Assembly: GCA_003562475.1 (NCBI GenBank)
Contig: PWUU01000110.1
Location: 1-64,000, forward strand
Direction: 5' to 3'
DNA length: 64,000 bases
Origin: Dehalococcoidia bacterium
GTDB taxonomy: Bacteria; Chloroflexota; Dehalococcoidia; GIF9; AB-539-J10
Below the pieces are notes generated by a model that ran no database searches, was not told the origin of the DNA, and saw nothing but the letters and a program-made list of their open reading frames with translations. Position numbers and translations under genes: made by a program. This document shows, piece after piece, positions 1 through 64,000 of the stretch (position 1 is the first letter of the stretch; each line of letters starts with the position of its first letter).

Positions 1-567
1 CACTCGGCGTTAGGTTACCTGTCACCCGCCAACTTCGAGACGCCGACTCTCGTCAGCTGGAAGCGGGAGAACCTGCCGAATCCTCCTAACCCCACTTGTC
101 CAACTCCAGGGGTTCACTCCAAGCGCTTTGCAGCAATCAATAGCCTGACATTAAGAATGCGCTATTGGCGCAATAGTGGCCAGAAAGTGCTTAGTTTGTT
201 TAGCTCCTTGGATTTGACACCCCCCATGATCCTATGCGACCATATCGCTGGGCACATTCATCGACGCAAAGCAGACAACCAGATCCTGTGGTTTGCGTGA
301 AAACGTGAGCACGCGGATCAGGAGTCGGACAAGGCGAAGGTGGGTGTGCCCTCCACTTGTCTAACAACGTGCGAGAGAGGACGCTCCCCTGCTCCCTATT
401 CTAGAGCAGAACTCCACCTATGATCCCTGTCCGAATCTCCGGGGCCACCTCAAACCGGTACAAGTACCAGCATACGAGAGGCAGGCATGTCGTTTGGGGC
501 ATGCTTCTGGAAATGCTGTGAGGATGTCAGGCAGCTGTCTGCAATCATCAACAGTTGGCGTTCGCCA
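1..567. other. Intergenic, no gene seen
   Basis: No convincing coding frame or RNA gene was recognised here. A consensus -35 hexamer TTGACA sits at about 214-219 but has no good -10 at the right distance and no gene follows it, so it is not called as a promoter. The 3' end of the sigma-factor gene on the minus strand begins at 568. Confidence 0.5.
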
Positions 568-2019
568 CTAGTCGAGGTAGTCCTTCAGTTCCCGACTTAT
601 GGAGGGATGCCGTAGCTTCCGGAGTGCCTTAGCCTCAATCTGTCGGATGCGCTCCCTCGTTAGATTGAACTCCTGTCCGACTTCCTCAAGGGTGCACGTA
701 TAACCGGTGTTAAGCCCGAAACGTAGCTGAATCACCTTCTTCTCACGGGGCGTCAGCTTGTCCAGAATCCTGTCCAGTTGCTCTTTGACGAGCTCCTGGA
801 TGGCCACGTCCGCCGGCGTGGGACTTGTCTCATCTGTCACCAGGTCTCCTAAGACCATATTGTCATCCTCTCCGACAGGCGTTTCAAGCGACACAGGTTC
901 ATTGCGGAACAGTGACATGATTTCCTCGACATGTTCAGGGTTCATGTTCGCTCGATGTCCGATGTCCTGATAGCTTGGCTCACACTGGAGTTCCTGTCGC
1001 AACTGGCCTGTCATGCGCAGCAACCAGTTCATTCTCTCCACCATGTATGACGGAATGCGGATTGTGCGGGCCTGACCTGTGATGGCCCGCTGGATCCCCT
1101 GTCGGATCCACCACGTCGCGTACGTGCTGAACTTGTAGCCCTTACGGTGGCGGAACTTTCGGACTGCGCGCATCAAGCCGATACTGCCCTCCTGGATCAG
1201 GTCAAGGAGAGTCATTCCCTGGGTGGTGTACTTCGTAGCTATGCTTGCCACGAGCCTGAGATTCGCCCGTGTCAGGTGGCTCTCTGCGTCACGGGCCAGG
1301 TGCTTCACTTCGTCGTAGTGGCGACGCAACTCATCTTCATGCGGCTCCAGAAGTGGTCTTAGTCTATGGTCCGCTATCAATTCGTGCAGCCGGTCGATCG
1401 GCTCTTTCTCCAGAAGCTCTCTTGCCCGTGGAGGCAATACGCTGCTGTTGACTGACAGGTTCACGATTGCTTCACGCACCACGGGGACAGTTCGATCTGT
1501 CGCCCGAGCAATAGCGGACACAAGGTCAGGTCCGACCTCATGGTCGATTGCCGCACGCAGTTCAGGAACCTGCAGGAGCGTGCCCGGCGTCATGCCATCC
1601 TGAATGCCCAGGTGTCGCCTTAACGCATCCAGAAGCACGTGGCTCCTCACAACACGACCGAGGGTGATGACGGTCAGTTCTACGGGGGAGGGTCGTCGGC
1701 CGTGTTCGCTGGCATACCTATTCTCAAGTTGCTCAATCTGGCGGCCTCGTTCGATCTGCTTCGATAACTCCCGCTCGTCCGCCACTGTCAAGAGCGGCAC
1801 CTGCACGATCTCACGCATGTACATGGCAACGGAATCATCCGTGGATGCATGATCCTCTAGTTCGAGAGGCGTGGAAGTATCGTCGAAGACAAGTGCAGGG
1901 CCCTCCTCACGGGCCGCTCCACCATGGGAGGCTTTCTCGAATTGGTCAGCGTCCTCGTGACCGGTTACACCATTAACCGGGTCGCAGGGAAGGTCCGGCT
2001 CATCTCGAATGACAACCAT
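568..2019 (-). CDS. rpoD: RNA polymerase primary-type sigma factor (sigma-70 family, RpoD/SigA)
   Basis: Directs RNA polymerase core to promoters. The protein has 483 residues. Region 1.2 lies at about 60-100, region 2 at about 250-325 (with the signature [14 protein letters not shown] and the [10 protein letters not shown] aromatic patch that melts the -10), region 3 after that, and region 4 at 415-483 ([14 protein letters not shown], then the RERIRQIE helix that reads the -35). The 145 or so residues between regions 1.2 and 2.1 form a non-conserved insert with no typical acidic region 1.1, so this is a short RpoD-like form. A GAGG precedes the ATG. It stands alone, with UspA upstream on the same strand. 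Whether it is the sole housekeeping factor or a group 2 paralogue cannot be told from this window. Confidence 0.95.
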
Positions 2020-2365
2020 GCGTTGGCCTCATCTTCCGCGCTCATGCTGATGCAGGGAAGGCTGCTGAGGCCGAGGCTTCAGAGGCGGGTGGTGGCACAG
2101 CATCCTCCCCACCCAGCGGTAGTCCGCAGTTAAACTTAGGTCATTTCCGTCTCAAGTGTCAATTCGACATGACGTCGGCGTCCGGCATTGCCGCATCCCC
2201 GGATAGCGACAGCTTCCGCCCGGCGTTGATGCCGGCCGTATCTCACGGCGATCATCGCCCCGGTGCCCTCATCGGTGACGACAGTCGATGGCGAGGCAAA
2301 AGGGGGAGGTTGATGAAGCTCTAATTAATCGGGTGTGGTCGGCCCTGGACCCTATCTGGTCACCC
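2020..2365. other. Intergenic between sigma factor and UspA
   Basis: About 345 bases hold the presumed promoter region of the sigma-factor gene and the 3' flank of the UspA gene. Short frames here look like chance. No repeat or RNA gene was recognised. Confidence 0.4.
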
Positions 2366-2800
2366 TTATACTCGAGACGGTGCAGCCGGACGATAGAGAA
2401 CGACGGGGCATGGCGCTTGCCGGAGCACATACGACGTTGTGGCACTGATATCGAAGATGCCGAGTCGATATCGATACCCGGCTCCCATCACAATCAGATC
2501 AGCTCGCCCCTCGCTCGCTTCAGTGACAATCGCAGGGCCAGTCTCTCGAGCTTGTAGCAGGCATGTATCGATCTCGTAGCCATACTCATGGGCGATAAGC
2601 TCGGCACGTGACAGTATCTCCTCGCCCTTCGTGCATTGTTCTTCCAGTGATGCGTTCAGAGGCAGGCTCCTCTCCACCTCAATGACGTATACTGCGCAGA
2701 TCGACGCATCGCTGGCTTCGGCAAAGTCACACGCCATGCGGATGGTCTCTGCATCCTCCTGAGTTCCGCTTATCGGTACCAGTATCTTGCTGATGTCCAT
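2366..2800 (-). CDS. Universal stress protein (UspA domain)
   Basis: A single UspA domain of 144 residues, the usual size. It begins with the typical first strand (MDISKILVPISG) and ends with the last strand (APCPVVLYRP). The family ATP-binding signature G-x2-G-x9-G-S/T is only partly kept: the protein reads GAGYRYRLGIFDIS, so the final G-S/T is missing. This may be a non-ATP-binding member. Function is inferred from the family (stress survival); the partner is unknown. It is the first of four UspA genes in the window. Confidence 0.85.
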   Translation of the reverse strand: MDISKILVPISGTQEDAETIRMACDFAEASDASICAVYVIEVERSLPLNASLEEQCTKGEEILSRAELIAHEYGYEIDTCLLQARETGPAIVTEASEGRADLIVMGAGYRYRLGIFDISATTSYVLRQAPCPVVLYRPAAPSRV

Positions 2801-3221
2801 TCAACCAAGCAGGGTAGTAGCTTGTGAATGATTAGTCAAAAACGCATCTCCTCCCGTAGAGGGTGCGTATCAAGTAGATTACGTGCCTTTGATTGATCAT
2901 TCGCCCGCGGTAGCTTGGTGCGTGTGCCAGTGATAACAATTGCCACAGGATCATTGGTCGCATTTGCGGGCACCGTTGTACTCGATGATCAAGGGCAGAG
3001 GTAACCTCGGTGAGTGTCGAAGCCGATCTGAGTCCACCGACTGGTAGTTCTCGGACTGCGGTCGCATCGTAACTGTGGGTTATCGAATCCAGGTTTGTGT
3101 TAGTATTGTCATGTAGGCCTCTACGTGAGTCCGACCCCCTGTCCGGTGAGATCCAGCTCAACAGAGAGTTAACTATGTGCTGGTGCGGTAGCGTCAGCAC
3201 GAAGTAGAGGGATGAAGAGAG
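2801..3221. other. Intergenic, divergent promoter region
   Basis: About 420 bases between a minus-strand UspA gene and a plus-strand operon, so it should hold promoters for both. A 151-codon minus-strand frame spans it and runs into the next gene; it has no domain-like composition and is treated as chance. Confidence 0.4.
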
Positions 3222-3959
3222 GTGGGGCGCAAACCTGTCAGAAAAGGGGTGGTGCTCGCAGCCGGTGACGGTGGCCGTTTCGGTCAACTCACGTCGAGAA
3301 CTCCCAAGGTGCTGCTGCGGGTCCTTGGCAAGCCCCTGATCCGCTATTCAATAGAAGCGCTGGTGCGGGCAGGCATCACTGAGATTGCGATCGTCGTCGG
3401 CCACCTCGGCGACAGGGTAGTCACGTTTCTGCACCACAACCGTATTCCCGGAGTGAGGGTGGAGCACATTCCCAACCCGGACTACCGGTACGGCAATGCC
3501 ATCTCAGTAGAAGCAGCCGGTTGCTGGGCGGGAGACGAGCCTTTCGTTCTCTGCATGGGCGACCACATCATGCACCGGGATTACATCTTCCGTTTTCTGG
3601 ATGCGATGCCCAGCCGAGAAACCCTGGCGGTTGACTTCAGGCCTGGAAATCACCATGTGTTGGAAGAAGCTACCAAGGTCCGGATCGACGGCAACAGGTG
3701 CGTACGGAATATCGGCAAGGAGTTGACGCGTTGGGACGGCATTGACTGTGGCATCTTTCTGCAAACGGCGGACTTCGTGAGCGCCATCAGGGAACTGCGC
3801 CTCGCCCGTGGCCCAGGCATCGGCATCAGCGATGTTGTCAGGTTCATGGTGGATTGCGGCCACCGCTTCGACACTTGTGAGACGACCGGTCTCTTCTGGG
3901 CCGACATAGATACTGCGGAGGATATGCTCCTGGTACAAGGTGCCGAGAGATGGCTATAA
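3222..3959 (+). CDS. Sugar/inositol-phosphate nucleotidyltransferase, probable CTP:inositol-1-phosphate cytidylyltransferase (IPCT)
   Basis: A nucleotidyltransferase of 245 residues. It shows the N-terminal loop AAGDGGRF (13-20), TPK at 27-29, the GDHIM strand at 113-117 and the late metal/substrate motif DIDT near 228-231. GDHI in place of a sugar-type motif, the late pattern around NIGKEL and IDCGIF, and a CDP-alcohol phosphotransferase overlapping its end match the IPCT half of bifunctional IPCT-DIPPS enzymes of Archaeoglobus and other thermophiles. Those make CDP-inositol and then di-myo-inositol-phosphate phosphate. The start is GTG with an upstream GAGG. An alternative is a sugar-1-phosphate nucleotidyltransferase serving polar-lipid synthesis. 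The assignment rests on recalled family patterns. Confidence 0.75.
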   Translation: MGRKPVRKGVVLAAGDGGRFGQLTSRTPKVLLRVLGKPLIRYSIEALVRAGITEIAIVVGHLGDRVVTFLHHNRIPGVRVEHIPNPDYRYGNAISVEAAGCWAGDEPFVLCMGDHIMHRDYIFRFLDAMPSRETLAVDFRPGNHHVLEEATKVRIDGNRCVRNIGKELTRWDGIDCGIFLQTADFVSAIRELRLARGPGIGISDVVRFMVDCGHRFDTCETTGLFWADIDTAEDMLLVQGAERWL

Positions 3960-4660
3960 GCACGGCATATGACGGATTCATCTCCAGGCATGTTAATCGC
4001 CGGTTGTCGGAACCGGTGGCGAGACTGCTCGCAAAAACCGGGGTGACCCCCAATCAAGTAACGTGGGCTGCGTTGATTATTGCCATTGCCTCCGGTTGCC
4101 TCTTTGCCCTGGGGGTCAACGTTGCCGGCGGGATCGTTGCACAGCTTGCCTCTATTGCCGATGGAGTGGACGGTGGACTGGCGCGCCTCAAAGACCTTAG
4201 CTCCTCTTTCGGCAGCCTGCTGGACGCCGTCCTGGACCGTTATGCCGATGCTGTCATAGTGCTGGGTATGACGCTGTGGTCACTGGGTCACGAAAGCTAC
4301 CCGGCTATCTGGGCCGTGGGTTTTGCCGCTGCTGTTGGCACTATGGCAGTCAGCTACACAAGAGCTCGTGCGAGCCCTGCGTACCACCCTTTCCTGGACA
4401 GAGGATTTGCCTCTCTCGCGTCGCGTGATATCCGCCTGTTTCTTGTCATGCTCGGGGGGCTCACCGGGCAGGTGTATTTCTGCCTGCTGCTCATTGCCTC
4501 GCTGACTAACCTGATGGTCTTCCACCGCCTTGTGTGTGTCTACCGCCTTTCGATGGCGAAGAGTGGAGGAGAGGGTGGATTCATTGACCGTGACCATGAG
4601 TTTACTGAGGCCGTTGCTGTACGGGAGCTGGAACGCGATGAACGTGTGCGACCGCTCTAG
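3950..4660 (+). CDS. CDP-alcohol phosphotransferase, probable di-myo-inositol-phosphate-phosphate synthase (DIPPS-like)
   Basis: An integral membrane enzyme of 236 residues that condenses a CDP-alcohol with a second alcohol. The CDP-alcohol phosphotransferase signature D-G-x2-A-R-x8-G-x3-D-x3-D is complete (D74, G75, A78, R79, G88, D92, D96). The N-terminus, with SRHVNRRLS followed by TPNQVT, resembles the start of the DIPPS half of archaeal bifunctional enzymes. About four to six hydrophobic segments follow. The ATG lies inside the upstream cytidylyltransferase gene (10-base overlap), so the two are translationally coupled. The likely product is phosphorylated di-myo-inositol phosphate, a heat/osmotic solute; archaetidyl- or phosphatidyl-inositol-phosphate synthase is the alternative. 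No inositol-1-phosphate synthase gene lies in the window. Confidence 0.75.
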   Translation: MAISTAYDGFISRHVNRRLSEPVARLLAKTGVTPNQVTWAALIIAIASGCLFALGVNVAGGIVAQLASIADGVDGGLARLKDLSSSFGSLLDAVLDRYADAVIVLGMTLWSLGHESYPAIWAVGFAAAVGTMAVSYTRARASPAYHPFLDRGFASLASRDIRLFLVMLGGLTGQVYFCLLLIASLTNLMVFHRLVCVYRLSMAKSGGEGGFIDRDHEFTEAVAVRELERDERVRPL

Positions 4661-5069
4661 AGCGACACGGTTGGCAATGCGGCGCGACCACGCGTTGATC
4701 GATCCTGCCAAACGTCATCTGGGCAGCGCTCGTGGTGAATCTCCTGACGAACACATGGCGCTACGAGTGTCATGGCAGATAAGCTGCGAGGCGCCAGGTG
4801 AATCTCATGCTTTCCAGGCATCATTGTCATGACAGTAGCTTTGTGGCTATGGCAGCTACGATTACGATCGGAAGGTGCTTTGTTTGCCCGATTGGCCCCA
4901 TTCGTGGCTGATGATGGTGGGTTTCCAGCCAGGCGGGCAATCGGCGTCAACGTCACTTCATACGACTTTCCTTCATTGGCACAAGTGCCTGAACACTGTT
5001 AGCTACACGCGGTAGTGCGCACACATTGTTTGAGGCCGTTCATTCCTGGATCGTCACCCCGAGGAGTCA
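4661..5069. other. Intergenic, no gene seen
   Basis: About 400 bases between the DIPPS-like gene and a PAS remnant. Frames on both strands lack recognisable domains. It may hold decayed 5' sequence of the PAS gene, but nothing can be read. Confidence 0.35.
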
Positions 5070-5580
5070 TTGGATGTCAGGCTGAGGCTGCTTGTGGAGA
5101 GTGCAGGGAACATCGTCCGGACTGTGGACATGGAGATGCGCCCTCCCTGCATCAGCAGTTCAGTGCGACGTCACCTGGCATATACGCGGGAAGAAGCTAC
5201 GCGTGTCAGGACGGAGGATGTGTTCGCCCCCGATTCATATCAACCGGCCATGGAGGTGCTCGCAGAGGAAATTGCCAGAGACCAGTCGCCGCATTGCGAT
5301 GCGGACAGGACTCGAACCATCGAGGTAGATCTTGTCCACAGAGACGGGCAGCTTTCGAGCAATCAATAGATGCCGTCTACATGGTCTCCGCTTGAAGGCG
5401 CAATCGTAGGTGTGAATCAGGCATGGCTTGATCTGTTCGACTATAGTCGCGAGGAACTATCGCACATCAACGCGATTGGTCTCTATGCTAATGCCACCGA
5501 CAGAGGAGTGTTCCTGCAGCGGCGGCAGTTGGTGACATGCACACCTCGCGTTAGGTCAACGGGATCGAACGAAACGGCGT
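5070..5580 (+). pseudogene. Decayed PAS-domain sensor protein
   Basis: Two PAS-like blocks can be read but not in one open frame. The first (about 5085-5340) reads RLLVESAG, then ISSSVRRHLAYTREEA, FAPDSY and VDLVHRDGQ. The linker FEQSIDAVYMVS then appears in another frame (about 5350-5390), and the second block (GVNQAWLDLFDYSREEL, then NATDRGVFLQRR) returns to the first frame after a stop at 5367. Two compensating frameshifts plus loss of everything after the second PAS core mark it as a pseudogene of a multi-PAS signalling protein. The output domain (kinase or cyclase) is gone. The frames are seen directly; the ancestral type is inferred. Confidence 0.7.
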
Positions 5581-5836
5581 CCCAGGCGCCATCTCGTGCA
5601 CCATTGACCCGGCAGCGCCACGTTAGATGGCGTGTGCACCAGCCTTGATCCTTGCACTGCGATGTGCGGTGGGCCGAGACACTTGCTGTATGCTGCCGTG
5701 TAGGGCGGCCATGGTGCCGTGGTGAATTGTCAAGGTAAGATGGCGTACTTCCGCCTTACGGCCGGCGCAACCATACAGGCTGCCTCACAGTCCGGTGTAT
5801 CGTGGGGAAACACACGAGGGGTAAACCGTGGGGCGA

Positions 5837-6115
5837 CTATGATCGACGCTCGGACCTGAAGTAGTCGGCCACGCTCCGGCCGAATTCCTCCGCGGCCTCA
5901 CCGGCCTGGCGAAACCGCTCGCGCACATCGTCATCCTTGAACCGGCGACCGAGGTGAATGGCGGATTCGGTCGCCGCGTCCCCAAACTCCCTCGCTTTGG
6001 CCTTCAGTTCCGGGTCGTTGAACACCTCGCTGAAGGCTTCTCCAAGCGCCGTGAACATCTGACGCAAGCTGTCGCTGGCGCCGCTCTCTTTTCCCTGTCT
6101 CTCTTGCTCCTTCAT
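5837..6115 (-). CDS. Small helical hypothetical protein
   Basis: A protein of 92 residues, rich in charged and Ala/Glu/Phe residues and predicted almost all helical (for example the stretch ALGEAFSEVFNDPELKAKAR). It has no signal peptide, membrane segment or cysteine. GGAG stands about 8 bases before the ATG. It follows a UspA gene on the same strand after about 70 bases, so co-transcription and a stress-related role are possible. No family was recognised. Confidence 0.65.
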   Translation of the reverse strand: MKEQERQGKESGASDSLRQMFTALGEAFSEVFNDPELKAKAREFGDAATESAIHLGRRFKDDDVRERFRQAGEAAEEFGRSVADYFRSERRS

Positions 6116-6183
6116 CTACCGAACTCCAATCTCAAGCATGTGCAGGGGCCCCTGCGCCCCGTGTGGCGGACTATGATAAGCGG

Positions 6184-6639
6184 CTAGTGCTTCACTGGCT
6201 GTGGCTTCATGGAGAGGACGGGTATGTGAGTGTGCCGCATCACGTGATCTGCCACGCTGCCGAACACGAGGCGCCCGATGTTCTTGCGACCGTGGGTAGC
6301 GATTGCGATGAGGTCGATTCCACTCGTTGCCGCATACTCAACGATGGCATCGCCGGGCGATCCCTCGATGGTCACCGTGTTCACGGCGAGTCCGCGTTCC
6401 CTCAATCCTGCGGCGACACCCTCGAGGTACTGCTTTGCTTCATACGCGAGGCGTCGCATCTCCTCCTCGATGACGCTCTCAGCCCCCTGTGCGGAGGCGG
6501 CTGCAAGCGATGATGGAATCTGGAGGACCTGGAGCAGTAGTACTTGTGCGCCAAAGCGATGGGCGATCTCGGCAGCGTAGGGGACCATCTGTTCTGAATG
6601 AGTTGAACCGTCAAGACAGACCAGTATCCTGTTGAACAT
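6184..6639 (-). CDS. Universal stress protein (UspA domain)
   Basis: A UspA domain of 151 residues starting MFNRILVCLDGS. The nucleotide-binding stretch is present as ATHGRKNIGRLVFGSVAD, with the final G-S of the ATP motif kept, followed by IPVLSMKP. Compared with the UspA gene near 2.4 kb this copy keeps the residues expected for ATP binding. The small helical gene downstream on the same strand is probably in the same transcript. Role inferred from family only. Confidence 0.9.
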   Translation of the reverse strand: MFNRILVCLDGSTHSEQMVPYAAEIAHRFGAQVLLLQVLQIPSSLAAASAQGAESVIEEEMRRLAYEAKQYLEGVAAGLRERGLAVNTVTIEGSPGDAIVEYAATSGIDLIAIATHGRKNIGRLVFGSVADHVMRHTHIPVLSMKPQPVKH

Positions 6640-6731
6640 CCGGGTTCCCTCCTCTCTCCAACTCCGGCACTGACACGAATCCTGATTATCAGGCTACTGG
6701 AATGCGGCCACCGCGTCAACAAGAGGCTGGT

Positions 6732-7772
6732 TCAGCGCCTGAGGCAGACCACACAGCCGCCAGACGACCTCTCAATCTCTCTTGAGTACTCTTCGCGCTG
6801 GAAGATCCTGAACAATAGCTCTTCCTCGGCGGCCTGGCCGAAGACGTCGCTCACCGTTACCTTGACGTAAACCTCTGTGGTGGCGTTTGGTGGAGTGAAG
6901 AGCACCATGGGCCCGGCCCCTTCGATGGTTCCCTCAGTGCAGGACCACTCGTAGGTCAGCTCTCTTCCGGCCGCGTAGGCGACGCATTCGATCTCGCACT
7001 GGGTCAGGCTGCCGCGCAATAGTCGATAACCTCCGCGGAAGTCCTCCTTCGTATAGTCAGGAAGGAGTGGCCAGACAAGGAGGTCCTCGATGATAGGGGG
7101 GTCAGCGGGCAGAACGTCAACCGTAACGGTTCTGGTGCGGCTGGCGCCGAGTTCGTCGGTGACCCTGACCGTCGCTGAAAGGGTTCCCGGTTCTTCCGGT
7201 GCGGTGAGGGTGACCATCGGGCCCAAACCGCTGATGACGCCCGCCGAGCACTGCCATTCGTAGGAGATGGTATGTCCATCGGGATCGGAAGCTTCGCAGC
7301 GCAGGGTGCTTATCTGGCCCGGCAGCAATACCGCCGGGTCCGCACTCAACGAAGTGATTGCGGGTGGAGCGTTATCTCGAACCTGTACGATGGTGACGGC
7401 AGATGCAGAGCCGCCATCGCTGTCCTCGACTTCTACCTTTACCGCGTACGTGCCCGGATTCGCAGGTGCCTGCCACAGTGCCTTGTGCTTCATAGGGATC
7501 AGCCTGCCGTACGCAGATGACCAGGTGTAGGTGAGCGACGCGTTATGGTCATGGGAGGCGATGCAGACCAATTCCGAGGACTGGGAGACGAACAGCGTGT
7601 CTCGGGAGGCGACAAGTGTCTCGATAACGGGGTCGACGGGTTCTGTGTCGACCGGTTCTATAGATTGCGTTGCGTCAGCAGGTACCGCGAGCAACACGCC
7701 GAGGATCGCAATGCCAAACAGTATTCCGGCAACATCGCCGGGTGAACTGCCGAATTGACGGGTCGTACCCAT
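6732..7772 (-). CDS. Exported PKD/Ig-like repeat protein
   Basis: A probable cell-surface protein of about 346 residues. After a short basic N-terminus a hydrophobic stretch (GILFGIAILGVLLAVPA) acts as signal peptide or anchor. Three PKD-like beta-sandwich repeats follow, each with a Y-x-W core (TYTWSS, SYEWQCS, TYEWSC) and a VxVxD strand. The C-terminus has two nearby cysteines (GCVVC). The start at 7772 is preferred because GGGAGGAGG lies just ahead of the ATG; an in-frame ATG at 7811 would add 13 residues. PKD repeats usually mediate binding at the surface; no catalytic domain is seen. Confidence 0.8.
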   Translation of the reverse strand: MGTTRQFGSSPGDVAGILFGIAILGVLLAVPADATQSIEPVDTEPVDPVIETLVASRDTLFVSQSSELVCIASHDHNASLTYTWSSAYGRLIPMKHKALWQAPANPGTYAVKVEVEDSDGGSASAVTIVQVRDNAPPAITSLSADPAVLLPGQISTLRCEASDPDGHTISYEWQCSAGVISGLGPMVTLTAPEEPGTLSATVRVTDELGASRTRTVTVDVLPADPPIIEDLLVWPLLPDYTKEDFRGGYRLLRGSLTQCEIECVAYAAGRELTYEWSCTEGTIEGAGPMVLFTPPNATTEVYVKVTVSDVFGQAAEEELLFRIFQREEYSREIERSSGGCVVCLRR

Positions 7773-7950
7773 CTTCCTCCTCCCGACACGCGCTGGAGTG
7801 GCGCCTGTCATGCCCTTCTAGCCAAAACACGCGGAGCCTACAAGAGACACAGGACGGGTATGGGTGCGCAGTCCTGGAGGAATCTCATGTCCTTGTTCTG
7901 GTGGAATGCTCCCGTATGGTTCGCTATAGTAGGCAACGCGAGGGGGTAAC

Positions 7951-9072
7951 ATGGGAGAATTGTTCGAGAGAACTGTGCTCAACGGAATGGTCTTGAGGAA
8001 CCGGTTCGTCCATTCTGCAACCAACGAAGGAATGGCGAATGACGATGATGGGTGTGTTAACGATCGGCTGATACGGCTGAAGGAAGAGGTTGCGGCAGGG
8101 GAGATCGGCCTCCTTATTCCGGGCAATGCGTACGTGAGTGCACAGGGCAAGTCGAGGCCGGGACAAACGGGTGTTCATAGCGACGATACGATACCCGGCC
8201 TTGCGAGGATGGCAGACGTGGTGCATCGACATGGGGCGCGCATTGCGCTGCAACTCACTCATGCGGGAGGGAACATGTACGTGCCTCCTGAGAGAGGCTA
8301 TGCGCTCGGGCCGTCCACTATGCAGCTCACCGATGTGTCGTGCCGTGCAATGCACACAGAGGACATTGCGCAAACGGTGGCTGACTTTGCTGCGGCTGCA
8401 GTTCGTGCGAAACGGGCCGGGTGCGACGCTGTGCAATTGCACGGAGCGCACTCGTACTTGCTGTCGCAGTTCCTGTCACCGTACTTCAACGCGCGTGATG
8501 ATGAGTACGGTGGGTCGCTTGAAAACCGTGCCCGCTTCGTGCTGGAAGTGCTTCACGCCGTGCGAACAGCGGTCGGCCCGGATTTCCCAGTTCTCATCAA
8601 GGTCAACTCAGAGGACTTCCTTGATGGGGGATTCGTGCTTGACGACTTCGTTCCCCTCTGTCTCATGCTTGAGAAGGAAGGCATCGATGCCATCGAGGTG
8701 AGCGGAGGGACGCATTTCAGCGACCCAGAATACTTCTGCTCGCGTCCTGTTGGTACCGTGCCCCGGGAACAGGAGATCTACTTCAAAGAGGCGGCGGAGC
8801 GCTACAAATGTGAAGTCAGTGTTCCGCTGATGCTCGTGGGTGGTGTCCGGTCACTTGGAGTCGCCGAACACGTGGCGAAATCCGGGCTGGCTGATTACGT
8901 GTCACTCTGTCGACCGCTCATACGGGAGCCAGGGCTTGTCAACCGCTGGCATCACGGCGACTCACGTCCGTCGACGTGTACATCCTGCAATCTGTGCTTC
9001 GCCCCCGTCCGTTCCGGAGAAGGCCTGTACTGCGTCGCCCTTGCGCAGCAGAAACAGAGAGAGAATTCGTGA
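7951..9072 (+). CDS. NADH:flavin oxidoreductase, Old Yellow Enzyme / enoate reductase family
   Basis: A TIM-barrel FMN enzyme of 373 residues. It shows the conserved start (LFERTVLNGMVLRNRFVHSA), the substrate-binding HGAHSYLLSQFLSPYFN loop, YGGSLENRARF, and late glycine-rich FMN-phosphate strands (LMLVGGVRS and YVSLCRPLIREP). The C-terminal CTSCNLC keeps the cysteine-rich stretch seen in the 2,4-dienoyl-CoA-reductase/enoate-reductase branch, but the protein stops there and lacks the C-terminal FAD/NAD module of that branch. It may therefore need a separate electron donor. Substrate unknown; likely reduction of an activated C=C bond. Confidence 0.9.
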   Translation: MGELFERTVLNGMVLRNRFVHSATNEGMANDDDGCVNDRLIRLKEEVAAGEIGLLIPGNAYVSAQGKSRPGQTGVHSDDTIPGLARMADVVHRHGARIALQLTHAGGNMYVPPERGYALGPSTMQLTDVSCRAMHTEDIAQTVADFAAAAVRAKRAGCDAVQLHGAHSYLLSQFLSPYFNARDDEYGGSLENRARFVLEVLHAVRTAVGPDFPVLIKVNSEDFLDGGFVLDDFVPLCLMLEKEGIDAIEVSGGTHFSDPEYFCSRPVGTVPREQEIYFKEAAERYKCEVSVPLMLVGGVRSLGVAEHVAKSGLADYVSLCRPLIREPGLVNRWHHGDSRPSTCTSCNLCFAPVRSGEGLYCVALAQQKQRENS

Positions 9073-9353
9073 TTCGGGTCCGGTGTGGGTGGTGTCACGA
9101 GGGACGCAACAATTCCTGTCGCTGCATAGGTAATCAGTCTCGCGTTGTGAAAGATCACGCGAGCACCGGAATCTCCAGTTTTCAGCGCGTTCGTAGCGGC
9201 GGTGACCGCGCTTCCGCTGCTTCGGTTGTCACCCCGGGTGTCGTGGTGCGATACCGAAACGGCTGATCGTGTGCCCGATCTGTGTCTTGTCCCCCGCTCC
9301 GTGACTGCTGATGCTATACTACCGCGACTTGTGGATGAGGAGGTGCATCCCGA

Positions 9354-10277
9354 ATGAGAGTCGCAATCATTGGCATCGGTGGAGTTGGCGGATACTACGG
9401 TGGCAGATTGGCTTACCAGTTTCCTCCAGGGAGCGAGCACGAGATATTGTTCTTCTGCCGGGGAACCCACATGGAGGCCATCAGGCGCGCCGGTCTGAAG
9501 CTTTTCGCGAAGGACGGAGACGTGGTGGCATATCCGGCAATGGCCACCGATAATGCTGCTGAGATGGGTATCGTGGACGTCGCCATGTTCACGGTGAAGG
9601 GGTACAGCCTTCCTGAAGTGGCCGGAGCTATGCGTCCTGCGATTGGACCGTCGACCGTGGTCATACCGCTTGGAAATGGGGTCAACAACGACGAGATACT
9701 GAAACGGGAGATTGGCACCGGGCGTGTGCTCAATGGCTGTGTCTACATCTCCACCCATATCGAGGCTCCCGGCGTGGTCGAACAGACGGGCGGGAGCCGC
9801 AAGTTCATCTTTGGCAGTCCGGATGGAGAAACCGAACCGTATCGGCCTATTGAGGCGATGTTCAAGGCCGCCGGCATCGATGCCGAGCTCAGCAGCAGTA
9901 TTGTTCGTGATGTCTGGGCGAAGTTCATTTTCATAGATGCCATCTCCGGCGTCACCAGCCTCCACGGCGTTACCATTGGAATCGTTCTTGGTAACCCGGA
10001 ACTGAAGGGGCTTCTCGCCGACCTCATGCGGGAAGTGGAAAGCCTCGCCGACAGGTTGACGGTGGGGTTGCCTGCCGGCATTGTCGAGCAGGCTATCGAG
10101 AGGGCCGGGGCGTTTCCGCCCGACACCAAGACCTCCATGCAACTGGACGTGGAGAGAGGGAATCCCGTGGAACTGGACACCATGCTCGGATATGTGGTGC
10201 GTAAGGGGAAGGAACTTGGCATTCCTACGCCGCGCCACGTGGAGGCCTACCAGGCTTTATTGCAGCGGACACGCTAA
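9354..10277 (+). CDS. panE: 2-dehydropantoate 2-reductase (ketopantoate reductase)
   Basis: NADPH-dependent reductase of the ApbA/PanE family, 307 residues, usual length. The Rossmann loop GIGGVGGYYGG follows the first strand; the central VIPLGNGVNN and the conserved VWAKFIF helix with the catalytic lysine are present. The C-terminal SMQLDVERGNPVELD motif is typical. In coenzyme A synthesis it reduces ketopantoate to pantoate. The family has many 2-keto-acid reductases of other specificity and no pan genes are near, so pantoate is the default assignment only. Confidence 0.85.
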   Translation: MRVAIIGIGGVGGYYGGRLAYQFPPGSEHEILFFCRGTHMEAIRRAGLKLFAKDGDVVAYPAMATDNAAEMGIVDVAMFTVKGYSLPEVAGAMRPAIGPSTVVIPLGNGVNNDEILKREIGTGRVLNGCVYISTHIEAPGVVEQTGGSRKFIFGSPDGETEPYRPIEAMFKAAGIDAELSSSIVRDVWAKFIFIDAISGVTSLHGVTIGIVLGNPELKGLLADLMREVESLADRLTVGLPAGIVEQAIERAGAFPPDTKTSMQLDVERGNPVELDTMLGYVVRKGKELGIPTPRHVEAYQALLQRTR

Positions 10278-10327
10278 GACCCGAACGCGCAACATGCGCT
10301 CCTCATGCCTTCATTTGTGGAGCAGAG

Positions 10328-10404
10328 CTTTCGTTGCGGCCTTCGAAAGCAAGAACGGATGTGCTGATGGACACATGTGAGGTTCGACTCCTCTATTAGC
10401 ACCA
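10328..10404 (+). ncRNA. tRNA-like acceptor/T-arm structure (truncated tRNA remnant or small structured RNA)
   Basis: GTGCTGAT (10361-10368) can pair over 8 bp with ATTAGCAC (10395-10402), one G-T wobble included. Between them is a consensus T-arm, GAGG TTCGACT CCTC (10379-10393). The bases after it read CA, so the 3' end spells ACCA. The extra first pair G-C resembles the G-1:C73 pair of tRNA-His. The D-arm and anticodon arm are absent: only 9-10 bases separate the acceptor strand from the T-arm. A second hairpin (GCTTTCG/CGAAAGC, about 10328-10351) stands just upstream. It may be a deleted tRNA or a tRNA-like tail; it is not a functional tRNA. Confidence 0.35.
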
Positions 10405-10463
10405 CGTGTCGTTGGAAGTGAAGCTGTCTATGAGGACGCCTGTGTGCGACTGCGCAAGAGGGA

Positions 10464-10919
10464 TTAGCCCGATTGGCTTCGTTCCATTGCCTGATGGTCG
10501 ATGCTGACCTCTTCGGACATTTGCCCGATTGCTCCTTGCTGCCCGATCGCAGCGACCTGATAGAAGTACCGGATTGTGGGATAACGCGCGGTCGTACGCA
10601 ACTCGTCGTCGACGTACTGCGTGGCAATAGTGACGGCCTGAAGCTCGTATTCTGTCTTCTCTCCCGGTGTGGCGCCCATACCCTGCTCCGCGCGAAAGAT
10701 CGCGTATCCCTCCACCCGCGGATCCATTGTCGGATTCCACGACACGATGATCGTATCGCCGAGCCTGTCATTTTCGGGTTCGTACGGGCCACGTTCAACC
10801 CTGACGTTTTCCGGCACAGGCAGAGGCTTGTCCTCCTGGGTGCATCCGGTTGTACACACCAGAAGCAGAATGAATACAAGTGCCAGAGCCATTCCTGGGA
10901 CCATATGCCTGTGCTTCAT
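10464..10919 (-). CDS. Lipoprotein with fibronectin type III domain
   Basis: A protein of 151 residues starting MKHRHMVPGM. A hydrophobic stretch ends in VCTTGC, a plausible lipobox, so it is probably lipid-anchored outside the membrane. The rest is one FN3-like domain: PVPENVRVERG, then IIVSWNPT, EGYAIFRAEQG and IRYFYQVAAIG. The frame extends upstream to 11120, but residues before this methionine look unlike a signal peptide. GGGAG precedes the chosen start by about 11 bases. A structural or binding role is inferred from the domain. Confidence 0.75.
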   Translation of the reverse strand: MKHRHMVPGMALALVFILLLVCTTGCTQEDKPLPVPENVRVERGPYEPENDRLGDTIIVSWNPTMDPRVEGYAIFRAEQGMGATPGEKTEYELQAVTIATQYVDDELRTTARYPTIRYFYQVAAIGQQGAIGQMSEEVSIDHQAMERSQSG

Positions 10920-11058
10920 TTTGCTTCTACTCCCGTTGATGCCGATGTACCACACCGGGGTGAACGGTGCGTGTCGTGATTGACTGATGGAGATTATAGC
11001 GCAGTGTAGCAGTCGACGGTTCGTATCCAGCGAAACAGATTGGGGATGAGTGTACACG

Positions 11059-13083
11059 CTACTGCCATATGTCACGAATACGCGCACCGATGTCGCTCGT
11101 GAAGTGGGGTGTAAGCTCATCCGCTGACACCTCTGTTGTCCGGTGGGTCGCGCGCTGCACCATTGTGGCGACTACATCATCGCTCAGAAATCGTGAGCAC
11201 TGGGCATAGATGTGCCTGTCTGTGACCCCCGGCGTCCTGCCGTAGAAGCGCAACGGCCAGAGTACGTACAGGAAATCACGGGCACGGGTCATTGCCACGT
11301 ATGTAAGACGCAGTTCTTCATCGATCTCGTCCTTGTTGCCGGTTGACATATCCGATGGCAGGCAACCATCCGCCGCGTGGATGAGGTACACGACATCCCA
11401 TTCGAGGCCTTTGGCAGAGTGGATCGTTGAGAGCACCAGCCAGTCATCGTCCTTGAGCGGTTCACCTGCGAGGTCCGCGCTGGAAAGAGGAGGGTCAAGG
11501 ATGAGGTCGTCCAGAAACGTCTGGAGTGAGTCATACCTGGTAGCGAGTTGCGCCAGGTGTCGCAGATCCTCGTGGCGTGGCTCCGGGTTTTCGTAGTTCT
11601 GTTGCAGAAGCGGTGTGTAGAAGAACGCCACGCGCTCGATGAGCACGGCGGGTTCGCCGGTTCGGATTGGAGCAGCGTCTGCGAGCAGTGCCCTGAGTCT
11701 CGCTACGCTGGTGCCGGCCGCCGGTGGTGCTCGGAACGTGTCGAGTGCGGCGGCATCGAAGCCGTGGGAAGCAATGTGCGCGATGGCCTGACCTGCCGTG
11801 ACAGGACCGACACCGCTGATAAGCTGAAGCACGCGAAACCAGGCGATTTCATCGCGCGGGTTCGCGATAAGACGAAGCAGGCTGACGAGATCCTTCACGT
11901 GCGACGCCTCGAGAAAACGAAGGCCTCCGTACTTCCGGAACGGGATGTTCTTCCTGGTCAATGCGAGTTCGAGAGAGGCCGTGTGGGAGGCGGCCCGGCA
12001 CAACACTGCCTGGCGCCGGAGCGGGATGCCCTGCTCGAAGTGTTCGAGAACAAGCCTGATGACCTCCTCGTCCTCATCGCTCTCGTCGCCGCACGTGATG
12101 AGCTGTGGTCTCTGACCGTCACCACGCGTTGCCCATAGCTCTTTGGAGAATCGTTCATGTGCCTGTGCGATAACACGGTTCGTGGTCGCGAGTATCGGCT
12201 GTAGCGACCGGTAGTTCTGGTCGAGCGTTACGATGGTAGTCCCCAAGAACTCCTGAGGGAAGTCGAGCATGTTCCGTACAGTCGCAGAGCGAAAACCGTA
12301 GATGCTTTGTGCATCATCTCCCACGACCATGATGTTGCGGTTGCTGCTCCTGAGTCGTCTCAGCATGCCTGCCTGGATTCGGTTGGTGTCCTGGTATTCA
12401 TCCACCAGTATGTGGTCAAACCGTCCACCCATGGCTCGCTCCATGCGGGGATCCTCGAGGAGGTAGAACAAGTACAGGAGCAGGTCATCGTAATCCAGCA
12501 CGCTCCGTTTCTGCTTGCGATCAACGTAAGACCTGAAAAGCGATGCCAGTTCGGTCTCCCACTCAAGGCACCATGGGTAGTGGCCGGCCAGCACCTCCCT
12601 GAGGTCGACCGCAGAGTTCACTTTGCGGGAGTAAATGTCCATACAGCTAGCCTTCTGAGGGAAGCGCTTGCCTGTTCGCGAAAGCCCCATCTCGTTGCGT
12701 ATGACGTTGAGAAAGTCTTCAGCATCGGTCCGATCGATAACTGAGAAGTCAAGCCCGAGCCCGGCGGATCGGCCATAGATGCGCAGCACTCGATTGGCAA
12801 AAGAGTGAAACGTGCCGCCCCAGACGCGCCCAGTTGCCCCGGCCGCCGTGCCAATGTGTGCCGAAGCCCGTTTCAGCATCTCGGCGGCCGCCCGACGCGT
12901 GAAGGTTAAGAGCAGGATTCGCTCTGGCGTGACTCCCTGCGAAATCAGGTAGGCGACGCGACAGGCGAGCGTCCTGGTCTTGCCGCTTCCCGCGCCCGCA
13001 ACCACCAGCAGCGGGCCCTCTCCGTGCGTCACGGCATCCCGTTGATGTGGATTCAGGTCTTCCAGCCAGGCAAGGTCCTGCAT
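11059..13083 (-). CDS. ATP-dependent DNA helicase, UvrD/PcrA/Rep family (SF1A)
   Basis: A 3'-5' helicase of 674 residues. The Q motif is NPHQRDAV, Walker A is AGAGSGKT (about 29-36), motif Ia LLLTFTRRAA, motif II VDEYQDTN, motif III VVGDDAQSIYGFRSA, motif IV DQNYRS, motif V STIHSAKGLEWDVVYL and motif VI YVAMTRARDFLYV. At 674 residues it is a little shorter than PcrA/UvrD because the C-terminal tail is short. A role in nucleotide excision repair or fork clearance is inferred. A TTG nine bases upstream is an alternative start; neither has a strong ribosome site. Confidence 0.93.
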   Translation of the reverse strand: MQDLAWLEDLNPHQRDAVTHGEGPLLVVAGAGSGKTRTLACRVAYLISQGVTPERILLLTFTRRAAAEMLKRASAHIGTAAGATGRVWGGTFHSFANRVLRIYGRSAGLGLDFSVIDRTDAEDFLNVIRNEMGLSRTGKRFPQKASCMDIYSRKVNSAVDLREVLAGHYPWCLEWETELASLFRSYVDRKQKRSVLDYDDLLLYLFYLLEDPRMERAMGGRFDHILVDEYQDTNRIQAGMLRRLRSSNRNIMVVGDDAQSIYGFRSATVRNMLDFPQEFLGTTIVTLDQNYRSLQPILATTNRVIAQAHERFSKELWATRGDGQRPQLITCGDESDEDEEVIRLVLEHFEQGIPLRRQAVLCRAASHTASLELALTRKNIPFRKYGGLRFLEASHVKDLVSLLRLIANPRDEIAWFRVLQLISGVGPVTAGQAIAHIASHGFDAAALDTFRAPPAAGTSVARLRALLADAAPIRTGEPAVLIERVAFFYTPLLQQNYENPEPRHEDLRHLAQLATRYDSLQTFLDDLILDPPLSSADLAGEPLKDDDWLVLSTIHSAKGLEWDVVYLIHAADGCLPSDMSTGNKDEIDEELRLTYVAMTRARDFLYVLWPLRFYGRTPGVTDRHIYAQCSRFLSDDVVATMVQRATHRTTEVSADELTPHFTSDIGARIRDIWQ

Positions 13084-13389
13084 GGTGTTCAATGTATCAT
13101 CAGAATAATTGGCGTCGATCCTGTGCCATTATGATGTCGATCCGGTTGTCGGTCCCCGCGATGGCCTCGCGTGTGTCACACAGGTCTCCCTCTTGCAAGA
13201 GGCTCTCGTGCGCCCCCGGTGAGTATACTACGTGTTTTCTGCTGCACATGGAATTGTGTCAGGAGCCAACAGAGATGAGTCTCGGGGTCGTTGACATAGA
13301 AGTTACTCTCTCCTTATGCTGTGTGGCGTGCCACGCTTCCGAATCTGGATGCACAGCTCTCTGGCAGCTGGCACGAGGAGGGGTGTGTT

Positions 13390-14250
13390 ATGGCAATTCG
13401 CATCACGACACTGGCGGAGAATACTGCCGGTTGGGTGAACGTGGTTGGAGAGTGGGGACTCTCCATGCTGGTAGAGACCGACGATTGTGTGGTGCTCTCT
13501 GACGCAGGCACCAGCGAGGCCGTGGCGCGTAACGCACGGGCGCTCTCCGTTTCTCTGACCGCTGTTGATGCGGTGGTGTTCAGTCATGGGCACTTCGATC
13601 ATACGGGCGGGTTGCCTTACCTGCTGCCGCTGATTCACAAACCTGTGGATGTGATGGGCCACCCGGGGATATGGGATCGCAAGTATGCTTACCACCCGGG
13701 TCGCAAGGTGTGCCAGTACAACACGGGTGTTGAGTACGAGTACATCGGCATTCCGTATGTGCGGGAGGAGGCCGAGAAGTGGGGTGCACGCTTCGTGCTT
13801 GGAACTGAACCCGTGTGGTTGAGCGAGGCGGTGGTTACCAGCGGAGAGGTGCCTATGCGAATGGAGTACGAGGTCGTTGATCCGATGCTGAAGGTGCTGG
13901 AAGAAGGAAAGTTTGAGCCAGATCCGCTGCTCGACGATCAATCCATCTACATCAAGACGGGGAAGGGTCTCGTTGCGGTTCTTGGTTGTGCACATCGTGG
14001 CGTTGTGAACCATTTGCTGCGTGGTCAGGAACTGACCGGGCTTGACCGTGTGCACGCTGTCATCGGTGGCACTCACTTGATGCGAGCCTCGGACGATCGC
14101 ATTGAGAGGACGGTCGCGGAACTCAGACGGATGGGCGTGGAGTTCGTGGCGGCGTCGCACTGCACGGGCTTGAGAGCGGCCTGCATCCTTGAGCGAGAGT
14201 TTGGCGACTCGTTTGTGTTCAACAATGCGGGTACGTGCATCAGTCTGTGA
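13390..14250 (+). CDS. MBL-fold metallo-hydrolase
   Basis: A metallo-beta-lactamase-fold protein of 286 residues. The metal motif H-x-H-x-D-H appears as FSHGHFDHTGGL, with later histidines in GCAHRGVVN, GGTHLM and SHCTG. The layout (N-terminal DAGTS, GCAHRG, C-terminal SHCTG) matches the group annotated as dihydropterin-type phosphate synthases or DUF-type MBL hydrolases near archaeal MJ0301. The start ATG at 13390 follows GAGGAGGGG; an upstream extension has no ribosome site. Substrate unknown. Confidence 0.85.
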   Translation: MAIRITTLAENTAGWVNVVGEWGLSMLVETDDCVVLSDAGTSEAVARNARALSVSLTAVDAVVFSHGHFDHTGGLPYLLPLIHKPVDVMGHPGIWDRKYAYHPGRKVCQYNTGVEYEYIGIPYVREEAEKWGARFVLGTEPVWLSEAVVTSGEVPMRMEYEVVDPMLKVLEEGKFEPDPLLDDQSIYIKTGKGLVAVLGCAHRGVVNHLLRGQELTGLDRVHAVIGGTHLMRASDDRIERTVAELRRMGVEFVAASHCTGLRAACILEREFGDSFVFNNAGTCISL

Positions 14251-14309
14251 TCGGGCGCACAGGGTTGGTGAGGTCTCGCTGCTGTTCGGAAACCTGGTCC
14301 GGCCCCGCA

Positions 14310-14777
14310 TTACACGGCAATGAGGTTGGCCTGGATCGCCTGATCGATGGTTATTGTCGCGTAGCCCTTCCTTGCTGGCCCGGGATTCACCATCAGCACG
14401 CCATCCACAATAGCGCTGAATGGTTGGTGTGAATGGCCGAAGACAATGAGGTCGGGATTCTCCGGGAACAGCGCTCTGATCCTCTCAGCGATGCCTCCCG
14501 GCGCTCCTGAGCCGTGAGCTACCCCCAACGTCTTGCCGTTCAGGCTGACGAGTTGCCTTCGGGGCAGCTGGGCCTTGAGTGCGGTAGAGTCCATGTTCCC
14601 CGAGACTGCAATCACCGTGGTGTTCAACGCTCGCAGTTCATCGAAGAGCGAAAGCTCTGTGTGGTCGCCCGCATGAACAATGATGTCCGCCTGCCGCAAC
14701 GCGTCGCGGACCCGGAAGGGCAACTCGCTTATGGAAATGGCATGCGAATCCGATATGGCCACAACAAAGACGCTCAT
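14310..14777 (-). CDS. Metallophosphoesterase, YfcE/MJ0936 family
   Basis: A compact calcineurin-like phosphoesterase of 155 residues. The metal ligands are visible in order: DSH in AISDSHAI, GDH in HAGDHTE, GNMD in VSGNMDS, GVAHGSG, and GHSHQP. The family hydrolyses phosphodiesters in the presence of manganese. It lies convergent to the MBL gene. Substrate not known. Confidence 0.88.
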   Translation of the reverse strand: MSVFVVAISDSHAISISELPFRVRDALRQADIIVHAGDHTELSLFDELRALNTTVIAVSGNMDSTALKAQLPRRQLVSLNGKTLGVAHGSGAPGGIAERIRALFPENPDLIVFGHSHQPFSAIVDGVLMVNPGPARKGYATITIDQAIQANLIAV

Positions 14778-14927
14778 TCGATCATCCTCCTGCGCACCAC
14801 GTGGAGTTGACCTTTGCCGATACTATATCGTACCTCAGGTTGCCGCTAATACACGCAATGTGTCGACACTGGTCTTGTGAGACAGATATCATGTGTGCAA
14901 CGTAACAAATGGAGGTCGGGAGGTGCT

Positions 14928-15341
14928 GTGAAATCACACACTGAGTATCTGTGGTTCAACACTGAACACGAACATGAGTATGTCAACATCACGAGAGATG
15001 TCGAAGGGATGGTCGGGGCAAGCGGCATTCAGGAAGGCTTTGTCCTTGTGTCTGCCATGCATATCACGGCTGCCGTGTACGTAAATGACGCCGAATCAGG
15101 CCTCATTGCGGACATCGAGGAATGGCTTGAGGGGTTGGCTCCGTTTCGGCCTGATTACCGCCACCACCGAACAGGAGAGATGAACGCGGACGCCCACCTG
15201 AAGAGCCTACTCCTGCACCACGAGGTCATCGTTCCTATCACGGGCGGGAAGCTGGATCTTGGACCCTGGCAGCAGATCTACTATGCGGAGTTCGATGGCA
15301 GAAGGAGAAAGCGGGTAGTAATGAAAGCGATTGGTGAGTAG
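14928..15341 (+). CDS. YjbQ/UPF0047 family protein
   Basis: A protein of 137 residues with the family pattern: TEYLWFNT at the start, ITRDVEGMV, the [10 protein letters not shown] strand, [18 protein letters not shown] and [13 protein letters not shown] near the end. Conserved histidines suggest metal binding. Some members complement thiE mutants as a weak secondary thiamine-phosphate synthase, but the true role is unsettled. GTG at 14928 is chosen since GGGAGG stands four bases upstream and the length then matches the family; another GTG at 14877 would add 17 residues. Confidence 0.85.
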
Positions 15342-15413
15342 TGAGAGAAGCTCTTAGTACGCGGTGCTGAGACGCAGATTGTGAGGCGGTGGACCGTGAC
15401 AGAGGAGAACACC

Positions 15414-16649
15414 ATGAGGCAAAGAGTAAGCATCGTCAGAATCGAGAATTGTGAGATCGACAAGGCGGTTCGGGACGCGGTTGAGATGGCGGGCGGCTTG
15501 TCAAACCTTGTCTCGAGAGATTCAAAGGTAGTAGTGAAGCCGAACCTTGCCCGGTTGGCACCTTCGGGGAGTGGTGTCGTAACTGATGCGCGTGTTACCG
15601 AAGCTGTCACCAAACTGATGCTGGACCTCAATCCTGCATCGCTGGTGATTGCAGAAGGGACAGCGGTTGGCTATGACGATGGCGCCCTTAGCACCGAGCA
15701 CGTGTTCGACATGAGCGGCACACGGGCGGTCGCCCAGATGATGGGAGTACCCTGTGTCAATCTGAACATCGATAAGCCGGTTGCTGTGGAAGTGGCCCAA
15801 CCGCGATCGATGGATCGGATCCTGGTGGCGAAGACAATCCTTGAGAGCGATGTGGTCGTCAGTGTTCCGGTGCTCAAGACGCACATCCGAACCAATGCGA
15901 CGATCTCCCTGAAAAACATGTACGGTGTACTTCCCGGCGCGGAGAAGAGGGCTGGTCATATGCTTGGAATCAACAACTCTCTCATTGACCTCATATCTGT
16001 CGTGCGGCCCTCCTATACCGTGATCGATGGTCTTGTCGGGATGGAGGGCCTGTGGCGCTCTCCTGAGGACGCCCGCATCATGCAACTGATCGTTGCGGGA
16101 AGCGATGCGCTCGCCACGGATCTCGTCGGCTGCGCCCTGATGGGCCTGGATCCCGGTTCAGTGTTCTACCTGAGCGAGTTGACCTCGCGTGAGAACGAGG
16201 TGCGAGGACTCGCTGACATTGACGTTGTTGGTGAATCTATTGACGCACATGCCCAGAGGTTTCGGCCGGCGTTTGACGCTTTCATGGAGCGGTACGGCGA
16301 CGTCCGCGTGGCAAGAGGCCCATTCTTCTGTGGTGGTTGCGTGGCAGAGCTCGTTACTGCGATTCGCTATGTGCATGATGCAGGGTATGGCGAGCGCATG
16401 AAGGGCCTCAGCATAGTGGTCGGTGCGCCCGAAGAATTCGAGGTTTCGGGCAAAGTAGCTGTCGTCGGCGAATGCAGTGAGACCTATGAAGGATACGGGC
16501 CGATGGCTCCTGGATGTCCCCCTGCCGAAGACGACGTGGTGACTGCGCTGTGCGAAGCCTGTGATGCTGATCCCTCGCTGGTGCTTTCGCTTCGGGATGA
16601 GAATCGATGCTCCATGTGGGAGTCTACGCAAGACCTCATCGGTAGGTAG
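15414..16649 (+). CDS. DUF362 domain protein
   Basis: A protein of 411 residues. The DUF362 pattern is clear: VVVKPNLARLAPSGSG, then VIAEGTAVGYD, VVSVPVLKTHIRTNATISLKNMYG and VIDGLVGMEG. Members often carry a C-terminal ferredoxin domain; here that part has a few scattered cysteines (FFCGGCVAE, APGCPPAEDD, CEACDAD), not a classic CxxCxxCxxxCP set. The family is common in anaerobes and of unknown activity; some bind Fe-S clusters. GAGGAG precedes the ATG. It lies 70 bases after the YjbQ gene on the same strand and may be co-transcribed. Confidence 0.85.
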   Translation: MRQRVSIVRIENCEIDKAVRDAVEMAGGLSNLVSRDSKVVVKPNLARLAPSGSGVVTDARVTEAVTKLMLDLNPASLVIAEGTAVGYDDGALSTEHVFDMSGTRAVAQMMGVPCVNLNIDKPVAVEVAQPRSMDRILVAKTILESDVVVSVPVLKTHIRTNATISLKNMYGVLPGAEKRAGHMLGINNSLIDLISVVRPSYTVIDGLVGMEGLWRSPEDARIMQLIVAGSDALATDLVGCALMGLDPGSVFYLSELTSRENEVRGLADIDVVGESIDAHAQRFRPAFDAFMERYGDVRVARGPFFCGGCVAELVTAIRYVHDAGYGERMKGLSIVVGAPEEFEVSGKVAVVGECSETYEGYGPMAPGCPPAEDDVVTALCEACDADPSLVLSLRDENRCSMWESTQDLIGR

Positions 16650-16714
16650 GCGCCGTGTTGCATGTCAACCGACGGTGTCGGTGGTAGTGTGGCAAGCCCA
16701 ACCGTTCGTGCGGC

Positions 16715-17635
16715 TTAAAGATCGTAGCGGAGACGAAGAATCCTGCGCTGGAGGGCGCTGATGAGGGGCCCCACAAGCAATAGGAGCAGCATGGCACCTG
16801 TCGGGTAAGCGACCCATCTCCACCTGGACAGTAGTGACGGCGAATCGAGTGTCATGGGCTGGAAAACGTCGTGTTCCGAAAGACCGATTGTCTGACTCGG
16901 CTCCAGCGTTGATGGGTGCCCGGTCGACGTAAATACCGCAGATAGTCCATGTACTTCAACTTCGTAGGTGCCTTCCTCGGGAGGTTCATAGTCGAAGGTG
17001 AGCACGAGGCGGTCACCCGGCGACAGAGAGATTTCCTGCTCTCCCTCCGTTTGGTCGTTGACCGTCATGTAGACTTGTGAGCGCACGTTGGCATTGCTCC
17101 CACCGTAGGTGGCTACAACACTGATAGTGACGGCCTGTCCTGCGTATGGGCGGGATGGATCGACGATCAGCGAGCTGAAACTGAAGCCGGAAGCGTTCAG
17201 GGGTGTATTCCCGGCCACGCCCGGAGCAATCACGGAGAACTTGCTCAGATAGCTCACTTCAGCGATTACGGTGCGATTGTCCAGGTTCGCCTCGGAGGGA
17301 AGCGTAGTCCAGTCCCCGGTCGATGGGTCGAACTCGGCGATGCGTAGCTCTCTCTCGTCGATACCAGCTGGAAGACTTGAGGGGTCGTATGGGAGTGAGA
17401 TAGGAAGCGGTGGGTCAAATGTGGCTCCGTCCGGCTTAAGGTCGTACACGTCACCGAGAAGGATTCCTTCCGTCGGCAGGGCGGGTGGATGGCCAAGCTC
17501 GATGAGCACTTCGGTCAGTGTGGCTCCTGTTGGGTCGAGAGCTACCGTTCCATCAGGTATGGCGACAGATGCTATGTGTGCGTCCTGATGCTGCACTTCA
17601 GGTGCAGCATCTTCCTCTGCGAAGCGAGCAGTCAA
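16715..17635 (-). CDS. Membrane-anchored surface protein, probably 5'-truncated
   Basis: A frame of 306 residues. The first part (about 60-140), with DPPLPISLPYD, the acidic loop ERELRIAEFDPSTGDWTTLPS and LSKFSVIAP, resembles ZU5-like or surface-protein modules. The second part (about 150-250) is a CARDB-like beta-sandwich. A C-terminal hydrophobic segment (GAMLLLLLVGPLISAL) followed by RRILRLRYDL is a membrane anchor. No signal peptide precedes it and the only start is TTG without a clear ribosome site, so the 5' end, including the export signal, may be lost. Ligand unknown. Confidence 0.6.
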   Translation of the reverse strand: MTARFAEEDAAPEVQHQDAHIASVAIPDGTVALDPTGATLTEVLIELGHPPALPTEGILLGDVYDLKPDGATFDPPLPISLPYDPSSLPAGIDERELRIAEFDPSTGDWTTLPSEANLDNRTVIAEVSYLSKFSVIAPGVAGNTPLNASGFSFSSLIVDPSRPYAGQAVTISVVATYGGSNANVRSQVYMTVNDQTEGEQEISLSPGDRLVLTFDYEPPEEGTYEVEVHGLSAVFTSTGHPSTLEPSQTIGLSEHDVFQPMTLDSPSLLSRWRWVAYPTGAMLLLLLVGPLISALQRRILRLRYDL

Positions 17636-18075
17636 TGTCTTGTGATTGTAGATGGGGGCTTCGACAGAGCTCTCGCTCTCTTCAAACTAGTCGCTCCATC
17701 GTTCAGAATCCATCCTGAGTCGGGAATCTACAACCATTTGTTGACGTCTTTCAAATGCTCGTCGGCCTGATGGTGCGAATGAATGCATCCGGCGATGTTC
17801 GACGCGTCCGTTCATCGTTACGCTCAGCAGCGACACCGGCAGCTTCGGGCACGCTTGCACCGGGATCATCGTGAGAAACAGGCGGCCTTGTGCTTGTGGT
17901 GGTTGTCGTGCGACTACGGGCGGTCCCGCGCGCGAACCGGTGTCTGTGGGAGAATGATGCGTGTATGTTCCGCTGCCCTCTGAAGAGCCGCACGCGGAGG
18001 TTCCGGCTCTCCGGGAGGACAACCAGAAGGGCCCATGCGCCGGGGGCGTGCACCCTGCTACACTGGCAGGTCAAC
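17636..18075. other. Intergenic between surface protein and MATE exporter
   Basis: About 440 bases between divergent genes. The MATE frame stays open upstream to 17890 but the residues are Arg/Cys-rich and unlike an exporter N-terminus. The expected 5' part of the surface-protein gene could not be read here in any frame. Confidence 0.4.
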
Positions 18076-19473
18076 ATGGACATCGGACCCACGCCCACTC
18101 TTGGGCAAGCCCGTCAGGAGATGCTTGCCAGGATGCCGGTGGCAAAGCTGCTGTGGAAACTGACCCTCCCTGCTATGGCGGGCATGATGACCATGTCGCT
18201 CTACTACGTCGTGGACACGATCTTCATCGGCCGGGGAGTCGGCTCCACGGCCATTGCGGGCGTGACGATTGTCTTTCCACTCATCATGCTGATGATGGCG
18301 CTCGGCCTGATGATCGGAACCGGCGCTGCATCGGCAGTGTCGCGAAATCTTGGCGCAGGCGATGTCGTACGCGCTGAGCGGATCCTTGGTAACGCAATCA
18401 CCCTCTCCGTGCTCCTGGGGCTTGTGGTGATAGTCGTATGTGTGCCCAACAGTGCTGGACTGTTGAGGCTGTTTGGCGCGTCTCCCACCATTCTGCCGTA
18501 TGCGCGCGAGTATGCCGACATAATCATTCTCGGGGCAGTGTTCGCCATCTACCCGATGGTGGTGAATAACCTCGCACGTGCTGAGGGGAACGCCAATGTC
18601 GCTATGAAGAACATGATACTGGGAGCGGTATTGAACATCGTACTCGATCCACTGTTTATCTTCGGGTTGCAGCTCGGCGTGAGAGGAGCGGCGATTGCCA
18701 CTGTGGTTTCGCAAGTGGTGACGACGGTGTATGTGACCCGGTACTTCGTTTCTGGCAAGAGTACGCTGCACTTTCGAATGAAGTACCTGAGGCTTGAATT
18801 GCCTGTTGCGGGAGAAGTGCTCTCGGTTGGCTTTCCTTCCCTGGTTCGAATGGGTTCTGCAAGCATACTGGTGCTCATCATCAATCGGACGCTTGGCGTA
18901 TTCGGTGGAGACTTATCGATCGCAGCTTTCGGCATTGTGAACCGGTCGATGGTGTTCGTCGCGATGCCACTCCTGGCTATTGCGCAGGGACTGCAGCCGA
19001 TACTGGGTTTCAGCTATGGTTCCGGCAGATACGACCGTGCGCTTGGGGTGACGGTGCTCGCTCTGAAGGCCGCTTCGCTATTGTCTCTGGGCGCGTTTCT
19101 GGGGCTCATGGTGTTTACTGCTCCCGTCATGAGTGTCTTCACGACCGATGCTGCCCTGATTTCTGAAGGAGTCCATGCGGCGCGGCGAGTGTTCTTCGTG
19201 TTCTTCCTGGTGGGGTTTCAGATTGTAGGCTCTACTGTATTCCAGGCCCTGGGAAAGGTTACGAAGACGTTTGTGACGTCCACATCGCGCCAGGTGCTGT
19301 TCCTTGTTCCTCTCGTGGTTGTCCTGCCGCGATTCATCGGGACCGATGGCATCTGGCTCGCGTTTCCGATTGCTGACGCACTGTCGTTTCTCCTGGTGTT
19401 TCTGCTCATCGCGCCGCAATTGCGTGAATTCAAGCACAAGGCCGGTGCGGGCTCTCCCGGACCATCCGGGTGA
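18076..19473 (+). CDS. MATE family multidrug/cation antiporter
   Basis: An integral membrane exporter of 465 residues with about twelve hydrophobic segments arranged as two homologous halves. It opens with LLWKLTLPAMAGMM, then YYVVDTIFIGRGVGSTAIAG, typical for MATE helix 1. IGTGAASAVSRNLGAGD ends helix 2-3, and the second half begins EVLSVGFPSLVRMG with LQPILGFSYGSGRYDRA near helix 8. It exports drugs or metabolites in exchange for Na+ or H+. The ATG at 18076 is chosen because the upstream extension is not hydrophobic. The substrate cannot be predicted. Confidence 0.92.
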   Translation: MDIGPTPTLGQARQEMLARMPVAKLLWKLTLPAMAGMMTMSLYYVVDTIFIGRGVGSTAIAGVTIVFPLIMLMMALGLMIGTGAASAVSRNLGAGDVVRAERILGNAITLSVLLGLVVIVVCVPNSAGLLRLFGASPTILPYAREYADIIILGAVFAIYPMVVNNLARAEGNANVAMKNMILGAVLNIVLDPLFIFGLQLGVRGAAIATVVSQVVTTVYVTRYFVSGKSTLHFRMKYLRLELPVAGEVLSVGFPSLVRMGSASILVLIINRTLGVFGGDLSIAAFGIVNRSMVFVAMPLLAIAQGLQPILGFSYGSGRYDRALGVTVLALKAASLLSLGAFLGLMVFTAPVMSVFTTDAALISEGVHAARRVFFVFFLVGFQIVGSTVFQALGKVTKTFVTSTSRQVLFLVPLVVVLPRFIGTDGIWLAFPIADALSFLLVFLLIAPQLREFKHKAGAGSPGPSG

Positions 19474-19574
19474 AGTGCAACGGTGCGGATAACCCGCTGA
19501 ACGGGCGAGGTAGCGATGCAGGTGCACCGCGTCGCGTATCCGGCGCCCCGGTGGCCGTGCCCGAAGATCAAGCG

Positions 19575-20948
19575 CTACAGGTAGCGGCGCGCAACACGGT
19601 CCACGACGTCTTCGATTGCAGCACATACCATGGCAAGCTCGGCGTTTGTGCTGGTCAGAGGCAGGTACATCGTGATGACATTGCCGTAGTGTGGGAACTG
19701 GCAGTTGAGCAGTACACCGTGTTCGCGACCGACCTCGCTGATAAAGGAGGCTACCTCCCAGGGGTCGGCGAAAATCGACTTCGCCGACTTGTCACTCACG
19801 AGCTCGATGCCCTGGACTGCGCCACTCATTCTCACGTCACCGACGACCGGCGACTGCGTCATCAGCGACTTGAGTCGTTTCCCCATTATCGCCTCGATCT
19901 CCCGTGCCCGCGCGAGCAAGTCGTGTTCCTCAACATAGGCGATGCCGGCGAGTCCTGCGGCTGCGAGATACCCGAGTCCGCCGTAGGTGAATCCGTGGTG
20001 CAGGTTCCCGGTCTCAGCAAGCACTTTGCCAATCTCCTCACTTACGTGGGTGACTGCCAGTGCGCCGCACCCGGCGGAGATGGCCTTTCCGATGCAGAGC
20101 ATATCCGGCACGATCCCGTGTTTCTCCGATTCAAACCACGCGCCGGTTTTCGCGATGCCGGTAATGATCTCGTCCGCAATAAGCAAGACGTCGTACTTGC
20201 TGCATGTCTCCCTTATCGCCTGCATGTAGCCGGGTGGCGGTGGTACGATGCCCAGCCCGGTGTTGGTATTCTCGGTGATGACACATGCGATGGTGTCCGG
20301 ATCCTCGAATTGAATCACCTTCTCCAGTTCCCGGGCGCATAACAGATGGCAGTCGGGCAGGGCCTTCTCGAAGGGACAGCGGTAGCAGTTCGGCGCGTTG
20401 AAAGACACGAATCCAGCCATGAGGGGCTCGTAAGGCGTACGACGAAACGTGTGACCGCTCGCGCTCACCGTCGCGAGACTCATGCCGTGGTAATCGCCGG
20501 GGATACGGTGTAAGACCTTGTACTTGCCGGCTTTGCCGAGGGCCTTCCAGTACTGACGTGAAATCTTGAGGGCACCCTCGGTGGCGTCTGTGCCATTGGC
20601 ACCGAACACGCTGTACTTCAGGTTGCCGGGAGATATCGCAGCGAGCTTTTCTCCGAGCTTTAGGAGCGGCGCTGTTGGGACGAACAGCGGGGTTGTGGAT
20701 GGAAGACGCGCCATCTCGGCTTGCAAAGCCTTCATTACCTCGGGTCTGCCAAATCCGAGATAGCATGCAGATGCGCACGTCTCCGTATCGAACAGGCGAG
20801 AGCCGTGGATGTCAACCGCGTAGTGGCCTTCGGCGAACTCCACGATGGAACCGGGTCTGCCGTAGAAGGACTCGCTGCGGCCAAACCCCGACACATAGTA
20901 CTCGCGTGCCAGGCGCACCAGTATGTCAGCCTCTTCTCGTGTTGCCAT
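19575..20948 (-). CDS. Class III PLP-dependent aminotransferase
   Basis: An aminotransferase of 457 residues in the acetylornithine/GABA/glutamate-semialdehyde class. The PLP pocket is readable: FGANGTDATEGALKISR (phosphate loop), ADEIITGIAKTGAWF (Asp to pyridine nitrogen) and CIGKAISAGCG, where K is the Schiff-base lysine. Several cysteines in the middle (NCYRCPFEKALPDCHLLC) are unusual for the class and could bind metal. AAAGGAG precedes the ATG at 20948; an ATG six codons earlier lacks such a site. The substrate pair is not known. Confidence 0.88.
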   Translation of the reverse strand: MATREEADILVRLAREYYVSGFGRSESFYGRPGSIVEFAEGHYAVDIHGSRLFDTETCASACYLGFGRPEVMKALQAEMARLPSTTPLFVPTAPLLKLGEKLAAISPGNLKYSVFGANGTDATEGALKISRQYWKALGKAGKYKVLHRIPGDYHGMSLATVSASGHTFRRTPYEPLMAGFVSFNAPNCYRCPFEKALPDCHLLCARELEKVIQFEDPDTIACVITENTNTGLGIVPPPPGYMQAIRETCSKYDVLLIADEIITGIAKTGAWFESEKHGIVPDMLCIGKAISAGCGALAVTHVSEEIGKVLAETGNLHHGFTYGGLGYLAAAGLAGIAYVEEHDLLARAREIEAIMGKRLKSLMTQSPVVGDVRMSGAVQGIELVSDKSAKSIFADPWEVASFISEVGREHGVLLNCQFPHYGNVITMYLPLTSTNAELAMVCAAIEDVVDRVARRYL

Positions 20949-21225
20949 GGTGCTCCTTTCGATCACACGCCGCGCTACCGTGATGTGCGGTGCGGCTCAG
21001 TTGTCGCAGGATGTATCGTGAGGCACAAGGTACTACAGGCCGCATGCCGCTGCAACCCGGGCCTCATGGGATCCGCGGCACACAAGTGGCACAGACGCAC
21101 TCCTGTTTGTCACAACTTATTGGTATCATTATCCCTCTGCAGGTGATTCGGCATCACCGCACTGCCTGACTTCGCATCTACCCTTACAGGGTTAGGAGTC
21201 ACGAGAAGCAATGAGGAGGTAGAGT

Positions 21226-21681
21226 ATGTACAAGAAGATGCTGGTACCCCTTGACACATCGAGTTTCGCAGAATGCGTGTTCGACCACGTCAAGGAAATT
21301 GCATCTGCACGAGTTATACCCGAGGTTGTGTTACTCACAGTGGTGGAGCCGCCAAACCCGTCCGCGTATGTCTACCTCGGTGCGCAACGTGTCCAGGAAG
21401 CTGAAGAGAGGGCCGTCACAAGTTCGTTTGAGTATCTTGAGAAGACAAGAGCCACGCTTGGACTTACGAATTCCACGGTTACAACGGCGGTTCATGTTGG
21501 CGATGCCGCAGAAAAGATACTGCAGTATATAGAGGCGAACGGAGTCGACCTTGTGGTGATGAGCTCGCATGGGAGAGGCGGTGTCTCCAGGTGGTATTTG
21601 GGAAGTGCGGCCGATAAGGTATTGAGGAGGTCGCCGGTTCCCGTGGTTCTGGTGCCGTCGCTCATGTGCCGTGGTGGGTGA
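21226..21681 (+). CDS. Universal stress protein (UspA domain), copy 1 of a pair
   Basis: A UspA domain of 151 residues: MYKKMLVPLDTS at the start, and the complete ATP motif in SSHGRGGVSRWYLGSAADKV, then VPVVLVPS. GAGGAGG precedes the ATG. Its closest relative is the gene at 22068: the first 12 residues and most of the ATP motif match. The pair looks like a local duplication separated by about 390 bases. Confidence 0.92.
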   Translation: MYKKMLVPLDTSSFAECVFDHVKEIASARVIPEVVLLTVVEPPNPSAYVYLGAQRVQEAEERAVTSSFEYLEKTRATLGLTNSTVTTAVHVGDAAEKILQYIEANGVDLVVMSSHGRGGVSRWYLGSAADKVLRRSPVPVVLVPSLMCRGG

Positions 21682-22067
21682 TTTTGCACGACCCCCACGA
21701 GCGGGCAGGGATGGTATCGCGTTCTCTGCTGACACACCGGTCCTGATTTGAGTGTCGGGATCGCAGGGCGCGCGATGGTGCGTGTTGGTGGAGCACGTCA
21801 GCGGTTGCTGACGCCCAGTGAGCGGTCATCGCACGAGGCACCAAGTGTGGCTCGACTGCTCGTATGGAGCCCCAGCGCACCGCAGGAGTGCCGGTATTGC
21901 GTATAAGGGATTCGGTCAGCAGGTCGGATCCAAGCTCGCCGGATCGGCAGTTGCTGCTATTATTAGTGCTATCAGCTGGGAGTATTCGTTTGCGGATGGT
22001 TCCGTTCGGTCTCCCATGAGAAGTGGGGCATCTGCCCGGACGAGGAAACGAATAGAGGAGGTATGGA
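21682..22067. other. Intergenic between the paired UspA genes
   Basis: About 385 bases with no recognised gene. The last 20 bases before the second UspA gene match the leader of the first (GAATAGAGGAGGTA against GCAATGAGGAGGTA), so the duplication included the ribosome site. Confidence 0.4.
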
Positions 22068-22526
22068 TTGTACAAGAAGATGCTGGTACCCCTTGACACA
22101 TCGGACTATGCGGAGTGTGTACTTAACCACGTGAAGGAGATTGCTACAGCTTGGGCGATACCCGAGGTGGTTCTTCTTGTTGTCGCCGAACCAACGTATG
22201 TTCCGGCAGATTCATTTCTTGGAGAACAGGTCGTCAAGCAGGCCGATGAACAGGCGATAGAGTACGCATCTGAATACCTCGAACGAACCAAGAACTCGCT
22301 TGGGCTGACCAAGTCAGAAGTGACCACTGTTGTGCGGTCCGGAAAGCCTGCGGAGGAGATAATCGACTACGTAGAGAAAAATGGCCCCGACCTTGTTGTC
22401 ATGAGTTCTCACGGGAGATCTGGTGTATCCAGGTGGTACCTCGGCAGTGTGGCGGATAAAATGGTCAGGAGTGCGCCTGTACCAGTACTTCTCGTGCCGT
22501 CCCTCGTATGCAGAGCAGCACTGTAG
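22068..22526 (+). CDS. Universal stress protein (UspA domain), copy 2 of a pair
   Basis: A protein of 152 residues, paralogous to the gene at 21226: it opens YKKMLVPLDTSDYAECVLNH and has the full ATP motif SSHGRSGVSRWYLGSVADKM. The start is TTG, aligned with the ATG of the sister gene and placed five bases after GAGGAGGT. An ATG five bases upstream is out of frame. Lower translation than its sister is possible because of the TTG. Confidence 0.9.
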   Translation: MYKKMLVPLDTSDYAECVLNHVKEIATAWAIPEVVLLVVAEPTYVPADSFLGEQVVKQADEQAIEYASEYLERTKNSLGLTKSEVTTVVRSGKPAEEIIDYVEKNGPDLVVMSSHGRSGVSRWYLGSVADKMVRSAPVPVLLVPSLVCRAAL

Positions 22527-23125
22527 TCGTACTCACTCCATTGGGAACAGGGTCGGTGGAATTACGCGAGCGTGTAGTGTCGACAGAAAGCGGGGAGACG
22601 TGGCGACCTGAAACGGGGCGGAAGTCGATCAAGAGGCACGTTCTTGGCGTCGCGTTTCCCTATGCTGAGATTGGCGCCTTCCACGAGCAGCACCTGGAGC
22701 GCTACTTTCTACAGCTGGCCTATGCGGCCTGCCGTCTGTCGTCTTCAGGGGAGTCTGTGAGGGGTTACTTCGCCGTGCTTCGACAGGAGACGAGGGATGC
22801 GGTTCGACGTCTCCGGGTGAGATATGAAGTTGTGGACTCCATATACATAGTCTTCACCAGCCTCCTCGTCTCGGATATGACGAGACTTGCTGATGCTGCT
22901 GAGGTAGCTGAGAGTGAAGGCGACCAGTCGATTGTCACATCAGTTGGCCGTGATATAGCAACGGATGCGCTGCGGCGCGAAATAGCGCTTCAGGAGCCGG
23001 AAGTAGTGGAGCGATCCTCCATTGAGCCCATGCCATTCGGGGTACGGTGGGACTTCTGGGGTGTGGTGTACCAGGATGAGACAGCACAGTCCGAGGAACA
23101 TGGACTCTGCCCGCGGTTGCTCTAA
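22508..23125 (+). CDS. Hypothetical protein overlapping UspA
   Basis: A frame of 205 residues that begins inside the last codons of the UspA gene (19-base overlap), so it would be translationally coupled. The middle (about 45-170) looks like a folded, mostly helical soluble protein: LGVAFPYAEIGAFHEQHLER, then RQETRDAVRRLRVRYEVV and FTSLLVSDMTRLADAAEVAE. No domain was recognised. No signal peptide or membrane segment. The link with UspA is positional only. Confidence 0.55.
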   Translation: MQSSTVVVLTPLGTGSVELRERVVSTESGETWRPETGRKSIKRHVLGVAFPYAEIGAFHEQHLERYFLQLAYAACRLSSSGESVRGYFAVLRQETRDAVRRLRVRYEVVDSIYIVFTSLLVSDMTRLADAAEVAESEGDQSIVTSVGRDIATDALRREIALQEPEVVERSSIEPMPFGVRWDFWGVVYQDETAQSEEHGLCPRLL

Positions 23126-23238
23126 TCGCTCCGCTTGTGTCCCGTGACACCAGCAGGTATGCCTCTGCACGAAGCCTGGGGGGTGTTGATATGCACCTTC
23201 GGGCGCGGATATGCGGTACGGAGGTCTCGAGGTTGCAC

Positions 23239-23385
23239 ATGGAGAGGAATACGGTTTTCGGCGTGGTGGTGCTTGTTCTGGGCTTCCTCGTGCTATTGGT
23301 CCCTGCCTTCTTACAGGTGGTCGTGGGCCTCATGCTCATCCTCCTGGGGCTTCTCGCGATCATCGGACGGATTCGGCTCTTCTGA
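23239..23385 (+). CDS. Very small membrane protein (two hydrophobic segments)
   Basis: A peptide of 48 residues, almost wholly hydrophobic: a short MERNT start, FGVVVLVLGFLVLLVP, a turn, and VVVGLMLILLGLLAIIG, ending in RIRLF. It resembles the many two-helix stress-linked peptides annotated as hypothetical. The open frame runs from 23137, but the residues upstream of this methionine are not membrane-like. Its position next to UspA and trehalose genes suggests, but does not prove, a stress role. Confidence 0.5.
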   Translation: MERNTVFGVVVLVLGFLVLLVPAFLQVVVGLMLILLGLLAIIGRIRLF

Positions 23386-23522
23386 GCCTGAGGCACGTCT
23401 TCTCTGGACCAGGGCGGGATGAAACCTGTGCGGGCCTTCTCGTCTGAAGGCTCGCCCTCTCGCATGGCGGCCATGTCAGGCACATCTTTGTGTGCTGCTG
23501 CAGGGACCCGAGCGACCGTGGA

Positions 23523-25712
23523 CTAGTCTTCCGGTGCCTGCAGTTCGTGCAGCAGTGCCAGCACTTTGTTGTGTGAACTGATGTTGTACTTCGCTGCAGT
23601 GCTGGTTAGGCCCACCCTGATGGTCCAGGCACTGTCAGGAAGCCCCTTGAAGGTGTCCTCATCTGTCCAGTCATCGCCAATAGCGAGGATGAAGTCGTGT
23701 TCCTCTGCGGCGAGCCATCTCAGTGCAGCACGGCCCTTATTGACGCCGGAGTTCTTCACCTCTACGACTTTGTTGCCCTCCAGAACCTGAAGATCCAGGT
23801 TGGTCGTAAGTCCTTCGAGGTGGAGGACGAGTTCGCGTGCGCGGAGTTCACCCAGCCGTGAATCCGAGCGGCGGTACTGCCATACGAGGGAGAAGTCCTT
23901 CTCCTCGACGAACGATCCGGGAGTCCTGTCGGCGTACAGTTCGAGGATGGGGCGGACCTCGTCCTTCCATTCGGCTGTGAGTGGCCCGATCATCTCCCAC
24001 TGCTCGGTACCTCGTGGTCTCAACCAGACTCCGTGCTCCGCGATCTTGCTGACAGGGAGGTGTCCAAACCAGTTATCGAGTGTCTCTTTGTCTCTTCCGC
24101 TGGTCAACACGATCTCGTTGCCGGGTTCGCTGGCAAGCGTGGACAGCAAGTCGAGCACCTCCTGTGGCGGGACGGCCTTCTCCGGCCTGGAGACAAACGA
24201 TACCAGCGTCCCATCGTAGTCCAGGAACAGGAGTCGGCGGTGCGCCTGCTGGTAGCATTTCACAAGCTTCCGCCGAGTCTGTGTGCCCAGAGTCTTCACT
24301 CCCATATCTTCCTGCAGCCTGGAAGTGGCCATTAGCGTCTCGATGAAGTCCTCAGCCCAGCGCTGCACGTTGTAACGCCGTAGCCTTCGCTGCATGATGC
24401 GGAGTCGCTCTGCCTGTTCCCCCTCGGGCATCTCCAGCGCGTGCTTGAGTGCGTTGACAATGTCATCGTCGTTGTTCACATTGATGGTGAGCGCCTCTCC
24501 AAGCTCCTTGGCCGCGCCAGCTGTCTCACTGAGAATCAGCACGCCGCGCCCGTCGATTCTTGACGCGAGGTACTCTTTGGCAACCAGGTTCATTCCGTCG
24601 CGCACTGGAGTGATCAGCGCCACATCGGCACGCCGATAGAGGGCGACAAGTGACGGGAAAGGAACGGAGCGGTACATGTACCAGATAGGGGTCCACCCGA
24701 TGGCGCCATGCTTGCCATTGATGGCGCCGACCATCTCATCGATCTGTCGCTTGAGCAGCGCGTAGCGCGCCACCATCGTCCGGGACGGAACGACGACCAG
24801 GACGAAGGTGAGGTTCTGGCGATACTGCGGGTTCTTCTCGAGGAACTGGCCGAAGGCCTGCAGCCGGCGCAGAATGCCTTTGGTGTAGTCGAGCCGGTCC
24901 ACCGAGAGAACTACTCTTCGGTCCTTGAAGCTGCGGTCGAGCTTGTCGACCTCTTTCTCGACCTCGGGCTTGATTGCGGTCCCTGCGAATCGCTCGTAGT
25001 CGATTCCCATAGGAAAGGCGTCTACTCTCGATATTCTGTCGCCCGCAACTATCTTCCCCATCCATGAATCGTATCCGAGGAGGAAGCGTACACTGGCGAG
25101 GAAGTGTCCCGCGTACTCCCACGTGTGAAACCCGATCAGATCGGAGCCGAGAAGGCCATTCACGATCTCGGTTCGCCACGGCAACAGGCGAAACAGCTCG
25201 ATAGACGGAAACGGAATGTGAAGGAAGAATCCTATCGTAGGGTCGGGAAGGCGTTCGCGCAGCATCTGTGGCAGAAGCATGAGGTGGAAGTCGTGTACCC
25301 AGATGGTGTCGCCCTGCTCCCAGACCTCGACTATCGCGTCGCAGAACGTGCGGTTCGCGCTCTCGTAGGCGTGCCAGGACGACTGCGAATATGATGCGTA
25401 CTGGGGGAAGTAGTGGAAAAGCGGCCATATAGTGGTGCTGCAGAACTTGCCGTAGTACTCGTCCACCTCTTTCTGGGAGAGAAATACCGGGTAGCAGTTG
25501 TCTTTGAGGAGCTTCTCCTTCACCTCGTCCTTGGTCGCAACGCTGTCCTTGCGGTCGACCCCCGGCCAGCCTATCCAAAGCGCATTGTAGCTGCGATAGA
25601 AGGAGGAGAGTCCTGTTGCCAGTCCACCCGCGCTTGGCTCGAAGTGGAGCTGTCCGCGTTTCCGGTGCACGGTGACCGGGAGCCTGTTCGAGACTATCAG
25701 CAGTCGTCCCAT
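23523..25712 (-). CDS. Bifunctional trehalose-6-phosphate synthase / phosphatase
   Basis: A fusion of 729 residues. Residues 1-470 are a GT20 synthase: LIVSNRLPV at the start, SAGGLATGLSSF, the WIGWPG loop, VHDFHLMLLPQ, RLDYTKGILRRLQAF and TPVRDGMNLVAKEY. It joins NDP-glucose with glucose-6-phosphate. From about 485 comes a HAD-type phosphatase: FLDYDGTL (nucleophile Asp), TSGRD, and IGDDWTDEDTF, which releases trehalose. ATG at 25712 is chosen: it starts exactly at the synthase core with GGAGG and AGGA upstream. The genes facing it make NDP-glucose and a second trehalose synthase. Confidence 0.93.
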   Translation of the reverse strand: MGRLLIVSNRLPVTVHRKRGQLHFEPSAGGLATGLSSFYRSYNALWIGWPGVDRKDSVATKDEVKEKLLKDNCYPVFLSQKEVDEYYGKFCSTTIWPLFHYFPQYASYSQSSWHAYESANRTFCDAIVEVWEQGDTIWVHDFHLMLLPQMLRERLPDPTIGFFLHIPFPSIELFRLLPWRTEIVNGLLGSDLIGFHTWEYAGHFLASVRFLLGYDSWMGKIVAGDRISRVDAFPMGIDYERFAGTAIKPEVEKEVDKLDRSFKDRRVVLSVDRLDYTKGILRRLQAFGQFLEKNPQYRQNLTFVLVVVPSRTMVARYALLKRQIDEMVGAINGKHGAIGWTPIWYMYRSVPFPSLVALYRRADVALITPVRDGMNLVAKEYLASRIDGRGVLILSETAGAAKELGEALTINVNNDDDIVNALKHALEMPEGEQAERLRIMQRRLRRYNVQRWAEDFIETLMATSRLQEDMGVKTLGTQTRRKLVKCYQQAHRRLLFLDYDGTLVSFVSRPEKAVPPQEVLDLLSTLASEPGNEIVLTSGRDKETLDNWFGHLPVSKIAEHGVWLRPRGTEQWEMIGPLTAEWKDEVRPILELYADRTPGSFVEEKDFSLVWQYRRSDSRLGELRARELVLHLEGLTTNLDLQVLEGNKVVEVKNSGVNKGRAALRWLAAEEHDFILAIGDDWTDEDTFKGLPDSAWTIRVGLTSTAAKYNISSHNKVLALLHELQAPED

Positions 25713-25946
25713 ACGTCCTGTACCTCCCTGTTCGCGGAACTGCCGCGGAGTCTGTCCCCCGATTATACCCGTGGCGGCACCCGATGACCAATTCGCCACA
25801 TGTCATTCGCCGATGTGGGTCCTTCTGTAATTGACCCTCCAAGCCTGATTGCATAGACTTGTTGGACGCAACTCCGGCTGATATATTGCCCGGTTCTCGC
25901 GCGGCTGCCGGTTGAACGTCGGAGTATCTCAATATAGGAGTCGAAC

Positions 25947-27014
25947 ATGAAGGCAATCGTGCTGTGCGCAGGAAAAGGTACCAGGTTGCGTCCGCTCACG
26001 CATTCAACTCCAAAGCATCTCATCCCTGTGGGCAACAGGGCGATTCTGTCTTACGTACTGTCACAGATTGCCGACGCTGGTATACGTGAGGTAGGGATTA
26101 TCATATCGCCCGACTCGGGAGCACACATTCGTGAGGCGATAGGAGCTGGCGAGCAATGGGGACTGGAGGTGCAGTACATCACCCAGGAGGTGCCGGGTGG
26201 CCTGGCTCACGCGGTCAAGATGTCGCGTGGCTTCCTGGGCAGCTCCGATTTCCTGATGTTCCTTGGCGACAATCTGATCGAGGGCGGCGTTTCTTCGCTG
26301 CTGGAAGAGTTTGCCGCGACCAGGCCGCATGGCCTGGTGCTGCTCAAGGCTGTCGCCGACCCGCGACGTTTTGGTGTGGCAGAACTGGACGATCAGGGGC
26401 ATGTCGTGAGGTTGGTTGAGAAGCCGAAGGAACCGAAGAGCAATCTGGCGCTGGTGGGCGCCTACGTGTTCACCCGGGAGGTGCACGACGCGATCGACAG
26501 GATTGGTCCTTCGTGGCGAGGCGAGCTGGAGATCACCGATGCTATTCAGACACTGCTGGACGCCGGTAAGGCTGTGGTCAGTCATGAGTTGAAAGGCTGG
26601 TGGCTCGATACCGGCACGAAGGAAGACATCCTCGAAGCGAACCGCGTGCTACTAGGTTCCAATTATGCCGGCGAGGGACAGGGGCAGGTGTCCGGCCTTG
26701 AGGCGTGCCAGGGCGGAGTCGACGCTGACGCAGCGCTCGCAGCTTGCGACGTAGTGGAGCCGGTATCGGTCGCGGAGAAATGCGTGCTCGATAATTCCCG
26801 AATCGGGCCGAACGTCAGTCTCGGGCCGGGCGTCAAGATCACCGGGTCAACGGTAACAAACTCCATCGTGATGGAGGGCGTACAGATCATCGGACCGCTA
26901 GTCATTGAGGACAGTATCGTGGGCTCCCGTTCGGTCATTACAGGCCAGGGCGGGAACGAAGTGTTGCGACTCTTCCTGGATAGCGATAGCAGCATTGAGG
27001 TGCGCCCGAGCTGA
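25947..27014 (+). CDS. Glucose-1-phosphate nucleotidyltransferase (long form)
   Basis: A protein of 355 residues. The catalytic core has VLCAGKGTRLRPLTHSTPKH, then MFLGDNLIEGG, EKPKEPKSNLALVGAYVF and WWLDTGTKEDILEAN. From about 250 a left-handed beta-helix of hexapeptide repeats follows (NSRIGPNVSLGPGVKITGS). This is the layout of long glucose-1-phosphate thymidylyltransferases, which act on dTTP or UTP. Set 50 bases before a TreT-like synthase, its likely job is supplying NDP-glucose for trehalose. Confidence 0.88.
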   Translation: MKAIVLCAGKGTRLRPLTHSTPKHLIPVGNRAILSYVLSQIADAGIREVGIIISPDSGAHIREAIGAGEQWGLEVQYITQEVPGGLAHAVKMSRGFLGSSDFLMFLGDNLIEGGVSSLLEEFAATRPHGLVLLKAVADPRRFGVAELDDQGHVVRLVEKPKEPKSNLALVGAYVFTREVHDAIDRIGPSWRGELEITDAIQTLLDAGKAVVSHELKGWWLDTGTKEDILEANRVLLGSNYAGEGQGQVSGLEACQGGVDADAALAACDVVEPVSVAEKCVLDNSRIGPNVSLGPGVKITGSTVTNSIVMEGVQIIGPLVIEDSIVGSRSVITGQGGNEVLRLFLDSDSSIEVRPS

Positions 27015-27063
27015 ACGATTATGCGGGACTTGCCGGCTGTCGACCACTTCTTGGGGAGGTGCT

Positions 27064-28458
27064 ATGAACAACGAGAACGCGTGTCAGTTTCCCCTCTCCG
27101 ACGGCACCGTCTACAGTGCGCGTATGGGGCACAGGCCATTCTCGTGTGCTCCGGTTGAGGAGTACATCCCTGTCGTTGGAACACAGGAGATCGACCGCCT
27201 TCGCCGTGTCGCAGACGCACTCGAGGGATCTTCGGTACTGGAGATGAATTCCAGTGCAAAAGGTGGTGGTGTCGCCGAGATGCTGTTCAGCTACATCCCC
27301 CTGATGGACCAGCTTGGCCTGGATGTCGAGTGGAGGGTCATCGGTGGTTCGCCGGAGTACTTCGAGGCCACGAAGATGCTGCACAACCTGTTGCAGGGAA
27401 AGCGGGGTCCGTTCACCAGGGCGATGGAGTCCACCTACCTCGGTTCCATTGAGCAGTGCGCGCGGGAGCACGCGGACAGTTGCGGACACGATATCGTAGT
27501 CATTCACGACCCGCAGCCATTCGGTTTGGGCCGTCACCTCAGGTCGGATGGCCAGGCCTGGCTCTGGCGCTGTCACATCGATATCGATGAGGATACCATC
27601 AGGCGCAATCCGCGCCTGTGGGACTTCATGACACGCTGGACTGAGTACTACGACGCCGCCATATTCTCGGCCGCGCACTACGTCGTATCTCGCTGGCCTA
27701 TTCCGAAAGTGATAAGCCCTCCGTTCATCGATCCGTTGTCCGAAAAGAACCGCGAGCTGACACAGGAGGAGATCGGGCGTGTCCTCGACAAGTATGGACT
27801 CGACCCGACGATCCCGATAGTGGCGCAGGTCGGCAGGTTCGACCCCTGGAAGGGAATCGATCGCACGATCAAGACGTTCCGGCTCGCGCGTCAGGAGGAG
27901 AGGTGCCAGCTAATAGTCGCAGGTGGACTGGCGACAGACGACCCGGAAGGCGCACGTGTCCTGGACCAGGTGCTTGAGTCTACTCAAGATGATGAAGACA
28001 TCCATGTACTCAACCTGCCGCTTGATGACCGTCTGTCTAACTGGCATGAAGTGAACGCGCTGCAACGTGCGGCATCGGTGCTAATGCAGCCGTCGACACG
28101 GGAGGGCTTCGGCCTCGTTATCACCGAAGGGTTGTGGAAAGGCAAACCGGTGATCGGTGCAGATGTGGGCGCAATCCCCCTGCAGATTCGAAGTGGTGTC
28201 ACCGGCTTCATGTATGGAGGTGCTGCGAATACAGCGCAGCGGCTCGTCTCCCTGCTTCGGAATCCGGGAGTAGGTAGAGTTGTCGGTCAACACGGCCGGG
28301 AGTACGTGCGCGAGCACTTCCTTATTCCAACGAGAGCGGCTGATTGCCTGCAAAGTATGCAACTGGGAAGGAGGGGGCTGTTCCGGCACGATGATTGCCG
28401 CGACTGTATAATCAGCTTCCACCCGTGGTACAAGCTCAGCAAGCGAGGTCGGGGCTGA
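27064..28458 (+). CDS. treT: Trehalose glycosyltransferring synthase (TreT-like, GT4)
   Basis: A GT-B glycosyltransferase of 464 residues. It shows the N-terminal glycine loop NSSAKGGGVAEML, then HDPQPFGLG, WRCHIDID, SPPFIDPLSEKN, the nucleotide-sugar strand VAQVGRFDPWKGIDR and the GT4 acceptor EGFGLVITEGLWKGKPVIG. This set matches archaeal and bacterial TreT, which makes trehalose from NDP-glucose and free glucose. GGGGAGG stands four bases before the ATG. The last 40 residues are an extra tail with no clear match. Trehalose phosphorylase-type activity is the alternative. Confidence 0.85.
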   Translation: MNNENACQFPLSDGTVYSARMGHRPFSCAPVEEYIPVVGTQEIDRLRRVADALEGSSVLEMNSSAKGGGVAEMLFSYIPLMDQLGLDVEWRVIGGSPEYFEATKMLHNLLQGKRGPFTRAMESTYLGSIEQCAREHADSCGHDIVVIHDPQPFGLGRHLRSDGQAWLWRCHIDIDEDTIRRNPRLWDFMTRWTEYYDAAIFSAAHYVVSRWPIPKVISPPFIDPLSEKNRELTQEEIGRVLDKYGLDPTIPIVAQVGRFDPWKGIDRTIKTFRLARQEERCQLIVAGGLATDDPEGARVLDQVLESTQDDEDIHVLNLPLDDRLSNWHEVNALQRAASVLMQPSTREGFGLVITEGLWKGKPVIGADVGAIPLQIRSGVTGFMYGGAANTAQRLVSLLRNPGVGRVVGQHGREYVREHFLIPTRAADCLQSMQLGRRGLFRHDDCRDCIISFHPWYKLSKRGRG

Positions 28459-28585
28459 GCTGCATCACCAACCCCTCCTGTCTCAGCCGGCTGCGCTTGA
28501 TGATCGGCGTCATCGGTCTGCGTCCGATGGAACCTCGGCGGCCGTTGCTGTGTGGGCAAAATCCATTGTGTGCGAGGGTAGTTGA

Positions 28586-29839
28586 GTGTATGACATTGAG
28601 CGACTAAGGGCGAAGCCGAACTATCGTGCCGGCAAGTGGTGGATGTCCCCCTTCAACCTCGAGCGTGAGGTGGCCGCTCCCTTCGTGGGCCGTGCAGTCA
28701 CACTGCATGACGTGACGCTTCGCGACGGTGAGCAGACGGTTGGCGTGGCGTACTCTCCGGAGGAACGGGTCGAGATCGCGGTTGCGCTCGATGAGCTTCG
28801 TGTGCCGCGCATTGAGCTGGGCATGCCGCCTGTTTCGGAGGAAGTCCGGAAGGGCATGCGCCGCATCGCGGCGCTCGGACTCGATGCAGAGTTGTACGGT
28901 TTTGCACGAACCCTCAAGTCGGATGTGGACATGGTGATCGACTGCGGACTTAACTGCGTTGTGCTGCAGCACATCATGAATCCATATGCGTGCCAGAGCG
29001 GATACGGATTGGACCGGCAGAAGGTGAAGGACAGGGTGGTGAAGGGTGTGGCCTATGCTAAGGAGAAAGGGCTCGAGACCGTGTTTCTCGGGTGGGATCT
29101 GACGAGGGGTGACGACTGGGATTTCGTCGAGGACATCTACGGGACGCTGCACCGTGACGCTACGCCCGACGGCCTTGTGGTGGTCGATACGTTTGGTGTT
29201 GCCAATCCGCGCGCGGTGGGGTTTCTCTTTCGTAAGCTGTCTGCGTTGCTGCCGGGCATGCCCCTGGAGTTCCACACGCATAACGACATGTGCATGGCGA
29301 ATGCTGGTATTATCGAGGCAGTGGCGGCAGGATGCAGCGTCGTTCACACTGCATGTAACGGCCTGGGCGACCGCACCGGAAACGCGGCAACCGAGGAAGT
29401 GGCCATCATGCTCGAGCTGGGCCATGGGGTCGCTACCGGCATTCAACTCGATCGGCTCATGCACGTATCCCTTATGGTGGAGAACATAAGCCGGCGCGTG
29501 GTCCCTCCCAATAAGCCTATCGTGGGCCGCGGTCTCTTCGACCTCGAGACAGGAATTGATGTTGACCTGCACCGCAAGTTCGCCGATGCATCCTTCGATA
29601 TCACCATGCAGGCGTTCCATCCGTCGCTTGTCGGCCAGGAGCCGGTTCAGCTTGTTCTTGGCAAGAACAGCGGCACGGCTGCCGTGGAGTTCTTGCTGGA
29701 AAAGCATGGTTTCGAGGCCACAGCTGACCAGGTGAAGGACATCACCGACAGGGTCAAGTGGCAGGGTCGTGTGCAGCACGCGCTTCTGACCGATGCCCAG
29801 TTCCTTGCTGTCTGCAGAAAGGTGCTGGGCGACGGGTAG
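28586..29839 (+). CDS. HMGL-like acyltransferase (isopropylmalate/citramalate/homocitrate/Re-citrate synthase family), paralogue 1
   Basis: A protein of 417 residues. The TIM-barrel signature is complete: DVTLRDGEQTVGVAYSP (catalytic Arg and metal Asp), FHTHNDMCMANAG (H-x-H metal ligands) and CNGLGDRTGNAATEE. The family condenses acetyl-CoA with a 2-oxo acid. The protein lacks the LeuA regulatory domain, so it is not a standard 2-isopropylmalate synthase. An unusual N-terminal block with GKWWMSPFN is shared with the next gene. The start is GTG after GAGGG. Candidates are citramalate, homocitrate or Re-type citrate synthase; no sequence feature here settles it. Confidence 0.85.
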   Translation: MYDIERLRAKPNYRAGKWWMSPFNLEREVAAPFVGRAVTLHDVTLRDGEQTVGVAYSPEERVEIAVALDELRVPRIELGMPPVSEEVRKGMRRIAALGLDAELYGFARTLKSDVDMVIDCGLNCVVLQHIMNPYACQSGYGLDRQKVKDRVVKGVAYAKEKGLETVFLGWDLTRGDDWDFVEDIYGTLHRDATPDGLVVVDTFGVANPRAVGFLFRKLSALLPGMPLEFHTHNDMCMANAGIIEAVAAGCSVVHTACNGLGDRTGNAATEEVAIMLELGHGVATGIQLDRLMHVSLMVENISRRVVPPNKPIVGRGLFDLETGIDVDLHRKFADASFDITMQAFHPSLVGQEPVQLVLGKNSGTAAVEFLLEKHGFEATADQVKDITDRVKWQGRVQHALLTDAQFLAVCRKVLGDG

Positions 29840-29911
29840 CTGGACCGCAGGAATTCGACGCGGGAACCATGCCCCGCACCCCGTGGCGGCGAAGGCGAGA
29901 GTGATTCCGCG

Positions 29912-29953
29912 TATAATAAGCGTCGACCGTGTTATCAGGTAAGGAGGAGTGTT
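29912..29953 (+). promoter_or_regulatory. Possible -10 element and ribosome site of the second HMGL gene
   Basis: TATAAT at 29912-29917 lies 37 bases before the ATG; no good -35 stands 17 bases upstream. AAGGAGGAG then marks a strong ribosome site. It suggests that the second paralogue can be transcribed apart from the first. Confidence 0.4.
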
Positions 29954-31207
29954 ATGGCTTACAACGTCGAGCGGCTCAAGGGCAAAGAGCATTTCGAGAA
30001 CGGGAAGTGGTGGGTGTCGCCACTGAACTTCGAGCCGGAGGTTATCTCGGACTTGCGCGGAAAGACGGTTCAGATTCATGACGTGACGCTGAGGGACGGT
30101 GAGCAGACCGTGGGGGTCGCCTTCTCTCCGGAGGAGAGGGTTGCGATCGCCGAAGCGCTCAGCGATATTGGCATCCATCGCCTTGAGATAGGAATGCCGC
30201 CCGCGTCTCCAGAGATCCTTGAAGGTATGAAACGTATCGTGAACCGCAATCTCAAGTCCGAGATGGTTGCCTTCGTGCGCACCATTAAGAAAGACATCGA
30301 TCTGGCCATTGATTCCGGCGTCAAGACAGCGATCCTCGAGCACATCATGAACCCCTATGCCTGCGATGCCGCCTATGGCCTGTGCAAGGAAGATGTCCTT
30401 GAGCGTCTCATTACCACCACCCAGTATGCAAACGATAACAACCTCAAGACCATCTTCATGGGCTGGGATCTTACCCGTGGCGATGATTGGGACTTCGTGA
30501 AAGACATATATTCGACAATTGCGCGAGAGGCCAAGCTGGCGGGACTCGTCGCTGTTGACACCGTGGGCGTGGCGTCGCCGCGCGCCGTCGGCTACCTGTT
30601 CCGCAAGCTGCGTGAGTGGGTGCCGGATGTGCCCCTGGAGTTCCACACGCACAATGAGTTCGGGCTTGCCAACGCCGGCGTGCTCGAAGCTATCGCCAAC
30701 GGCGCGAGCGTCATCCACACGGCGTTCAACGGGCTTGGCGACAGGACCGGCAATGTGGCGACAGAGGAGGTCGTCATGATGCTCGAGTTGCTGGCCGGCA
30801 TCAAGACGGGCATTCAGCTCGATGGCATTACCAACGTGTCGCTCACCGTTGAGAACATCTCGAGGCGCACGCTTGCGGGCAACAAGCCTATTGTGGGTCG
30901 CGATCTGAACAAGCTGGAGACGGGCATTGCTGCGGACCTGCACCGCAAGTTCAAGGATGCGGGATTCGACGTCACGATACAGGCCTTTGTGCCCGAGGTG
31001 GTGGGAATGGAGCCATACCGGCTTGTTATGGGCAAGAACAGCGGTGCGGCGACCATCGAGTACTACCTCGATGTGCATGGCATCAAGGCTGCTGAGGAGC
31101 AGGTGAAGGAGATTACCGACAGGGTCAAGTGGCAGGGGCGCGTGCAGCACACGTTGCTTACCGATGCGCAGTTCCTCAAGATCTGTCGCGACGTGATCGG
31201 CTCCTGA
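29954..31207 (+). CDS. HMGL-like acyltransferase (isopropylmalate/citramalate/homocitrate/Re-citrate synthase family), paralogue 2
   Basis: The same length (417) and the same domain order as the gene before it. The motifs recur nearly unchanged: DVTLRDGEQTVGVAFSP, EHIMNPYACD, MGWDLTRGDDWDFV, FHTHNEFGLANAG and FNGLGDRTGNVATEE; the last 30 residues (DRVKWQGRVQH, then LLTDAQFL) are almost identical. One visible difference near the metal site is HND in copy 1 against HNE here. The tandem pair may act on two substrates or as a hetero-oligomer. AAGGAGGAG precedes the ATG. No other leucine, isoleucine or lysine pathway genes are near. Confidence 0.87.
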   Translation: MAYNVERLKGKEHFENGKWWVSPLNFEPEVISDLRGKTVQIHDVTLRDGEQTVGVAFSPEERVAIAEALSDIGIHRLEIGMPPASPEILEGMKRIVNRNLKSEMVAFVRTIKKDIDLAIDSGVKTAILEHIMNPYACDAAYGLCKEDVLERLITTTQYANDNNLKTIFMGWDLTRGDDWDFVKDIYSTIAREAKLAGLVAVDTVGVASPRAVGYLFRKLREWVPDVPLEFHTHNEFGLANAGVLEAIANGASVIHTAFNGLGDRTGNVATEEVVMMLELLAGIKTGIQLDGITNVSLTVENISRRTLAGNKPIVGRDLNKLETGIAADLHRKFKDAGFDVTIQAFVPEVVGMEPYRLVMGKNSGAATIEYYLDVHGIKAAEEQVKEITDRVKWQGRVQHTLLTDAQFLKICRDVIGS

Positions 31208-31353
31208 TTACGGCATGTGGCTATGCTGTGGTGACAGCCGTGGCCCCGGAGGTCTTACCTTTGCACGGTTGAGCCGGCGATCAGGCTGGATTGATGGCCT
31301 GGCAGCAGTGGGGCGGTATCATCTGAACTCTCGGCGGGATCGAGGGTACGGCA

Positions 31354-31359
31354 TATAAT
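31354..31359 (+). promoter_or_regulatory. Possible -10 element
   Basis: TATAAT, about 75 bases before the zinc-ribbon/transglutaminase gene. The -35 region is poor, so this is weak evidence for a separate transcript. Confidence 0.3.
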
Positions 31360-31432
31360 AATAGTGGGAAAGGAAGGCTGCCCTCTCCCTACGCGCATCT
31401 CGTGTTCCCCCGTGACGCAGGGGTGAGATCGT

Positions 31433-32764
31433 ATGTATGACGCACGTTTTCGTTGTCCCCGTTGCCGCAGAGAGCTGCGCAGCGACGTGTCCACGGGATG
31501 GTGGTGGTGTCCCGACCAGGAGTGTGGAGTGGTGCTGAAGAGAGAGACAGGGAACCACGCCCCCGGACGCCAGTTTGTGGATAAGGATGAGTGGGAACAG
31601 GAACCGCCACGGCGTGGCCGGCGGCTGTTCTTTGGCCTCGTTGTGCTGGCGACAATCGCGGCGGTCGTCGCGATGGTCCTCTCGCCGCTGCTTTGGCCGC
31701 AGCGGCCGTCCCTGCACGTGTCACCGACCACACTCACGTTCACTGATGGTACCGGCACGGGGGTGATGCCCCAGGCCGTCGCCATCCAGAATCAGGGTCG
31801 GGGTCGCCTCGACTGGGAGGTATCGAGCGATGCGCCGTGGCTCCTCCTGGAGCCGAGCACCGGCAGTATTGAGCAGGACCTCCAGGTTGTCACGGTCACT
31901 CCTGACATCCTGGCGCTATCCGAGGGCACGCACTTCGCTACCTGCATGATTGTCGCCTCGGGGGCGCACAACTCTCCCCAGCTGGTGAGCGTACAGGTGC
32001 ACCTGACTGCCCTGCCTGAGGCCAGGGCGATCAGGGATCTGCTTGGCGATCATGTCGAAGTCTACTACGGGGTGCAGCCACCCTACGTGTCCGGTCCTCT
32101 CGGTGTCCCTATCGAGCTGGTGAGAAATGAGAATGCTGTCGATGTCACCTGGGACGAGCTTGTCGTGTTCCTCCAGGAGGATCCGACCGATGAGAGTCCG
32201 TATATAGAGGACCTGCGCATGTGCGGCGTGTTTGCCGAACAGTTGCACAATAACGCAGAGGCAGCAGGTATTCGCGCAGCGTGGGTGTCGATCGATATAC
32301 GTGGCAGCAACGTAGGGCACGCTCTCAATGCGTTTTTCACATCGGACAAGGGGCTGGTGTTTGTGGACTGCACCGGAGAGGACCCCTCCGCTGTCGCGTC
32401 GCCTGAGATTGATGTAGCGGGCTGCGACCACGATAAGGTGGCTTACATCAAACCGGGAAGCGAGTATGGGCTCATCTCGTTGGACAGGGCGGCATCGCCG
32501 GCGTACGAGTTCTATATCACGTACAGTCATGCTTGGGACGACTTCCTGGCGAATCTTGAGGAATACAACCGCCTGGCGGCGGAGTACAACGAGCTTGTGA
32601 GTGGCCGTTCGCTCATCGCCGGCAGTGCAGAGGCCCGGCGTGCGCAGCATCTCTATCGCGAGCTTGAGGAGTGGCGCGTGACTATCGAGATGCAGCAGGA
32701 GATACTCGGCCCTTGCCGGTGGAAGCCGCTCGGGATAGTGGAGCGCGTGCGAATCTACTGGTAG
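31433..32764 (+). CDS. Zinc-ribbon / BACON / transglutaminase-like membrane protein
   Basis: A protein of 443 residues with four parts. Residues 1-35 form a zinc ribbon (Cys 8, 11, 26, 31). A membrane helix lies at about 66-86. Residues 93-190 are a BACON/Ig-like domain (VSPTTLTF, then IQNQGRGRLDWEV and APWLLLEPSTG). From about 235 a transglutaminase-like domain follows with a full putative triad: C264 (RMCGVFAEQL), H296 (NVGHALNAFF) and D312 (LVFVDCT). The ribbon would lie in the cytoplasm and the peptidase-like part outside. It may cleave or cross-link surface proteins. Family recognition is by motif only. Confidence 0.7.
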   Translation: MYDARFRCPRCRRELRSDVSTGWWWCPDQECGVVLKRETGNHAPGRQFVDKDEWEQEPPRRGRRLFFGLVVLATIAAVVAMVLSPLLWPQRPSLHVSPTTLTFTDGTGTGVMPQAVAIQNQGRGRLDWEVSSDAPWLLLEPSTGSIEQDLQVVTVTPDILALSEGTHFATCMIVASGAHNSPQLVSVQVHLTALPEARAIRDLLGDHVEVYYGVQPPYVSGPLGVPIELVRNENAVDVTWDELVVFLQEDPTDESPYIEDLRMCGVFAEQLHNNAEAAGIRAAWVSIDIRGSNVGHALNAFFTSDKGLVFVDCTGEDPSAVASPEIDVAGCDHDKVAYIKPGSEYGLISLDRAASPAYEFYITYSHAWDDFLANLEEYNRLAAEYNELVSGRSLIAGSAEARRAQHLYRELEEWRVTIEMQQEILGPCRWKPLGIVERVRIYW

Positions 32765-32822
32765 GGTTAAGGCACCGTGGGAGCGTCGCCGTGTGCCGTC
32801 CGGCGGATGTCCTCGTCGCTGA

Positions 32823-33677
32823 TCAGGAAGGGAAAGCTGACTCGCAGGGCACGCCCGTCTGGCACAGGCCGCATCCGGCCATCGTAACGCTGTAGGCGTT
32901 GCGAATCGGCCGCAGCGTCTCCTCGAGGTAACGTTCGCACGCCCGCTTATCGTGTCCGGACCGGCTGATGGCGCCCGCAGGGCACCGTGCAATGCAGTCG
33001 CCACACCCGCCACGCGACAGATAGATACATGCGGCGGTGTGGGACGCGTGGAGGCGCGGCGTCACCGGCAGTGGCAGGTCCGTCACCACAGTCCCACAGC
33101 GCATGGCCTTTCCTATCGGCGTGATAAAGCTGTCGCACAATCCGAAGGTGCCCAATCCGGCGGCGTAGAGCGCGTGGCGCTCGGACCAGTTGGATGATGG
33201 CGCGTGTGACACCTCACGCACCAGCGTGAAGTGGGTTGAGGTTGCCGGAGCTACAGCGTGCCCTCCCCGGTCGTTGATGTAGCGCTCGACCATGGAACGA
33301 AGCTGGTTGTTGAAGACTTCGCCGTAGTGCCGGGTGTGCGCCCAGCGCCATGAAGGCTCGGTTCTCATTACCGCGTTGCTGCGCTTGGTCGCCTCCGCGA
33401 TCGGCAGCGCCCAGCAGAGCACGCGCACTGTGGCAGGCGTGGAGGCGTCCTGTTGCTTCGCCGTACGCGCCAGGATGTCGCGTGGTGTGAGGTGATGTGG
33501 CCCAACGAGGCTCCGATACCGTTCGAAGAGTGGGTCGTCCCCGTCGGCCACATCTATAAGCGGCGTATCGAAGATAGGACTCCCGTCGATATGCGTGAGC
33601 CGGTTGTGCGGGCTGAAGCTCACGGCGTCCCTGATAAGGATGGTGAGGGACTTCAGTGAGAGAGGGTCCTCGTGCAT
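32823..33677 (-). CDS. 4Fe-4S protein of the QueG / reductive-dehalogenase-like type
   Basis: A protein of 284 residues. The C-terminal part carries two Fe-S motifs, CGDCIARCPAGAI and CGLCQTGVPC, arranged as in epoxyqueuosine reductase and corrinoid reductive dehalogenases. Before them stand SNWSERHALYAAGLGTFGL and TPIGKAMRCGTVVTDL, which resemble the linker that contacts cobalamin in those enzymes. No Tat signal is present, so it is cytoplasmic. It differs from QueG in the N-terminal half. ATG at 33677 has GAGGA at the right distance. The flavoprotein gene 41 bases upstream is probably co-transcribed. Substrate unknown. Confidence 0.75.
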   Translation of the reverse strand: MHEDPLSLKSLTILIRDAVSFSPHNRLTHIDGSPIFDTPLIDVADGDDPLFERYRSLVGPHHLTPRDILARTAKQQDASTPATVRVLCWALPIAEATKRSNAVMRTEPSWRWAHTRHYGEVFNNQLRSMVERYINDRGGHAVAPATSTHFTLVREVSHAPSSNWSERHALYAAGLGTFGLCDSFITPIGKAMRCGTVVTDLPLPVTPRLHASHTAACIYLSRGGCGDCIARCPAGAISRSGHDKRACERYLEETLRPIRNAYSVTMAGCGLCQTGVPCESAFPS

Positions 33678-33718
33678 TGCAGATTCCTCGCGGTGCGTAA
33701 CCTGCAGTGGAGCCGGCG

Positions 33719-35824
33719 TCACGGTGTGTTAGCCCGGGTCCAACCGACGATGTCCTGTGCACAGATGGTGCCGGACATAACGGCCGACTCTACGCCGGCG
33801 CCCGGGAATGTGGACGCCCCCACGAAATAGAGGCCCTTTATGGGTGCCCGGAAATGAGGCAGACGGCTCCCCAGCGATTGGTCGAAGCCGTACACTGCTC
33901 CCTCGTGCATAGAGGTGTAGCCCTCCAGGGTTCGTGGAGTTGCGGCGTCCAGGACGGCGACATGATCGCTCAGCCCTGGAATAACCTCTGCGGCCTTTCG
34001 TACCAGCAGTGCGGCGAACTGCCGTTTCCGGTCGTCGTAGTTGCGCTCGTCGCGAGATGGGAAATCGCGATAGCCCATCGGTGCAACAAGTGTCAGGCTG
34101 GACCGGCCGCCCGGCGCAAAGCGGGGGTCAATGTTGGAGTTGATGAGTATTGTGAAGTCGCCGTCGATGTTCTCGATGAGCGAGGGGTACGAAGACAGGT
34201 CGTCCTCAATGCCCGCGTACACAATGAAGGCTGAACGTGACATGGGAAGGCTCTTGATGTAGTCGATGTACAATCCGCCGATCTCCCTGGCCTCCACCAT
34301 CTGGAGGACGCATGTGCGCGGGTTCACGTTTGCGACGACAACGTGTGCCTGCAATATCTTCTCGCCAGTCCTGATTCCGCGTACTCTCCGTTTGTCCGTG
34401 AGGATACGATCGACATGGTAGTTCAGCAGGACGGTGCCGCCGCGTGACTCGATGGCGTCGGCCAGTGCCTCTGCGAAGGCGCCCGGCCCTGCTATCGGGC
34501 AATAGGTCCCCTCGACCAGCGGCCCCGCGCATCCTATGAGGGCCCTCAACCCGGGAGTGTTCTCGGGAGTTGTGCCGTTCTGTGCGGATGTAGCTGCCAT
34601 AATCATCTTGAGGTCCTCGCTCTGGAAGTGCTCGTCGAGCTTCTGCTTGAGGGTCTTGCCCAGCCAGTCGTAGAGCGTGGCGTATTTGCGGGGCAGCTCA
34701 GCGGCTGCCTCGTCTCCCATCAGTCGGACGACAAGGTGCTCCGGCAGCGGGGTGTTGAACCTGCTGCTGTACTCGTGGAGCTGGTAGAAGGCCTCTGCGC
34801 CCTCCTGGAAGAACGTGGCGATGTGTTCCCTCTCCTGTGGGAAGGCTGAGGCGAGTGAGTCCTGCATCGACCTGATGGTGCTGCCTGTGTTCAGAATTTC
34901 CCCTTTATAGACGAAGGAGCGATTGTGGCGCACGAACCGACCGTCGATCGCGATACCAAGTTCGTTGAGCAGTCGGCTGACCGGGCCCTTGCTCCAGAGG
35001 CCCGAGATGCCGGTGACGCCGGCGCTGAAGGCGTACTCGCCTCTCTCAAGAGAGCGGCAGTAGCCGCCGACCTGTGCCTGCTGTTCCATTACGAGGACCT
35101 TGCAACCTCGCTTCGCGAGGAGTGCGGCACAAGAGAGGCCGCCGATGCCCGCACCAATGACGGCGACGTCGTACTCGTCCTGCTGGCGAACCGTGGAAGG
35201 TGTTAATGGAATGTGCCACTCAAATGGCTTGTAGCGCTGTCTGACCAGAAACGCCGGTCCTTTGGACTGAAAGATGACGGTGAAGAGGAATCCTGTAACC
35301 AGCAGGCCAATTGGTACAGGGCTGGTAAGGGAGACCTGCACCAGGATAATGATGGCGCTGCACAGGAAGAACACCCCCACCCACACGGCGGTGATGATGC
35401 TGTGCAGCATGACAAACGCCGGATTGCTCCAGTACTTCCGGGGATACATGTGCCGCGCGGCGTAGGCGGTGAAAGGGCGGCGCAGCACGAGGGAAATGAG
35501 GGCGATTGCAAGCAGGGTGCCGAAGCTGACGGGCCCTGCGTGTACCACGAACAGCGTCGCACCAAATACGAATGTGGCGAGGGTGGCGATGGCGAAGTAC
35601 ACGAAGGTGGCGATATCCAGCAGCCTGTAGAACCTGGTCCAGACTTGCTGTGCGAGCAGCGCGCATGAGATGCCGAGCGCGATCAGGATGCCTTCAGACC
35701 GTTGCGTGCCGGCAAACAGCCAGTAGGCAATCCACGGGAGGAAGGCGAGGGCAAGCATCAGCATTGACATCGGCTTCGTGCTGGCCTGTTGTGGATCGAG
35801 GCTGTCTCTGCCTTGCGGTGACAT
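33719..35824 (-). CDS. Membrane-fused phytoene-desaturase / carotenoid-isomerase-like flavoprotein
   Basis: A fusion of about 700 residues. The first 200 hold five or so hydrophobic helices (for example SMLMLALAFLPWIAYWLFAG and AVWVGVFFLCSAIIILVQV). A dinucleotide-binding flavoprotein follows: VAVIGAGIGGLSCAALLAKRG, VMEQQAQVGGYCRSL, and the C-terminal FAD strand KGLYFVGASTFPGAGVESAV, typical of CrtI/RetSat-type oxidoreductases. The N-terminal membrane domain is not usual for that family. An in-frame GTG at 35893 would add 23 residues. With no carotenoid genes near, the substrate may be another polyisoprenoid or a lipid. Confidence 0.8.
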   Translation of the reverse strand: MSPQGRDSLDPQQASTKPMSMLMLALAFLPWIAYWLFAGTQRSEGILIALGISCALLAQQVWTRFYRLLDIATFVYFAIATLATFVFGATLFVVHAGPVSFGTLLAIALISLVLRRPFTAYAARHMYPRKYWSNPAFVMLHSIITAVWVGVFFLCSAIIILVQVSLTSPVPIGLLVTGFLFTVIFQSKGPAFLVRQRYKPFEWHIPLTPSTVRQQDEYDVAVIGAGIGGLSCAALLAKRGCKVLVMEQQAQVGGYCRSLERGEYAFSAGVTGISGLWSKGPVSRLLNELGIAIDGRFVRHNRSFVYKGEILNTGSTIRSMQDSLASAFPQEREHIATFFQEGAEAFYQLHEYSSRFNTPLPEHLVVRLMGDEAAAELPRKYATLYDWLGKTLKQKLDEHFQSEDLKMIMAATSAQNGTTPENTPGLRALIGCAGPLVEGTYCPIAGPGAFAEALADAIESRGGTVLLNYHVDRILTDKRRVRGIRTGEKILQAHVVVANVNPRTCVLQMVEAREIGGLYIDYIKSLPMSRSAFIVYAGIEDDLSSYPSLIENIDGDFTILINSNIDPRFAPGGRSSLTLVAPMGYRDFPSRDERNYDDRKRQFAALLVRKAAEVIPGLSDHVAVLDAATPRTLEGYTSMHEGAVYGFDQSLGSRLPHFRAPIKGLYFVGASTFPGAGVESAVMSGTICAQDIVGWTRANTP

Positions 35825-36006
35825 CACGACGTACCCCTCTGTCGTCGAGAACGCGTGCGTATCCCGCCGCCCGCGTGCATCGTTCGATGGCACATCTTCT
35901 CACGGGCCACTCAATAGGTCAATACTCGTAACGTGGTGCGTTGCCGTCCGGCGACAACGCCGGCCTGACCGGTCATCGGAAACGTCCGGATGCGGTCAAT
36001 GAGGTG

Positions 36007-36390
36007 TCAGGCGCGTATCTTCTCGAGCAGGTCAGATCTCGGTGGGGTGAAGACATCCAGCACTCTCGCGCCATTCGGTCCCACGTAAGCCCCGTGCTCC
36101 ACGTCGGGACCGAAGACCAGCACATCACCCTCACGGACCGGGTAGATCTTCCCATCGATGATGAATTCGGCGTCGCCTTTGAGCACTATCATTACCTGCT
36201 CTGTGTCCTTGTGGCGATGAGGATCGGCATAGCTGTTCGCCGGCATGTTTACGAAGCTTAGCATGATCCTCTCGCCAAGAAGGATGTTCGCGTCTCCGTG
36301 GCTGCCCAGGTCGACGGCGTGGCCGTAGCCGATATGCATGACTTTCGCATCGATCTCTGCCTGAGTCGCATAGGGCTCCTTGCGTTCCAT
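36007..36390 (-). CDS. Cupin-domain protein
   Basis: A single cupin barrel of 127 residues. Motif 1 is ADPHRHKDTEQVMIVLKG with two histidines and a glutamate for metal; motif 2 is VFGPDVEHGAYVGPNGARVL with the third histidine. GGGAGG precedes the ATG at 36390. It could be a small dioxygenase, isomerase or binding protein. No context points to a substrate. Confidence 0.85.
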   Translation of the reverse strand: MERKEPYATQAEIDAKVMHIGYGHAVDLGSHGDANILLGERIMLSFVNMPANSYADPHRHKDTEQVMIVLKGDAEFIIDGKIYPVREGDVLVFGPDVEHGAYVGPNGARVLDVFTPPRSDLLEKIRA

Positions 36391-36619
36391 CTGTACCTCC
36401 CGGTTTCCGGCACGTTTCCGTGCCACATGTATATTACCTGTCGTCGCCGACTTTCCCAACCGGCCTCAGAGCGTGACCCTCATGAATGTTTCCGCCACAG
36501 CGGAGTCAATGGAGAAAGGGAGTGGTGATGCTATCGGCGAGATGGAAGGCTACACCCTGTCCTGCACCGGTGTTACCATTACCGCAGTTGTCGACTTGTG
36601 GGGTATTGAGGAAAGCGAC

Positions 36620-36733
36620 ATGGTCACGAAGAGGCCGATAGCTCTGTCCGTGTTTCTCTACCTTGCCGTTTCGGCGTTTCTTGCCTATAAGCGCATCACG
36701 AAGCCACAATCGCCAGCCCGGCGCGGCAGGTAG
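36620..36733 (+). CDS. Putative single-helix mini-protein
   Basis: A short frame of 37 residues: MVTKRP, one hydrophobic helix (IALSVFLYLAVSAFLAY), then a basic tail ending ARRGR. TTGAGGAAAG lies seven bases before the ATG, a good ribosome site, which is the main reason to call it. The frame stays open far upstream without other support. No family is known. Confidence 0.35.
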   Translation: MVTKRPIALSVFLYLAVSAFLAYKRITKPQSPARRGR

Positions 36734-36929
36734 AGGTTGAGGAATCCTTTCCGGGGGTGATCGGCTGTGTGCCGGTTTTGAGCGCCGACTGAATTGCCTA
36801 TGGTGATGCCTCAGTCAACAGGCGGATCGACAGCGTGGATGATGCTGATACCACAGTGGTGGTGGGCATCGCAATCACGAGATTACAGTGGCCTGGACGT
36901 ACGATAAGTGATAGCGATGGAGAGACCGC

Positions 36930-37487
36930 ATGCGAATAACGGGTAAGAGAACCGTCTTTGAAGGACGCTACTTGAGAATCGTGGAGAAGATTGTCACCGT
37001 CGGGGATGGTGTGAGCAGAGTCTGGGAGACTGTCGAGAGAAGGAACATTTACGGAAATGGAGCCGTTGTCATCGTTGCGCTGACAAGAGATGGCAACCTG
37101 GTCTTCGAGAAAAACTGGAGGGCTGCAATCGAGTCGCACGTAATTCAGTTTCCGGCAGGCCTTATGGACGTTGATGGGGAGAGCGATGAGGAAGCGGCGA
37201 GAAGAGAGCTTCTCGAAGAGACCGGCTACGCCGCAGTAGAACTGATCCCTGTGCTGCTGTCGCCCCTGTCGCCAGACGTGACCGGCACCCGGGCCATGCA
37301 CTTCTTCGCACCTGGCGTGGAATACGTGGGGAAACCTGCCGGCACGGACGCCGAAGGCACAGAGGAGGTGCTGGAGGTGCCGTTGGGTCAGGCCGATGAG
37401 TTTATGTTGCGTCTACCGGAAGGTATAGAGCTCGACCTCGGGGTGCCTGGCATTCTCTGGTGTCTTAGAGCGAGAGGGCTCATCTAA
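36930..37487 (+). CDS. Nudix hydrolase, ADP-ribose pyrophosphatase-like
   Basis: A protein of 185 residues. The Nudix core is GLMDVDGESDEEAARRELLE followed by ETGY, with the REUxEExGU heart intact (RELLEETGY). The N-terminal strand with RVWETVERRNIYGNGAVVIV and the loop LLSPLSPDVTGTRAMHFFAP resemble ADP-ribose pyrophosphatases (NudF type). It likely hydrolyses ADP-ribose or another nucleoside diphosphate derivative. It is convergent with the meaB gene. Confidence 0.88.
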   Translation: MRITGKRTVFEGRYLRIVEKIVTVGDGVSRVWETVERRNIYGNGAVVIVALTRDGNLVFEKNWRAAIESHVIQFPAGLMDVDGESDEEAARRELLEETGYAAVELIPVLLSPLSPDVTGTRAMHFFAPGVEYVGKPAGTDAEGTEEVLEVPLGQADEFMLRLPEGIELDLGVPGILWCLRARGLI

Positions 37488-37516
37488 TCTGATCGGCGTT
37501 GAGTCCATTCATGCTG

Positions 37517-38494
37517 TCAGTGCAGCTTCCGTGACATAATGCGGAATACCTCTTCGGCAGCTTCGTATGGACTGATCTCTCCTTCGTTCATCTGCGCGAC
37601 GCATGCTGCGAGATCATGATCCGAGGAGATCGCGTTCATGAACTCCTGGGTGACGAGCTTCTGCAGCACCGCGGTGAATTCGTCACGCCGTTGCCTGGCT
37701 CTTCTTTCTGCGAAGAGGCCGGTGTCGATACTGGTCTTGCGGTGATGCCAGATCTGTTCGTACAGCTCGCCAACCCCGATATTGTGCTCTGCCTGGGTGG
37801 ACAGCACGGGTATCGTCCAGCCGTTGTCCCGGCACACGAGATCGAGCATGCTCCTGATCCCCACCACCAGGCTGTCAGCTCCCGGCCGGTCGGCCTTATT
37901 GACGACGAAGATGTCTGCTATCTCCATCAGGCCCGCTTTCATTGCCTGTACGTCATCTCCCGCTTCCGGAACAAGGGCGACCACTACCGTATCCACGTTC
38001 TCCATGACATCGAGCTCCATCTGGCCGACGCCTACCGTTTCCACCAGGATGAGGTCCTTGCCGGACGCATCCATTAGTCTGACTACGCCATGGACCGTCG
38101 ATGGCAGGCCGCCAAGGCTTCCGCGAGTGGACATGCTTCGGATATGCACACCCTCGTCCATATAGTGCTGCGTCATCCTTACCCGATCGCCCAGCACTGC
38201 CCCACCGCTGAATGGACTGCTCGGATCGGCACAGATGATGCCAACCCGCAGTTCATTTTGTCTGGCGAATGTAGTCAACCTGTTGACCAGTGTGCTCTTA
38301 CCGGCGCCCGGGGGTCCGGTCACGCCGACACGATGCGCCCTGAACGAAGGGCTGATGTGCCGTAGCACCCGGTGACTCTCCTCATCATCCTCCTCAACGA
38401 TGGTAATCAGCCTTGCCAGGGCTCGCGCGTTGCCCTGCAGCATATCGTCGATCAGGCTCGCCGTCTCCCGGTCAAGTGCTCTTTCTGTCGCCAC
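37517..38494 (-). CDS. meaB: MeaB/ArgK-type G3E GTPase, chaperone of the acyl-CoA mutase
   Basis: A GTPase of 325 residues. Walker A is GPPGAGKSTLVNRL, switch and Walker B regions include ICADPSSPFSGGAVLGDRVRM and DLILVETVGVGQ, and the base motif is NKADRPGAD. MeaB proteins gate delivery of adenosylcobalamin and protect mutases from inactivation. It is the last gene of a four-gene minus-strand operon after the mutase subunits and the adenosyltransferase, which agrees with this job. The start is GTG. Confidence 0.93.
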   Translation of the reverse strand: MATERALDRETASLIDDMLQGNARALARLITIVEEDDEESHRVLRHISPSFRAHRVGVTGPPGAGKSTLVNRLTTFARQNELRVGIICADPSSPFSGGAVLGDRVRMTQHYMDEGVHIRSMSTRGSLGGLPSTVHGVVRLMDASGKDLILVETVGVGQMELDVMENVDTVVVALVPEAGDDVQAMKAGLMEIADIFVVNKADRPGADSLVVGIRSMLDLVCRDNGWTIPVLSTQAEHNIGVGELYEQIWHHRKTSIDTGLFAERRARQRRDEFTAVLQKLVTQEFMNAISSDHDLAACVAQMNEGEISPYEAAEEVFRIMSRKLH

Positions 38495-38573
38495 TATCAG
38501 CTCTCTCTTTCCGTGCCCTGATTTGTTATGGCCTCCCGGCCGGGCACAGGGACTGGAAATGTCACACCGTCCA

Positions 38574-39155
38574 TCAGAACTCGATTCCCTTGCGAGCGCT
38601 GATCCCTTTCCTGTAGTAGTGTTTCACTTCCACCATTTCCGTCACGAGGTCGACTACATCGATGAGCTCCTGTGGTGCATGGCGTCCGGTGAACACAATC
38701 TCCACGTTGTCGGGCTTGATCCTCACGAGTTCCAGCATACTCTCAAGGGAGATGAGGTGGAAATCGTGTGCGGTAAGAATCTCGTCGAACACGATGATGT
38801 CGTAGTCGCCTGACAGCATGGCGCGTCGCGCTCTGGACAAACCGTCCTCCGCCATCCGGAGGTCCTCCGGCAGCGGGGTGGTCTTGACATGCACGAGGTC
38901 CTTTCTGCCGTACTGCTCGATGGTGATATAGGGCTTCACACGATTGGCTGCTTCAAGCTCACCATACTGCTGTCCCTTCATGAACTGCCCGATGTAGGTC
39001 TTCAGGCCGCTGCCCATGGCTCGAAAGGCCAGTCCCAGTGCGGCGGTGGTCTTGCCCTTGCAGTTCCCCGTGTAGACCTGCGCGCAGCCCTTCACCAGAT
39101 GTGCCCGCTCATCGCGTGCCATATCGCTCATGCCTTCAGGTTGTTGCTGTTCCAT
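38574..39155 (-). CDS. Cob(I)alamin adenosyltransferase (CobA/CobO/BtuR type)
   Basis: A P-loop enzyme of 193 residues that makes adenosylcobalamin from cob(I)alamin and ATP. GNCKGKTTAALGLAFRAMG is the family P-loop, followed by QFMKG and the Walker-B-like YDIIVFDEILTA; VEIVFTGRHAPQELIDVVDLVTEM closes the fold. ATG at 39155 is preferred, since GAGG stands six bases before it; in-frame ATG and GTG codons lie just upstream. It sits between the B12-binding subunit and meaB, so it presumably loads the mutase with cofactor. Confidence 0.92.
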   Translation of the reverse strand: MEQQQPEGMSDMARDERAHLVKGCAQVYTGNCKGKTTAALGLAFRAMGSGLKTYIGQFMKGQQYGELEAANRVKPYITIEQYGRKDLVHVKTTPLPEDLRMAEDGLSRARRAMLSGDYDIIVFDEILTAHDFHLISLESMLELVRIKPDNVEIVFTGRHAPQELIDVVDLVTEMVEVKHYYRKGISARKGIEF

Positions 39156-39224
39156 TGGCATCCTCACCCGGCTCCGGCCGTTGGATTCCAGCCGTCAGCC
39201 CGTTTCAGTGTCGATCCTTCAGGC

Positions 39225-39632
39225 TCACCTCTTCTCCACAGTCTTCCTGATGTGGTCGATCACTACCGGCAGCGGTGTGCCGGGGCCGTAGTTGCCGGAA
39301 ACACCCAGCTTGTCCAGATAGGGCAAATCCCTTCTTGCGATCAGGCCGCCGGCGACGACTGGAATATCGGTTCCACCGTGCTTCTTGAGGGCTGCTATGA
39401 CGTCTGCCGCGATGTAGCGCATGCTTCCCGTGTGGTCACTGAGCGCAATCACGCTCGCATCTTCGTCCACCGCCGTCCTGGCAACTGCCTCGGCGGTCTG
39501 GAACCTCCCCAGGTAGATGACCTCCATGCCGGCGTCCCTCAAGGCGCGCGCCAGCACGAGGGCACCCCTCTCGTGGATGTCACACCCAACTTTGCCGATG
39601 ACGACCCTTATGGTCTTCTGTTTGACTGCCAT
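39225..39632 (-). CDS. Acyl-CoA mutase small subunit (B12-binding domain)
   Basis: A protein of 135 residues equal to the cobalamin-binding domain of methylmalonyl-CoA mutase. The base-off/His-on motif D-x-H-x2-G is seen at D18, H20, G23 (GCDIHERG), followed by GMEVIYLGRFQT, the ALSDHTGSM loop (usually LSSLSG) and VVAGGLI. The HTG in place of SLSG is unusual. The gene overlaps the large-subunit stop by one base (coupled). Confidence 0.92.
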   Translation of the reverse strand: MAVKQKTIRVVIGKVGCDIHERGALVLARALRDAGMEVIYLGRFQTAEAVARTAVDEDASVIALSDHTGSMRYIAADVIAALKKHGGTDIPVVAGGLIARRDLPYLDKLGVSGNYGPGTPLPVVIDHIRKTVEKR

Positions 39633-41344
39633 CAGTTGCCTCCCGACAGATTGGCGATGAAAGCGGGTGCGTCTATCTGGTTGAGCGGGTCGTAGCCATA
39701 CCCGTAGGCCATACGGATGACACCCACTACCTCTCCTACGGTGACCCCTGCCTTTGAGGCCTCGATAGTAGCACGTACAACATTTCTGCCTTCCCTGGTT
39801 GCCCTGTACAACTCCTTGATGGTCGCGTTCACCCTCTCCTGGTCGCGGGTTGCTCTCAGTTTCTTGATGTCAGCTATCGTGCGGTCCCGGAGTTTCTTCG
39901 AGGGTACCTTGTAGGCGCAATCCTCGATCGCCCTGTTGATTGGCCCCTCTTCTCCCTCGAACGCGTTGACACCGACGATCAGCCGTTTGCCTTCGTTGAT
40001 CTCTGCCTGCACCCTCATCCGGCTCGAATCGATCTGCTGTCGCAGCCAGCCCGACTCCAGGCATGCCCACATGCCACCGTTTTCTTCAATGGTGCGGAGT
40101 ATCTCGTTTGCTCCCTCTTCTATCTGGTTGGTCAGCCACTCGACGTAGTAGGAGCCTCCCAGCGGGTCGGCCACCAGCGGTACATTCGCCTCATGGGTGA
40201 CTATGTGCTGTGCATCCAGGTTGAACGTCCGCGCTTCTTTCGACGGCAGGCCGATCGCCTCATCGATACTGGAAGCGTCGACGGAGTTGACTCCTCCCAG
40301 TACGCAGCTCAGGATTTGCAGCGTGACACGCGCTGCGTTGTTGAGGGGTTTCTGGGTCTGCAGCGATAACCCCGATGTCCTGATACCGATTCGCAGGCTC
40401 TGGGCGCGAGCCGTTGTGGCCCCCAGCTTCTCCTTTGCTATCTTCGCCCACATCCGTCGGGCCGCTCTGAACTTGCAGATGGTTTCGAAGAAATCGGACT
40501 CGGCATCCATTGAGAACACCGTGGGCCCTATCTCGTCGAGAGTGATCTTGCGTTCGTTTATCATGTCGGTGTAGATAGCGGTGGCCACCCCCAGCACGTG
40601 GGCGGTCTCCTGCACGGCTGTCATTCCCGACTGCTGGGGATCGACTCCGTTGGGAGCGTACGCCTTCCACTTCGGCGTGTTCCTCACGCTGAACTCGATC
40701 AGGTCGAGACAGAGCCGGCGGGCAATTTCGGTGGGGAAATCAGGACACGCGTAGACTATCTTCGCCCTGAACGGGTCGTTGATGGCGGCTCCCCGAAGGG
40801 AGGATACGTCCAGACCTCTCTTTTCCATCATCGCGACCAGATACGAGTAGAAGCACAGGAAACTGGAAATTCCCATGTGCGCGAGTTCGTAGTCGACGTT
40901 CTCCAACGGCAGCCCGTCGAGCATCCTCTCGTAGGTCTCCAGGGCATACGATGAGATGCCGCCGCAGAGCATGCTGTTCCATGCTGAGGGATGGTCGGGA
41001 TCGATGCCGGTCTGGGTGGGCAGGTCACACAGCAGCCGGAGCCCTGTCTGTCCGCTGGCAAGGTAGTCCTTGAACGCCGCGTTCGTTTCCTCGGGTGTGC
41101 TGTAGCTCACAATGAACGACTTTATCCACAGCCTGTCCCGGAACATTCGCGGGTAGATACCCCTGGTGAAGGGATAGCACCCGGGGTCGGCGAGATCACG
41201 CTCGTAGTCCACATCCTCAATGTCCTCGGGTGTGTAGAATACCTTGAGCGGTATGAAGGCCTGCGTCGCATCCCTTACCACCCCTCCCAGGGAGCGGTCA
41301 TAGACCACGTTCTTGCTGTCGGTGTTGCTGGCCTCTGCTGCCAA
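39632..41344 (-). CDS. Divergent AdoCbl-dependent acyl-CoA mutase, large subunit
   Basis: A protein of about 570 residues. It has the methylmalonyl-CoA mutase barrel: YPFTRGIYPRMF, GQTGLRLLCDLPTQ, TAVQETAHVLG, KFRAARRMWAKIA, PLNNAARVTLQ and VADPLGGSYYVEWLT. Aligned without gaps to the standard enzyme as I recall it, the IRQYAG segment reads KSFIVS, so the substrate-carboxylate Tyr is Ile (residue 78), and the GYH motif reads GVD, so the catalytic-pocket His is Asp (residue 235). The Arg of the SMR segment is kept. It is probably not a true methylmalonyl-CoA mutase. The Asp that marks 2-hydroxyisobutyryl-CoA mutase is absent too. A TTG start is chosen from a perfect ribosome site. Confidence 0.88.
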   Translation of the reverse strand: MAAEASNTDSKNVVYDRSLGGVVRDATQAFIPLKVFYTPEDIEDVDYERDLADPGCYPFTRGIYPRMFRDRLWIKSFIVSYSTPEETNAAFKDYLASGQTGLRLLCDLPTQTGIDPDHPSAWNSMLCGGISSYALETYERMLDGLPLENVDYELAHMGISSFLCFYSYLVAMMEKRGLDVSSLRGAAINDPFRAKIVYACPDFPTEIARRLCLDLIEFSVRNTPKWKAYAPNGVDPQQSGMTAVQETAHVLGVATAIYTDMINERKITLDEIGPTVFSMDAESDFFETICKFRAARRMWAKIAKEKLGATTARAQSLRIGIRTSGLSLQTQKPLNNAARVTLQILSCVLGGVNSVDASSIDEAIGLPSKEARTFNLDAQHIVTHEANVPLVADPLGGSYYVEWLTNQIEEGANEILRTIEENGGMWACLESGWLRQQIDSSRMRVQAEINEGKRLIVGVNAFEGEEGPINRAIEDCAYKVPSKKLRDRTIADIKKLRATRDQERVNATIKELYRATREGRNVVRATIEASKAGVTVGEVVGVIRMAYGYGYDPLNQIDAPAFIANLSGGN

Positions 41345-41349
41345 TTGAG

Positions 41350-41359
41350 TCACCTCCTT
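41350..41359 (-). promoter_or_regulatory. Ribosome binding site deciding the mutase start
   Basis: Read on the minus strand this is AAGGAGGTGA, a full match to the 16S anti-Shine-Dalgarno. Five bases later comes TTG at 41344. The upstream in-frame ATG at 41371 would place the site inside the gene and has no site of its own. Confidence 0.7.
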
Positions 41360-41474
41360 GGTTACCTGCATCCGGTTTCAGCGTCCCGCAGTCGCCGGTA
41401 GCGGGCTGCACAATCCGGGCGGGCAGATGATCGCGACTGTGGAGCCTTCATCTCAAGAGTCTCTGGAGCAGCCA

Positions 41475-41575
41475 TCGACCGGTCTCATATAGGCCCCTGG
41501 CATTTTCGTAGATCATCGCTTGCGGGCTCGATTGACCTGCTACAGACAGATTGCGCCGGATTCGATGTGACCCTC
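41475..41575 (-). promoter_or_regulatory. Candidate cobalamin riboswitch (degenerate)
   Basis: On the minus strand the leader of the mutase operon contains AATCCGGCGCA (41562-41552), a common form of the conserved riboswitch core. About 75 bases downstream comes TATATGAGACCGGTC, close to the 3' half of the B12 box (consensus AGYCMGGAGACCKGCC). A small hairpin (ATCG/CGAT around GAGCCCGCAAG) lies between. The usual GCCACTG element is not clear, so this is a candidate only. A cobalamin sensor here would fit a B12-dependent operon. Confidence 0.35.
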
Positions 41576-41849
41576 GCTTCAGAAAAGGGGCCAGGACTCG
41601 GGAGGGGCGCTGCCGTCCTCAGGCTATCATGATAGTATCAGACTCTCCGGCACGTTATCGAGGCGGCTTGAATACCGCGGCCCAGCCGGTGTACAGTGTG
41701 AGATGTCCGGACCTGGTGCACGCCAGCCGGCATGAGACTGCGCCCCGGATCCCGGGGGGTCCGAAGGATTCCGAATCAGCAGGACACCTTGCCTGTCTTC
41801 GGACTTCCAGGACTGATGCTGCAGGATTCAGGGAGGTAACGGCTCACCG

Positions 41850-41940
41850 TGCGTCGATTCCGCACATGAAGCAAGAGCCCGGTGCCCGCGGAATCCCTGC
41901 CTGTCCGGCGTTCACCTACGAAATGAGTATGGTGTCCCCG
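41850..41940 (+). repeat. About 90-bp direct repeat, copy 1
   Basis: A diverged direct repeat that ends in TTCACCTACGAAATGAG then TATGGTGTCCCCG (41913-41940). The second copy lies at 42735-42825 with TTCACGTACGAAATGAC before the same end. The two copies flank the iron-sulfur flavoprotein gene in the same orientation. The terminal motif recurs elsewhere in the window. Confidence 0.6.
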
Positions 41941-41954
41941 CATTTCCCACATTG

Positions 41955-42557
41955 TCACGCGCGGGATCCCCAGTGTGTCCAGGCGCCTCCCGAGGCATGC
42001 ACCGCTTTCATGAGGAAGGAGAGGCTCTTGGCGAAGTTCCACGCAGCGTCCATCCCTTCCTTGTCGGCGGCCACCTCGCCCCTTTCCCTGCCGACGGCGA
42101 TGTTCCAGCGGGCGACTCCGGCCATGTAGAAATCGAGGGTCTGGAACCAGTAGTTCATCTGTGCCAGGGTGAAGGTCAAGCCTCCTCTTCTCGCTACCAC
42201 CAGGGGCCCGCCGACCTTGCCCCTGAAGGTGCCCCCACTGTTTCTGACGATGTAGCCCGTCCGCTCGAGGAGTCCCTTCACGAGGGCGGTTGCCGAGCCG
42301 AAGTACACCGGAGTGGCGATGATGATGCCGTCCGCTGCCTTCATCTTCTCATAGATGGGCATGAGGTCGTCCTCGATGGTGCAGCGCTCCTCCTTCGTAC
42401 ACGCCATACACGCGTTGCAGCCAAGGATGGTCAGGCCTGACAGCGAGATGAGCTCGGTCTCAATACCCTCTTCTGCCATGGCTTTGAGCGCGTGGTTGGT
42501 GATGAGTACGCTGTTGCCGTCCGGCCGCGGGCTGCCGGAGATGCCGAGTGCTTTCAT
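41955..42557 (-). CDS. Iron-sulfur flavoprotein (flavodoxin-like NADPH-dependent FMN reductase family)
   Basis: A protein of 200 residues with a flavodoxin fold: MKALGISGSPRPDGNSV (FMN phosphate loop) and IIIATPVYFGSATALVKGLLER. Between them a compact cysteine motif CNACMACTKEERC (C47, C50, C53, C59) fits the C-x2-C-x2-C-x4-7-C signature of Methanosarcina-type iron-sulfur flavoproteins, which carry a 4Fe-4S cluster and FMN in electron transfer in anaerobes. GGAGGAGGAG stands just before the ATG at 42557. A direct repeat lies on each side. Confidence 0.88.
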   Translation of the reverse strand: MKALGISGSPRPDGNSVLITNHALKAMAEEGIETELISLSGLTILGCNACMACTKEERCTIEDDLMPIYEKMKAADGIIIATPVYFGSATALVKGLLERTGYIVRNSGGTFRGKVGGPLVVARRGGLTFTLAQMNYWFQTLDFYMAGVARWNIAVGRERGEVAADKEGMDAAWNFAKSLSFLMKAVHASGGAWTHWGSRA

Positions 42558-42734
42558 GTGCTCCTCCTCCTTTCCTGTCGCGCGGCCCCTGTCGGTCTTT
42601 GCCGGGAGCCGCCACGTCATAGTGGCATGCAGGGACGTGTTGTGCAAAGGCAGGTGTGACGACGGAGACAGCATGTCTGTCACCTGGATGTCAAAGCTAA
42701 TCCCGCAGGATTGGGGACAACGCCGCTGGCTGCA

Positions 42735-42825
42735 CGTCAGTCCCAAACGTGAAGTGAAGACACGGCGTCCGTGGAATACCTGTCCGTCTCGGGTTCACGT
42801 ACGAAATGACTATGGTGTCCCCGTA
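42735..42825 (+). repeat. About 90-bp direct repeat, copy 2
   Basis: Partner of 41850-41940. The shared part includes GTGAAG, CGTGGAATACCTG (copy 1: GCGGAATCCCTG), TTCAC-TACGAAATGA and TATGGTGTCCCCG at 42811-42823. It stands upstream of the flavoprotein gene. Confidence 0.6.
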
Positions 42826-42994
42826 GTCCTGCCGAAGCTGGAATCGCCGGATTTTGCGCCATGACCGTTCAGTGAGTCGTGATTCCGAACGTGAGACGAA
42901 TCAGTTGGCTGCCCCCGCCGTTGACGGATACTCCTATTCCTCAACAACATCCGGTGTTGGCCTATTCTCTCCCCCGTGACCTCGGCCGGCACTA

Positions 42995-43023
42995 TTGACA
43001 AAGTAACACCGGACCGCCATAAT
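42995..43023 (+). promoter_or_regulatory. Sigma-70-type promoter of the transcobalamin-like gene
   Basis: TTGACA at 42995-43000, a 17-base spacer, and CATAAT at 43018-43023: the best sigma-70-like promoter in the window. Transcription would start near 43030, about 115 bases before the TTG start at 43144. The rest of the 42558-43143 gap holds the second direct repeat and no gene. Confidence 0.65.
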
Positions 43024-43143
43024 AATCAAGAGTGCTTGTCTTAAGTCCAATGTTCCTTAGTTTCTCGCAGGGTTATACGTATTGATTCGAGTCCCTGTGC
43101 ACTGAAGCAACGCACACGGGATACCAGAGGGGAGGTTCTTGCC

Positions 43144-45102
43144 TTGGTACGCGATACTCATAGAGCGAGAGTCCTGAGCGCACTGCTGATTGTCTCGGTG
43201 ATGCTGCCCTGCGTGCTGGTTTCCGCTGTTATGGCAGCAGGTCCCTATCCGTTCGAGTCCGACAGTATCGAGGTCTCCGCGGCGCTTGATTACCTGAGTG
43301 ACCAGCAGATGTCTGATGGCAAGATCTCAGACTTCTCCACCTCTGCTTGGGCAGTAATGGCAATCGCTGCTGCCGGAGAAGATCCCAACGACTGGAGAGT
43401 GAATTCCAACCCCTCAGTGGTGGACTACCTCGCCACAAGTGCCGGGAGCGCCAATGCGACGAATGATTACTCGCGAATGATCCTCGCCATTGTCGCCGCC
43501 GGACATGATCCAGCCGACTTTGGAGGTAGGGACTTCGTCTCGCTGCTCAAGGCTACGTACGATGGTACCCAGATAGGCGACAGCTCATTGCTCAACGACG
43601 ATTTCTGGGGTGTCATGGCACTGGTAGCGGCCGGCTACGACACAACAACGTCTGATGCCATACATGACAGCGTGTCATTCATCCTGGAGCACCAGAACGC
43701 AGACGGCGGCTGGAGTTGGGGGGTGGGACAGGACAGTGACGTTGACAGCACCGCTGCTGCGCTCATGGCGCTCATCGCTGCGGGGCAATCTGTCAGTTCG
43801 AATCCAATAGAGGAAGCGCTGTCCTACATCAAATCGACACAGATGGATAACGGTGGCTTCGAGTCGTGGGGCGCCACAAACTCAGCCACCAATTCCTGGG
43901 CTATCGATGCCATCGCAGCCGCCGGACAGGACCCCACAGGTCCGGAATGGACCAACAACGCAGGCAATGACCCCGTCGATGACCTGCTCACCTTCCAGAA
44001 TGCAGATGGCTCATTCAACTGGAGTTCGGACGACCCTTCGGCTCAAATGACCGCCTACGCAATCAACGCGCTCGTGGGAAGACCCTACCCGGTGGCCATA
44101 CAGGAGCCAATACAAGATTTCACGTACCACGTACGGGTAGAGGGCCTTGACCGCACCATCTGGAGCGGTTCGGTGACCGTGGAGGAGTCGACTATCGTCG
44201 ACGACGAGGGCGTATCGCATCACTTCGACCAGCCGACGGCGCTTGGCGCCCTGCACGAAGCGTCACTCACCGGCGATTTCACATACGTGGTGCAAGACAC
44301 CTCTTTCGGACTGTACGTATATTCAATTGCCGGAGAGGAGCCGGAAGGCTCGGCGGGATGGTTCTTTCGGGTGGACTACTACAGCCCTATGGTGGGCGCC
44401 GCTGACTTCATCCTCAACCAGACAACTCCCCCTGATCCTCCGCACCGGGAAATCCTATTTGCGTATTCCCAATGGGGAGAGCCTCCTCTCAGACTGGAGG
44501 TGGACAACACAACGCCGGACGTGGGTGAGACCTTCACGGTCACAGTCAACACGTTTGACGACGACACTGGCGACTGGTCTCCAACTGAGAACGCCACCGT
44601 CTACGCGAATCAGCACTACGTGACCGGTCCGGACGGCACAGTGGACATCACAATCGATACCGACTGGACCCTTGAGGTGCGCGCGGAGAAGGATGGACAC
44701 ATCAGGAGCAACCGTGTCACGGTTACCGTGGGTACAGGCAGTTACTCCAAGGAAGTCTCAATGAGCGCCACGATCATGCCGGCGATCAGCTTTTCCGTCA
44801 ATATCGATGCTATCGATTTTGGTGATGACCTTGCTCCCGGCGACAGCAGTGCACCGGTGCCCGTAACCGTGACGAACACAGGTGCATGGCAACTTCTTAT
44901 CACCGCGCAGGTCACAGACGCCGCGCAGAATCTCTATGTCGATGGCCTGATCCTTGACGGTGTCGGATGGGACGAATTCAGCGCAGTTGTCGCGAGGCAG
45001 GACGCGATCGAATGTGACGCCGTCCTCAGTGTTCCCGAAACCTATCCATTGGTAGGTAGACAGGACGGCACACTCATCTTCTGGGCTTCCGATGGGCGAT
45101 AG
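43144..45102 (+). CDS. Exported alpha/alpha-toroid (prenyltransferase-repeat) protein with DUF4430, transcobalamin-like layout
   Basis: A protein of 652 residues. A signal peptide (VLSALLIVSVMLPCVLVSAVMAAG) is followed by squalene-cyclase/prenyltransferase-type repeats at about 40-320 (repeated STSAWAVMAIAAAGEDP, DSTAAALMALIAAGQ and TNSWAIDAIAAAGQDP units, each with Q-x-DGG/S turns). A DUF4430-like domain comes next (about 335-430; VYSIAGEEPEGSAGWFFRVD), then Ig-like beta domains. Alpha/alpha-barrel plus DUF4430 is the layout of animal transcobalamin and intrinsic factor. The bacterial proteins may bind cobalamin or other ligands at the surface. No catalytic aspartates of cyclases are seen. 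GGGGAGG precedes the TTG start. Confidence 0.8.
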   Translation: MVRDTHRARVLSALLIVSVMLPCVLVSAVMAAGPYPFESDSIEVSAALDYLSDQQMSDGKISDFSTSAWAVMAIAAAGEDPNDWRVNSNPSVVDYLATSAGSANATNDYSRMILAIVAAGHDPADFGGRDFVSLLKATYDGTQIGDSSLLNDDFWGVMALVAAGYDTTTSDAIHDSVSFILEHQNADGGWSWGVGQDSDVDSTAAALMALIAAGQSVSSNPIEEALSYIKSTQMDNGGFESWGATNSATNSWAIDAIAAAGQDPTGPEWTNNAGNDPVDDLLTFQNADGSFNWSSDDPSAQMTAYAINALVGRPYPVAIQEPIQDFTYHVRVEGLDRTIWSGSVTVEESTIVDDEGVSHHFDQPTALGALHEASLTGDFTYVVQDTSFGLYVYSIAGEEPEGSAGWFFRVDYYSPMVGAADFILNQTTPPDPPHREILFAYSQWGEPPLRLEVDNTTPDVGETFTVTVNTFDDDTGDWSPTENATVYANQHYVTGPDGTVDITIDTDWTLEVRAEKDGHIRSNRVTVTVGTGSYSKEVSMSATIMPAISFSVNIDAIDFGDDLAPGDSSAPVPVTVTNTGAWQLLITAQVTDAAQNLYVDGLILDGVGWDEFSAVVARQDAIECDAVLSVPETYPLVGRQDGTLIFWASDGR

Positions 45103-45125
45103 GGTGAACTCTCCAGCAGGGGACG

Positions 45126-45737
45126 GTGGAAAGGGGTGTGACGCCCTCCGCATGGCAAGTCGGGAGAGGAGGTAATCACCTCTTGTTGAGGCTTCCGGGG
45201 TGCGTTGCGGCAGCAGTACTGGTGGTAATGCTCGCCGCTGTTATTCCCGCTTCGGTACGAGCCGTAGGGCTGGGAGTGACGCCAGGGCGTATGGACTTCA
45301 CCGTACGTCCAGGAGGAACGGAAGTACAAACGCTGCGGGTTATCAACCAGTCAAACGGCCCGTCGCGATTTGAGGTCTATGTTGAAGGACAACACGCGGA
45401 GTGGTTCACAGTCACCCCGGGCGAATTCATACTGGATGCCGGCGAGATTATCGGCGTGGAAATCGCCGTCACCCCGCCTGTTACGGTAAGACCTCAGAGC
45501 TGCGAACTATCTATCTGCGTGCTGACACTGCCGCCTGACTCGGAGTTGCGCCTTGGTGCTGGCGTAAAGGTGCCGGCGCATGTGCAAGTAGCCTTTGGCA
45601 CTCCCATCATGGCTGTTCAGTGGTGGATAGTCTCTGCGGCCATAGTGCTCGCGGCGGCCATCGTTACTGCCATGTTGCTCAGGCGGAAAGGAAGATCGTC
45701 AGGCGGACCGATCGTTCTCGGTCAGGCACATGACTGA
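45126..45737 (+). CDS. Exported Ig-like protein with C-terminal membrane anchor
   Basis: A protein of 203 residues: a signal peptide (LPGCVAAAVLVVMLAAVIPASVRA), one beta-sandwich domain (GVTPGRMDFTVRPGGTEVQT, NGPSRFEVYVEGQ, WFTVTPGEFILDAGE), then an anchor helix (WWIVSAAIVLAAAIVTAMLL) and a basic tail. It follows the toroid protein after 23 bases and is surely co-transcribed, so it may be its membrane partner. The start is GTG. Confidence 0.75.
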   Translation: MERGVTPSAWQVGRGGNHLLLRLPGCVAAAVLVVMLAAVIPASVRAVGLGVTPGRMDFTVRPGGTEVQTLRVINQSNGPSRFEVYVEGQHAEWFTVTPGEFILDAGEIIGVEIAVTPPVTVRPQSCELSICVLTLPPDSELRLGAGVKVPAHVQVAFGTPIMAVQWWIVSAAIVLAAAIVTAMLLRRKGRSSGGPIVLGQAHD

Positions 45738-45766
45738 CGTGTCGTCTTGCCGCACACGGAAATGAA

Positions 45767-45879
45767 GGGGACACCATACTTATCTCCGCCACAAAGAGGC
45801 CAAGTCCGCGATGATTAAGGGTGAACGCGCCCGATGCCTGCCACTCTTGAATGTGGGACGAATTAAAGGTGGTGTCCCC
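45767..45879. repeat. Inverted pair of the GGTGTCCCC motif
   Basis: GGGGACACC (45767-45775) faces GGTGTCCCC (45871-45879), with AT-rich flanks CATACTTA and AATTAAAGGT. About 95 bases lie between. It resembles a short non-autonomous element or REP-type hairpin; single copies of the same core occur elsewhere in the window. Confidence 0.5.
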
Positions 45880-45890
45880 GTAATTACAGC

Positions 45891-46880
45891 CTATCGGTAG
45901 CTTACGGGAGTGCGAACCTCGCCCGGACCTTCCAGCATGTCTCTCTGGGAGAGTTCCCAGAGGCGAGCGAAGATCGGGCCGGGTCTTCCGTTGCCGATGG
46001 TCCTTCCATCAAACCTGACTATGGGCACCACATTCCCGCTCGTGAGTATGAGCATCTCCGCACTCTCATAGACGTCATGTTGCGTGATATCTGTCTGACA
46101 TATCCCCTCCAATTCTCCGCTGCTGACCAACTCTGTGGCGAGCTGGCTGGCCCGGACCAGTCCGGTGCCCCTCAGCATTCGCGCGAACGAGGGATACTTG
46201 AGTATTCCTTCTTGGCTGACGATACCCACATTTTCAGTTGAAGACTCGGTCAGGTGTCCTCCCTCGTCAAACCAGACACCAAAATCAGCGTTGTTCCGAT
46301 GTGCCTCAAGGGCCATCAGTGCATTGAGCAGATAGCAGGTTGATTTGACCTGAGCGTAGAAGCCCATCTTAAGCGGCACATGACTCGTTATCGCGGAAGC
46401 TCCTTCCGTACGCATACGGTCGGGGAAGGTCTGCCGAACTGTCTTGCCCAGGACGATAACGTAGAGGAGGCTCCTCTCGGGCGTTGTCGGATTGCAGGCG
46501 AAGTCCCCCAGTCCACGAGTAACAAAAATACGCACACCACAGTCTTTGCTGCCTGATATTGCGACTGTCTCCAGAATGATCTGCCTCATGGCGTCCATAT
46601 CAAACGGCAGGTCCAATGAGATTATCTCTGCCGATCTCTTCAGTCTCGTCATGTGTGCATCGAAGCAGTAGGCATGACCATTGACGACCGGGAAATACTC
46701 GAAGATCCCATCGCCACGATTTATCACGTGGTCATCCAGAGGCATGACCATCAGGGCCGGATCGGTGACCACGCCACCAAACACACTGGAGTACATGGCA
46801 AGGTAAGTGGAACCGCCCGGCTCCCGCCATTCAGGTTCCTGTGCAAAGATCTCGTCTCTCGAAAGGACCTTAAGACTCAT
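45891..46880 (-). CDS. Class IV PLP-dependent aminotransferase (branched-chain / D-amino-acid type)
   Basis: A protein of 329 residues in the BCAT/DAAT/ADC-lyase fold. NRGDGIFEYFPVVNG is the N-terminal signature, HMTRLKRSAEIISLDLPF follows, QVKSTCYLLNALMALEA holds the PLP lysine, and LTESSTENVGIVSQ is the late signature. A longer N-terminus than DAAT is present. Its likely partners are 2-oxo acids of branched-chain amino acids, but the class is broad. Confidence 0.88.
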   Translation of the reverse strand: MSLKVLSRDEIFAQEPEWREPGGSTYLAMYSSVFGGVVTDPALMVMPLDDHVINRGDGIFEYFPVVNGHAYCFDAHMTRLKRSAEIISLDLPFDMDAMRQIILETVAISGSKDCGVRIFVTRGLGDFACNPTTPERSLLYVIVLGKTVRQTFPDRMRTEGASAITSHVPLKMGFYAQVKSTCYLLNALMALEAHRNNADFGVWFDEGGHLTESSTENVGIVSQEGILKYPSFARMLRGTGLVRASQLATELVSSGELEGICQTDITQHDVYESAEMLILTSGNVVPIVRFDGRTIGNGRPGPIFARLWELSQRDMLEGPGEVRTPVSYR

Positions 46881-46914
46881 ATCCCTCCTCCTCTTAGTAA
46901 GACATTGAATTATG

Positions 46915-46957
46915 GTGAATTATTGGGACAGTATTCCAGTGTCCCCCCTTAATTCAC
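46915..46957. repeat. Two-step palindrome
   Basis: Outer arms GTGAATTA/TAATTCAC (46915-46922, 46950-46957) and inner arms GGGACA/TGTCCC (46925-46930, 46940-46945) form a 43-base hairpin. The GTGTCCCC core links it to the other short elements. It lies between an aminotransferase start and a truncated DUF296 copy. Confidence 0.55.
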
Positions 46958-46959
46958 TC

Positions 46960-47156
46960 GTGACTCCCTGTCGCAGGCATCCGGTGGGTGTGCTTCCGGC
47001 GCAGCCGAGCGCGCTGTGCACGTACAAACGCGGCACCCCCTCTTCATCCGGCGCAATCAACCCCACGCCCAGGGTTTCATGGACGCCGTCGACGGGCAGC
47101 AGCAACGGCTCAACCGGCGACCGGCTTGACGCGCGCGGCCCTGCTACCATTTGTCC
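46960..47156 (-). pseudogene. Truncated DUF296 (PPC-domain) gene copy
   Basis: The readable part GPRASSRSPVEPLLLPVDGV, HETLGVGLIAPDEEGVPRLY and VHSALG matches residues in the middle of the intact DUF296 gene at 49364-49804 almost word for word. Both ends are missing, and the frame then runs into the 43-base palindrome. This is a partial duplication that has decayed. The InlB-repeat lipoprotein gene ends 19 bases away. Confidence 0.75.
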
Positions 47157-47174
47157 CTGAAGGATTGTTGGCGG

Positions 47175-48629
47175 TCATTCTGGCGCAACTACAATAGTCT
47201 GAGCAACCCAGTGAATAAACGAGCCTGTCCCGTGGAACTCTTCACCTGTTGGTCCGGCTTCTCTCTGAAATCGCCAGGAAGCTGCAAAACATGGCCACTC
47301 ATCCCAGGCAATCCACTGATGTGGTTCTGTCCATGTGATGTAGAGATTATTGGCGGAAATGCGTATGACCAAACAATTCTCAACAGGTGCATCGACAGAG
47401 GGTGTCGAGATGCCAAGCGGCATTGTGAATGCATCAGGTTCCGGCTCAACATGGCCATCCTCCGCAGCTGGGAGGTCGGCCGCCCCTGATATTCTCGCCG
47501 CCCAGACCCCGTTTGCATTGGGGAACGTGTAAGACGCAGGTTCATTGGCGCCGGCACGTTTCCACCATGTGCGCAAGCTGTACGGAGGAGAGGCATCGTC
47601 GATGCTGGGCTGGGAGTAGATCAGGCTGAAACCATCGGCCGCCTCGCCGTTGACAGTGGCAACGAATATCACATCACCTTCCTGCACTCCGGGCGGGCGT
47701 TGCACCGTGTCACTCAGGGGCGCGTGGGTAGTTGTTCCGGGGTTGAGATACGGGAAGATGAACACCTCAGGATACGGCAGCTCCATCTCGACAAGCGAGA
47801 CAAGAACGTGTCGCAAGTCGGATTCAGGGGCAGTCAGGTCACCCTGACGGGTCAGGACTACCCGAAGGTCGTCCCAGTTCTCTGGGTCACTATCCAGCTC
47901 GTACTCACGTACCGTCCATTCGGCTGGCATATCCTCCTCGATCCATTCTTCCACGAGCGTATCACCATCATAGAGTTCTACGACAAGATCGAGCGCAGCA
48001 CCGCCGGAGAGATTCTTGGCGAAGACGATGCGCAGCACCCTGGGTCCGTCACCCGGGGGATGCCCCTCACTCAGGCCAAGCATTGTGGATTCGTTAGCGT
48101 CATCCGGTGAGGAAATCATGGCAGGTTCGTATCCCCATATGGCGGATAATCCACGGTGCACGGCCGGATACCAGTTGCTGACAATCGTCCAATTGGTATC
48201 GAATTCCCTATCCGGAAGGAGAGCCTGTTTCTGCGGTTCCCATTCCGGCACTGGGGGTGGGCCAGGGGATACATCGTCAACCTCTTCCTCTTCAAACAGT
48301 GCAGTGATGGAGTAGTTCCCGTTCATAGTAACGGTGGTTGAGATGCGATTGACATCAGCAACGGTGTCCACATCGCCGGCCCATCTGACAAACTTGTAGC
48401 CGCTGTCCGGGCGTGCCATCAGGTCCACCACCTCGCCGGCGTCGTACATGTGGGTCCCCTCTCCGGGTGAGGTGACCGTCCCACCTTCAGTGCTGTCTAT
48501 CGTCAGGCTGTACCGATCGACGGGAGCAGGCTTACAAGCCATCATCCCCGCAACAAAGGTTGTCAGCAGAAAGAAGACCAACGCAATTCTCATATAGGGT
48601 TGTGCCCTCAAGATGGCTATTTTCTGCAT
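47175..48629 (-). CDS. Lipoprotein with InlB-type beta repeat
   Basis: A protein of 484 residues. A hydrophobic stretch ends FVAGMMAC, a lipobox-like site. Residues 40-115 form a bacterial surface repeat of the InlB B / Flg_new kind (YSLTIDSTEGGTVTSPGEGT, FVRWAGDVDTVADVN, YSITALFEEEE). An acidic-Pro linker follows, then two larger beta-rich regions, one with LVVELYDGDTLVEEW and one with WWKRAGANEPASYTF, which looks like a carbohydrate- or surface-binding module. Extracellular and of unknown target. Confidence 0.75.
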   Translation of the reverse strand: MQKIAILRAQPYMRIALVFFLLTTFVAGMMACKPAPVDRYSLTIDSTEGGTVTSPGEGTHMYDAGEVVDLMARPDSGYKFVRWAGDVDTVADVNRISTTVTMNGNYSITALFEEEEVDDVSPGPPPVPEWEPQKQALLPDREFDTNWTIVSNWYPAVHRGLSAIWGYEPAMISSPDDANESTMLGLSEGHPPGDGPRVLRIVFAKNLSGGAALDLVVELYDGDTLVEEWIEEDMPAEWTVREYELDSDPENWDDLRVVLTRQGDLTAPESDLRHVLVSLVEMELPYPEVFIFPYLNPGTTTHAPLSDTVQRPPGVQEGDVIFVATVNGEAADGFSLIYSQPSIDDASPPYSLRTWWKRAGANEPASYTFPNANGVWAARISGAADLPAAEDGHVEPEPDAFTMPLGISTPSVDAPVENCLVIRISANNLYITWTEPHQWIAWDEWPCFAASWRFQREAGPTGEEFHGTGSFIHWVAQTIVVAPE

Positions 48630-49363
48630 GTTTCACCCCCGCGTCTCCGTAATCGCCTCGGCGAAATCCGAGCCTGGCCGACTATTTGGATTAGATAGCA
48701 ATGCGTGTGAACAGCCTCTGACTTGTACAGAGGACCGCTCTCACTTTGGAAGAAGGGCAAAGCGCAGTTCACCTGGGATCTCCCATATCAACCTGCAGTG
48801 AACCGATCCTCGTCCCTCTTTGATCTCGATACCGATGTTATGCACGGCACATCCGCTTGTCAAACCTGTTCACAACCTCCCGGACAACCGATAGCATCCC
48901 GGGAGATCAGTTCCGGCACCCAAAACACGTGTTTGGCAACCCAGAAGTAGCTCGCTACATGGGAGGATACGATATTTCCCCCTTGCTTACTCGACTCGCC
49001 AGCGTCCAGGTGTACAGCCTGACAGAATCTCGTAAAAACCTTGCCGAATTCCAAGCCCTGTCCGGGACCGGTGTGGCTCAGGCGGCAGCCGGGGAGCTGT
49101 TGCGCCTTCTCGATGACGACGGCATCGCGGGACTGCCGCCGTGCTCCCGGCGGAGCAGCGCGGCTGACTCCCCACCACTCGTACGAAGCAGGCCTGGCCG
49201 GCGTGCAGCTGCTCAAGTCTTGCTCCATGCTTCGGAATAATACCTGGAGTGTACGAGCCATGACGTCCTGATGACGGAAACCGACCGCGGCATCTGCATG
49301 TCGGCGCACGATGAATTCGCAGCTTCGCATACTGCGAACGCTGCCCACATGAGTCACCGTAAT
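48630..49363. other. Intergenic with gene debris
   Basis: About 730 bases without an intact gene. A plus-strand frame near 49000-49050 reads VQVYSLTESRKNLAEF, which looks like the start of a Phd/YefM antitoxin, but it lacks the rest and no toxin follows. A block at 49070-49170 recurs near 56.2 kb. The region reads as eroded accessory sequence. Confidence 0.4.
49070..49170 (+). repeat. About 100-bp coding-like repeat, copy 1
   Basis: It shares CAGGCGGCAGCCG, ACGGCATCGCGGGAC and GGCGGAGCAGCG with 56203-56300, in the same order. One frame reads QAAAGELLRLLDDDGIAGLP here and QAAAEDLFNLLDEDGIAGRP there, with changes mostly at third positions or conservative, as for a formerly coding unit. Confidence 0.6.
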
Positions 49364-49804
49364 CTACACGTTCAGCAGCATGAGCCCGCTCTCGGGATCG
49401 GGATGACGCCTCGCAGTATCGGTCAGTATCTCGGTGATGACAGCCTCGGCTACGAGCCACGTCTCGACCCCGCGTCGCAGACAACCGGTGAGCGTATTTC
49501 CGGCGCGTCCAAGTGCGCCGTGCACGTGCAGCCTCGGTACTCCTCTGTCATCCGGTGCGATCAGCCCCACGCCGAGGGTCTCATGTACGCCGTCGACAGG
49601 TAAGAGCAGCGGCTCCACCGGCGACCTGCTCGATGTGCGCGGCCCGGCCACCACCTCGCCCTGTCCGAAGCCCCCCAGTAGAATGACCTGTCCGACGCGG
49701 ATGCGCTGTTCCGCGGCGAATCGTTCAATGCAATCCGGCACCACATCGCCGTCATCCAGCCTCAGTACAAACACACGTCCTATCCTGCCCTGCGTTGCTT
49801 TCAC
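49364..49804 (-). CDS. DUF296 / PPC-domain protein
   Basis: A protein of about 146 residues with the trimeric PPC fold: VFVLRLDDGDVVPDCIERFA at the start, VGQVILLGGFGQGEVVAGP, then GVGLIAPDDRGVPRLHVHGALG with two metal-type histidines. In plants the fold sits in AT-hook proteins; bacterial forms stand alone and have no known role. GTG at 49804 is chosen for GAGGGAG nine bases upstream; an ATG five codons earlier is possible. A broken copy lies at 46.96 kb. Confidence 0.8.
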   Translation of the reverse strand: MKATQGRIGRVFVLRLDDGDVVPDCIERFAAEQRIRVGQVILLGGFGQGEVVAGPRTSSRSPVEPLLLPVDGVHETLGVGLIAPDDRGVPRLHVHGALGRAGNTLTGCLRRGVETWLVAEAVITEILTDTARRHPDPESGLMLLNV

Positions 49805-50380
49805 TGTTGTCTCCCTCATGAGTGACAGTGATATGTGAGCATAATAGCACGGGACCACGTGTGTTACGTGTTGGGTGCCCGGAATTGCCCCGGGAGAATC
49901 CGGGATTGTAAGGGGGCCCCAGGGAACCGCTTCTGCGAAGTTTCTTCTCGCACCCGGGACATTTGCCAGTCGCAATAGGAGATTGCATGATACAGCGCCG
50001 GGGGTACGCAGATCTGTGTATCACCAGTGTGCCTGGTCGAGGCATGGTCCAGTCAAGGGACGGGTACATCACGGGCTCGCACCATCGATACTCGGGACCA
50101 AGGGCGAAAACCTGCTCTGGCCTCACAGTGCCTGGGGTCAATGATCATCAACAGTCAATGCAGAACTGTGCGCGATCATGGCATAATGGGCGGCACAACC
50201 AACTGAGAGCGGCTTCATGCGCCATACAGCGGCGCGGCGTGTCGGCACAGAGCTGTCAGTTGCACGTCTCGAGGCTCTTTGAGTTTCACTGTACTGACTC
50301 ACCCGGAATACACTAGGTAATGGAACTGCCTGAGCGGCCCCGGACAGCAATGGTTCAGATCCCGGATCGAGGAGACAGCG
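49805..50380. other. Intergenic upstream of the NAD operon
   Basis: About 575 bases hold the nadA leader. GGTTCAGATCCC near 50350 recalls a tRNA T-loop but no stems fit, so it is not called. No clear promoter or repressor site was recognised. Confidence 0.4.
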
Positions 50381-51328
50381 ATGACACTACATGATGCGTG
50401 CAGTCCCCAAAGGTCGGAGGCGGAGCTGGCCCACCTGAGAGAGGAGGTCTTCCGGCTCAAAGAGGAACTGCGTGCGGTAATTGTCGCCCACAACTACCAG
50501 AGTGCCGAGGTGCAGGGCATCGCCGATTTCGTCGGTGATTCTCTGGAGCTTGCGCTCGTTTGTGCCGAGTTGAAGAGCGACACCATCGTCTTTTGCGGAG
50601 TTGATTTCATGGCGGAGACGGCGTTCATCCTCAACCCGGGAGCCACCGTCCTGCTGGCTGCCGCTGAAGCTTCCTGCCCTATGGCTGCCATGATCGACGA
50701 GGATGCCCTGAATGAGTGGAGAGCGAACTACCCTCAGGCCGCGGTAGTGAGCTACGTGAACAGTACGGCAGCGATAAAGGCCGGCAGCGACATATGCTGC
50801 ACCTCGGCAAACGCGGTTGCGGTCGTGGAATCTGTGCCGAATGAGGAGATACTGTTCGTCCCGGACAGAAACCTGGGACACTACGTCTCCACGAAGACGA
50901 CGAAAAGGATGATCCTCTACCCGGGTTATTGTCCGATACACGAGCATCTGAGCGCTGAAGAGGTCAGACAGGCACGACGGGATTATCCTGAGGCGAGGGG
51001 GCTAGTTCACCCTGAGTGCCGGGCGGAGGTCATCGAACTGGCTGACGCAGCTTTGAGCACGTCTCAGATGCTCCGCTATGCCCGGGAGAGCTCGGCGAAA
51101 AGGTTCGTCATCGGTACGGAAGAGGGGCTCCTTCACCAGCTTCGTGTCCAGAATCCGGAGAAGAGCTTCCACCTGCTCTCACCGAACCTGATCTGTGTCG
51201 ATATGAAGAAGACAACATTGGACGCCATCATCGATACAATGAGCCGGAAGAGCAACCGGATCACAGTGCCGGAAGAAGTCAGGTTGAAGGCGAAGAGAGC
51301 ACTGGACAGAATGCTGGCGGTAGTCTGA
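50381..51328 (+). CDS. nadA: Quinolinate synthase A
   Basis: A 4Fe-4S enzyme of 315 residues that joins iminoaspartate with dihydroxyacetone phosphate to make quinolinate. Typical blocks: AVIVAHNYQSAEVQGIADFV, IVFCGVDFMAETAFILNP, SCPMA (first cluster Cys), HPECRAEV (second) and LICVDMKKTTL (third). Length and motif order fit the standard type. It is the first gene of nadA-nadB-nadC; its stop overlaps the nadB start. GAGGAG precedes the ATG. Confidence 0.96.
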   Translation: MTLHDACSPQRSEAELAHLREEVFRLKEELRAVIVAHNYQSAEVQGIADFVGDSLELALVCAELKSDTIVFCGVDFMAETAFILNPGATVLLAAAEASCPMAAMIDEDALNEWRANYPQAAVVSYVNSTAAIKAGSDICCTSANAVAVVESVPNEEILFVPDRNLGHYVSTKTTKRMILYPGYCPIHEHLSAEEVRQARRDYPEARGLVHPECRAEVIELADAALSTSQMLRYARESSAKRFVIGTEEGLLHQLRVQNPEKSFHLLSPNLICVDMKKTTLDAIIDTMSRKSNRITVPEEVRLKAKRALDRMLAVV

Positions 51329-52914
51329 TGAACGACGGAAATGTCTGCGGCTGCTACGACTACATCATGGTGGGTAGCGGAATCGCAGGACTGTCTACAG
51401 CCCTGCTGGCGACAGAGAAAGGCAGCGTCCTCATCCTGACCAAAGGCAGCATTGCGGACTGCAACACCAGGTACGCCCAAGGCGGAATCACGGCCCCCAT
51501 CGGCGAAGGAGACTCGCCTGCCCTCCACTTGCAGGATACCATCGCGGCCGGAGCCGGCCTTTGCGACCCGGAGGCCGTCAGAATCCTGGTGGAAGAGGCA
51601 ACCGGCCGCATCACCGATCTCATCCGATTGGGTGTGCCGTTCGATACGGTGAACGGTCACATTGCCCTGACGAGGGAAGCGGCACATAGTGTAGCTCGCA
51701 TCCTCCATGCCGGCGGGGACGCGACCGGTGAGAACATAGAAACCACACTCAGCCGACGTGTCCAGGAAGCGGGTATAGAAATACGCGAACACCGGCTGGC
51801 CACGCAGATAGTGCTGGCGGCGGACAACGTACAGGGCATCAGAGCCCTGAACACGAACGACGGTTCGGTGGAAGAGTACAACTGCCGCTATCTCATCCTG
51901 GCAACGGGCGGTGCCGGACGCCTGTTCAGGTACAGCACAAACGCAGACGTCGCCACAGGCGATGGTATCGCCCTCGCCTTCCTTGCCGGTGCGGAGATTA
52001 CGGACATGGAGTTCTTCCAGTTCCACCCCACGGCCTTATGGTTGCCCGGCGTGGCGCCATTTCTGATCTCGGAGGCCGTGAGGGGGGAGGGTGGCATTCT
52101 GCGCAATACAGGATATTACGCCTTCATGCATGACTACGCGCCGGAGGCGGAACTGGCGACTCGCGACGTGGTTGCCCGAAGCATTCTCTACGAGATGCGG
52201 AAGACGCAGAGCGACCACGTGTACCTTGACGTGACGCACCTCACGCCCTCGATGGTGACAAGCCGCTTCCCAAGCATCTACCGGTTCTGCCTCGCTCATG
52301 GGCTTGATATGACCCGACAGATGATACCGGTAGCGCCGGCGGCCCATTACCTCATGGGGGGTATAAGGGTGAACCTGTGGGGTGAGACCAGAATTTCGGG
52401 TCTCTTCGCCGTAGGTGAAGCAGCCTGCACCGGAGTTCATGGGGCGAACCGCCTGGCGTCCAATTCCCTTCTGGAAGGCCTCGTCTTTGGAAAGCGAATT
52501 GTCGAAAGGACGCGTAATCCGGAGTTGCAGGGCGACGAGCACACCGCATCGAAGTCAGAAATACGGTCGATCGGAAAGCGCGAGCCGTCGAGCGCCGCAC
52601 CGCCTTTGAGCCTCTCGACGCTACAGTCACTGATGTGGGATAAGGTGGGCATCATTCGATCGAGGGAGAATCTGGAGGAGATGGCCGGAATCCTGGCCGC
52701 ATGGCAGACGGTTCTGCAGAAGCCTGTCGACAGAGATTCCTGGGAATTGGCCAGCCTGGTGACTACCGGTCAGTTGATGACCGAGGCCGCATTGCTGCGG
52801 GAGGAGAGCCGCGGCACTCACTTCCGTACTGATTTCCCGTGGGTCGAGCCACAGTGGCAGCGACACATTACCTTCAGGAGAGAACATGAACCTGACAGCC
52901 AGGACCACAGATGA
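51328..52914 (+). CDS. nadB: L-aspartate oxidase
   Basis: A flavoenzyme of 528 residues that oxidises aspartate to iminoaspartate for NadA. The FAD loop is VGSGIAGLSTALLATEKG; ARYAQGGI-like text reads NTRYAQGGITAP; HPTAL in QFHPTALWLPG and the late GANRLASNSLLEGLVFG are hallmarks of the family. The C-terminal helical domain is present. The ATG overlaps the nadA stop and its own 3' end overlaps nadC by 29 bases, so the three are coupled. In anaerobes fumarate may serve as acceptor. Confidence 0.96.
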   Translation: MNDGNVCGCYDYIMVGSGIAGLSTALLATEKGSVLILTKGSIADCNTRYAQGGITAPIGEGDSPALHLQDTIAAGAGLCDPEAVRILVEEATGRITDLIRLGVPFDTVNGHIALTREAAHSVARILHAGGDATGENIETTLSRRVQEAGIEIREHRLATQIVLAADNVQGIRALNTNDGSVEEYNCRYLILATGGAGRLFRYSTNADVATGDGIALAFLAGAEITDMEFFQFHPTALWLPGVAPFLISEAVRGEGGILRNTGYYAFMHDYAPEAELATRDVVARSILYEMRKTQSDHVYLDVTHLTPSMVTSRFPSIYRFCLAHGLDMTRQMIPVAPAAHYLMGGIRVNLWGETRISGLFAVGEAACTGVHGANRLASNSLLEGLVFGKRIVERTRNPELQGDEHTASKSEIRSIGKREPSSAAPPLSLSTLQSLMWDKVGIIRSRENLEEMAGILAAWQTVLQKPVDRDSWELASLVTTGQLMTEAALLREESRGTHFRTDFPWVEPQWQRHITFRREHEPDSQDHR

Positions 52915-53740
52915 GATTATCGATATCGCATTGGCGGAGGACCTGGGTGCCGGCGACCTCACCACCGACGCTCTGATCCGGGAGGCCTGGTCAGGACGTG
53001 CGTCGTTTGTGGCCAAGGCCGAGGGCGTCCTTGCTGGCATCGAAATCGCGGGGCGGGTCTTTCACAGGGTAGACTCAGGCACACGTCTCGAGATCTTTCT
53101 TAAGGACAGTGCCGTGCTGACACCCGGCGATGTCATCGGAGTCGTCACCGGGAAGCTTGCCAGTATCCTCAAGGCTGAGCGGACAGCCCTGAATCTCCTG
53201 CAGCACCTCAGCGGCATCGCCTCGGCAACCGCCCTCTATGTTGCCGCCGTCGAAGGTTTGTCGGTGAAGATACTGGATACCAGGAAGACTCTGCCTGGTT
53301 TGAGAGCGCTGGCGAAGTATGCGGTATGGATGGGGGGTGGTCACAACCATCGGATGCACCTCGGCGATGGCGTTTTGATCAAGGACAATCACCTGGAGGC
53401 GCTGTACGAACAGGGGTTAAGCCTGAACGATATCATTGCGAAGGCGCGGCAGCATACTCCGGCGCACGTGAAGATAGAGGTAGAAGCGAGAACACTGGAT
53501 GAAGCCCGTCTGGCCGCTGAAGCCGGAGCCGACATCGTCCTGCTGGACAACATGAGTCCCGGGCTGATGCAGCAGGCGGTAGAATTGATCGACAAGCGGG
53601 CACTGGTGGAAGCTTCAGGTGGCATCACCCTGACGAACGTACGGGCGGTGGCGGAAAGCGGAGTGGACTTCATTTCGATAGGGGCGCTGACGCATTCGGT
53701 GAAAGCACTGGATATCAGTCTCGAGATCGAAACAGCCTGA
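52886..53740 (+). CDS. nadC: Nicotinate-nucleotide pyrophosphorylase (carboxylating)
   Basis: A protein of 284 residues that turns quinolinate and PRPP into nicotinate mononucleotide. Motifs: ALAEDLGAGDLTTDALI at the start, RTALNLLQHLSGIAS, LDTRKTLPGLRALAKYAVWM (quinolinate/PRPP site), HLGDGVLIKDNHL and IEVEARTLDEA; the end has LLDNMSPG and EASGGIT. It completes the de novo NAD operon. A palindromic repeat block starts shortly after the stop. Confidence 0.96.
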   Translation: MNLTARTTDEIIDIALAEDLGAGDLTTDALIREAWSGRASFVAKAEGVLAGIEIAGRVFHRVDSGTRLEIFLKDSAVLTPGDVIGVVTGKLASILKAERTALNLLQHLSGIASATALYVAAVEGLSVKILDTRKTLPGLRALAKYAVWMGGGHNHRMHLGDGVLIKDNHLEALYEQGLSLNDIIAKARQHTPAHVKIEVEARTLDEARLAAEAGADIVLLDNMSPGLMQQAVELIDKRALVEASGGITLTNVRAVAESGVDFISIGALTHSVKALDISLEIETA

Positions 53741-53784
53741 CTGGACAGGCTAATCCGCCATTAATCCATTTTGGCGCTGATGTG

Positions 53785-54205
53785 TATGGGGACGATGTCT
53801 CGTGCCCGCCGCTTACGGAAGGGTGGCTGGGTATTTGTAGGGCACGACACCTGTGTCGCCCGCCATCGCCCGGATCACACGCCCGCGCTTGCGCCGTCAA
53901 ACCCGCGTGAACACAGCCACAATCTATATGTAGGGGCCGGACATATCCGGCCCGCCTTCCTTCGATGACACCCCCACGGTGGTGTCGGCTACCATTTTCG
54001 GCCACACGACCGTATCCCCGTAGGGGCGTTTACGAACGCCCCGGGGACGTGCGGAGCGGCGAATGTAGGGGTCGGTTCCCACACCGACCCGCGGGACGGG
54101 TGGCCTGGGTTGGTGTAGGGTGCCGGTTCCCACACCGGCCCGGCAGTGGTGGGGGGAGGGGTATAGGAAGGGGCGGGATACATCCCGCCCGCACACCCAC
54201 ACACT
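53785..54205. repeat. Mosaic palindromic repeat block A
   Basis: A run of hairpin units after nadC. In order: GGGCACGACAC/GTGTCGCCC (about 53839), GGGCCGGA/TCCGGCCC (53934-53953), GGGGCGTT/AACGCCCC (54023-54042), GGGTCGGT/ACCGACCC (about 54069), TGCCGGT/ACCGGC (about 54119) and GGGCGGGAT/ATCCCGCCC (about 54171). Each starts TAGGGG or AGGGG and most end CCCG(C). Conserved spacer text such as CCTTCCTTCGATGA and ACCCGCGTGAACACAGCCAC joins them. It fills the nadC-nuclease gap. Confidence 0.85.
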
Positions 54206-54234
54206 CGGTGTCTCCGGAACTGCCGAAACCGCTG

Positions 54235-55062
54235 CTAGACCCCGGTGAAGTAGCGCTCTTCCAGATAAGACAGGTATCCAGAATCGACACCCGGCACACC
54301 CCTGATGCAGTCGAACAACTCCTGGTAGGTCATCGTTCGAAACCGGACCTCGCCGCTCAGCGTCGCATGGAAATCGCCAAGCTCACGTTCGTGCCGCGTT
54401 GCCTCGGGTGAGTCGATCCGGTACCAGAGGTACAGAAGCGAGAACTCATCCTGATAACGGCAGTTCAGTCCCAGCACATGTTTGATGAGTTGCGGAGCAT
54501 CCAGGTACTCCCACTGGGTCATGCCACCAGACTCTTCGACGATACCCTCCGCTACGGCCCTCAGCTTCGGAAGCCCAGTCCATATGTCACCGCAGTCGAG
54601 GTACTTGTCCAGGTGAGTGTTCGCAATTGGCCTTCGGGTCTTCCGGCGATAGGTCTCGGTGTATTTCGACTCGACAGCCAGCGGCGACATTCCGCCGAAC
54701 TCGACGTCGAGATGCGGTGGTGTCCGGGTGACTCCCCTAATGGGGTGAGTCTTCTCAAACTCCATGCCAACGACAGAACCTGTGGCGCCACAACACCGGG
54801 CTATGTCTTGAATCCTGTTCGTGTGTCGCCAGTAGTCGAACACACTGACAACAAGAGCCGAGGAAGAGTGAAGCGCCTTCATATGGCCTTCCAACTCCTT
54901 CCCCTTTCCCCTCTCGTATTCGCTCCGTGTGTCAGGATGCAGTTGCCCGCCGAAGACGTTGTCCTCCACCCTCGTGGTATAGCCACCTTCAGCCGCGATA
55001 CCTTGTTGTTTCGCCCACGCCAGCTGGTAGGTGGTGAGTCGTTTGATCGCCCGTGTCTCCAT
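54235..55062 (-). CDS. Putative PD-(D/E)XK nuclease, PGN_0703-like
   Basis: A protein of 275 residues. The likely nuclease core is D119 in HLDVEFGG and E131/K133 in LAVESKYTETY, a PD-(D/E)XK layout, preceded by FEKTHPIRG. This set resembles the PGN_0703 group of putative restriction endonucleases. GGAGGAGGTG precedes the ATG at 55062. No methyltransferase is near, so it is either a solitary nuclease or pairs with the unknown gene upstream at 55.3 kb on the same strand. It lies in a repeat-rich accessory island. Confidence 0.7.
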   Translation of the reverse strand: METRAIKRLTTYQLAWAKQQGIAAEGGYTTRVEDNVFGGQLHPDTRSEYERGKGKELEGHMKALHSSSALVVSVFDYWRHTNRIQDIARCCGATGSVVGMEFEKTHPIRGVTRTPPHLDVEFGGMSPLAVESKYTETYRRKTRRPIANTHLDKYLDCGDIWTGLPKLRAVAEGIVEESGGMTQWEYLDAPQLIKHVLGLNCRYQDEFSLLYLWYRIDSPEATRHERELGDFHATLSGEVRFRTMTYQELFDCIRGVPGVDSGYLSYLEERYFTGV

Positions 55063-55304
55063 GTCAACACCTCCTCCACTCATCGCATAATCACAAGTCA
55101 GGTTCGGGAATGACTCCAAAGGTCTCGTCGAGAAGCTGTTCCGCAGCACATTCGTCGTCCAGTGGCCGCTCACCTACTCGCTTCAAGGCTGATCTGTGAG
55201 TTCTCGTCTGAATCTCAGCAACCCAATCCACAATAGCACAGGAACTGCCAATGCCAGCCAAGTGGCGTCAGCCCACGTTGTGCGACCACGGCCTCTGTTC
55301 GTGG

Positions 55305-56048
55305 CTACCAAGTAGACCAGCTTGCCAGCGTTTCCTGAGACGGCAACTTGACCCCCGCTGATACAGTGATCCACATGTGCTCATTGAGAAGCGCCAGGAC
55401 GGTATACGACTTATCTCGTCCCAGTACCCTGGGGAGTTCGGCAATGTCAAAACCATTCTTGCGGCACTGATCTTCAAGCGATTTCGCTCTAGCCCGAATC
55501 AACTTCAGAAAGTCAAGATAGCCCTTTCCGCCAGCCCCATACCCTAGTTTCCTACGCATCTTCTCATCCCACGGCGCCAGAGCGTTCGGCCTCAGCGCGA
55601 ACAGCACCTTCGATGCGGCGGTCGCACCGATTGGAATGACCTGGCCATTTCTCTTTCCTGTCCCCCGCGCGCCGGCACGCTTGCGCAGCGAGCTATAGGC
55701 TGATGCTGCCTGCTTCAAGTCCTGCTCGCCGAGTTCCCACAGCAACGCATCAGCAGGCGGCAGAAGCGACGCCATCTCCTCGTACCATTCACGAATGCTG
55801 GCTGATGCCGTCCCATGCTCGTTCTTAGCCAGATGTCTGCAACCCCATGCGTTGAGCCATGTCAGTAGATAACCACGATGGTCGTGGCTCGTGAAATCGG
55901 GCGCCCCCCTTGTGTTCTTCCGCAGAGAATGAAGTGACTGGTTGTAGTTAGTAAGCGAATGGAACATGAAGCTCGCGACCACCACATCACGCAAGGCAAC
56001 ATGCGTGCTTGGTAGCTTGAGATCCGATGCCTGGTTGCTATCAGTCAT
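55305..56048 (-). CDS. Hypothetical protein upstream of the nuclease gene
   Basis: A protein of 247 residues of no recognised family. Visible parts: FMFHSLTNYNQSLHSLRKN near the start, WYEEMASLLPPADALLWELG in the middle, and ATAASKVLFALRPNALAPWD followed by EKMRRKLGYGAGGKGYLDFL, which resembles the helix-turn-rich end of proteins where a P-W-D motif contacts DNA or substrate. It is on the same strand as the nuclease gene with 240 bases between. A shared defence role is a guess from position. Confidence 0.65.
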   Translation of the reverse strand: MTDSNQASDLKLPSTHVALRDVVVASFMFHSLTNYNQSLHSLRKNTRGAPDFTSHDHRGYLLTWLNAWGCRHLAKNEHGTASASIREWYEEMASLLPPADALLWELGEQDLKQAASAYSSLRKRAGARGTGKRNGQVIPIGATAASKVLFALRPNALAPWDEKMRRKLGYGAGGKGYLDFLKLIRARAKSLEDQCRKNGFDIAELPRVLGRDKSYTVLALLNEHMWITVSAGVKLPSQETLASWSTW

Positions 56049-56202
56049 CCGGTCAATCCCCCCGGAGCACCTCTCCAAACGTCGAACGGTTACGAACCGC
56101 ACCTGCGGTCCGCGCCTCCAACCGTCATACTGCACTTAAGGGCTGCATCGCGTCAATACTGCCTGATTGCTGATTCCTGGCGGAAGGTCAAGAGATGGTT
56201 GC

Positions 56203-56305
56203 GTCTCAGGCGGCAGCCGAGGATCTGTTCAACCTACTCGATGAAGACGGCATCGCGGGACGACCGCCGTGTTCTTGGCGGAGCAGCGTGACAATCTCAC
56301 CGATG
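56203..56305 (+). repeat. About 100-bp coding-like repeat, copy 2
   Basis: Second copy of the block at 49070. Here the frame reads MVASQAAAEDLFNLLDEDGI from 56195. The rest of 56049-56524 holds one GGTGTCCCCGGAATT motif (56378-56392) and no gene. Confidence 0.6.
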
Positions 56306-56524
56306 GATGGCTCTAAGGATTCTTGTCACGCAGTGGATAGCGAACCTATTCCCACCCGCGTGCCAGGAGGTAGGTAAGGTGTCCCCGGAATTCCACTGGT
56401 GGATTCAGCAGGCCGCTCGCCCGTCAATCGCGCTGCGACTTCGTCGACCATACATCTATTCCCGATGAATACTCCTGCTGCAGGCTGATTATGTCCGCAG
56501 CGAAAACTGCGCTAGACTGCCTGC

Positions 56525-57643
56525 ATGGAATACTCATTCAAGGCAACTACACGCATACGCGCACTCATTCTCGCAGCACTCGTCACCGGGGTACTGCTGA
56601 TTTCGTCGTGCACACCCACTCGCGACGACACACTCGTCAAGGCCGATGACACTGTTCCAGAGGGACTGGCACTGGCCACGTTTGCGGGTGGCTGCTTCTG
56701 GTGCATGCAGCCCCCCTATGACAGGTTGACCGACGGCATTGAGTCGGTAGTCGTAGGCTTCTCAGGAGGGCACGTAGAGAACCCCTCATACATGCAGGTG
56801 ATTTCGGGAGGCACCGGCCACTACGAGGCGGTTCAGATCACGTATGACCCGGCGAAGGTCAGCTACGAGGAACTGCTCGACGTCTTCTGGCGGCAGATAG
56901 ACCCAACCGACAGTGGAGGCCAGTTTGCCGACAGGGGCCACCACTACAAGACCGTCATTTTCTATCATGACGAGACGCAGAAGGCGCTCGCCGAGCAGTC
57001 GAGACAGGAACTTGAGAACTCAGGCAGGTTCGACAAGCCAATAGTAACCGAGATCCTGCCGTACACGTCATTCTACATGGCGGAGGAGTACCACCAGGAT
57101 TACTACCTGAAGAATCCGTACTCGTACGATTCTTACAAGCGCGGCTCTGGCAGAGAAGCATTTCTGCAGGATAACTGGGCGGATCCGGTGAACAAGTACA
57201 CTGCGTTCGAGAAGCCGTCGGAAGAAGAGCTTCGGGAGGCGCTGACGCACATGCAGTTCCAGGTCACACAGCGGGACGGAACCGAGATGGCGTTCCAGAA
57301 CGAATACTGGGACTACAAGGGAGTCGGGATTTACGTGGACGTCGTCTCCGGAGAGCCCCTGTTCAGTTCCACCGACAAATACCAGTCGGGCACCGGATGG
57401 CCCAGCTACATGCAACCCATAGATCCCCACTTCATCGTGGAGGTCACGGACCACAGCTACGGTATGACCAGGGTCGAGGTGAGAAGCAGATACGCCGACT
57501 CGCACCTTGGCCATGTCTTTGAGGACGGGCCAGAGCCGACGGGCAGGCGTTACTGCATAAACTCCGCCGCGCTGCGGTTCATTCCTGTCGAGGAACTGGT
57601 TGAGCAGGGCTACGGTGAGTACTCGTACCTGTTCCAGGATTGA
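56525..57643 (+). CDS. Exported bifunctional methionine sulfoxide reductase MsrA-MsrB
   Basis: A lipoprotein-type fusion of 372 residues. A hydrophobic stretch ends LLISSC (lipid Cys 29). MsrA follows with GCFWC (catalytic C57), [23 protein letters not shown] and [15 protein letters not shown]. MsrB starts near 225 with [26 protein letters not shown] and [11 protein letters not shown] (catalytic C344). The zinc-binding CxxC pairs of many MsrB proteins are absent (SS in place of C). It repairs oxidised methionine in exported proteins. Confidence 0.93.
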
Positions 57644-57721
57644 TCGGACGTACGCACCAACACGTCTTGTCCGGTGGCGGGCCGCGATTCCTCCAGGCCG
57701 ACCCAACTGGTCGGGTGGCGG

Positions 57722-58140
57722 GGTACCTGTAAGGGGCGACATATATGTCGCCCGCCATCCACTTGTTACACGCCCGCGCTTGTGCCATCAAACCCGCGTG
57801 AACACAGCCACAACCTGTATGCAGGGGCCGGATATATCCGGCCCGCCTTCCTTCGATAACACGCCCACGGTGGTGTCGGCTACCATTTTCGGCCACACGA
57901 CCGTATCGCCGTAGGGGGTGTTCGCGAGCGCCCCGGGGACGTGCTGGGCGGCGAATGTAGGGGTCGATTCCCACATCGACCCGCAGGACGGGTGGACTGG
58001 GTTGGCCTAGGGTGCCGGTTCCCACACCGACCCGCATGCCACGGAGCTGGGCGATCGGTCGGGGCACATGGCCCGTGCCCGCCCTGTACGGTCGGGTGGC
58101 TGGGTATTCGCAGGGGCGACACATATGTCGCCCGCGATCG
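57722..58140. repeat. Mosaic palindromic repeat block B
   Basis: Units include the perfect palindromes GGGCGACATATATGTCGCCC (57734-57753) and GGGCCGGATATATCCGGCCC (57825-57844), a worn GGGGTGTTCGCGAGCGCCCC unit (about 57915), GGGTCGAT/ATCGACCC (57961-57982), and GGGCGACA/TGTCGCCC (about 58114). Spacers match blocks A and C. The 57644-58451 gap has no gene; frames inside it are products of the repeats. Confidence 0.85.
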
Positions 58141-58451
58141 CTCCGGCGCAGCCACCCTGCGCGCCACCTGAATCACGTGTTCATACGAATAGGAATCACT
58201 CAAGGTATCACCGGAATACCCCGCACGCGATGAATTCCTCGGTGTGAACGCTTTCAACTGGGACCCGGTGATGCGGGAGAGATCGTATGTTCCGCTGTTG
58301 TACTCAAGCTCATGATTGCGTCTGCAAGTTCACGCAGCCGTCCGCTCCGTGCCTTTAAGGTCCGCGACAGCGTCATGATGCCGTGCAGGGCCCTCCGAGC
58401 TGGGTACGCGTGTTGGGTTGGGGACTATGCCAAGGGTGCGAATAGCCACAA

Positions 58452-59238
58452 TCAGGACTCCAATTTCTGAAGTCGAGCGATGCGCCGGGCAAACGACGGA
58501 TGCGACCATGTGTCAAGCCGATATGCTTTGTCACCATCGGCGCAAAGGGCTCTGAGTGCCGAGCTCATCGCATCAGTGCCTACGCATCTTGCTGCTCTCG
58601 CATCGGCATCGAACTCACACGCCCGGCTCGCTGTAGACATGGTAAGCGCCATGCCAGAGAAGAGGACCAGAACATCAACGATCCACGGCAATCCCGCAGA
58701 GGACACGAATCGCGCAAGTAGAAAACAGGCCAGTACACACACAATGATCTGCTTCGAGCTGTGCTGCGCCCCGATGTGCGCCACTTTGCGTGCGAGCACG
58801 CCGGTGCGCGCCTTAGCGTCGAACTCCTCAGCGATTGGTTGACCTACAACGATGCTCCCGTTCCTGGCACAAGCGGTTCCTCCATCCTGCTGCCACCTTC
58901 ACAGGTTGTCGGCCCCTGAGCGGTGCTTTCATGGCCATTGCGAGGTCACGGCATTCCTGCAACAGAACGGGTGACGGCGCCGGTAGTGCTCGACTTACCG
59001 TCAGATACTGCCTCACAAGCTTCGGCAATCCAAGAACGGCCTGAAGCAATGGCACGCTGACCAGGCCACATGAGATAGACAGCACCATGGCTACGAATAG
59101 TATTGTCCAGAAACGATCGGCGAGGACGAGCACACCGGCCGATGCTAAGGTGAACAGAAAGAGCTTCCTATTGGTGCTCCATGTGTAGCCACGGAGAACC
59201 GGTACTCCCCCTGCCGCCTTCTGGAACTCGCGAATCAT
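58452..59238 (-). pseudogene. Frameshifted M48-type peptidase
   Basis: Two frames make one M48 (HtpX/Ste24-like) protein. The N-terminal part (from ATG 59238, AGGAG upstream) has two membrane stretches and ends in APLRGRQPVKVAAGW; a one-base shift near 58860 is needed to continue as GTACARNGSIVVGQPIAEEF, LARKVAHIGAQHS and, at the C-terminus, ACEFDADARAARCVG and HPSFARRIARL. The zinc motif HExxH reads RKVAH, so the catalytic His and Glu are gone as well. It is probably dead on both counts. It lies downstream of the PIN gene on the same strand. Confidence 0.75.
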
Positions 59239-59251
59239 CTTACTCCTGTCT

Positions 59252-59779
59252 CTATCCACCCAGCCCTCCACGCTTCTCCAGATATTCCGCGAACGCCGCC
59301 GCCGGGAGTCTGTTACGTTTCTCAACCATACGCCGCCATATCGAATCTATCTGAGCCAGGTCGAGCCGTTCTTCATCGTACACATGAACGAGCACATCCG
59401 CCGTAGTCAGCAGTTGAATCTTCCGCTCATTGCAGTACCGTCGGACGTCTCTAAGGTTGTTGCTGGCGACGATTCCACCGCAACAGTGGGCGTAGGCCAT
59501 ACATGCTGCTTCCCCGGAGCCATACCGATAACTCTCGCACAGTCTGGCGTACTCCAGAGCTTCAGCCGAGCCGGCCATCATCTGCACTCTCCTGATATGC
59601 CCATGCATTATGGAGAAGCACACACGGTCATCCAGGTACCGCACTCTCTTCAGTTCCTCCGCAACTTCCTCCAGCACGATCATCCGCCTGGAATAAGAGC
59701 CCTCGATAATATCCAACCGGTCCACACATGCGAAGCTGGATACGAAGTCCGTGTCCAGCAAAATCGGCGGCTCATTCAT
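59252..59779 (-). CDS. PIN-domain nuclease-like protein (module 1)
   Basis: A protein of 175 residues. Acidic residues typical of PIN are visible: LLDTDFVSSF (D9, D11), EEVAEEL, GSGEAACMAYAH and ASNNLRDVRRYC. PIN proteins are metal-dependent RNases and often toxins. Its ATG overlaps the end of the ImmA-like protease gene by 8 bases, so it is the third gene of an HTH-protease-PIN operon. The same gene order recurs at 61.8-63.4 kb. The target is unknown. Confidence 0.8.
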   Translation of the reverse strand: MNEPPILLDTDFVSSFACVDRLDIIEGSYSRRMIVLEEVAEELKRVRYLDDRVCFSIMHGHIRRVQMMAGSAEALEYARLCESYRYGSGEAACMAYAHCCGGIVASNNLRDVRRYCNERKIQLLTTADVLVHVYDEERLDLAQIDSIWRRMVEKRNRLPAAAFAEYLEKRGGLGG

Positions 59780-60512
59780 CAGCCGCAGCTCCCTCTGCAC
59801 CTCCCATCACGTCTTCCAGCAGACTCGCGTCAGCAAGCAATTCCTCATAGCGCGACTCCGTGATCAGGCCCTTCTCCAAGGCTTCCGCGGCCTTCTCCGC
59901 GTAGTCCGAGATCAGAACGCAATCGTTCGTCGCCTGATACAGCGCAATGCTCTTGCCATATGTCTTCGCGCTCCGGATCACGTCCCGGCACAGGGTCTCC
60001 TCCTGCTCACGGGTGATGAGTCCCAGATCCTCGAGCCGCCAGCACATCGCCTTACGGCTCACTCCGAAGTACTGCTCAAGGTGGACCACATCGGCGACCG
60101 TTAACTCCCTTCCTTCATGCTTGCGCAACCTGAGCTGGTGGATCACGGCGTCCTCGGGCAGGAGCAGATGCGCCGCAAACGCATCCGCGGTCCTCTCGCT
60201 GTCGGCCACACCCTCGAACATCTCGACCTTGCACGCGGTGGTGGTCAGATTCTCGTCGTGCAGGACGTGGTACAGCTCATGCGCCACCGTGAAATGCTGG
60301 TGGCCAAGCGACTTGGCAGTATTCACCAGTATGAGCCGCACCCGCTCGGTCTTGAGCGTAGCGCCGGACATGCTGCTCTGGAGCGGACGCTTGACGCACG
60401 TGACGCCCAGCGACACCAATGCACGATCAACGTCGCAATACTCAATGGACTGGAGGCCGAGCGTCATCCTCGTATCGATGGCAAGCTGGCGAGCACGCAT
60501 CACGTTACGCAT
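59772..60512 (-). CDS. ImmA/IrrE-type metallopeptidase (module 1)
   Basis: A protein of 246 residues. The zinc motif HELYH (78-82) sits in FTVAHELYHVLH and a downstream ADAFAAHLLLPEDAV gives the third-ligand helix usual in this family. Members cleave a partner HTH repressor after a signal (ImmA of ICEBs1, IrrE of Deinococcus). A helical tail of some 90 residues follows. It overlaps the HTH gene upstream by 13 bases and the PIN gene downstream by 8, so the three are tightly coupled. It is likely to cleave the HTH protein and free the operon. Confidence 0.88.
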   Translation of the reverse strand: MRNVMRARQLAIDTRMTLGLQSIEYCDVDRALVSLGVTCVKRPLQSSMSGATLKTERVRLILVNTAKSLGHQHFTVAHELYHVLHDENLTTTACKVEMFEGVADSERTADAFAAHLLLPEDAVIHQLRLRKHEGRELTVADVVHLEQYFGVSRKAMCWRLEDLGLITREQEETLCRDVIRSAKTYGKSIALYQATNDCVLISDYAEKAAEALEKGLITESRYEELLADASLLEDVMGGAEGAAADE

Positions 60513-60853
60513 TCGTTACTCCCCAGTAGCCGGTACAGGCTGTCCAGATTCGACGCGATCCTGCGCGTCTCGGCAATGACCGACACATCGTCGGGCCCCA
60601 GATCCGACACTCTGAACGCGATAGCCACCTGCGGTCCCGTGTCCTTCGCCGCTTCGTCCAGAAAGTAGGACATCCGATAGCCGTACAGGTCGGCCAGCTT
60701 CCGCAGCATCACGGTGCTCACAGGCCTCCGACCATTCTCGATGTAGGAGATCGCCTCGCGTTTCACGTCCAGAAACCGGGCCACCTGTTCCTGAGTGAAG
60801 CCCGCCGCTACCCTCACCTCCTTCAGCCGATTTCCAATCGTTGCCATATCCAT
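60500..60853 (-). CDS. Xre-family HTH regulator (module 1)
   Basis: A protein of 117 residues. Residues 5-60 form an HTH: IGNRLKEVRVAAGFTQEQVA, LDVKREAISYIENGRR and LRKLADLYG. The C-terminal half is acidic and may be the protease contact or dimer part. GGAGTGAAG precedes the ATG. A promoter with a 7-bp inverted repeat between -35 and -10 lies 47 bases upstream, which fits autorepression. First gene of the module. Confidence 0.9.
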   Translation of the reverse strand: MDMATIGNRLKEVRVAAGFTQEQVARFLDVKREAISYIENGRRPVSTVMLRKLADLYGYRMSYFLDEAAKDTGPQVAIAFRVSDLGPDDVSVIAETRRIASNLDSLYRLLGSNECVT

Positions 60854-60899
60854 CTCTTCACTCCTTTGGTGTTACATTCCCCAGCAGCGTCGTACCATT

Positions 60900-60928
60900 A
60901 TTGTAACTATTTAGTTACCTTCCGTCAA
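60900..60928 (-). promoter_or_regulatory. Promoter with operator of HTH module 1
   Basis: On the minus strand: TTGACG (60928-60923), 17-base spacer, TACAAT (60905-60900). The spacer contains the perfect inverted repeat GTAACTA-AA-TAGTTAC (60918-60903), which overlaps the -10. A repressor there would block RNA polymerase. Confidence 0.65.
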
Positions 60929-61009
60929 GAACATGGGGGATAAGCGGTGTACACGGTCAACGGTGCTGTCCTCCCCGGACTGTTCAGCAAGAATGTGCGC
61001 CTGTGAGAT

Positions 61010-61460
61010 GCCTCTGTCGCCCGCCATCCATTTGTTGCACGCACCCGCTTGTGCCCTCAAACCCGCGTGAACACAGCCACCAACTATGTGTAGGGGCCGG
61101 ATATATCCGGCCCGCCTTCCTTCGATGAACGCCCACGGTGGTGTCGGCTACCATTTTCGGCCACACGACCATATCCCCGTAGGGGGCGTTTGCGAACGCC
61201 CCGGGGACGTGCGGGGCGGCGAATGTAGGGGTCGGTTCCCACACCGACCCACATGCCACGGAACCGGGTGATTGCAGGGGCATGATGCCTCGTGCCCGCC
61301 GTTCACGGTCGGGTGGCAGGGTATCCGCAGGGGCGACATATATGTCGCCCGCCATCCATTTGCTACACGCACCCGCTTGTGCCCTCAAACCCGCGTGAAC
61401 ACAGCCACCAACTATGTGTAGGGGCCGGATATATCCGGCCCGCCTTCCTTCGATGACACG
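61010..61460. repeat. Mosaic palindromic repeat block C
   Basis: Units: GGGCCGGATATATCCGGCCC (61094-61113 and again 61422-61441), GGGGCGTT/AACGCCCC (about 61183), GGGTCGGT/ACCGACCC (about 61228), GGGCATGA/TCGTGCCC (about 61278) and GGGCGACATATATGTCGCCC (61331-61350). A stretch of about 120 bases (61020-61140) recurs nearly unchanged at 61348-61468, a local duplication of period about 328. The rest of 61461-61765 holds no gene that can be recognised. Confidence 0.85.
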
Positions 61461-61765
61461 CCCACGGCTGTACAGGTCGACCCGTTTCGTCTGGGTGGAT
61501 GGCATCTACACATCGCGACATCCGTGTCTCCCTCAATTGTCCCGCCGTGGCCTGAACTGCGCGGCACCTGAATCACGTGTTATTACGGCTGGGCGTCAAT
61601 TGAGGTATCCCCCATTGCCAAGGTCACTGCCGCGGGCGCTAGTCATGCAACCTATACAGGTGTCAAGTTCCTTATGGGGATTTCAGCCCGGGCAGTCCGA
61701 AGCGAGTCGCGCCGCGGTCTGCAAGTGTGTGTCGGGCACACCTTCAGTCGCTGGCGCTGCCCACG

Positions 61766-62323
61766 TCAATCAAGGATCCCCTTGTTGAGGCCTGTTCCGA
61801 TGATCCTGTTGTTCTGGCCAATCCGAACGTTCGTCTTGAAGTAGTCTTCTTTGAAGTGCTTTGCGAGTCTGCCAATGGGCTTCTTGCCGGCAAGGAGCGC
61901 CTCCAAAGAAACGCCACGGTCTCCGAGGCCAAGCATTGCGAGGGCCTGGATTGCTCGCCTGTCTCCGCAGCAGTACACTGCCCCGGAGACCTTGTCTGCT
62001 AGAACGAGAGCAAGTGCTTCAGCCTCACCAGTGTGAATGGTGTCGACAAACCACGCATCAAAGTACGAGTAGACCTGGGCGAGCTCGACGTCGGTTGCAG
62101 CAAGTTCTTCGACTTCTCCGGTTTGCACGAGCGCTGGCAGATTGATCTCCACCTTCCGCCCTGCCTCAGTGTAGTAGTAGTGAGCCTCGTGCACCACTAC
62201 AGACGGGATGAGGATTCGATTGCTCCGGACAAGCCACCCCCATATGCCGAGCTCATGGGCAGCGATGATGACGTCAGTGTCAAGCAGTACGCAGCTCGGT
62301 CGTGTAGTCCTGTGTCTCGTCAA
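61766..62323 (-). CDS. PIN-domain nuclease-like protein (module 2)
   Basis: A protein of 185 residues with VLLDTDVIIAAHELGIW (D15, D17), PSVVVHEAHYY, HTGEAEALALVLADK and YCCGDRRAIQAL: the acidic set of a PIN nuclease. It starts with TTG at 62323 after GAGGA (eight-base spacing), within the end of the HTH-protease gene (44-base overlap), so it is made only when that gene is translated. Its sequence differs greatly from the PIN of module 1, apart from the motif residues. Confidence 0.8.
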   Translation of the reverse strand: MTRHRTTRPSCVLLDTDVIIAAHELGIWGWLVRSNRILIPSVVVHEAHYYYTEAGRKVEINLPALVQTGEVEELAATDVELAQVYSYFDAWFVDTIHTGEAEALALVLADKVSGAVYCCGDRRAIQALAMLGLGDRGVSLEALLAGKKPIGRLAKHFKEDYFKTNVRIGQNNRIIGTGLNKGILD

Positions 62324-63416
62324 GACCGTATTCCTCGAGTTTGCTGTTCAGGTCCGCGAGGCGCACGTCCAACAATTCGGCGAGACGGGCCTTTGACAGT
62401 TTGCCCTTGTGATACGCCGTGAACGCAAGGCGGACATACCGCTCAGGGAAGTCAGGGGGCCGGGCCCATACGGCAGGCTGCGTAGAGCGGTCAAGGGCAC
62501 GGAAAGCATCACTGGCGAGAATGGACGTGCCCTCGTCCCGCCCGAGCTCCTTGAGGTTGATTAATCGATACACCATGGCCTGCGCGGAGACGTCGAACTC
62601 ACGGGCCAGCTCAACCAGGTCCGCCATGACCAGACGGCCGTCACTCTTCCTGCGAGCGAGCGCCTTGCGAACAGCTTCCTCAGGCAGAAGCAACGCAGAG
62701 GCAAAGACATTGGCAAGCTCCTCTAACCGGTGTTCGGGAGGGTCATCGGGTTCAGGTGAATCTGTGGCAGTCTCCGACCAGGTCAGCAGGTGAAACAGTT
62801 CATGCGCGATGTTGAAGTTCCGTCTCCATGGAACTTCATCTGCATTAATCAGAATGGCGGGGCCGAAGGGGCCGCGGATGCTTGCTGCCGATCCTTTCCG
62901 CCCGAGGGACCGATACCAGATCTTGACTCCATATCTGTCTTCGAGCACCCCAGCGAGCGCACGAGCCGGACGGCTCCCGAAATCGAACTCCTTCCTTGCC
63001 TGCTCGGCACGGGCACTGACCTGCTCATAGGTCAGGTCCGAAGGGTTCTCAAGCCACAGCGGCAACTGCGCCTCTGCGCACTGGCCACACAGTCGCTCAA
63101 GCAGCGCGTATCGCTCACAGTCGCGCAGGAATTCAGCCTCGCGAACTTCGCGGTTCTCCGCGGGAACCTCACGCCAGAGCACAATAGATCGCGGGACCGG
63201 GTCCTCGATCCTGAGCAACTCGCCGACTTCCACCCGGAGGGCCTTGGCAATATTCACAAGCTCCCATGCCTTCACCTCACGTTCGCCTTTCTCTATCTGG
63301 GAGACGACCTGAGGGGCCGGCAGAGATGCTTCCTTCGCAAGCTCCTGCTGGGTGAGGGAAAGAGTGGTGCGGGCGGCACGGATTCGCTTCCCAAGACGCT
63401 GACGGAGATCGTCCAC
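62280..63416 (-). CDS. Fused Xre HTH - ImmA/IrrE metallopeptidase (module 2)
   Basis: A protein of 378 residues. Residues 6-65 are an HTH (LGKRIRAARTTLSLTQQELA, then QVVSQIEKGEREVKAWEL). The zinc motif HELFH lies at 205-209 (NIAHELFHLLTW) and the ligand helix follows as LANVFASALLLPEEAV. The C-terminus is YVRLAFTAYHKGKLSKARLA, a small helical part shared with many COG2856-type proteins. It carries in one chain what module 1 has in two. A palindromic operator lies over the predicted transcription start. GAGGAGG precedes the start. Possibly a self-cleaving or signal-sensing repressor. Confidence 0.92.
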   Translation of the reverse strand: MDDLRQRLGKRIRAARTTLSLTQQELAKEASLPAPQVVSQIEKGEREVKAWELVNIAKALRVEVGELLRIEDPVPRSIVLWREVPAENREVREAEFLRDCERYALLERLCGQCAEAQLPLWLENPSDLTYEQVSARAEQARKEFDFGSRPARALAGVLEDRYGVKIWYRSLGRKGSAASIRGPFGPAILINADEVPWRRNFNIAHELFHLLTWSETATDSPEPDDPPEHRLEELANVFASALLLPEEAVRKALARRKSDGRLVMADLVELAREFDVSAQAMVYRLINLKELGRDEGTSILASDAFRALDRSTQPAVWARPPDFPERYVRLAFTAYHKGKLSKARLAELLDVRLADLNSKLEEYGLDETQDYTTELRTA

Positions 63417-63427
63417 GTCTCACCTCC

Positions 63428-63486
63428 TCATGATTTCATTCAATCATGACAACATCAGTATAGCCGACTCCCTTGCCGCAATTCAA
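63428..63486 (-). promoter_or_regulatory. Promoter with operator of HTH module 2
   Basis: On the minus strand: TTGAAT (63486-63481), 18-base spacer, TATACT (63462-63457), then the perfect inverted repeat TCATGATT-6-AATCATGA (63449-63428) at about +1 to +22, ending 11 bases before the start codon. It is well placed for autorepression by the HTH protein. Confidence 0.65.
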
Positions 63487-63662
63487 TGTCTCCTTGAGCA
63501 GAAGCTATCCGAGTGTGACACAGTCGGGAGCATAAGGTTGCGTGCGTTCCTGGGGCGCGATCTTCATTTTCCTTCTCGTCGCACATACAGGCAGCATCAG
63601 GTCGTGTCCCGGGCGTACGTTTCGCCAACGCTCTTTTTCTTTGCGCAGGTCGGGATGCGTAA

Positions 63663-63885
63663 GGTGCCCCCGGAATTCGCGCCTTGCGCGCATGGTGTCC
63701 CCGAAATACCGGGATGGGTGGCGTCGGGCGGTCCGTCGTAGGGGTCGATTCCCGCACCGACCCGCGGGACGGGTGGCTTGGGTTGGTGTAGGGTGCCGGT
63801 TCCCACACCGGCCCGGCAGTGGTGGGGGGAGGGGTATAGGAAGGGGCGGGATACATCCCGCCCGCACACCGACACACTCGGTGGT
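63663..63885. repeat. Mosaic palindromic repeat block D with GGTGTCCCC motifs
   Basis: GGTGCCCCCGGAATT (63663) and ATGGTGTCCCCGAAAT (63692) are followed by GGGTCGAT/ACCGACCC (about 63741), TGCCGGT/ACCGGC (about 63791) and GGGCGGGAT/ATCCCGCCC (about 63846). The last 120 bases equal block A at 54090-54210 with only a few differences. No gene is seen in 63487-64000. Confidence 0.8.
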
Positions 63886-63943
63886 CGACGCTATAAACCC
63901 CTTCCATCAATCATTCCATCGTTCCTGTATGCACTGGTCATAC

Positions 63944-63972
63944 GGTAATTAGTATGGTGTCTCCGAATTACC
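63944..63972. repeat. Short palindromic element with GGTGTCTCC core
   Basis: GGTAATT (63945-63951) and AATTACC (63966-63972) enclose AGTATGGTGTCTCCG. It is the best-preserved complete copy of the scattered TATGGTGTCCCC motif and suggests that intact units have AT-rich inverted ends. Confidence 0.55.
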
Positions 63973-64000
63973 AAACACATCTCATCGCGGTATACTGACA

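Follow-up and report, generated by a model that had tools for sequence, protein, structure and literature searches.

Does a bacterium of the class Dehalococcoidia make di-myo-inositol phosphate (DIP), and with which enzymes? The question is raised by two overlapping genes at one end of the window, by which we mean the whole 64,000-nt stretch of DNA analysed here. The first-pass annotation had read them as a split IPCT/DIPPS pair carrying the diagnostic motifs of both halves. Both open reading frames and both motifs are indeed present, and the proposed role in DIP synthesis is supported by a PDB profile search in which IPCTs come first, by the residues of the donor pocket and by an inositol-1-phosphate synthase in the genome; the nearest solved relatives of the second protein are the soluble-donor enzyme AF2299 and the A. 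fulgidus IPCT-DIPPS, ahead of polar-lipid enzymes. We consider it probable that a soluble inositol phosphodiester is the product of the pair, DIP being the best candidate.

The gene pair and its cytidylyltransferase

The first gene (3222-3959, forward strand) starts with GTG, downstream of an in-frame stop at 3213-3215, and encodes a 245-aa protein of the CTP:inositol-1-phosphate cytidylyltransferase (IPCT) type. It overlaps by 10 bases the second gene (3950-4660, forward strand), which starts with ATG and encodes a 236-aa CDP-alcohol phosphotransferase (CDP-AP) of the DIPPS / AF2299 (soluble-donor) type. The respective Pfam families are NTP_transf_3 and CDP-OH_P_transf, and the codon-position GC of the pair is that of the adjoining genes. 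The NCBIfam model for bifunctional IPCT/DIPPS, NF041135, matches the first protein over model positions 2-210 (7e-31, 107.6 bits) and the second over positions 222-418 (7e-35, 120.8 bits), so that the two align to the model in the correct order with matches far beyond chance. Its cut-off of 580 bits, set for a model specific to fused Thermococcales proteins, is reached neither by either half nor by the two summed.

Several other features surround the pair. Four universal stress protein genes are found in the window (2366-2800, 6184-6639, 21226-21681 and 22068-22526), two of which flank the pair. Between the pair and the next of them, positions 5015-5648 hold frame-broken fragments in which PAS-type sensor domains can be recognised by eye; a Pfam search of the part at 5070-5366 gave no match, and the broken fragments suggest gene decay. 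A small protein of 92 aa encoded on the reverse strand (5837-6115) has no Pfam family but is 49% identical to one encoded beside the pair in a relative (L031:434-775 in G051; BLASTP 2.9e-27), making it a possible conserved neighbour. Two RpoD-like sigma factors, 58% identical, are encoded on one contig (window 568-2019 and L183:14150-15637). An Rfam scan of the 64-kb window gave no match.

Is the first protein a true IPCT? A profile built from it and five relatives was searched against the PDB, and the top entries were AfIPCT (2xme; 117 bits, 6.9e-33), AfIPCT-DIPPS (4mnd; 115 bits, 4.3e-32) and TmIPCT (4jd0; 108 bits, 5.4e-30). The next protein, a glucose-1-phosphate thymidylyltransferase, scored 82 bits, a gap of at least 26 bits, which places the window protein nearer to IPCTs than to nucleotidyltransferases acting on sugars or phosphocholine. 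When 77 family members were aligned with proteins of solved structure, its R19, K29 and D114 fell on R16, K26 and D112, the catalytic residues of TmIPCT (PMC12275187), D114 lying within the GDHIM motif (residues 113-117). An IGK...DxGxF motif is common to the window protein and both solved IPCTs and is absent from RmlA and LicC-like proteins; likewise, the IPCT-type residues N92, K166 (in the IGK motif) and D175 are missing from RmlA and from a LicC-like protein encoded within the genus, and T151, M112 and H115 are as in AfIPCT. From these IPCT-specific residues the protein is predicted to couple inositol-1-phosphate with CTP. A different, oppositely oriented pair, of a LicC-like nucleotidyltransferase and a CDP-AP of about 260-290 aa, occurs in other genomes of the genus (L044:6504-8171, L045:5019-6679 and L047:1747-3146).

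A phosphotransferase with a predicted soluble-donor pocket

The second protein contains DGVDGGLARLKDLSSSFGSLLDAVLDRYAD, that is, the full D-x2-D-G-x2-A-R-x8-G-x3-D-x3-D signature with all eight residues. Searched alone against the PDB, it matched AF2299 best (1.9e-34), followed by the near-equal AfDIPPS (1.5e-15) and PIPS (2.9e-15); a family profile separated the three at 158, 107 and 68 bits, and a Foldseek search with an AlphaFold model (mean pLDDT 79) gave this ranking too, with AF2299 ahead of IPCT-DIPPS and then PIPS.

Could the second gene instead encode an enzyme of polar-lipid synthesis, a phosphatidylinositol-phosphate synthase, with the first as a sugar nucleotidyltransferase unrelated to it? 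The models for AIP and PIP synthases do score high with the second protein (116 and 102 bits, next to 121 for the DIPPS model), yet the genome holds a separate lipid-type PIP synthase paralogue, its second CDP-AP (L041:18-617), with which the same models give 147 and 146 bits versus 49 for DIPPS. The donor site also argues for a soluble substrate. Of the residues of MtPIPS, M69 and P153 touch the lipid donor, and R155/R195 have been proposed as the binding site for the acceptor phosphate, whereas AF2299 and AfDIPPS, which do not process lipids, have a small hydrophilic donor pocket (PMC4634129). At the aligned positions (MtPgsA1 numbering) the window protein has Gly69, Asp153, Arg155 and Arg195. 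Gly/Asp occupies the two donor positions in AF2299, in AfDIPPS and in every DIPPS-like member checked; the lipid-type paralogue has Leu/Pro, and its relatives in the class Leu, Met or Ile with Pro or Ala. The window protein thus lacks lipid-groove residues of the Met69 and Pro153 type, and a tree of 92 proteins does not place it with the PIP synthases: lipid-type enzymes form one clade (100/100), and the window protein falls outside it, with DIPPS-type enzymes. Within these its partner is a protein of the Dehalococcoidales MAG RS_16_7 (95/92), and both belong to a Dehalococcoidia clade of nine members (100/99). The position of AF2299 with AF0263 in this tree was set aside, as long branches meet there and their exact placement is unsafe. 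Given also that the nucleotidyltransferase is IPCT-like and not RmlA-like, a polar-lipid role for the pair is very improbable. On the evidence of signature, donor-pocket and acceptor-arginine residues, we predict a hydrophilic donor pocket with a phosphate-binding Arg pair, and transfer from CDP-inositol to inositol-1-phosphate.

A closer competitor to DIP is another soluble phosphodiester, for instance glycero-phospho-inositol, formed from CDP-glycerol and inositol-1-phosphate, or a different polyol phosphate diester. AF2299, which tops the PDB matches of the second protein, binds CDP-glycerol (PMC4634129); IPCT relatives with other substrates are known, such as CpgD, which acts on 3-phosphoglycerate and is 24% identical to TmIPCT (PMC12275187); and residue 135 of the acceptor site varies, being Arg in the window protein, Ala in most fused enzymes, Gly in AF2299 and Ser in AfDIPPS. 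Against this stand the IPCT-specific residues of the partner protein and the gene neighbourhoods of fused homologues. A scan of named genomes confirmed at least 312 relatives, and 80 loci were taken for comparison. Split or fused homologues turn up in many MAGs of bacteria and archaea. Among the matches listed, split pairs prevail in Chloroflexota and fused genes in Bacillota, Thermodesulfobacteriota, Nitrospirota, Stahlbacteria, Caldisericota, Methanophagales and others; a same-strand inositol-1-phosphate synthase gene lies no more than 2.5 kb away at 30 of the 47 fused loci listed, an independent linkage that supports inositol as the substrate of the wider family. A product other than an inositol-inositol diester is accordingly unlikely, and DIP remains our preferred reading.

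Inositol supply, the last step and the state of the locus

The first-pass annotation had made its reading depend on two things: nearest characterised relatives that are not polar-lipid enzymes, as is the case here, and an inositol source. No inositol-1-phosphate synthase was matched by PF07994 in the own genome or in 100 relatives, and inositol thus seemed unavailable; this was ruled out as a false negative. Among the named genomes with the family, PF07994 found long-type synthases in seven and, in four, only weak matches (E 1e-4 to 4e-3) to proteins of about 370-400 residues. A short-class profile built from three such proteins detected a myo-inositol-1-phosphate synthase homologue in the own genome (G000:C80:97434-98501; E 4.9e-155), whose top PDB match is the inositol-3-phosphate synthase 1gr0 (1.2e-142), and a short-class synthase in 95 of the 100 relatives. 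PF07994 therefore overlooks short-class synthases, and surveys using it would wrongly report Dehalococcoidia as being without inositol synthesis. The inositol phosphatase that the annotation had named alongside the synthase did not turn up: PF00459 (inositol monophosphatase) had no match in the own genome, nor in five of six carriers searched.

The synthase gene does not adjoin the window pair. In relatives, it is the lipid-type CDP-AP that adjoins the synthase, as in L185, where infB- and rbfA-like genes are close by; this arrangement further argues against a lipid role for the window pair. In the own MAG, C80 ends just past the synthase and the lipid-type gene is the first on C56, a layout that fits a contig break. 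Phosphatidylinositol lipid synthesis thus appears to be class-wide, and the window pair looks like an accessory branch drawing on the same inositol-1-phosphate pool.

The pathway that we propose would start with the C80 enzyme, which is present and presumably converts glucose-6-phosphate to L-myo-inositol-1-phosphate, a pool that would also supply the separate lipid synthase. The first protein of the pair would join inositol-1-phosphate and CTP to give CDP-inositol, and the second, a membrane enzyme, would use CDP-inositol as donor of phospho-inositol to another molecule of inositol-1-phosphate, yielding di-myo-inositol phosphate phosphate (DIPP) and CMP. A phosphatase, for which there are candidates only, would finally remove the terminal phosphate of DIPP to give DIP.

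Which enzyme might carry out this last step? In seven of the nine-member closest clade the pair is followed by a gene for a HAD-IB, MtnX-like protein (TIGR01489 above cut-off; nearest PDB entry 2fea), in L048 after one intervening gene, and the same holds for the more distant L061, L062 and L064. In most close relatives this directly downstream HAD protein is probably the phosphatase, and we regard the HAD of Chloroflexota loci as a candidate. The window contains no such gene or remnant, and the own genome lacks the operon-type HAD, encoding only a 38% identical paralogue on C59, which adjoins exonuclease-like and uvrA-like genes and occurs in almost every genome of the family. Since the downstream gene is missing here, the C59 paralogue or another enzyme would be needed. 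At 22 of the 47 fused loci, among the matches listed, the IPCT-DIPPS gene is followed by a DUF4202/HD-like gene (for example L083:6581-7159, L122:6581-7174, L112:2887-3453 and L103:6590-7201), whose product is a possible phosphohydrolase of the pathway. Adjacency is no proof of a role for either, and both are candidates only, though they offer two testable proteins for the DIPP phosphatase reaction. A class-level relative has a gene of the LicD family (L038:1543-2604) separating CDP-AP from HAD, and the CDP-activated product could have another use there.

The missing HAD gene also brings up the idea that the pair is a leftover, part of an eroding locus that yields no finished solute in this strain. 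The CDP-AP of the pair has counterparts in only nine others of the 100 relatives (42-61% identity; twice in G008), and no other genome of the same genus has an intact copy, the genes being patchy within the genus. In one of these genomes, G004, a decayed CDP-AP fragment (L046:408-728) immediately precedes a HAD gene of the operon type; the fragment keeps 52% of the conserved columns, has lost the LDRYAD motif, and is a pseudogene left over from this operon. To this can be added the broken PAS-like fragments after the pair and the long branch of the window protein (0.60 versus 0.06 in its sister). However, both window genes are intact, all catalytic residues are kept, and 94-95% of family-conserved columns are retained in the two proteins, within the range of other members. 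Moreover, the genus stem is also long in the PIP synthase paralogue (0.74), indicating that fast evolution is not specific to the second gene. An inactive remnant is therefore quite improbable, more so than a different soluble diester, and a working pair that makes DIP is favoured.

Host temperature and comparison with known systems

The first-pass annotation had found it puzzling that a solute of high-temperature organisms should be made here. The puzzle is weaker than it claimed, since the genes occur widely across MAGs that are not known to come from thermophiles. The host itself is likely mesophilic. A search of its MAG (95% complete, 8.7% contamination) gave no reverse gyrase above cut-off and one topoisomerase-like half. 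The 16S rRNA, a temperature proxy, is not in the MAG. The trehalose genes placed by the same annotation at 23.5-28.5 kb are real and comprise a GT20 and trehalose-phosphatase fusion, a nucleotidyltransferase and TreT. More broadly, and only tentatively, probably non-thermophilic Dehalococcoidia and other Chloroflexota may make DIP by split IPCT/DIPPS pairs, with the MtnX-like HAD of the relatives as DIPP phosphatase; if true, a HAD protein takes the role usually assigned to inositol monophosphatase. The occurrence in many bacterial MAGs of the pair, and of fused homologues that often adjoin inositol-1-phosphate synthase, suggests that inositol phosphodiesters may serve as solutes quite generally, rather than marking adaptation to heat.

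How does the pair compare with known systems? The A. fulgidus IPCT/DIPPS (4mnd, 2xme) and the NF041135 enzymes have the same module order and share the IPCT-specific and CDP-AP signature residues, the soluble-donor positions and the phosphate-acceptor arginines. They differ in being encoded by one fused gene where the window has two overlapping ones, identity in the membrane domain is about 28%, and the window's host is not known as a thermophile. The T. maritima IPCT (4jd0), a 251-residue protein in its structure, is a stand-alone cytidylyltransferase like the first protein, so that there is precedent for an unfused IPCT; both have the GK...DxG motif, although TmIPCT has GDS where the window protein and AfIPCT have GDH. 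AF2299 (4o6m, 4q7c) is the nearest solved relative of the second protein (35-36% identity), with the same Gly/Asp donor pocket, but its CDP-AP is fused after a cytidylyltransferase-like N-terminal domain for which the first window gene gave no match when searched against the PDB; its crystal bound CDP-glycerol, and the window protein's own clade has no characterised member. The PIP synthases (MtPgsA1, RsPIPS) share the fold, the catalytic signature and the inositol-phosphate acceptor arginines, whereas their lipid-groove Met69/Pro153 is Gly/Asp in the window protein, and a separate gene fills the lipid role here.

Deep-sea Thaumarchaeota are a further known case, for which DIP synthesis in non-thermophiles is likewise predicted. 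Ammonia-oxidising archaea (AOA) of deep sediments have been called the first non-thermophiles with DIP genes, known before only from organisms growing above about 55 °C (PMC8397731), and in hadal Thaumarchaeota an inositol monophosphatase near the fused gene has been proposed for the last step (PMC7265257). A search by title and abstract of open-access literature found no paper on DIP genes in Dehalococcoidia. As DIP genes in non-thermophiles have already been reported (PMC8397731), what is new here is a bacterial, split member of the family and, in its relatives, a candidate phosphatase partner, in contrast to the archaeal ipct/dipps, which is fused, and in a genome where no PF00459 phosphatase was found.
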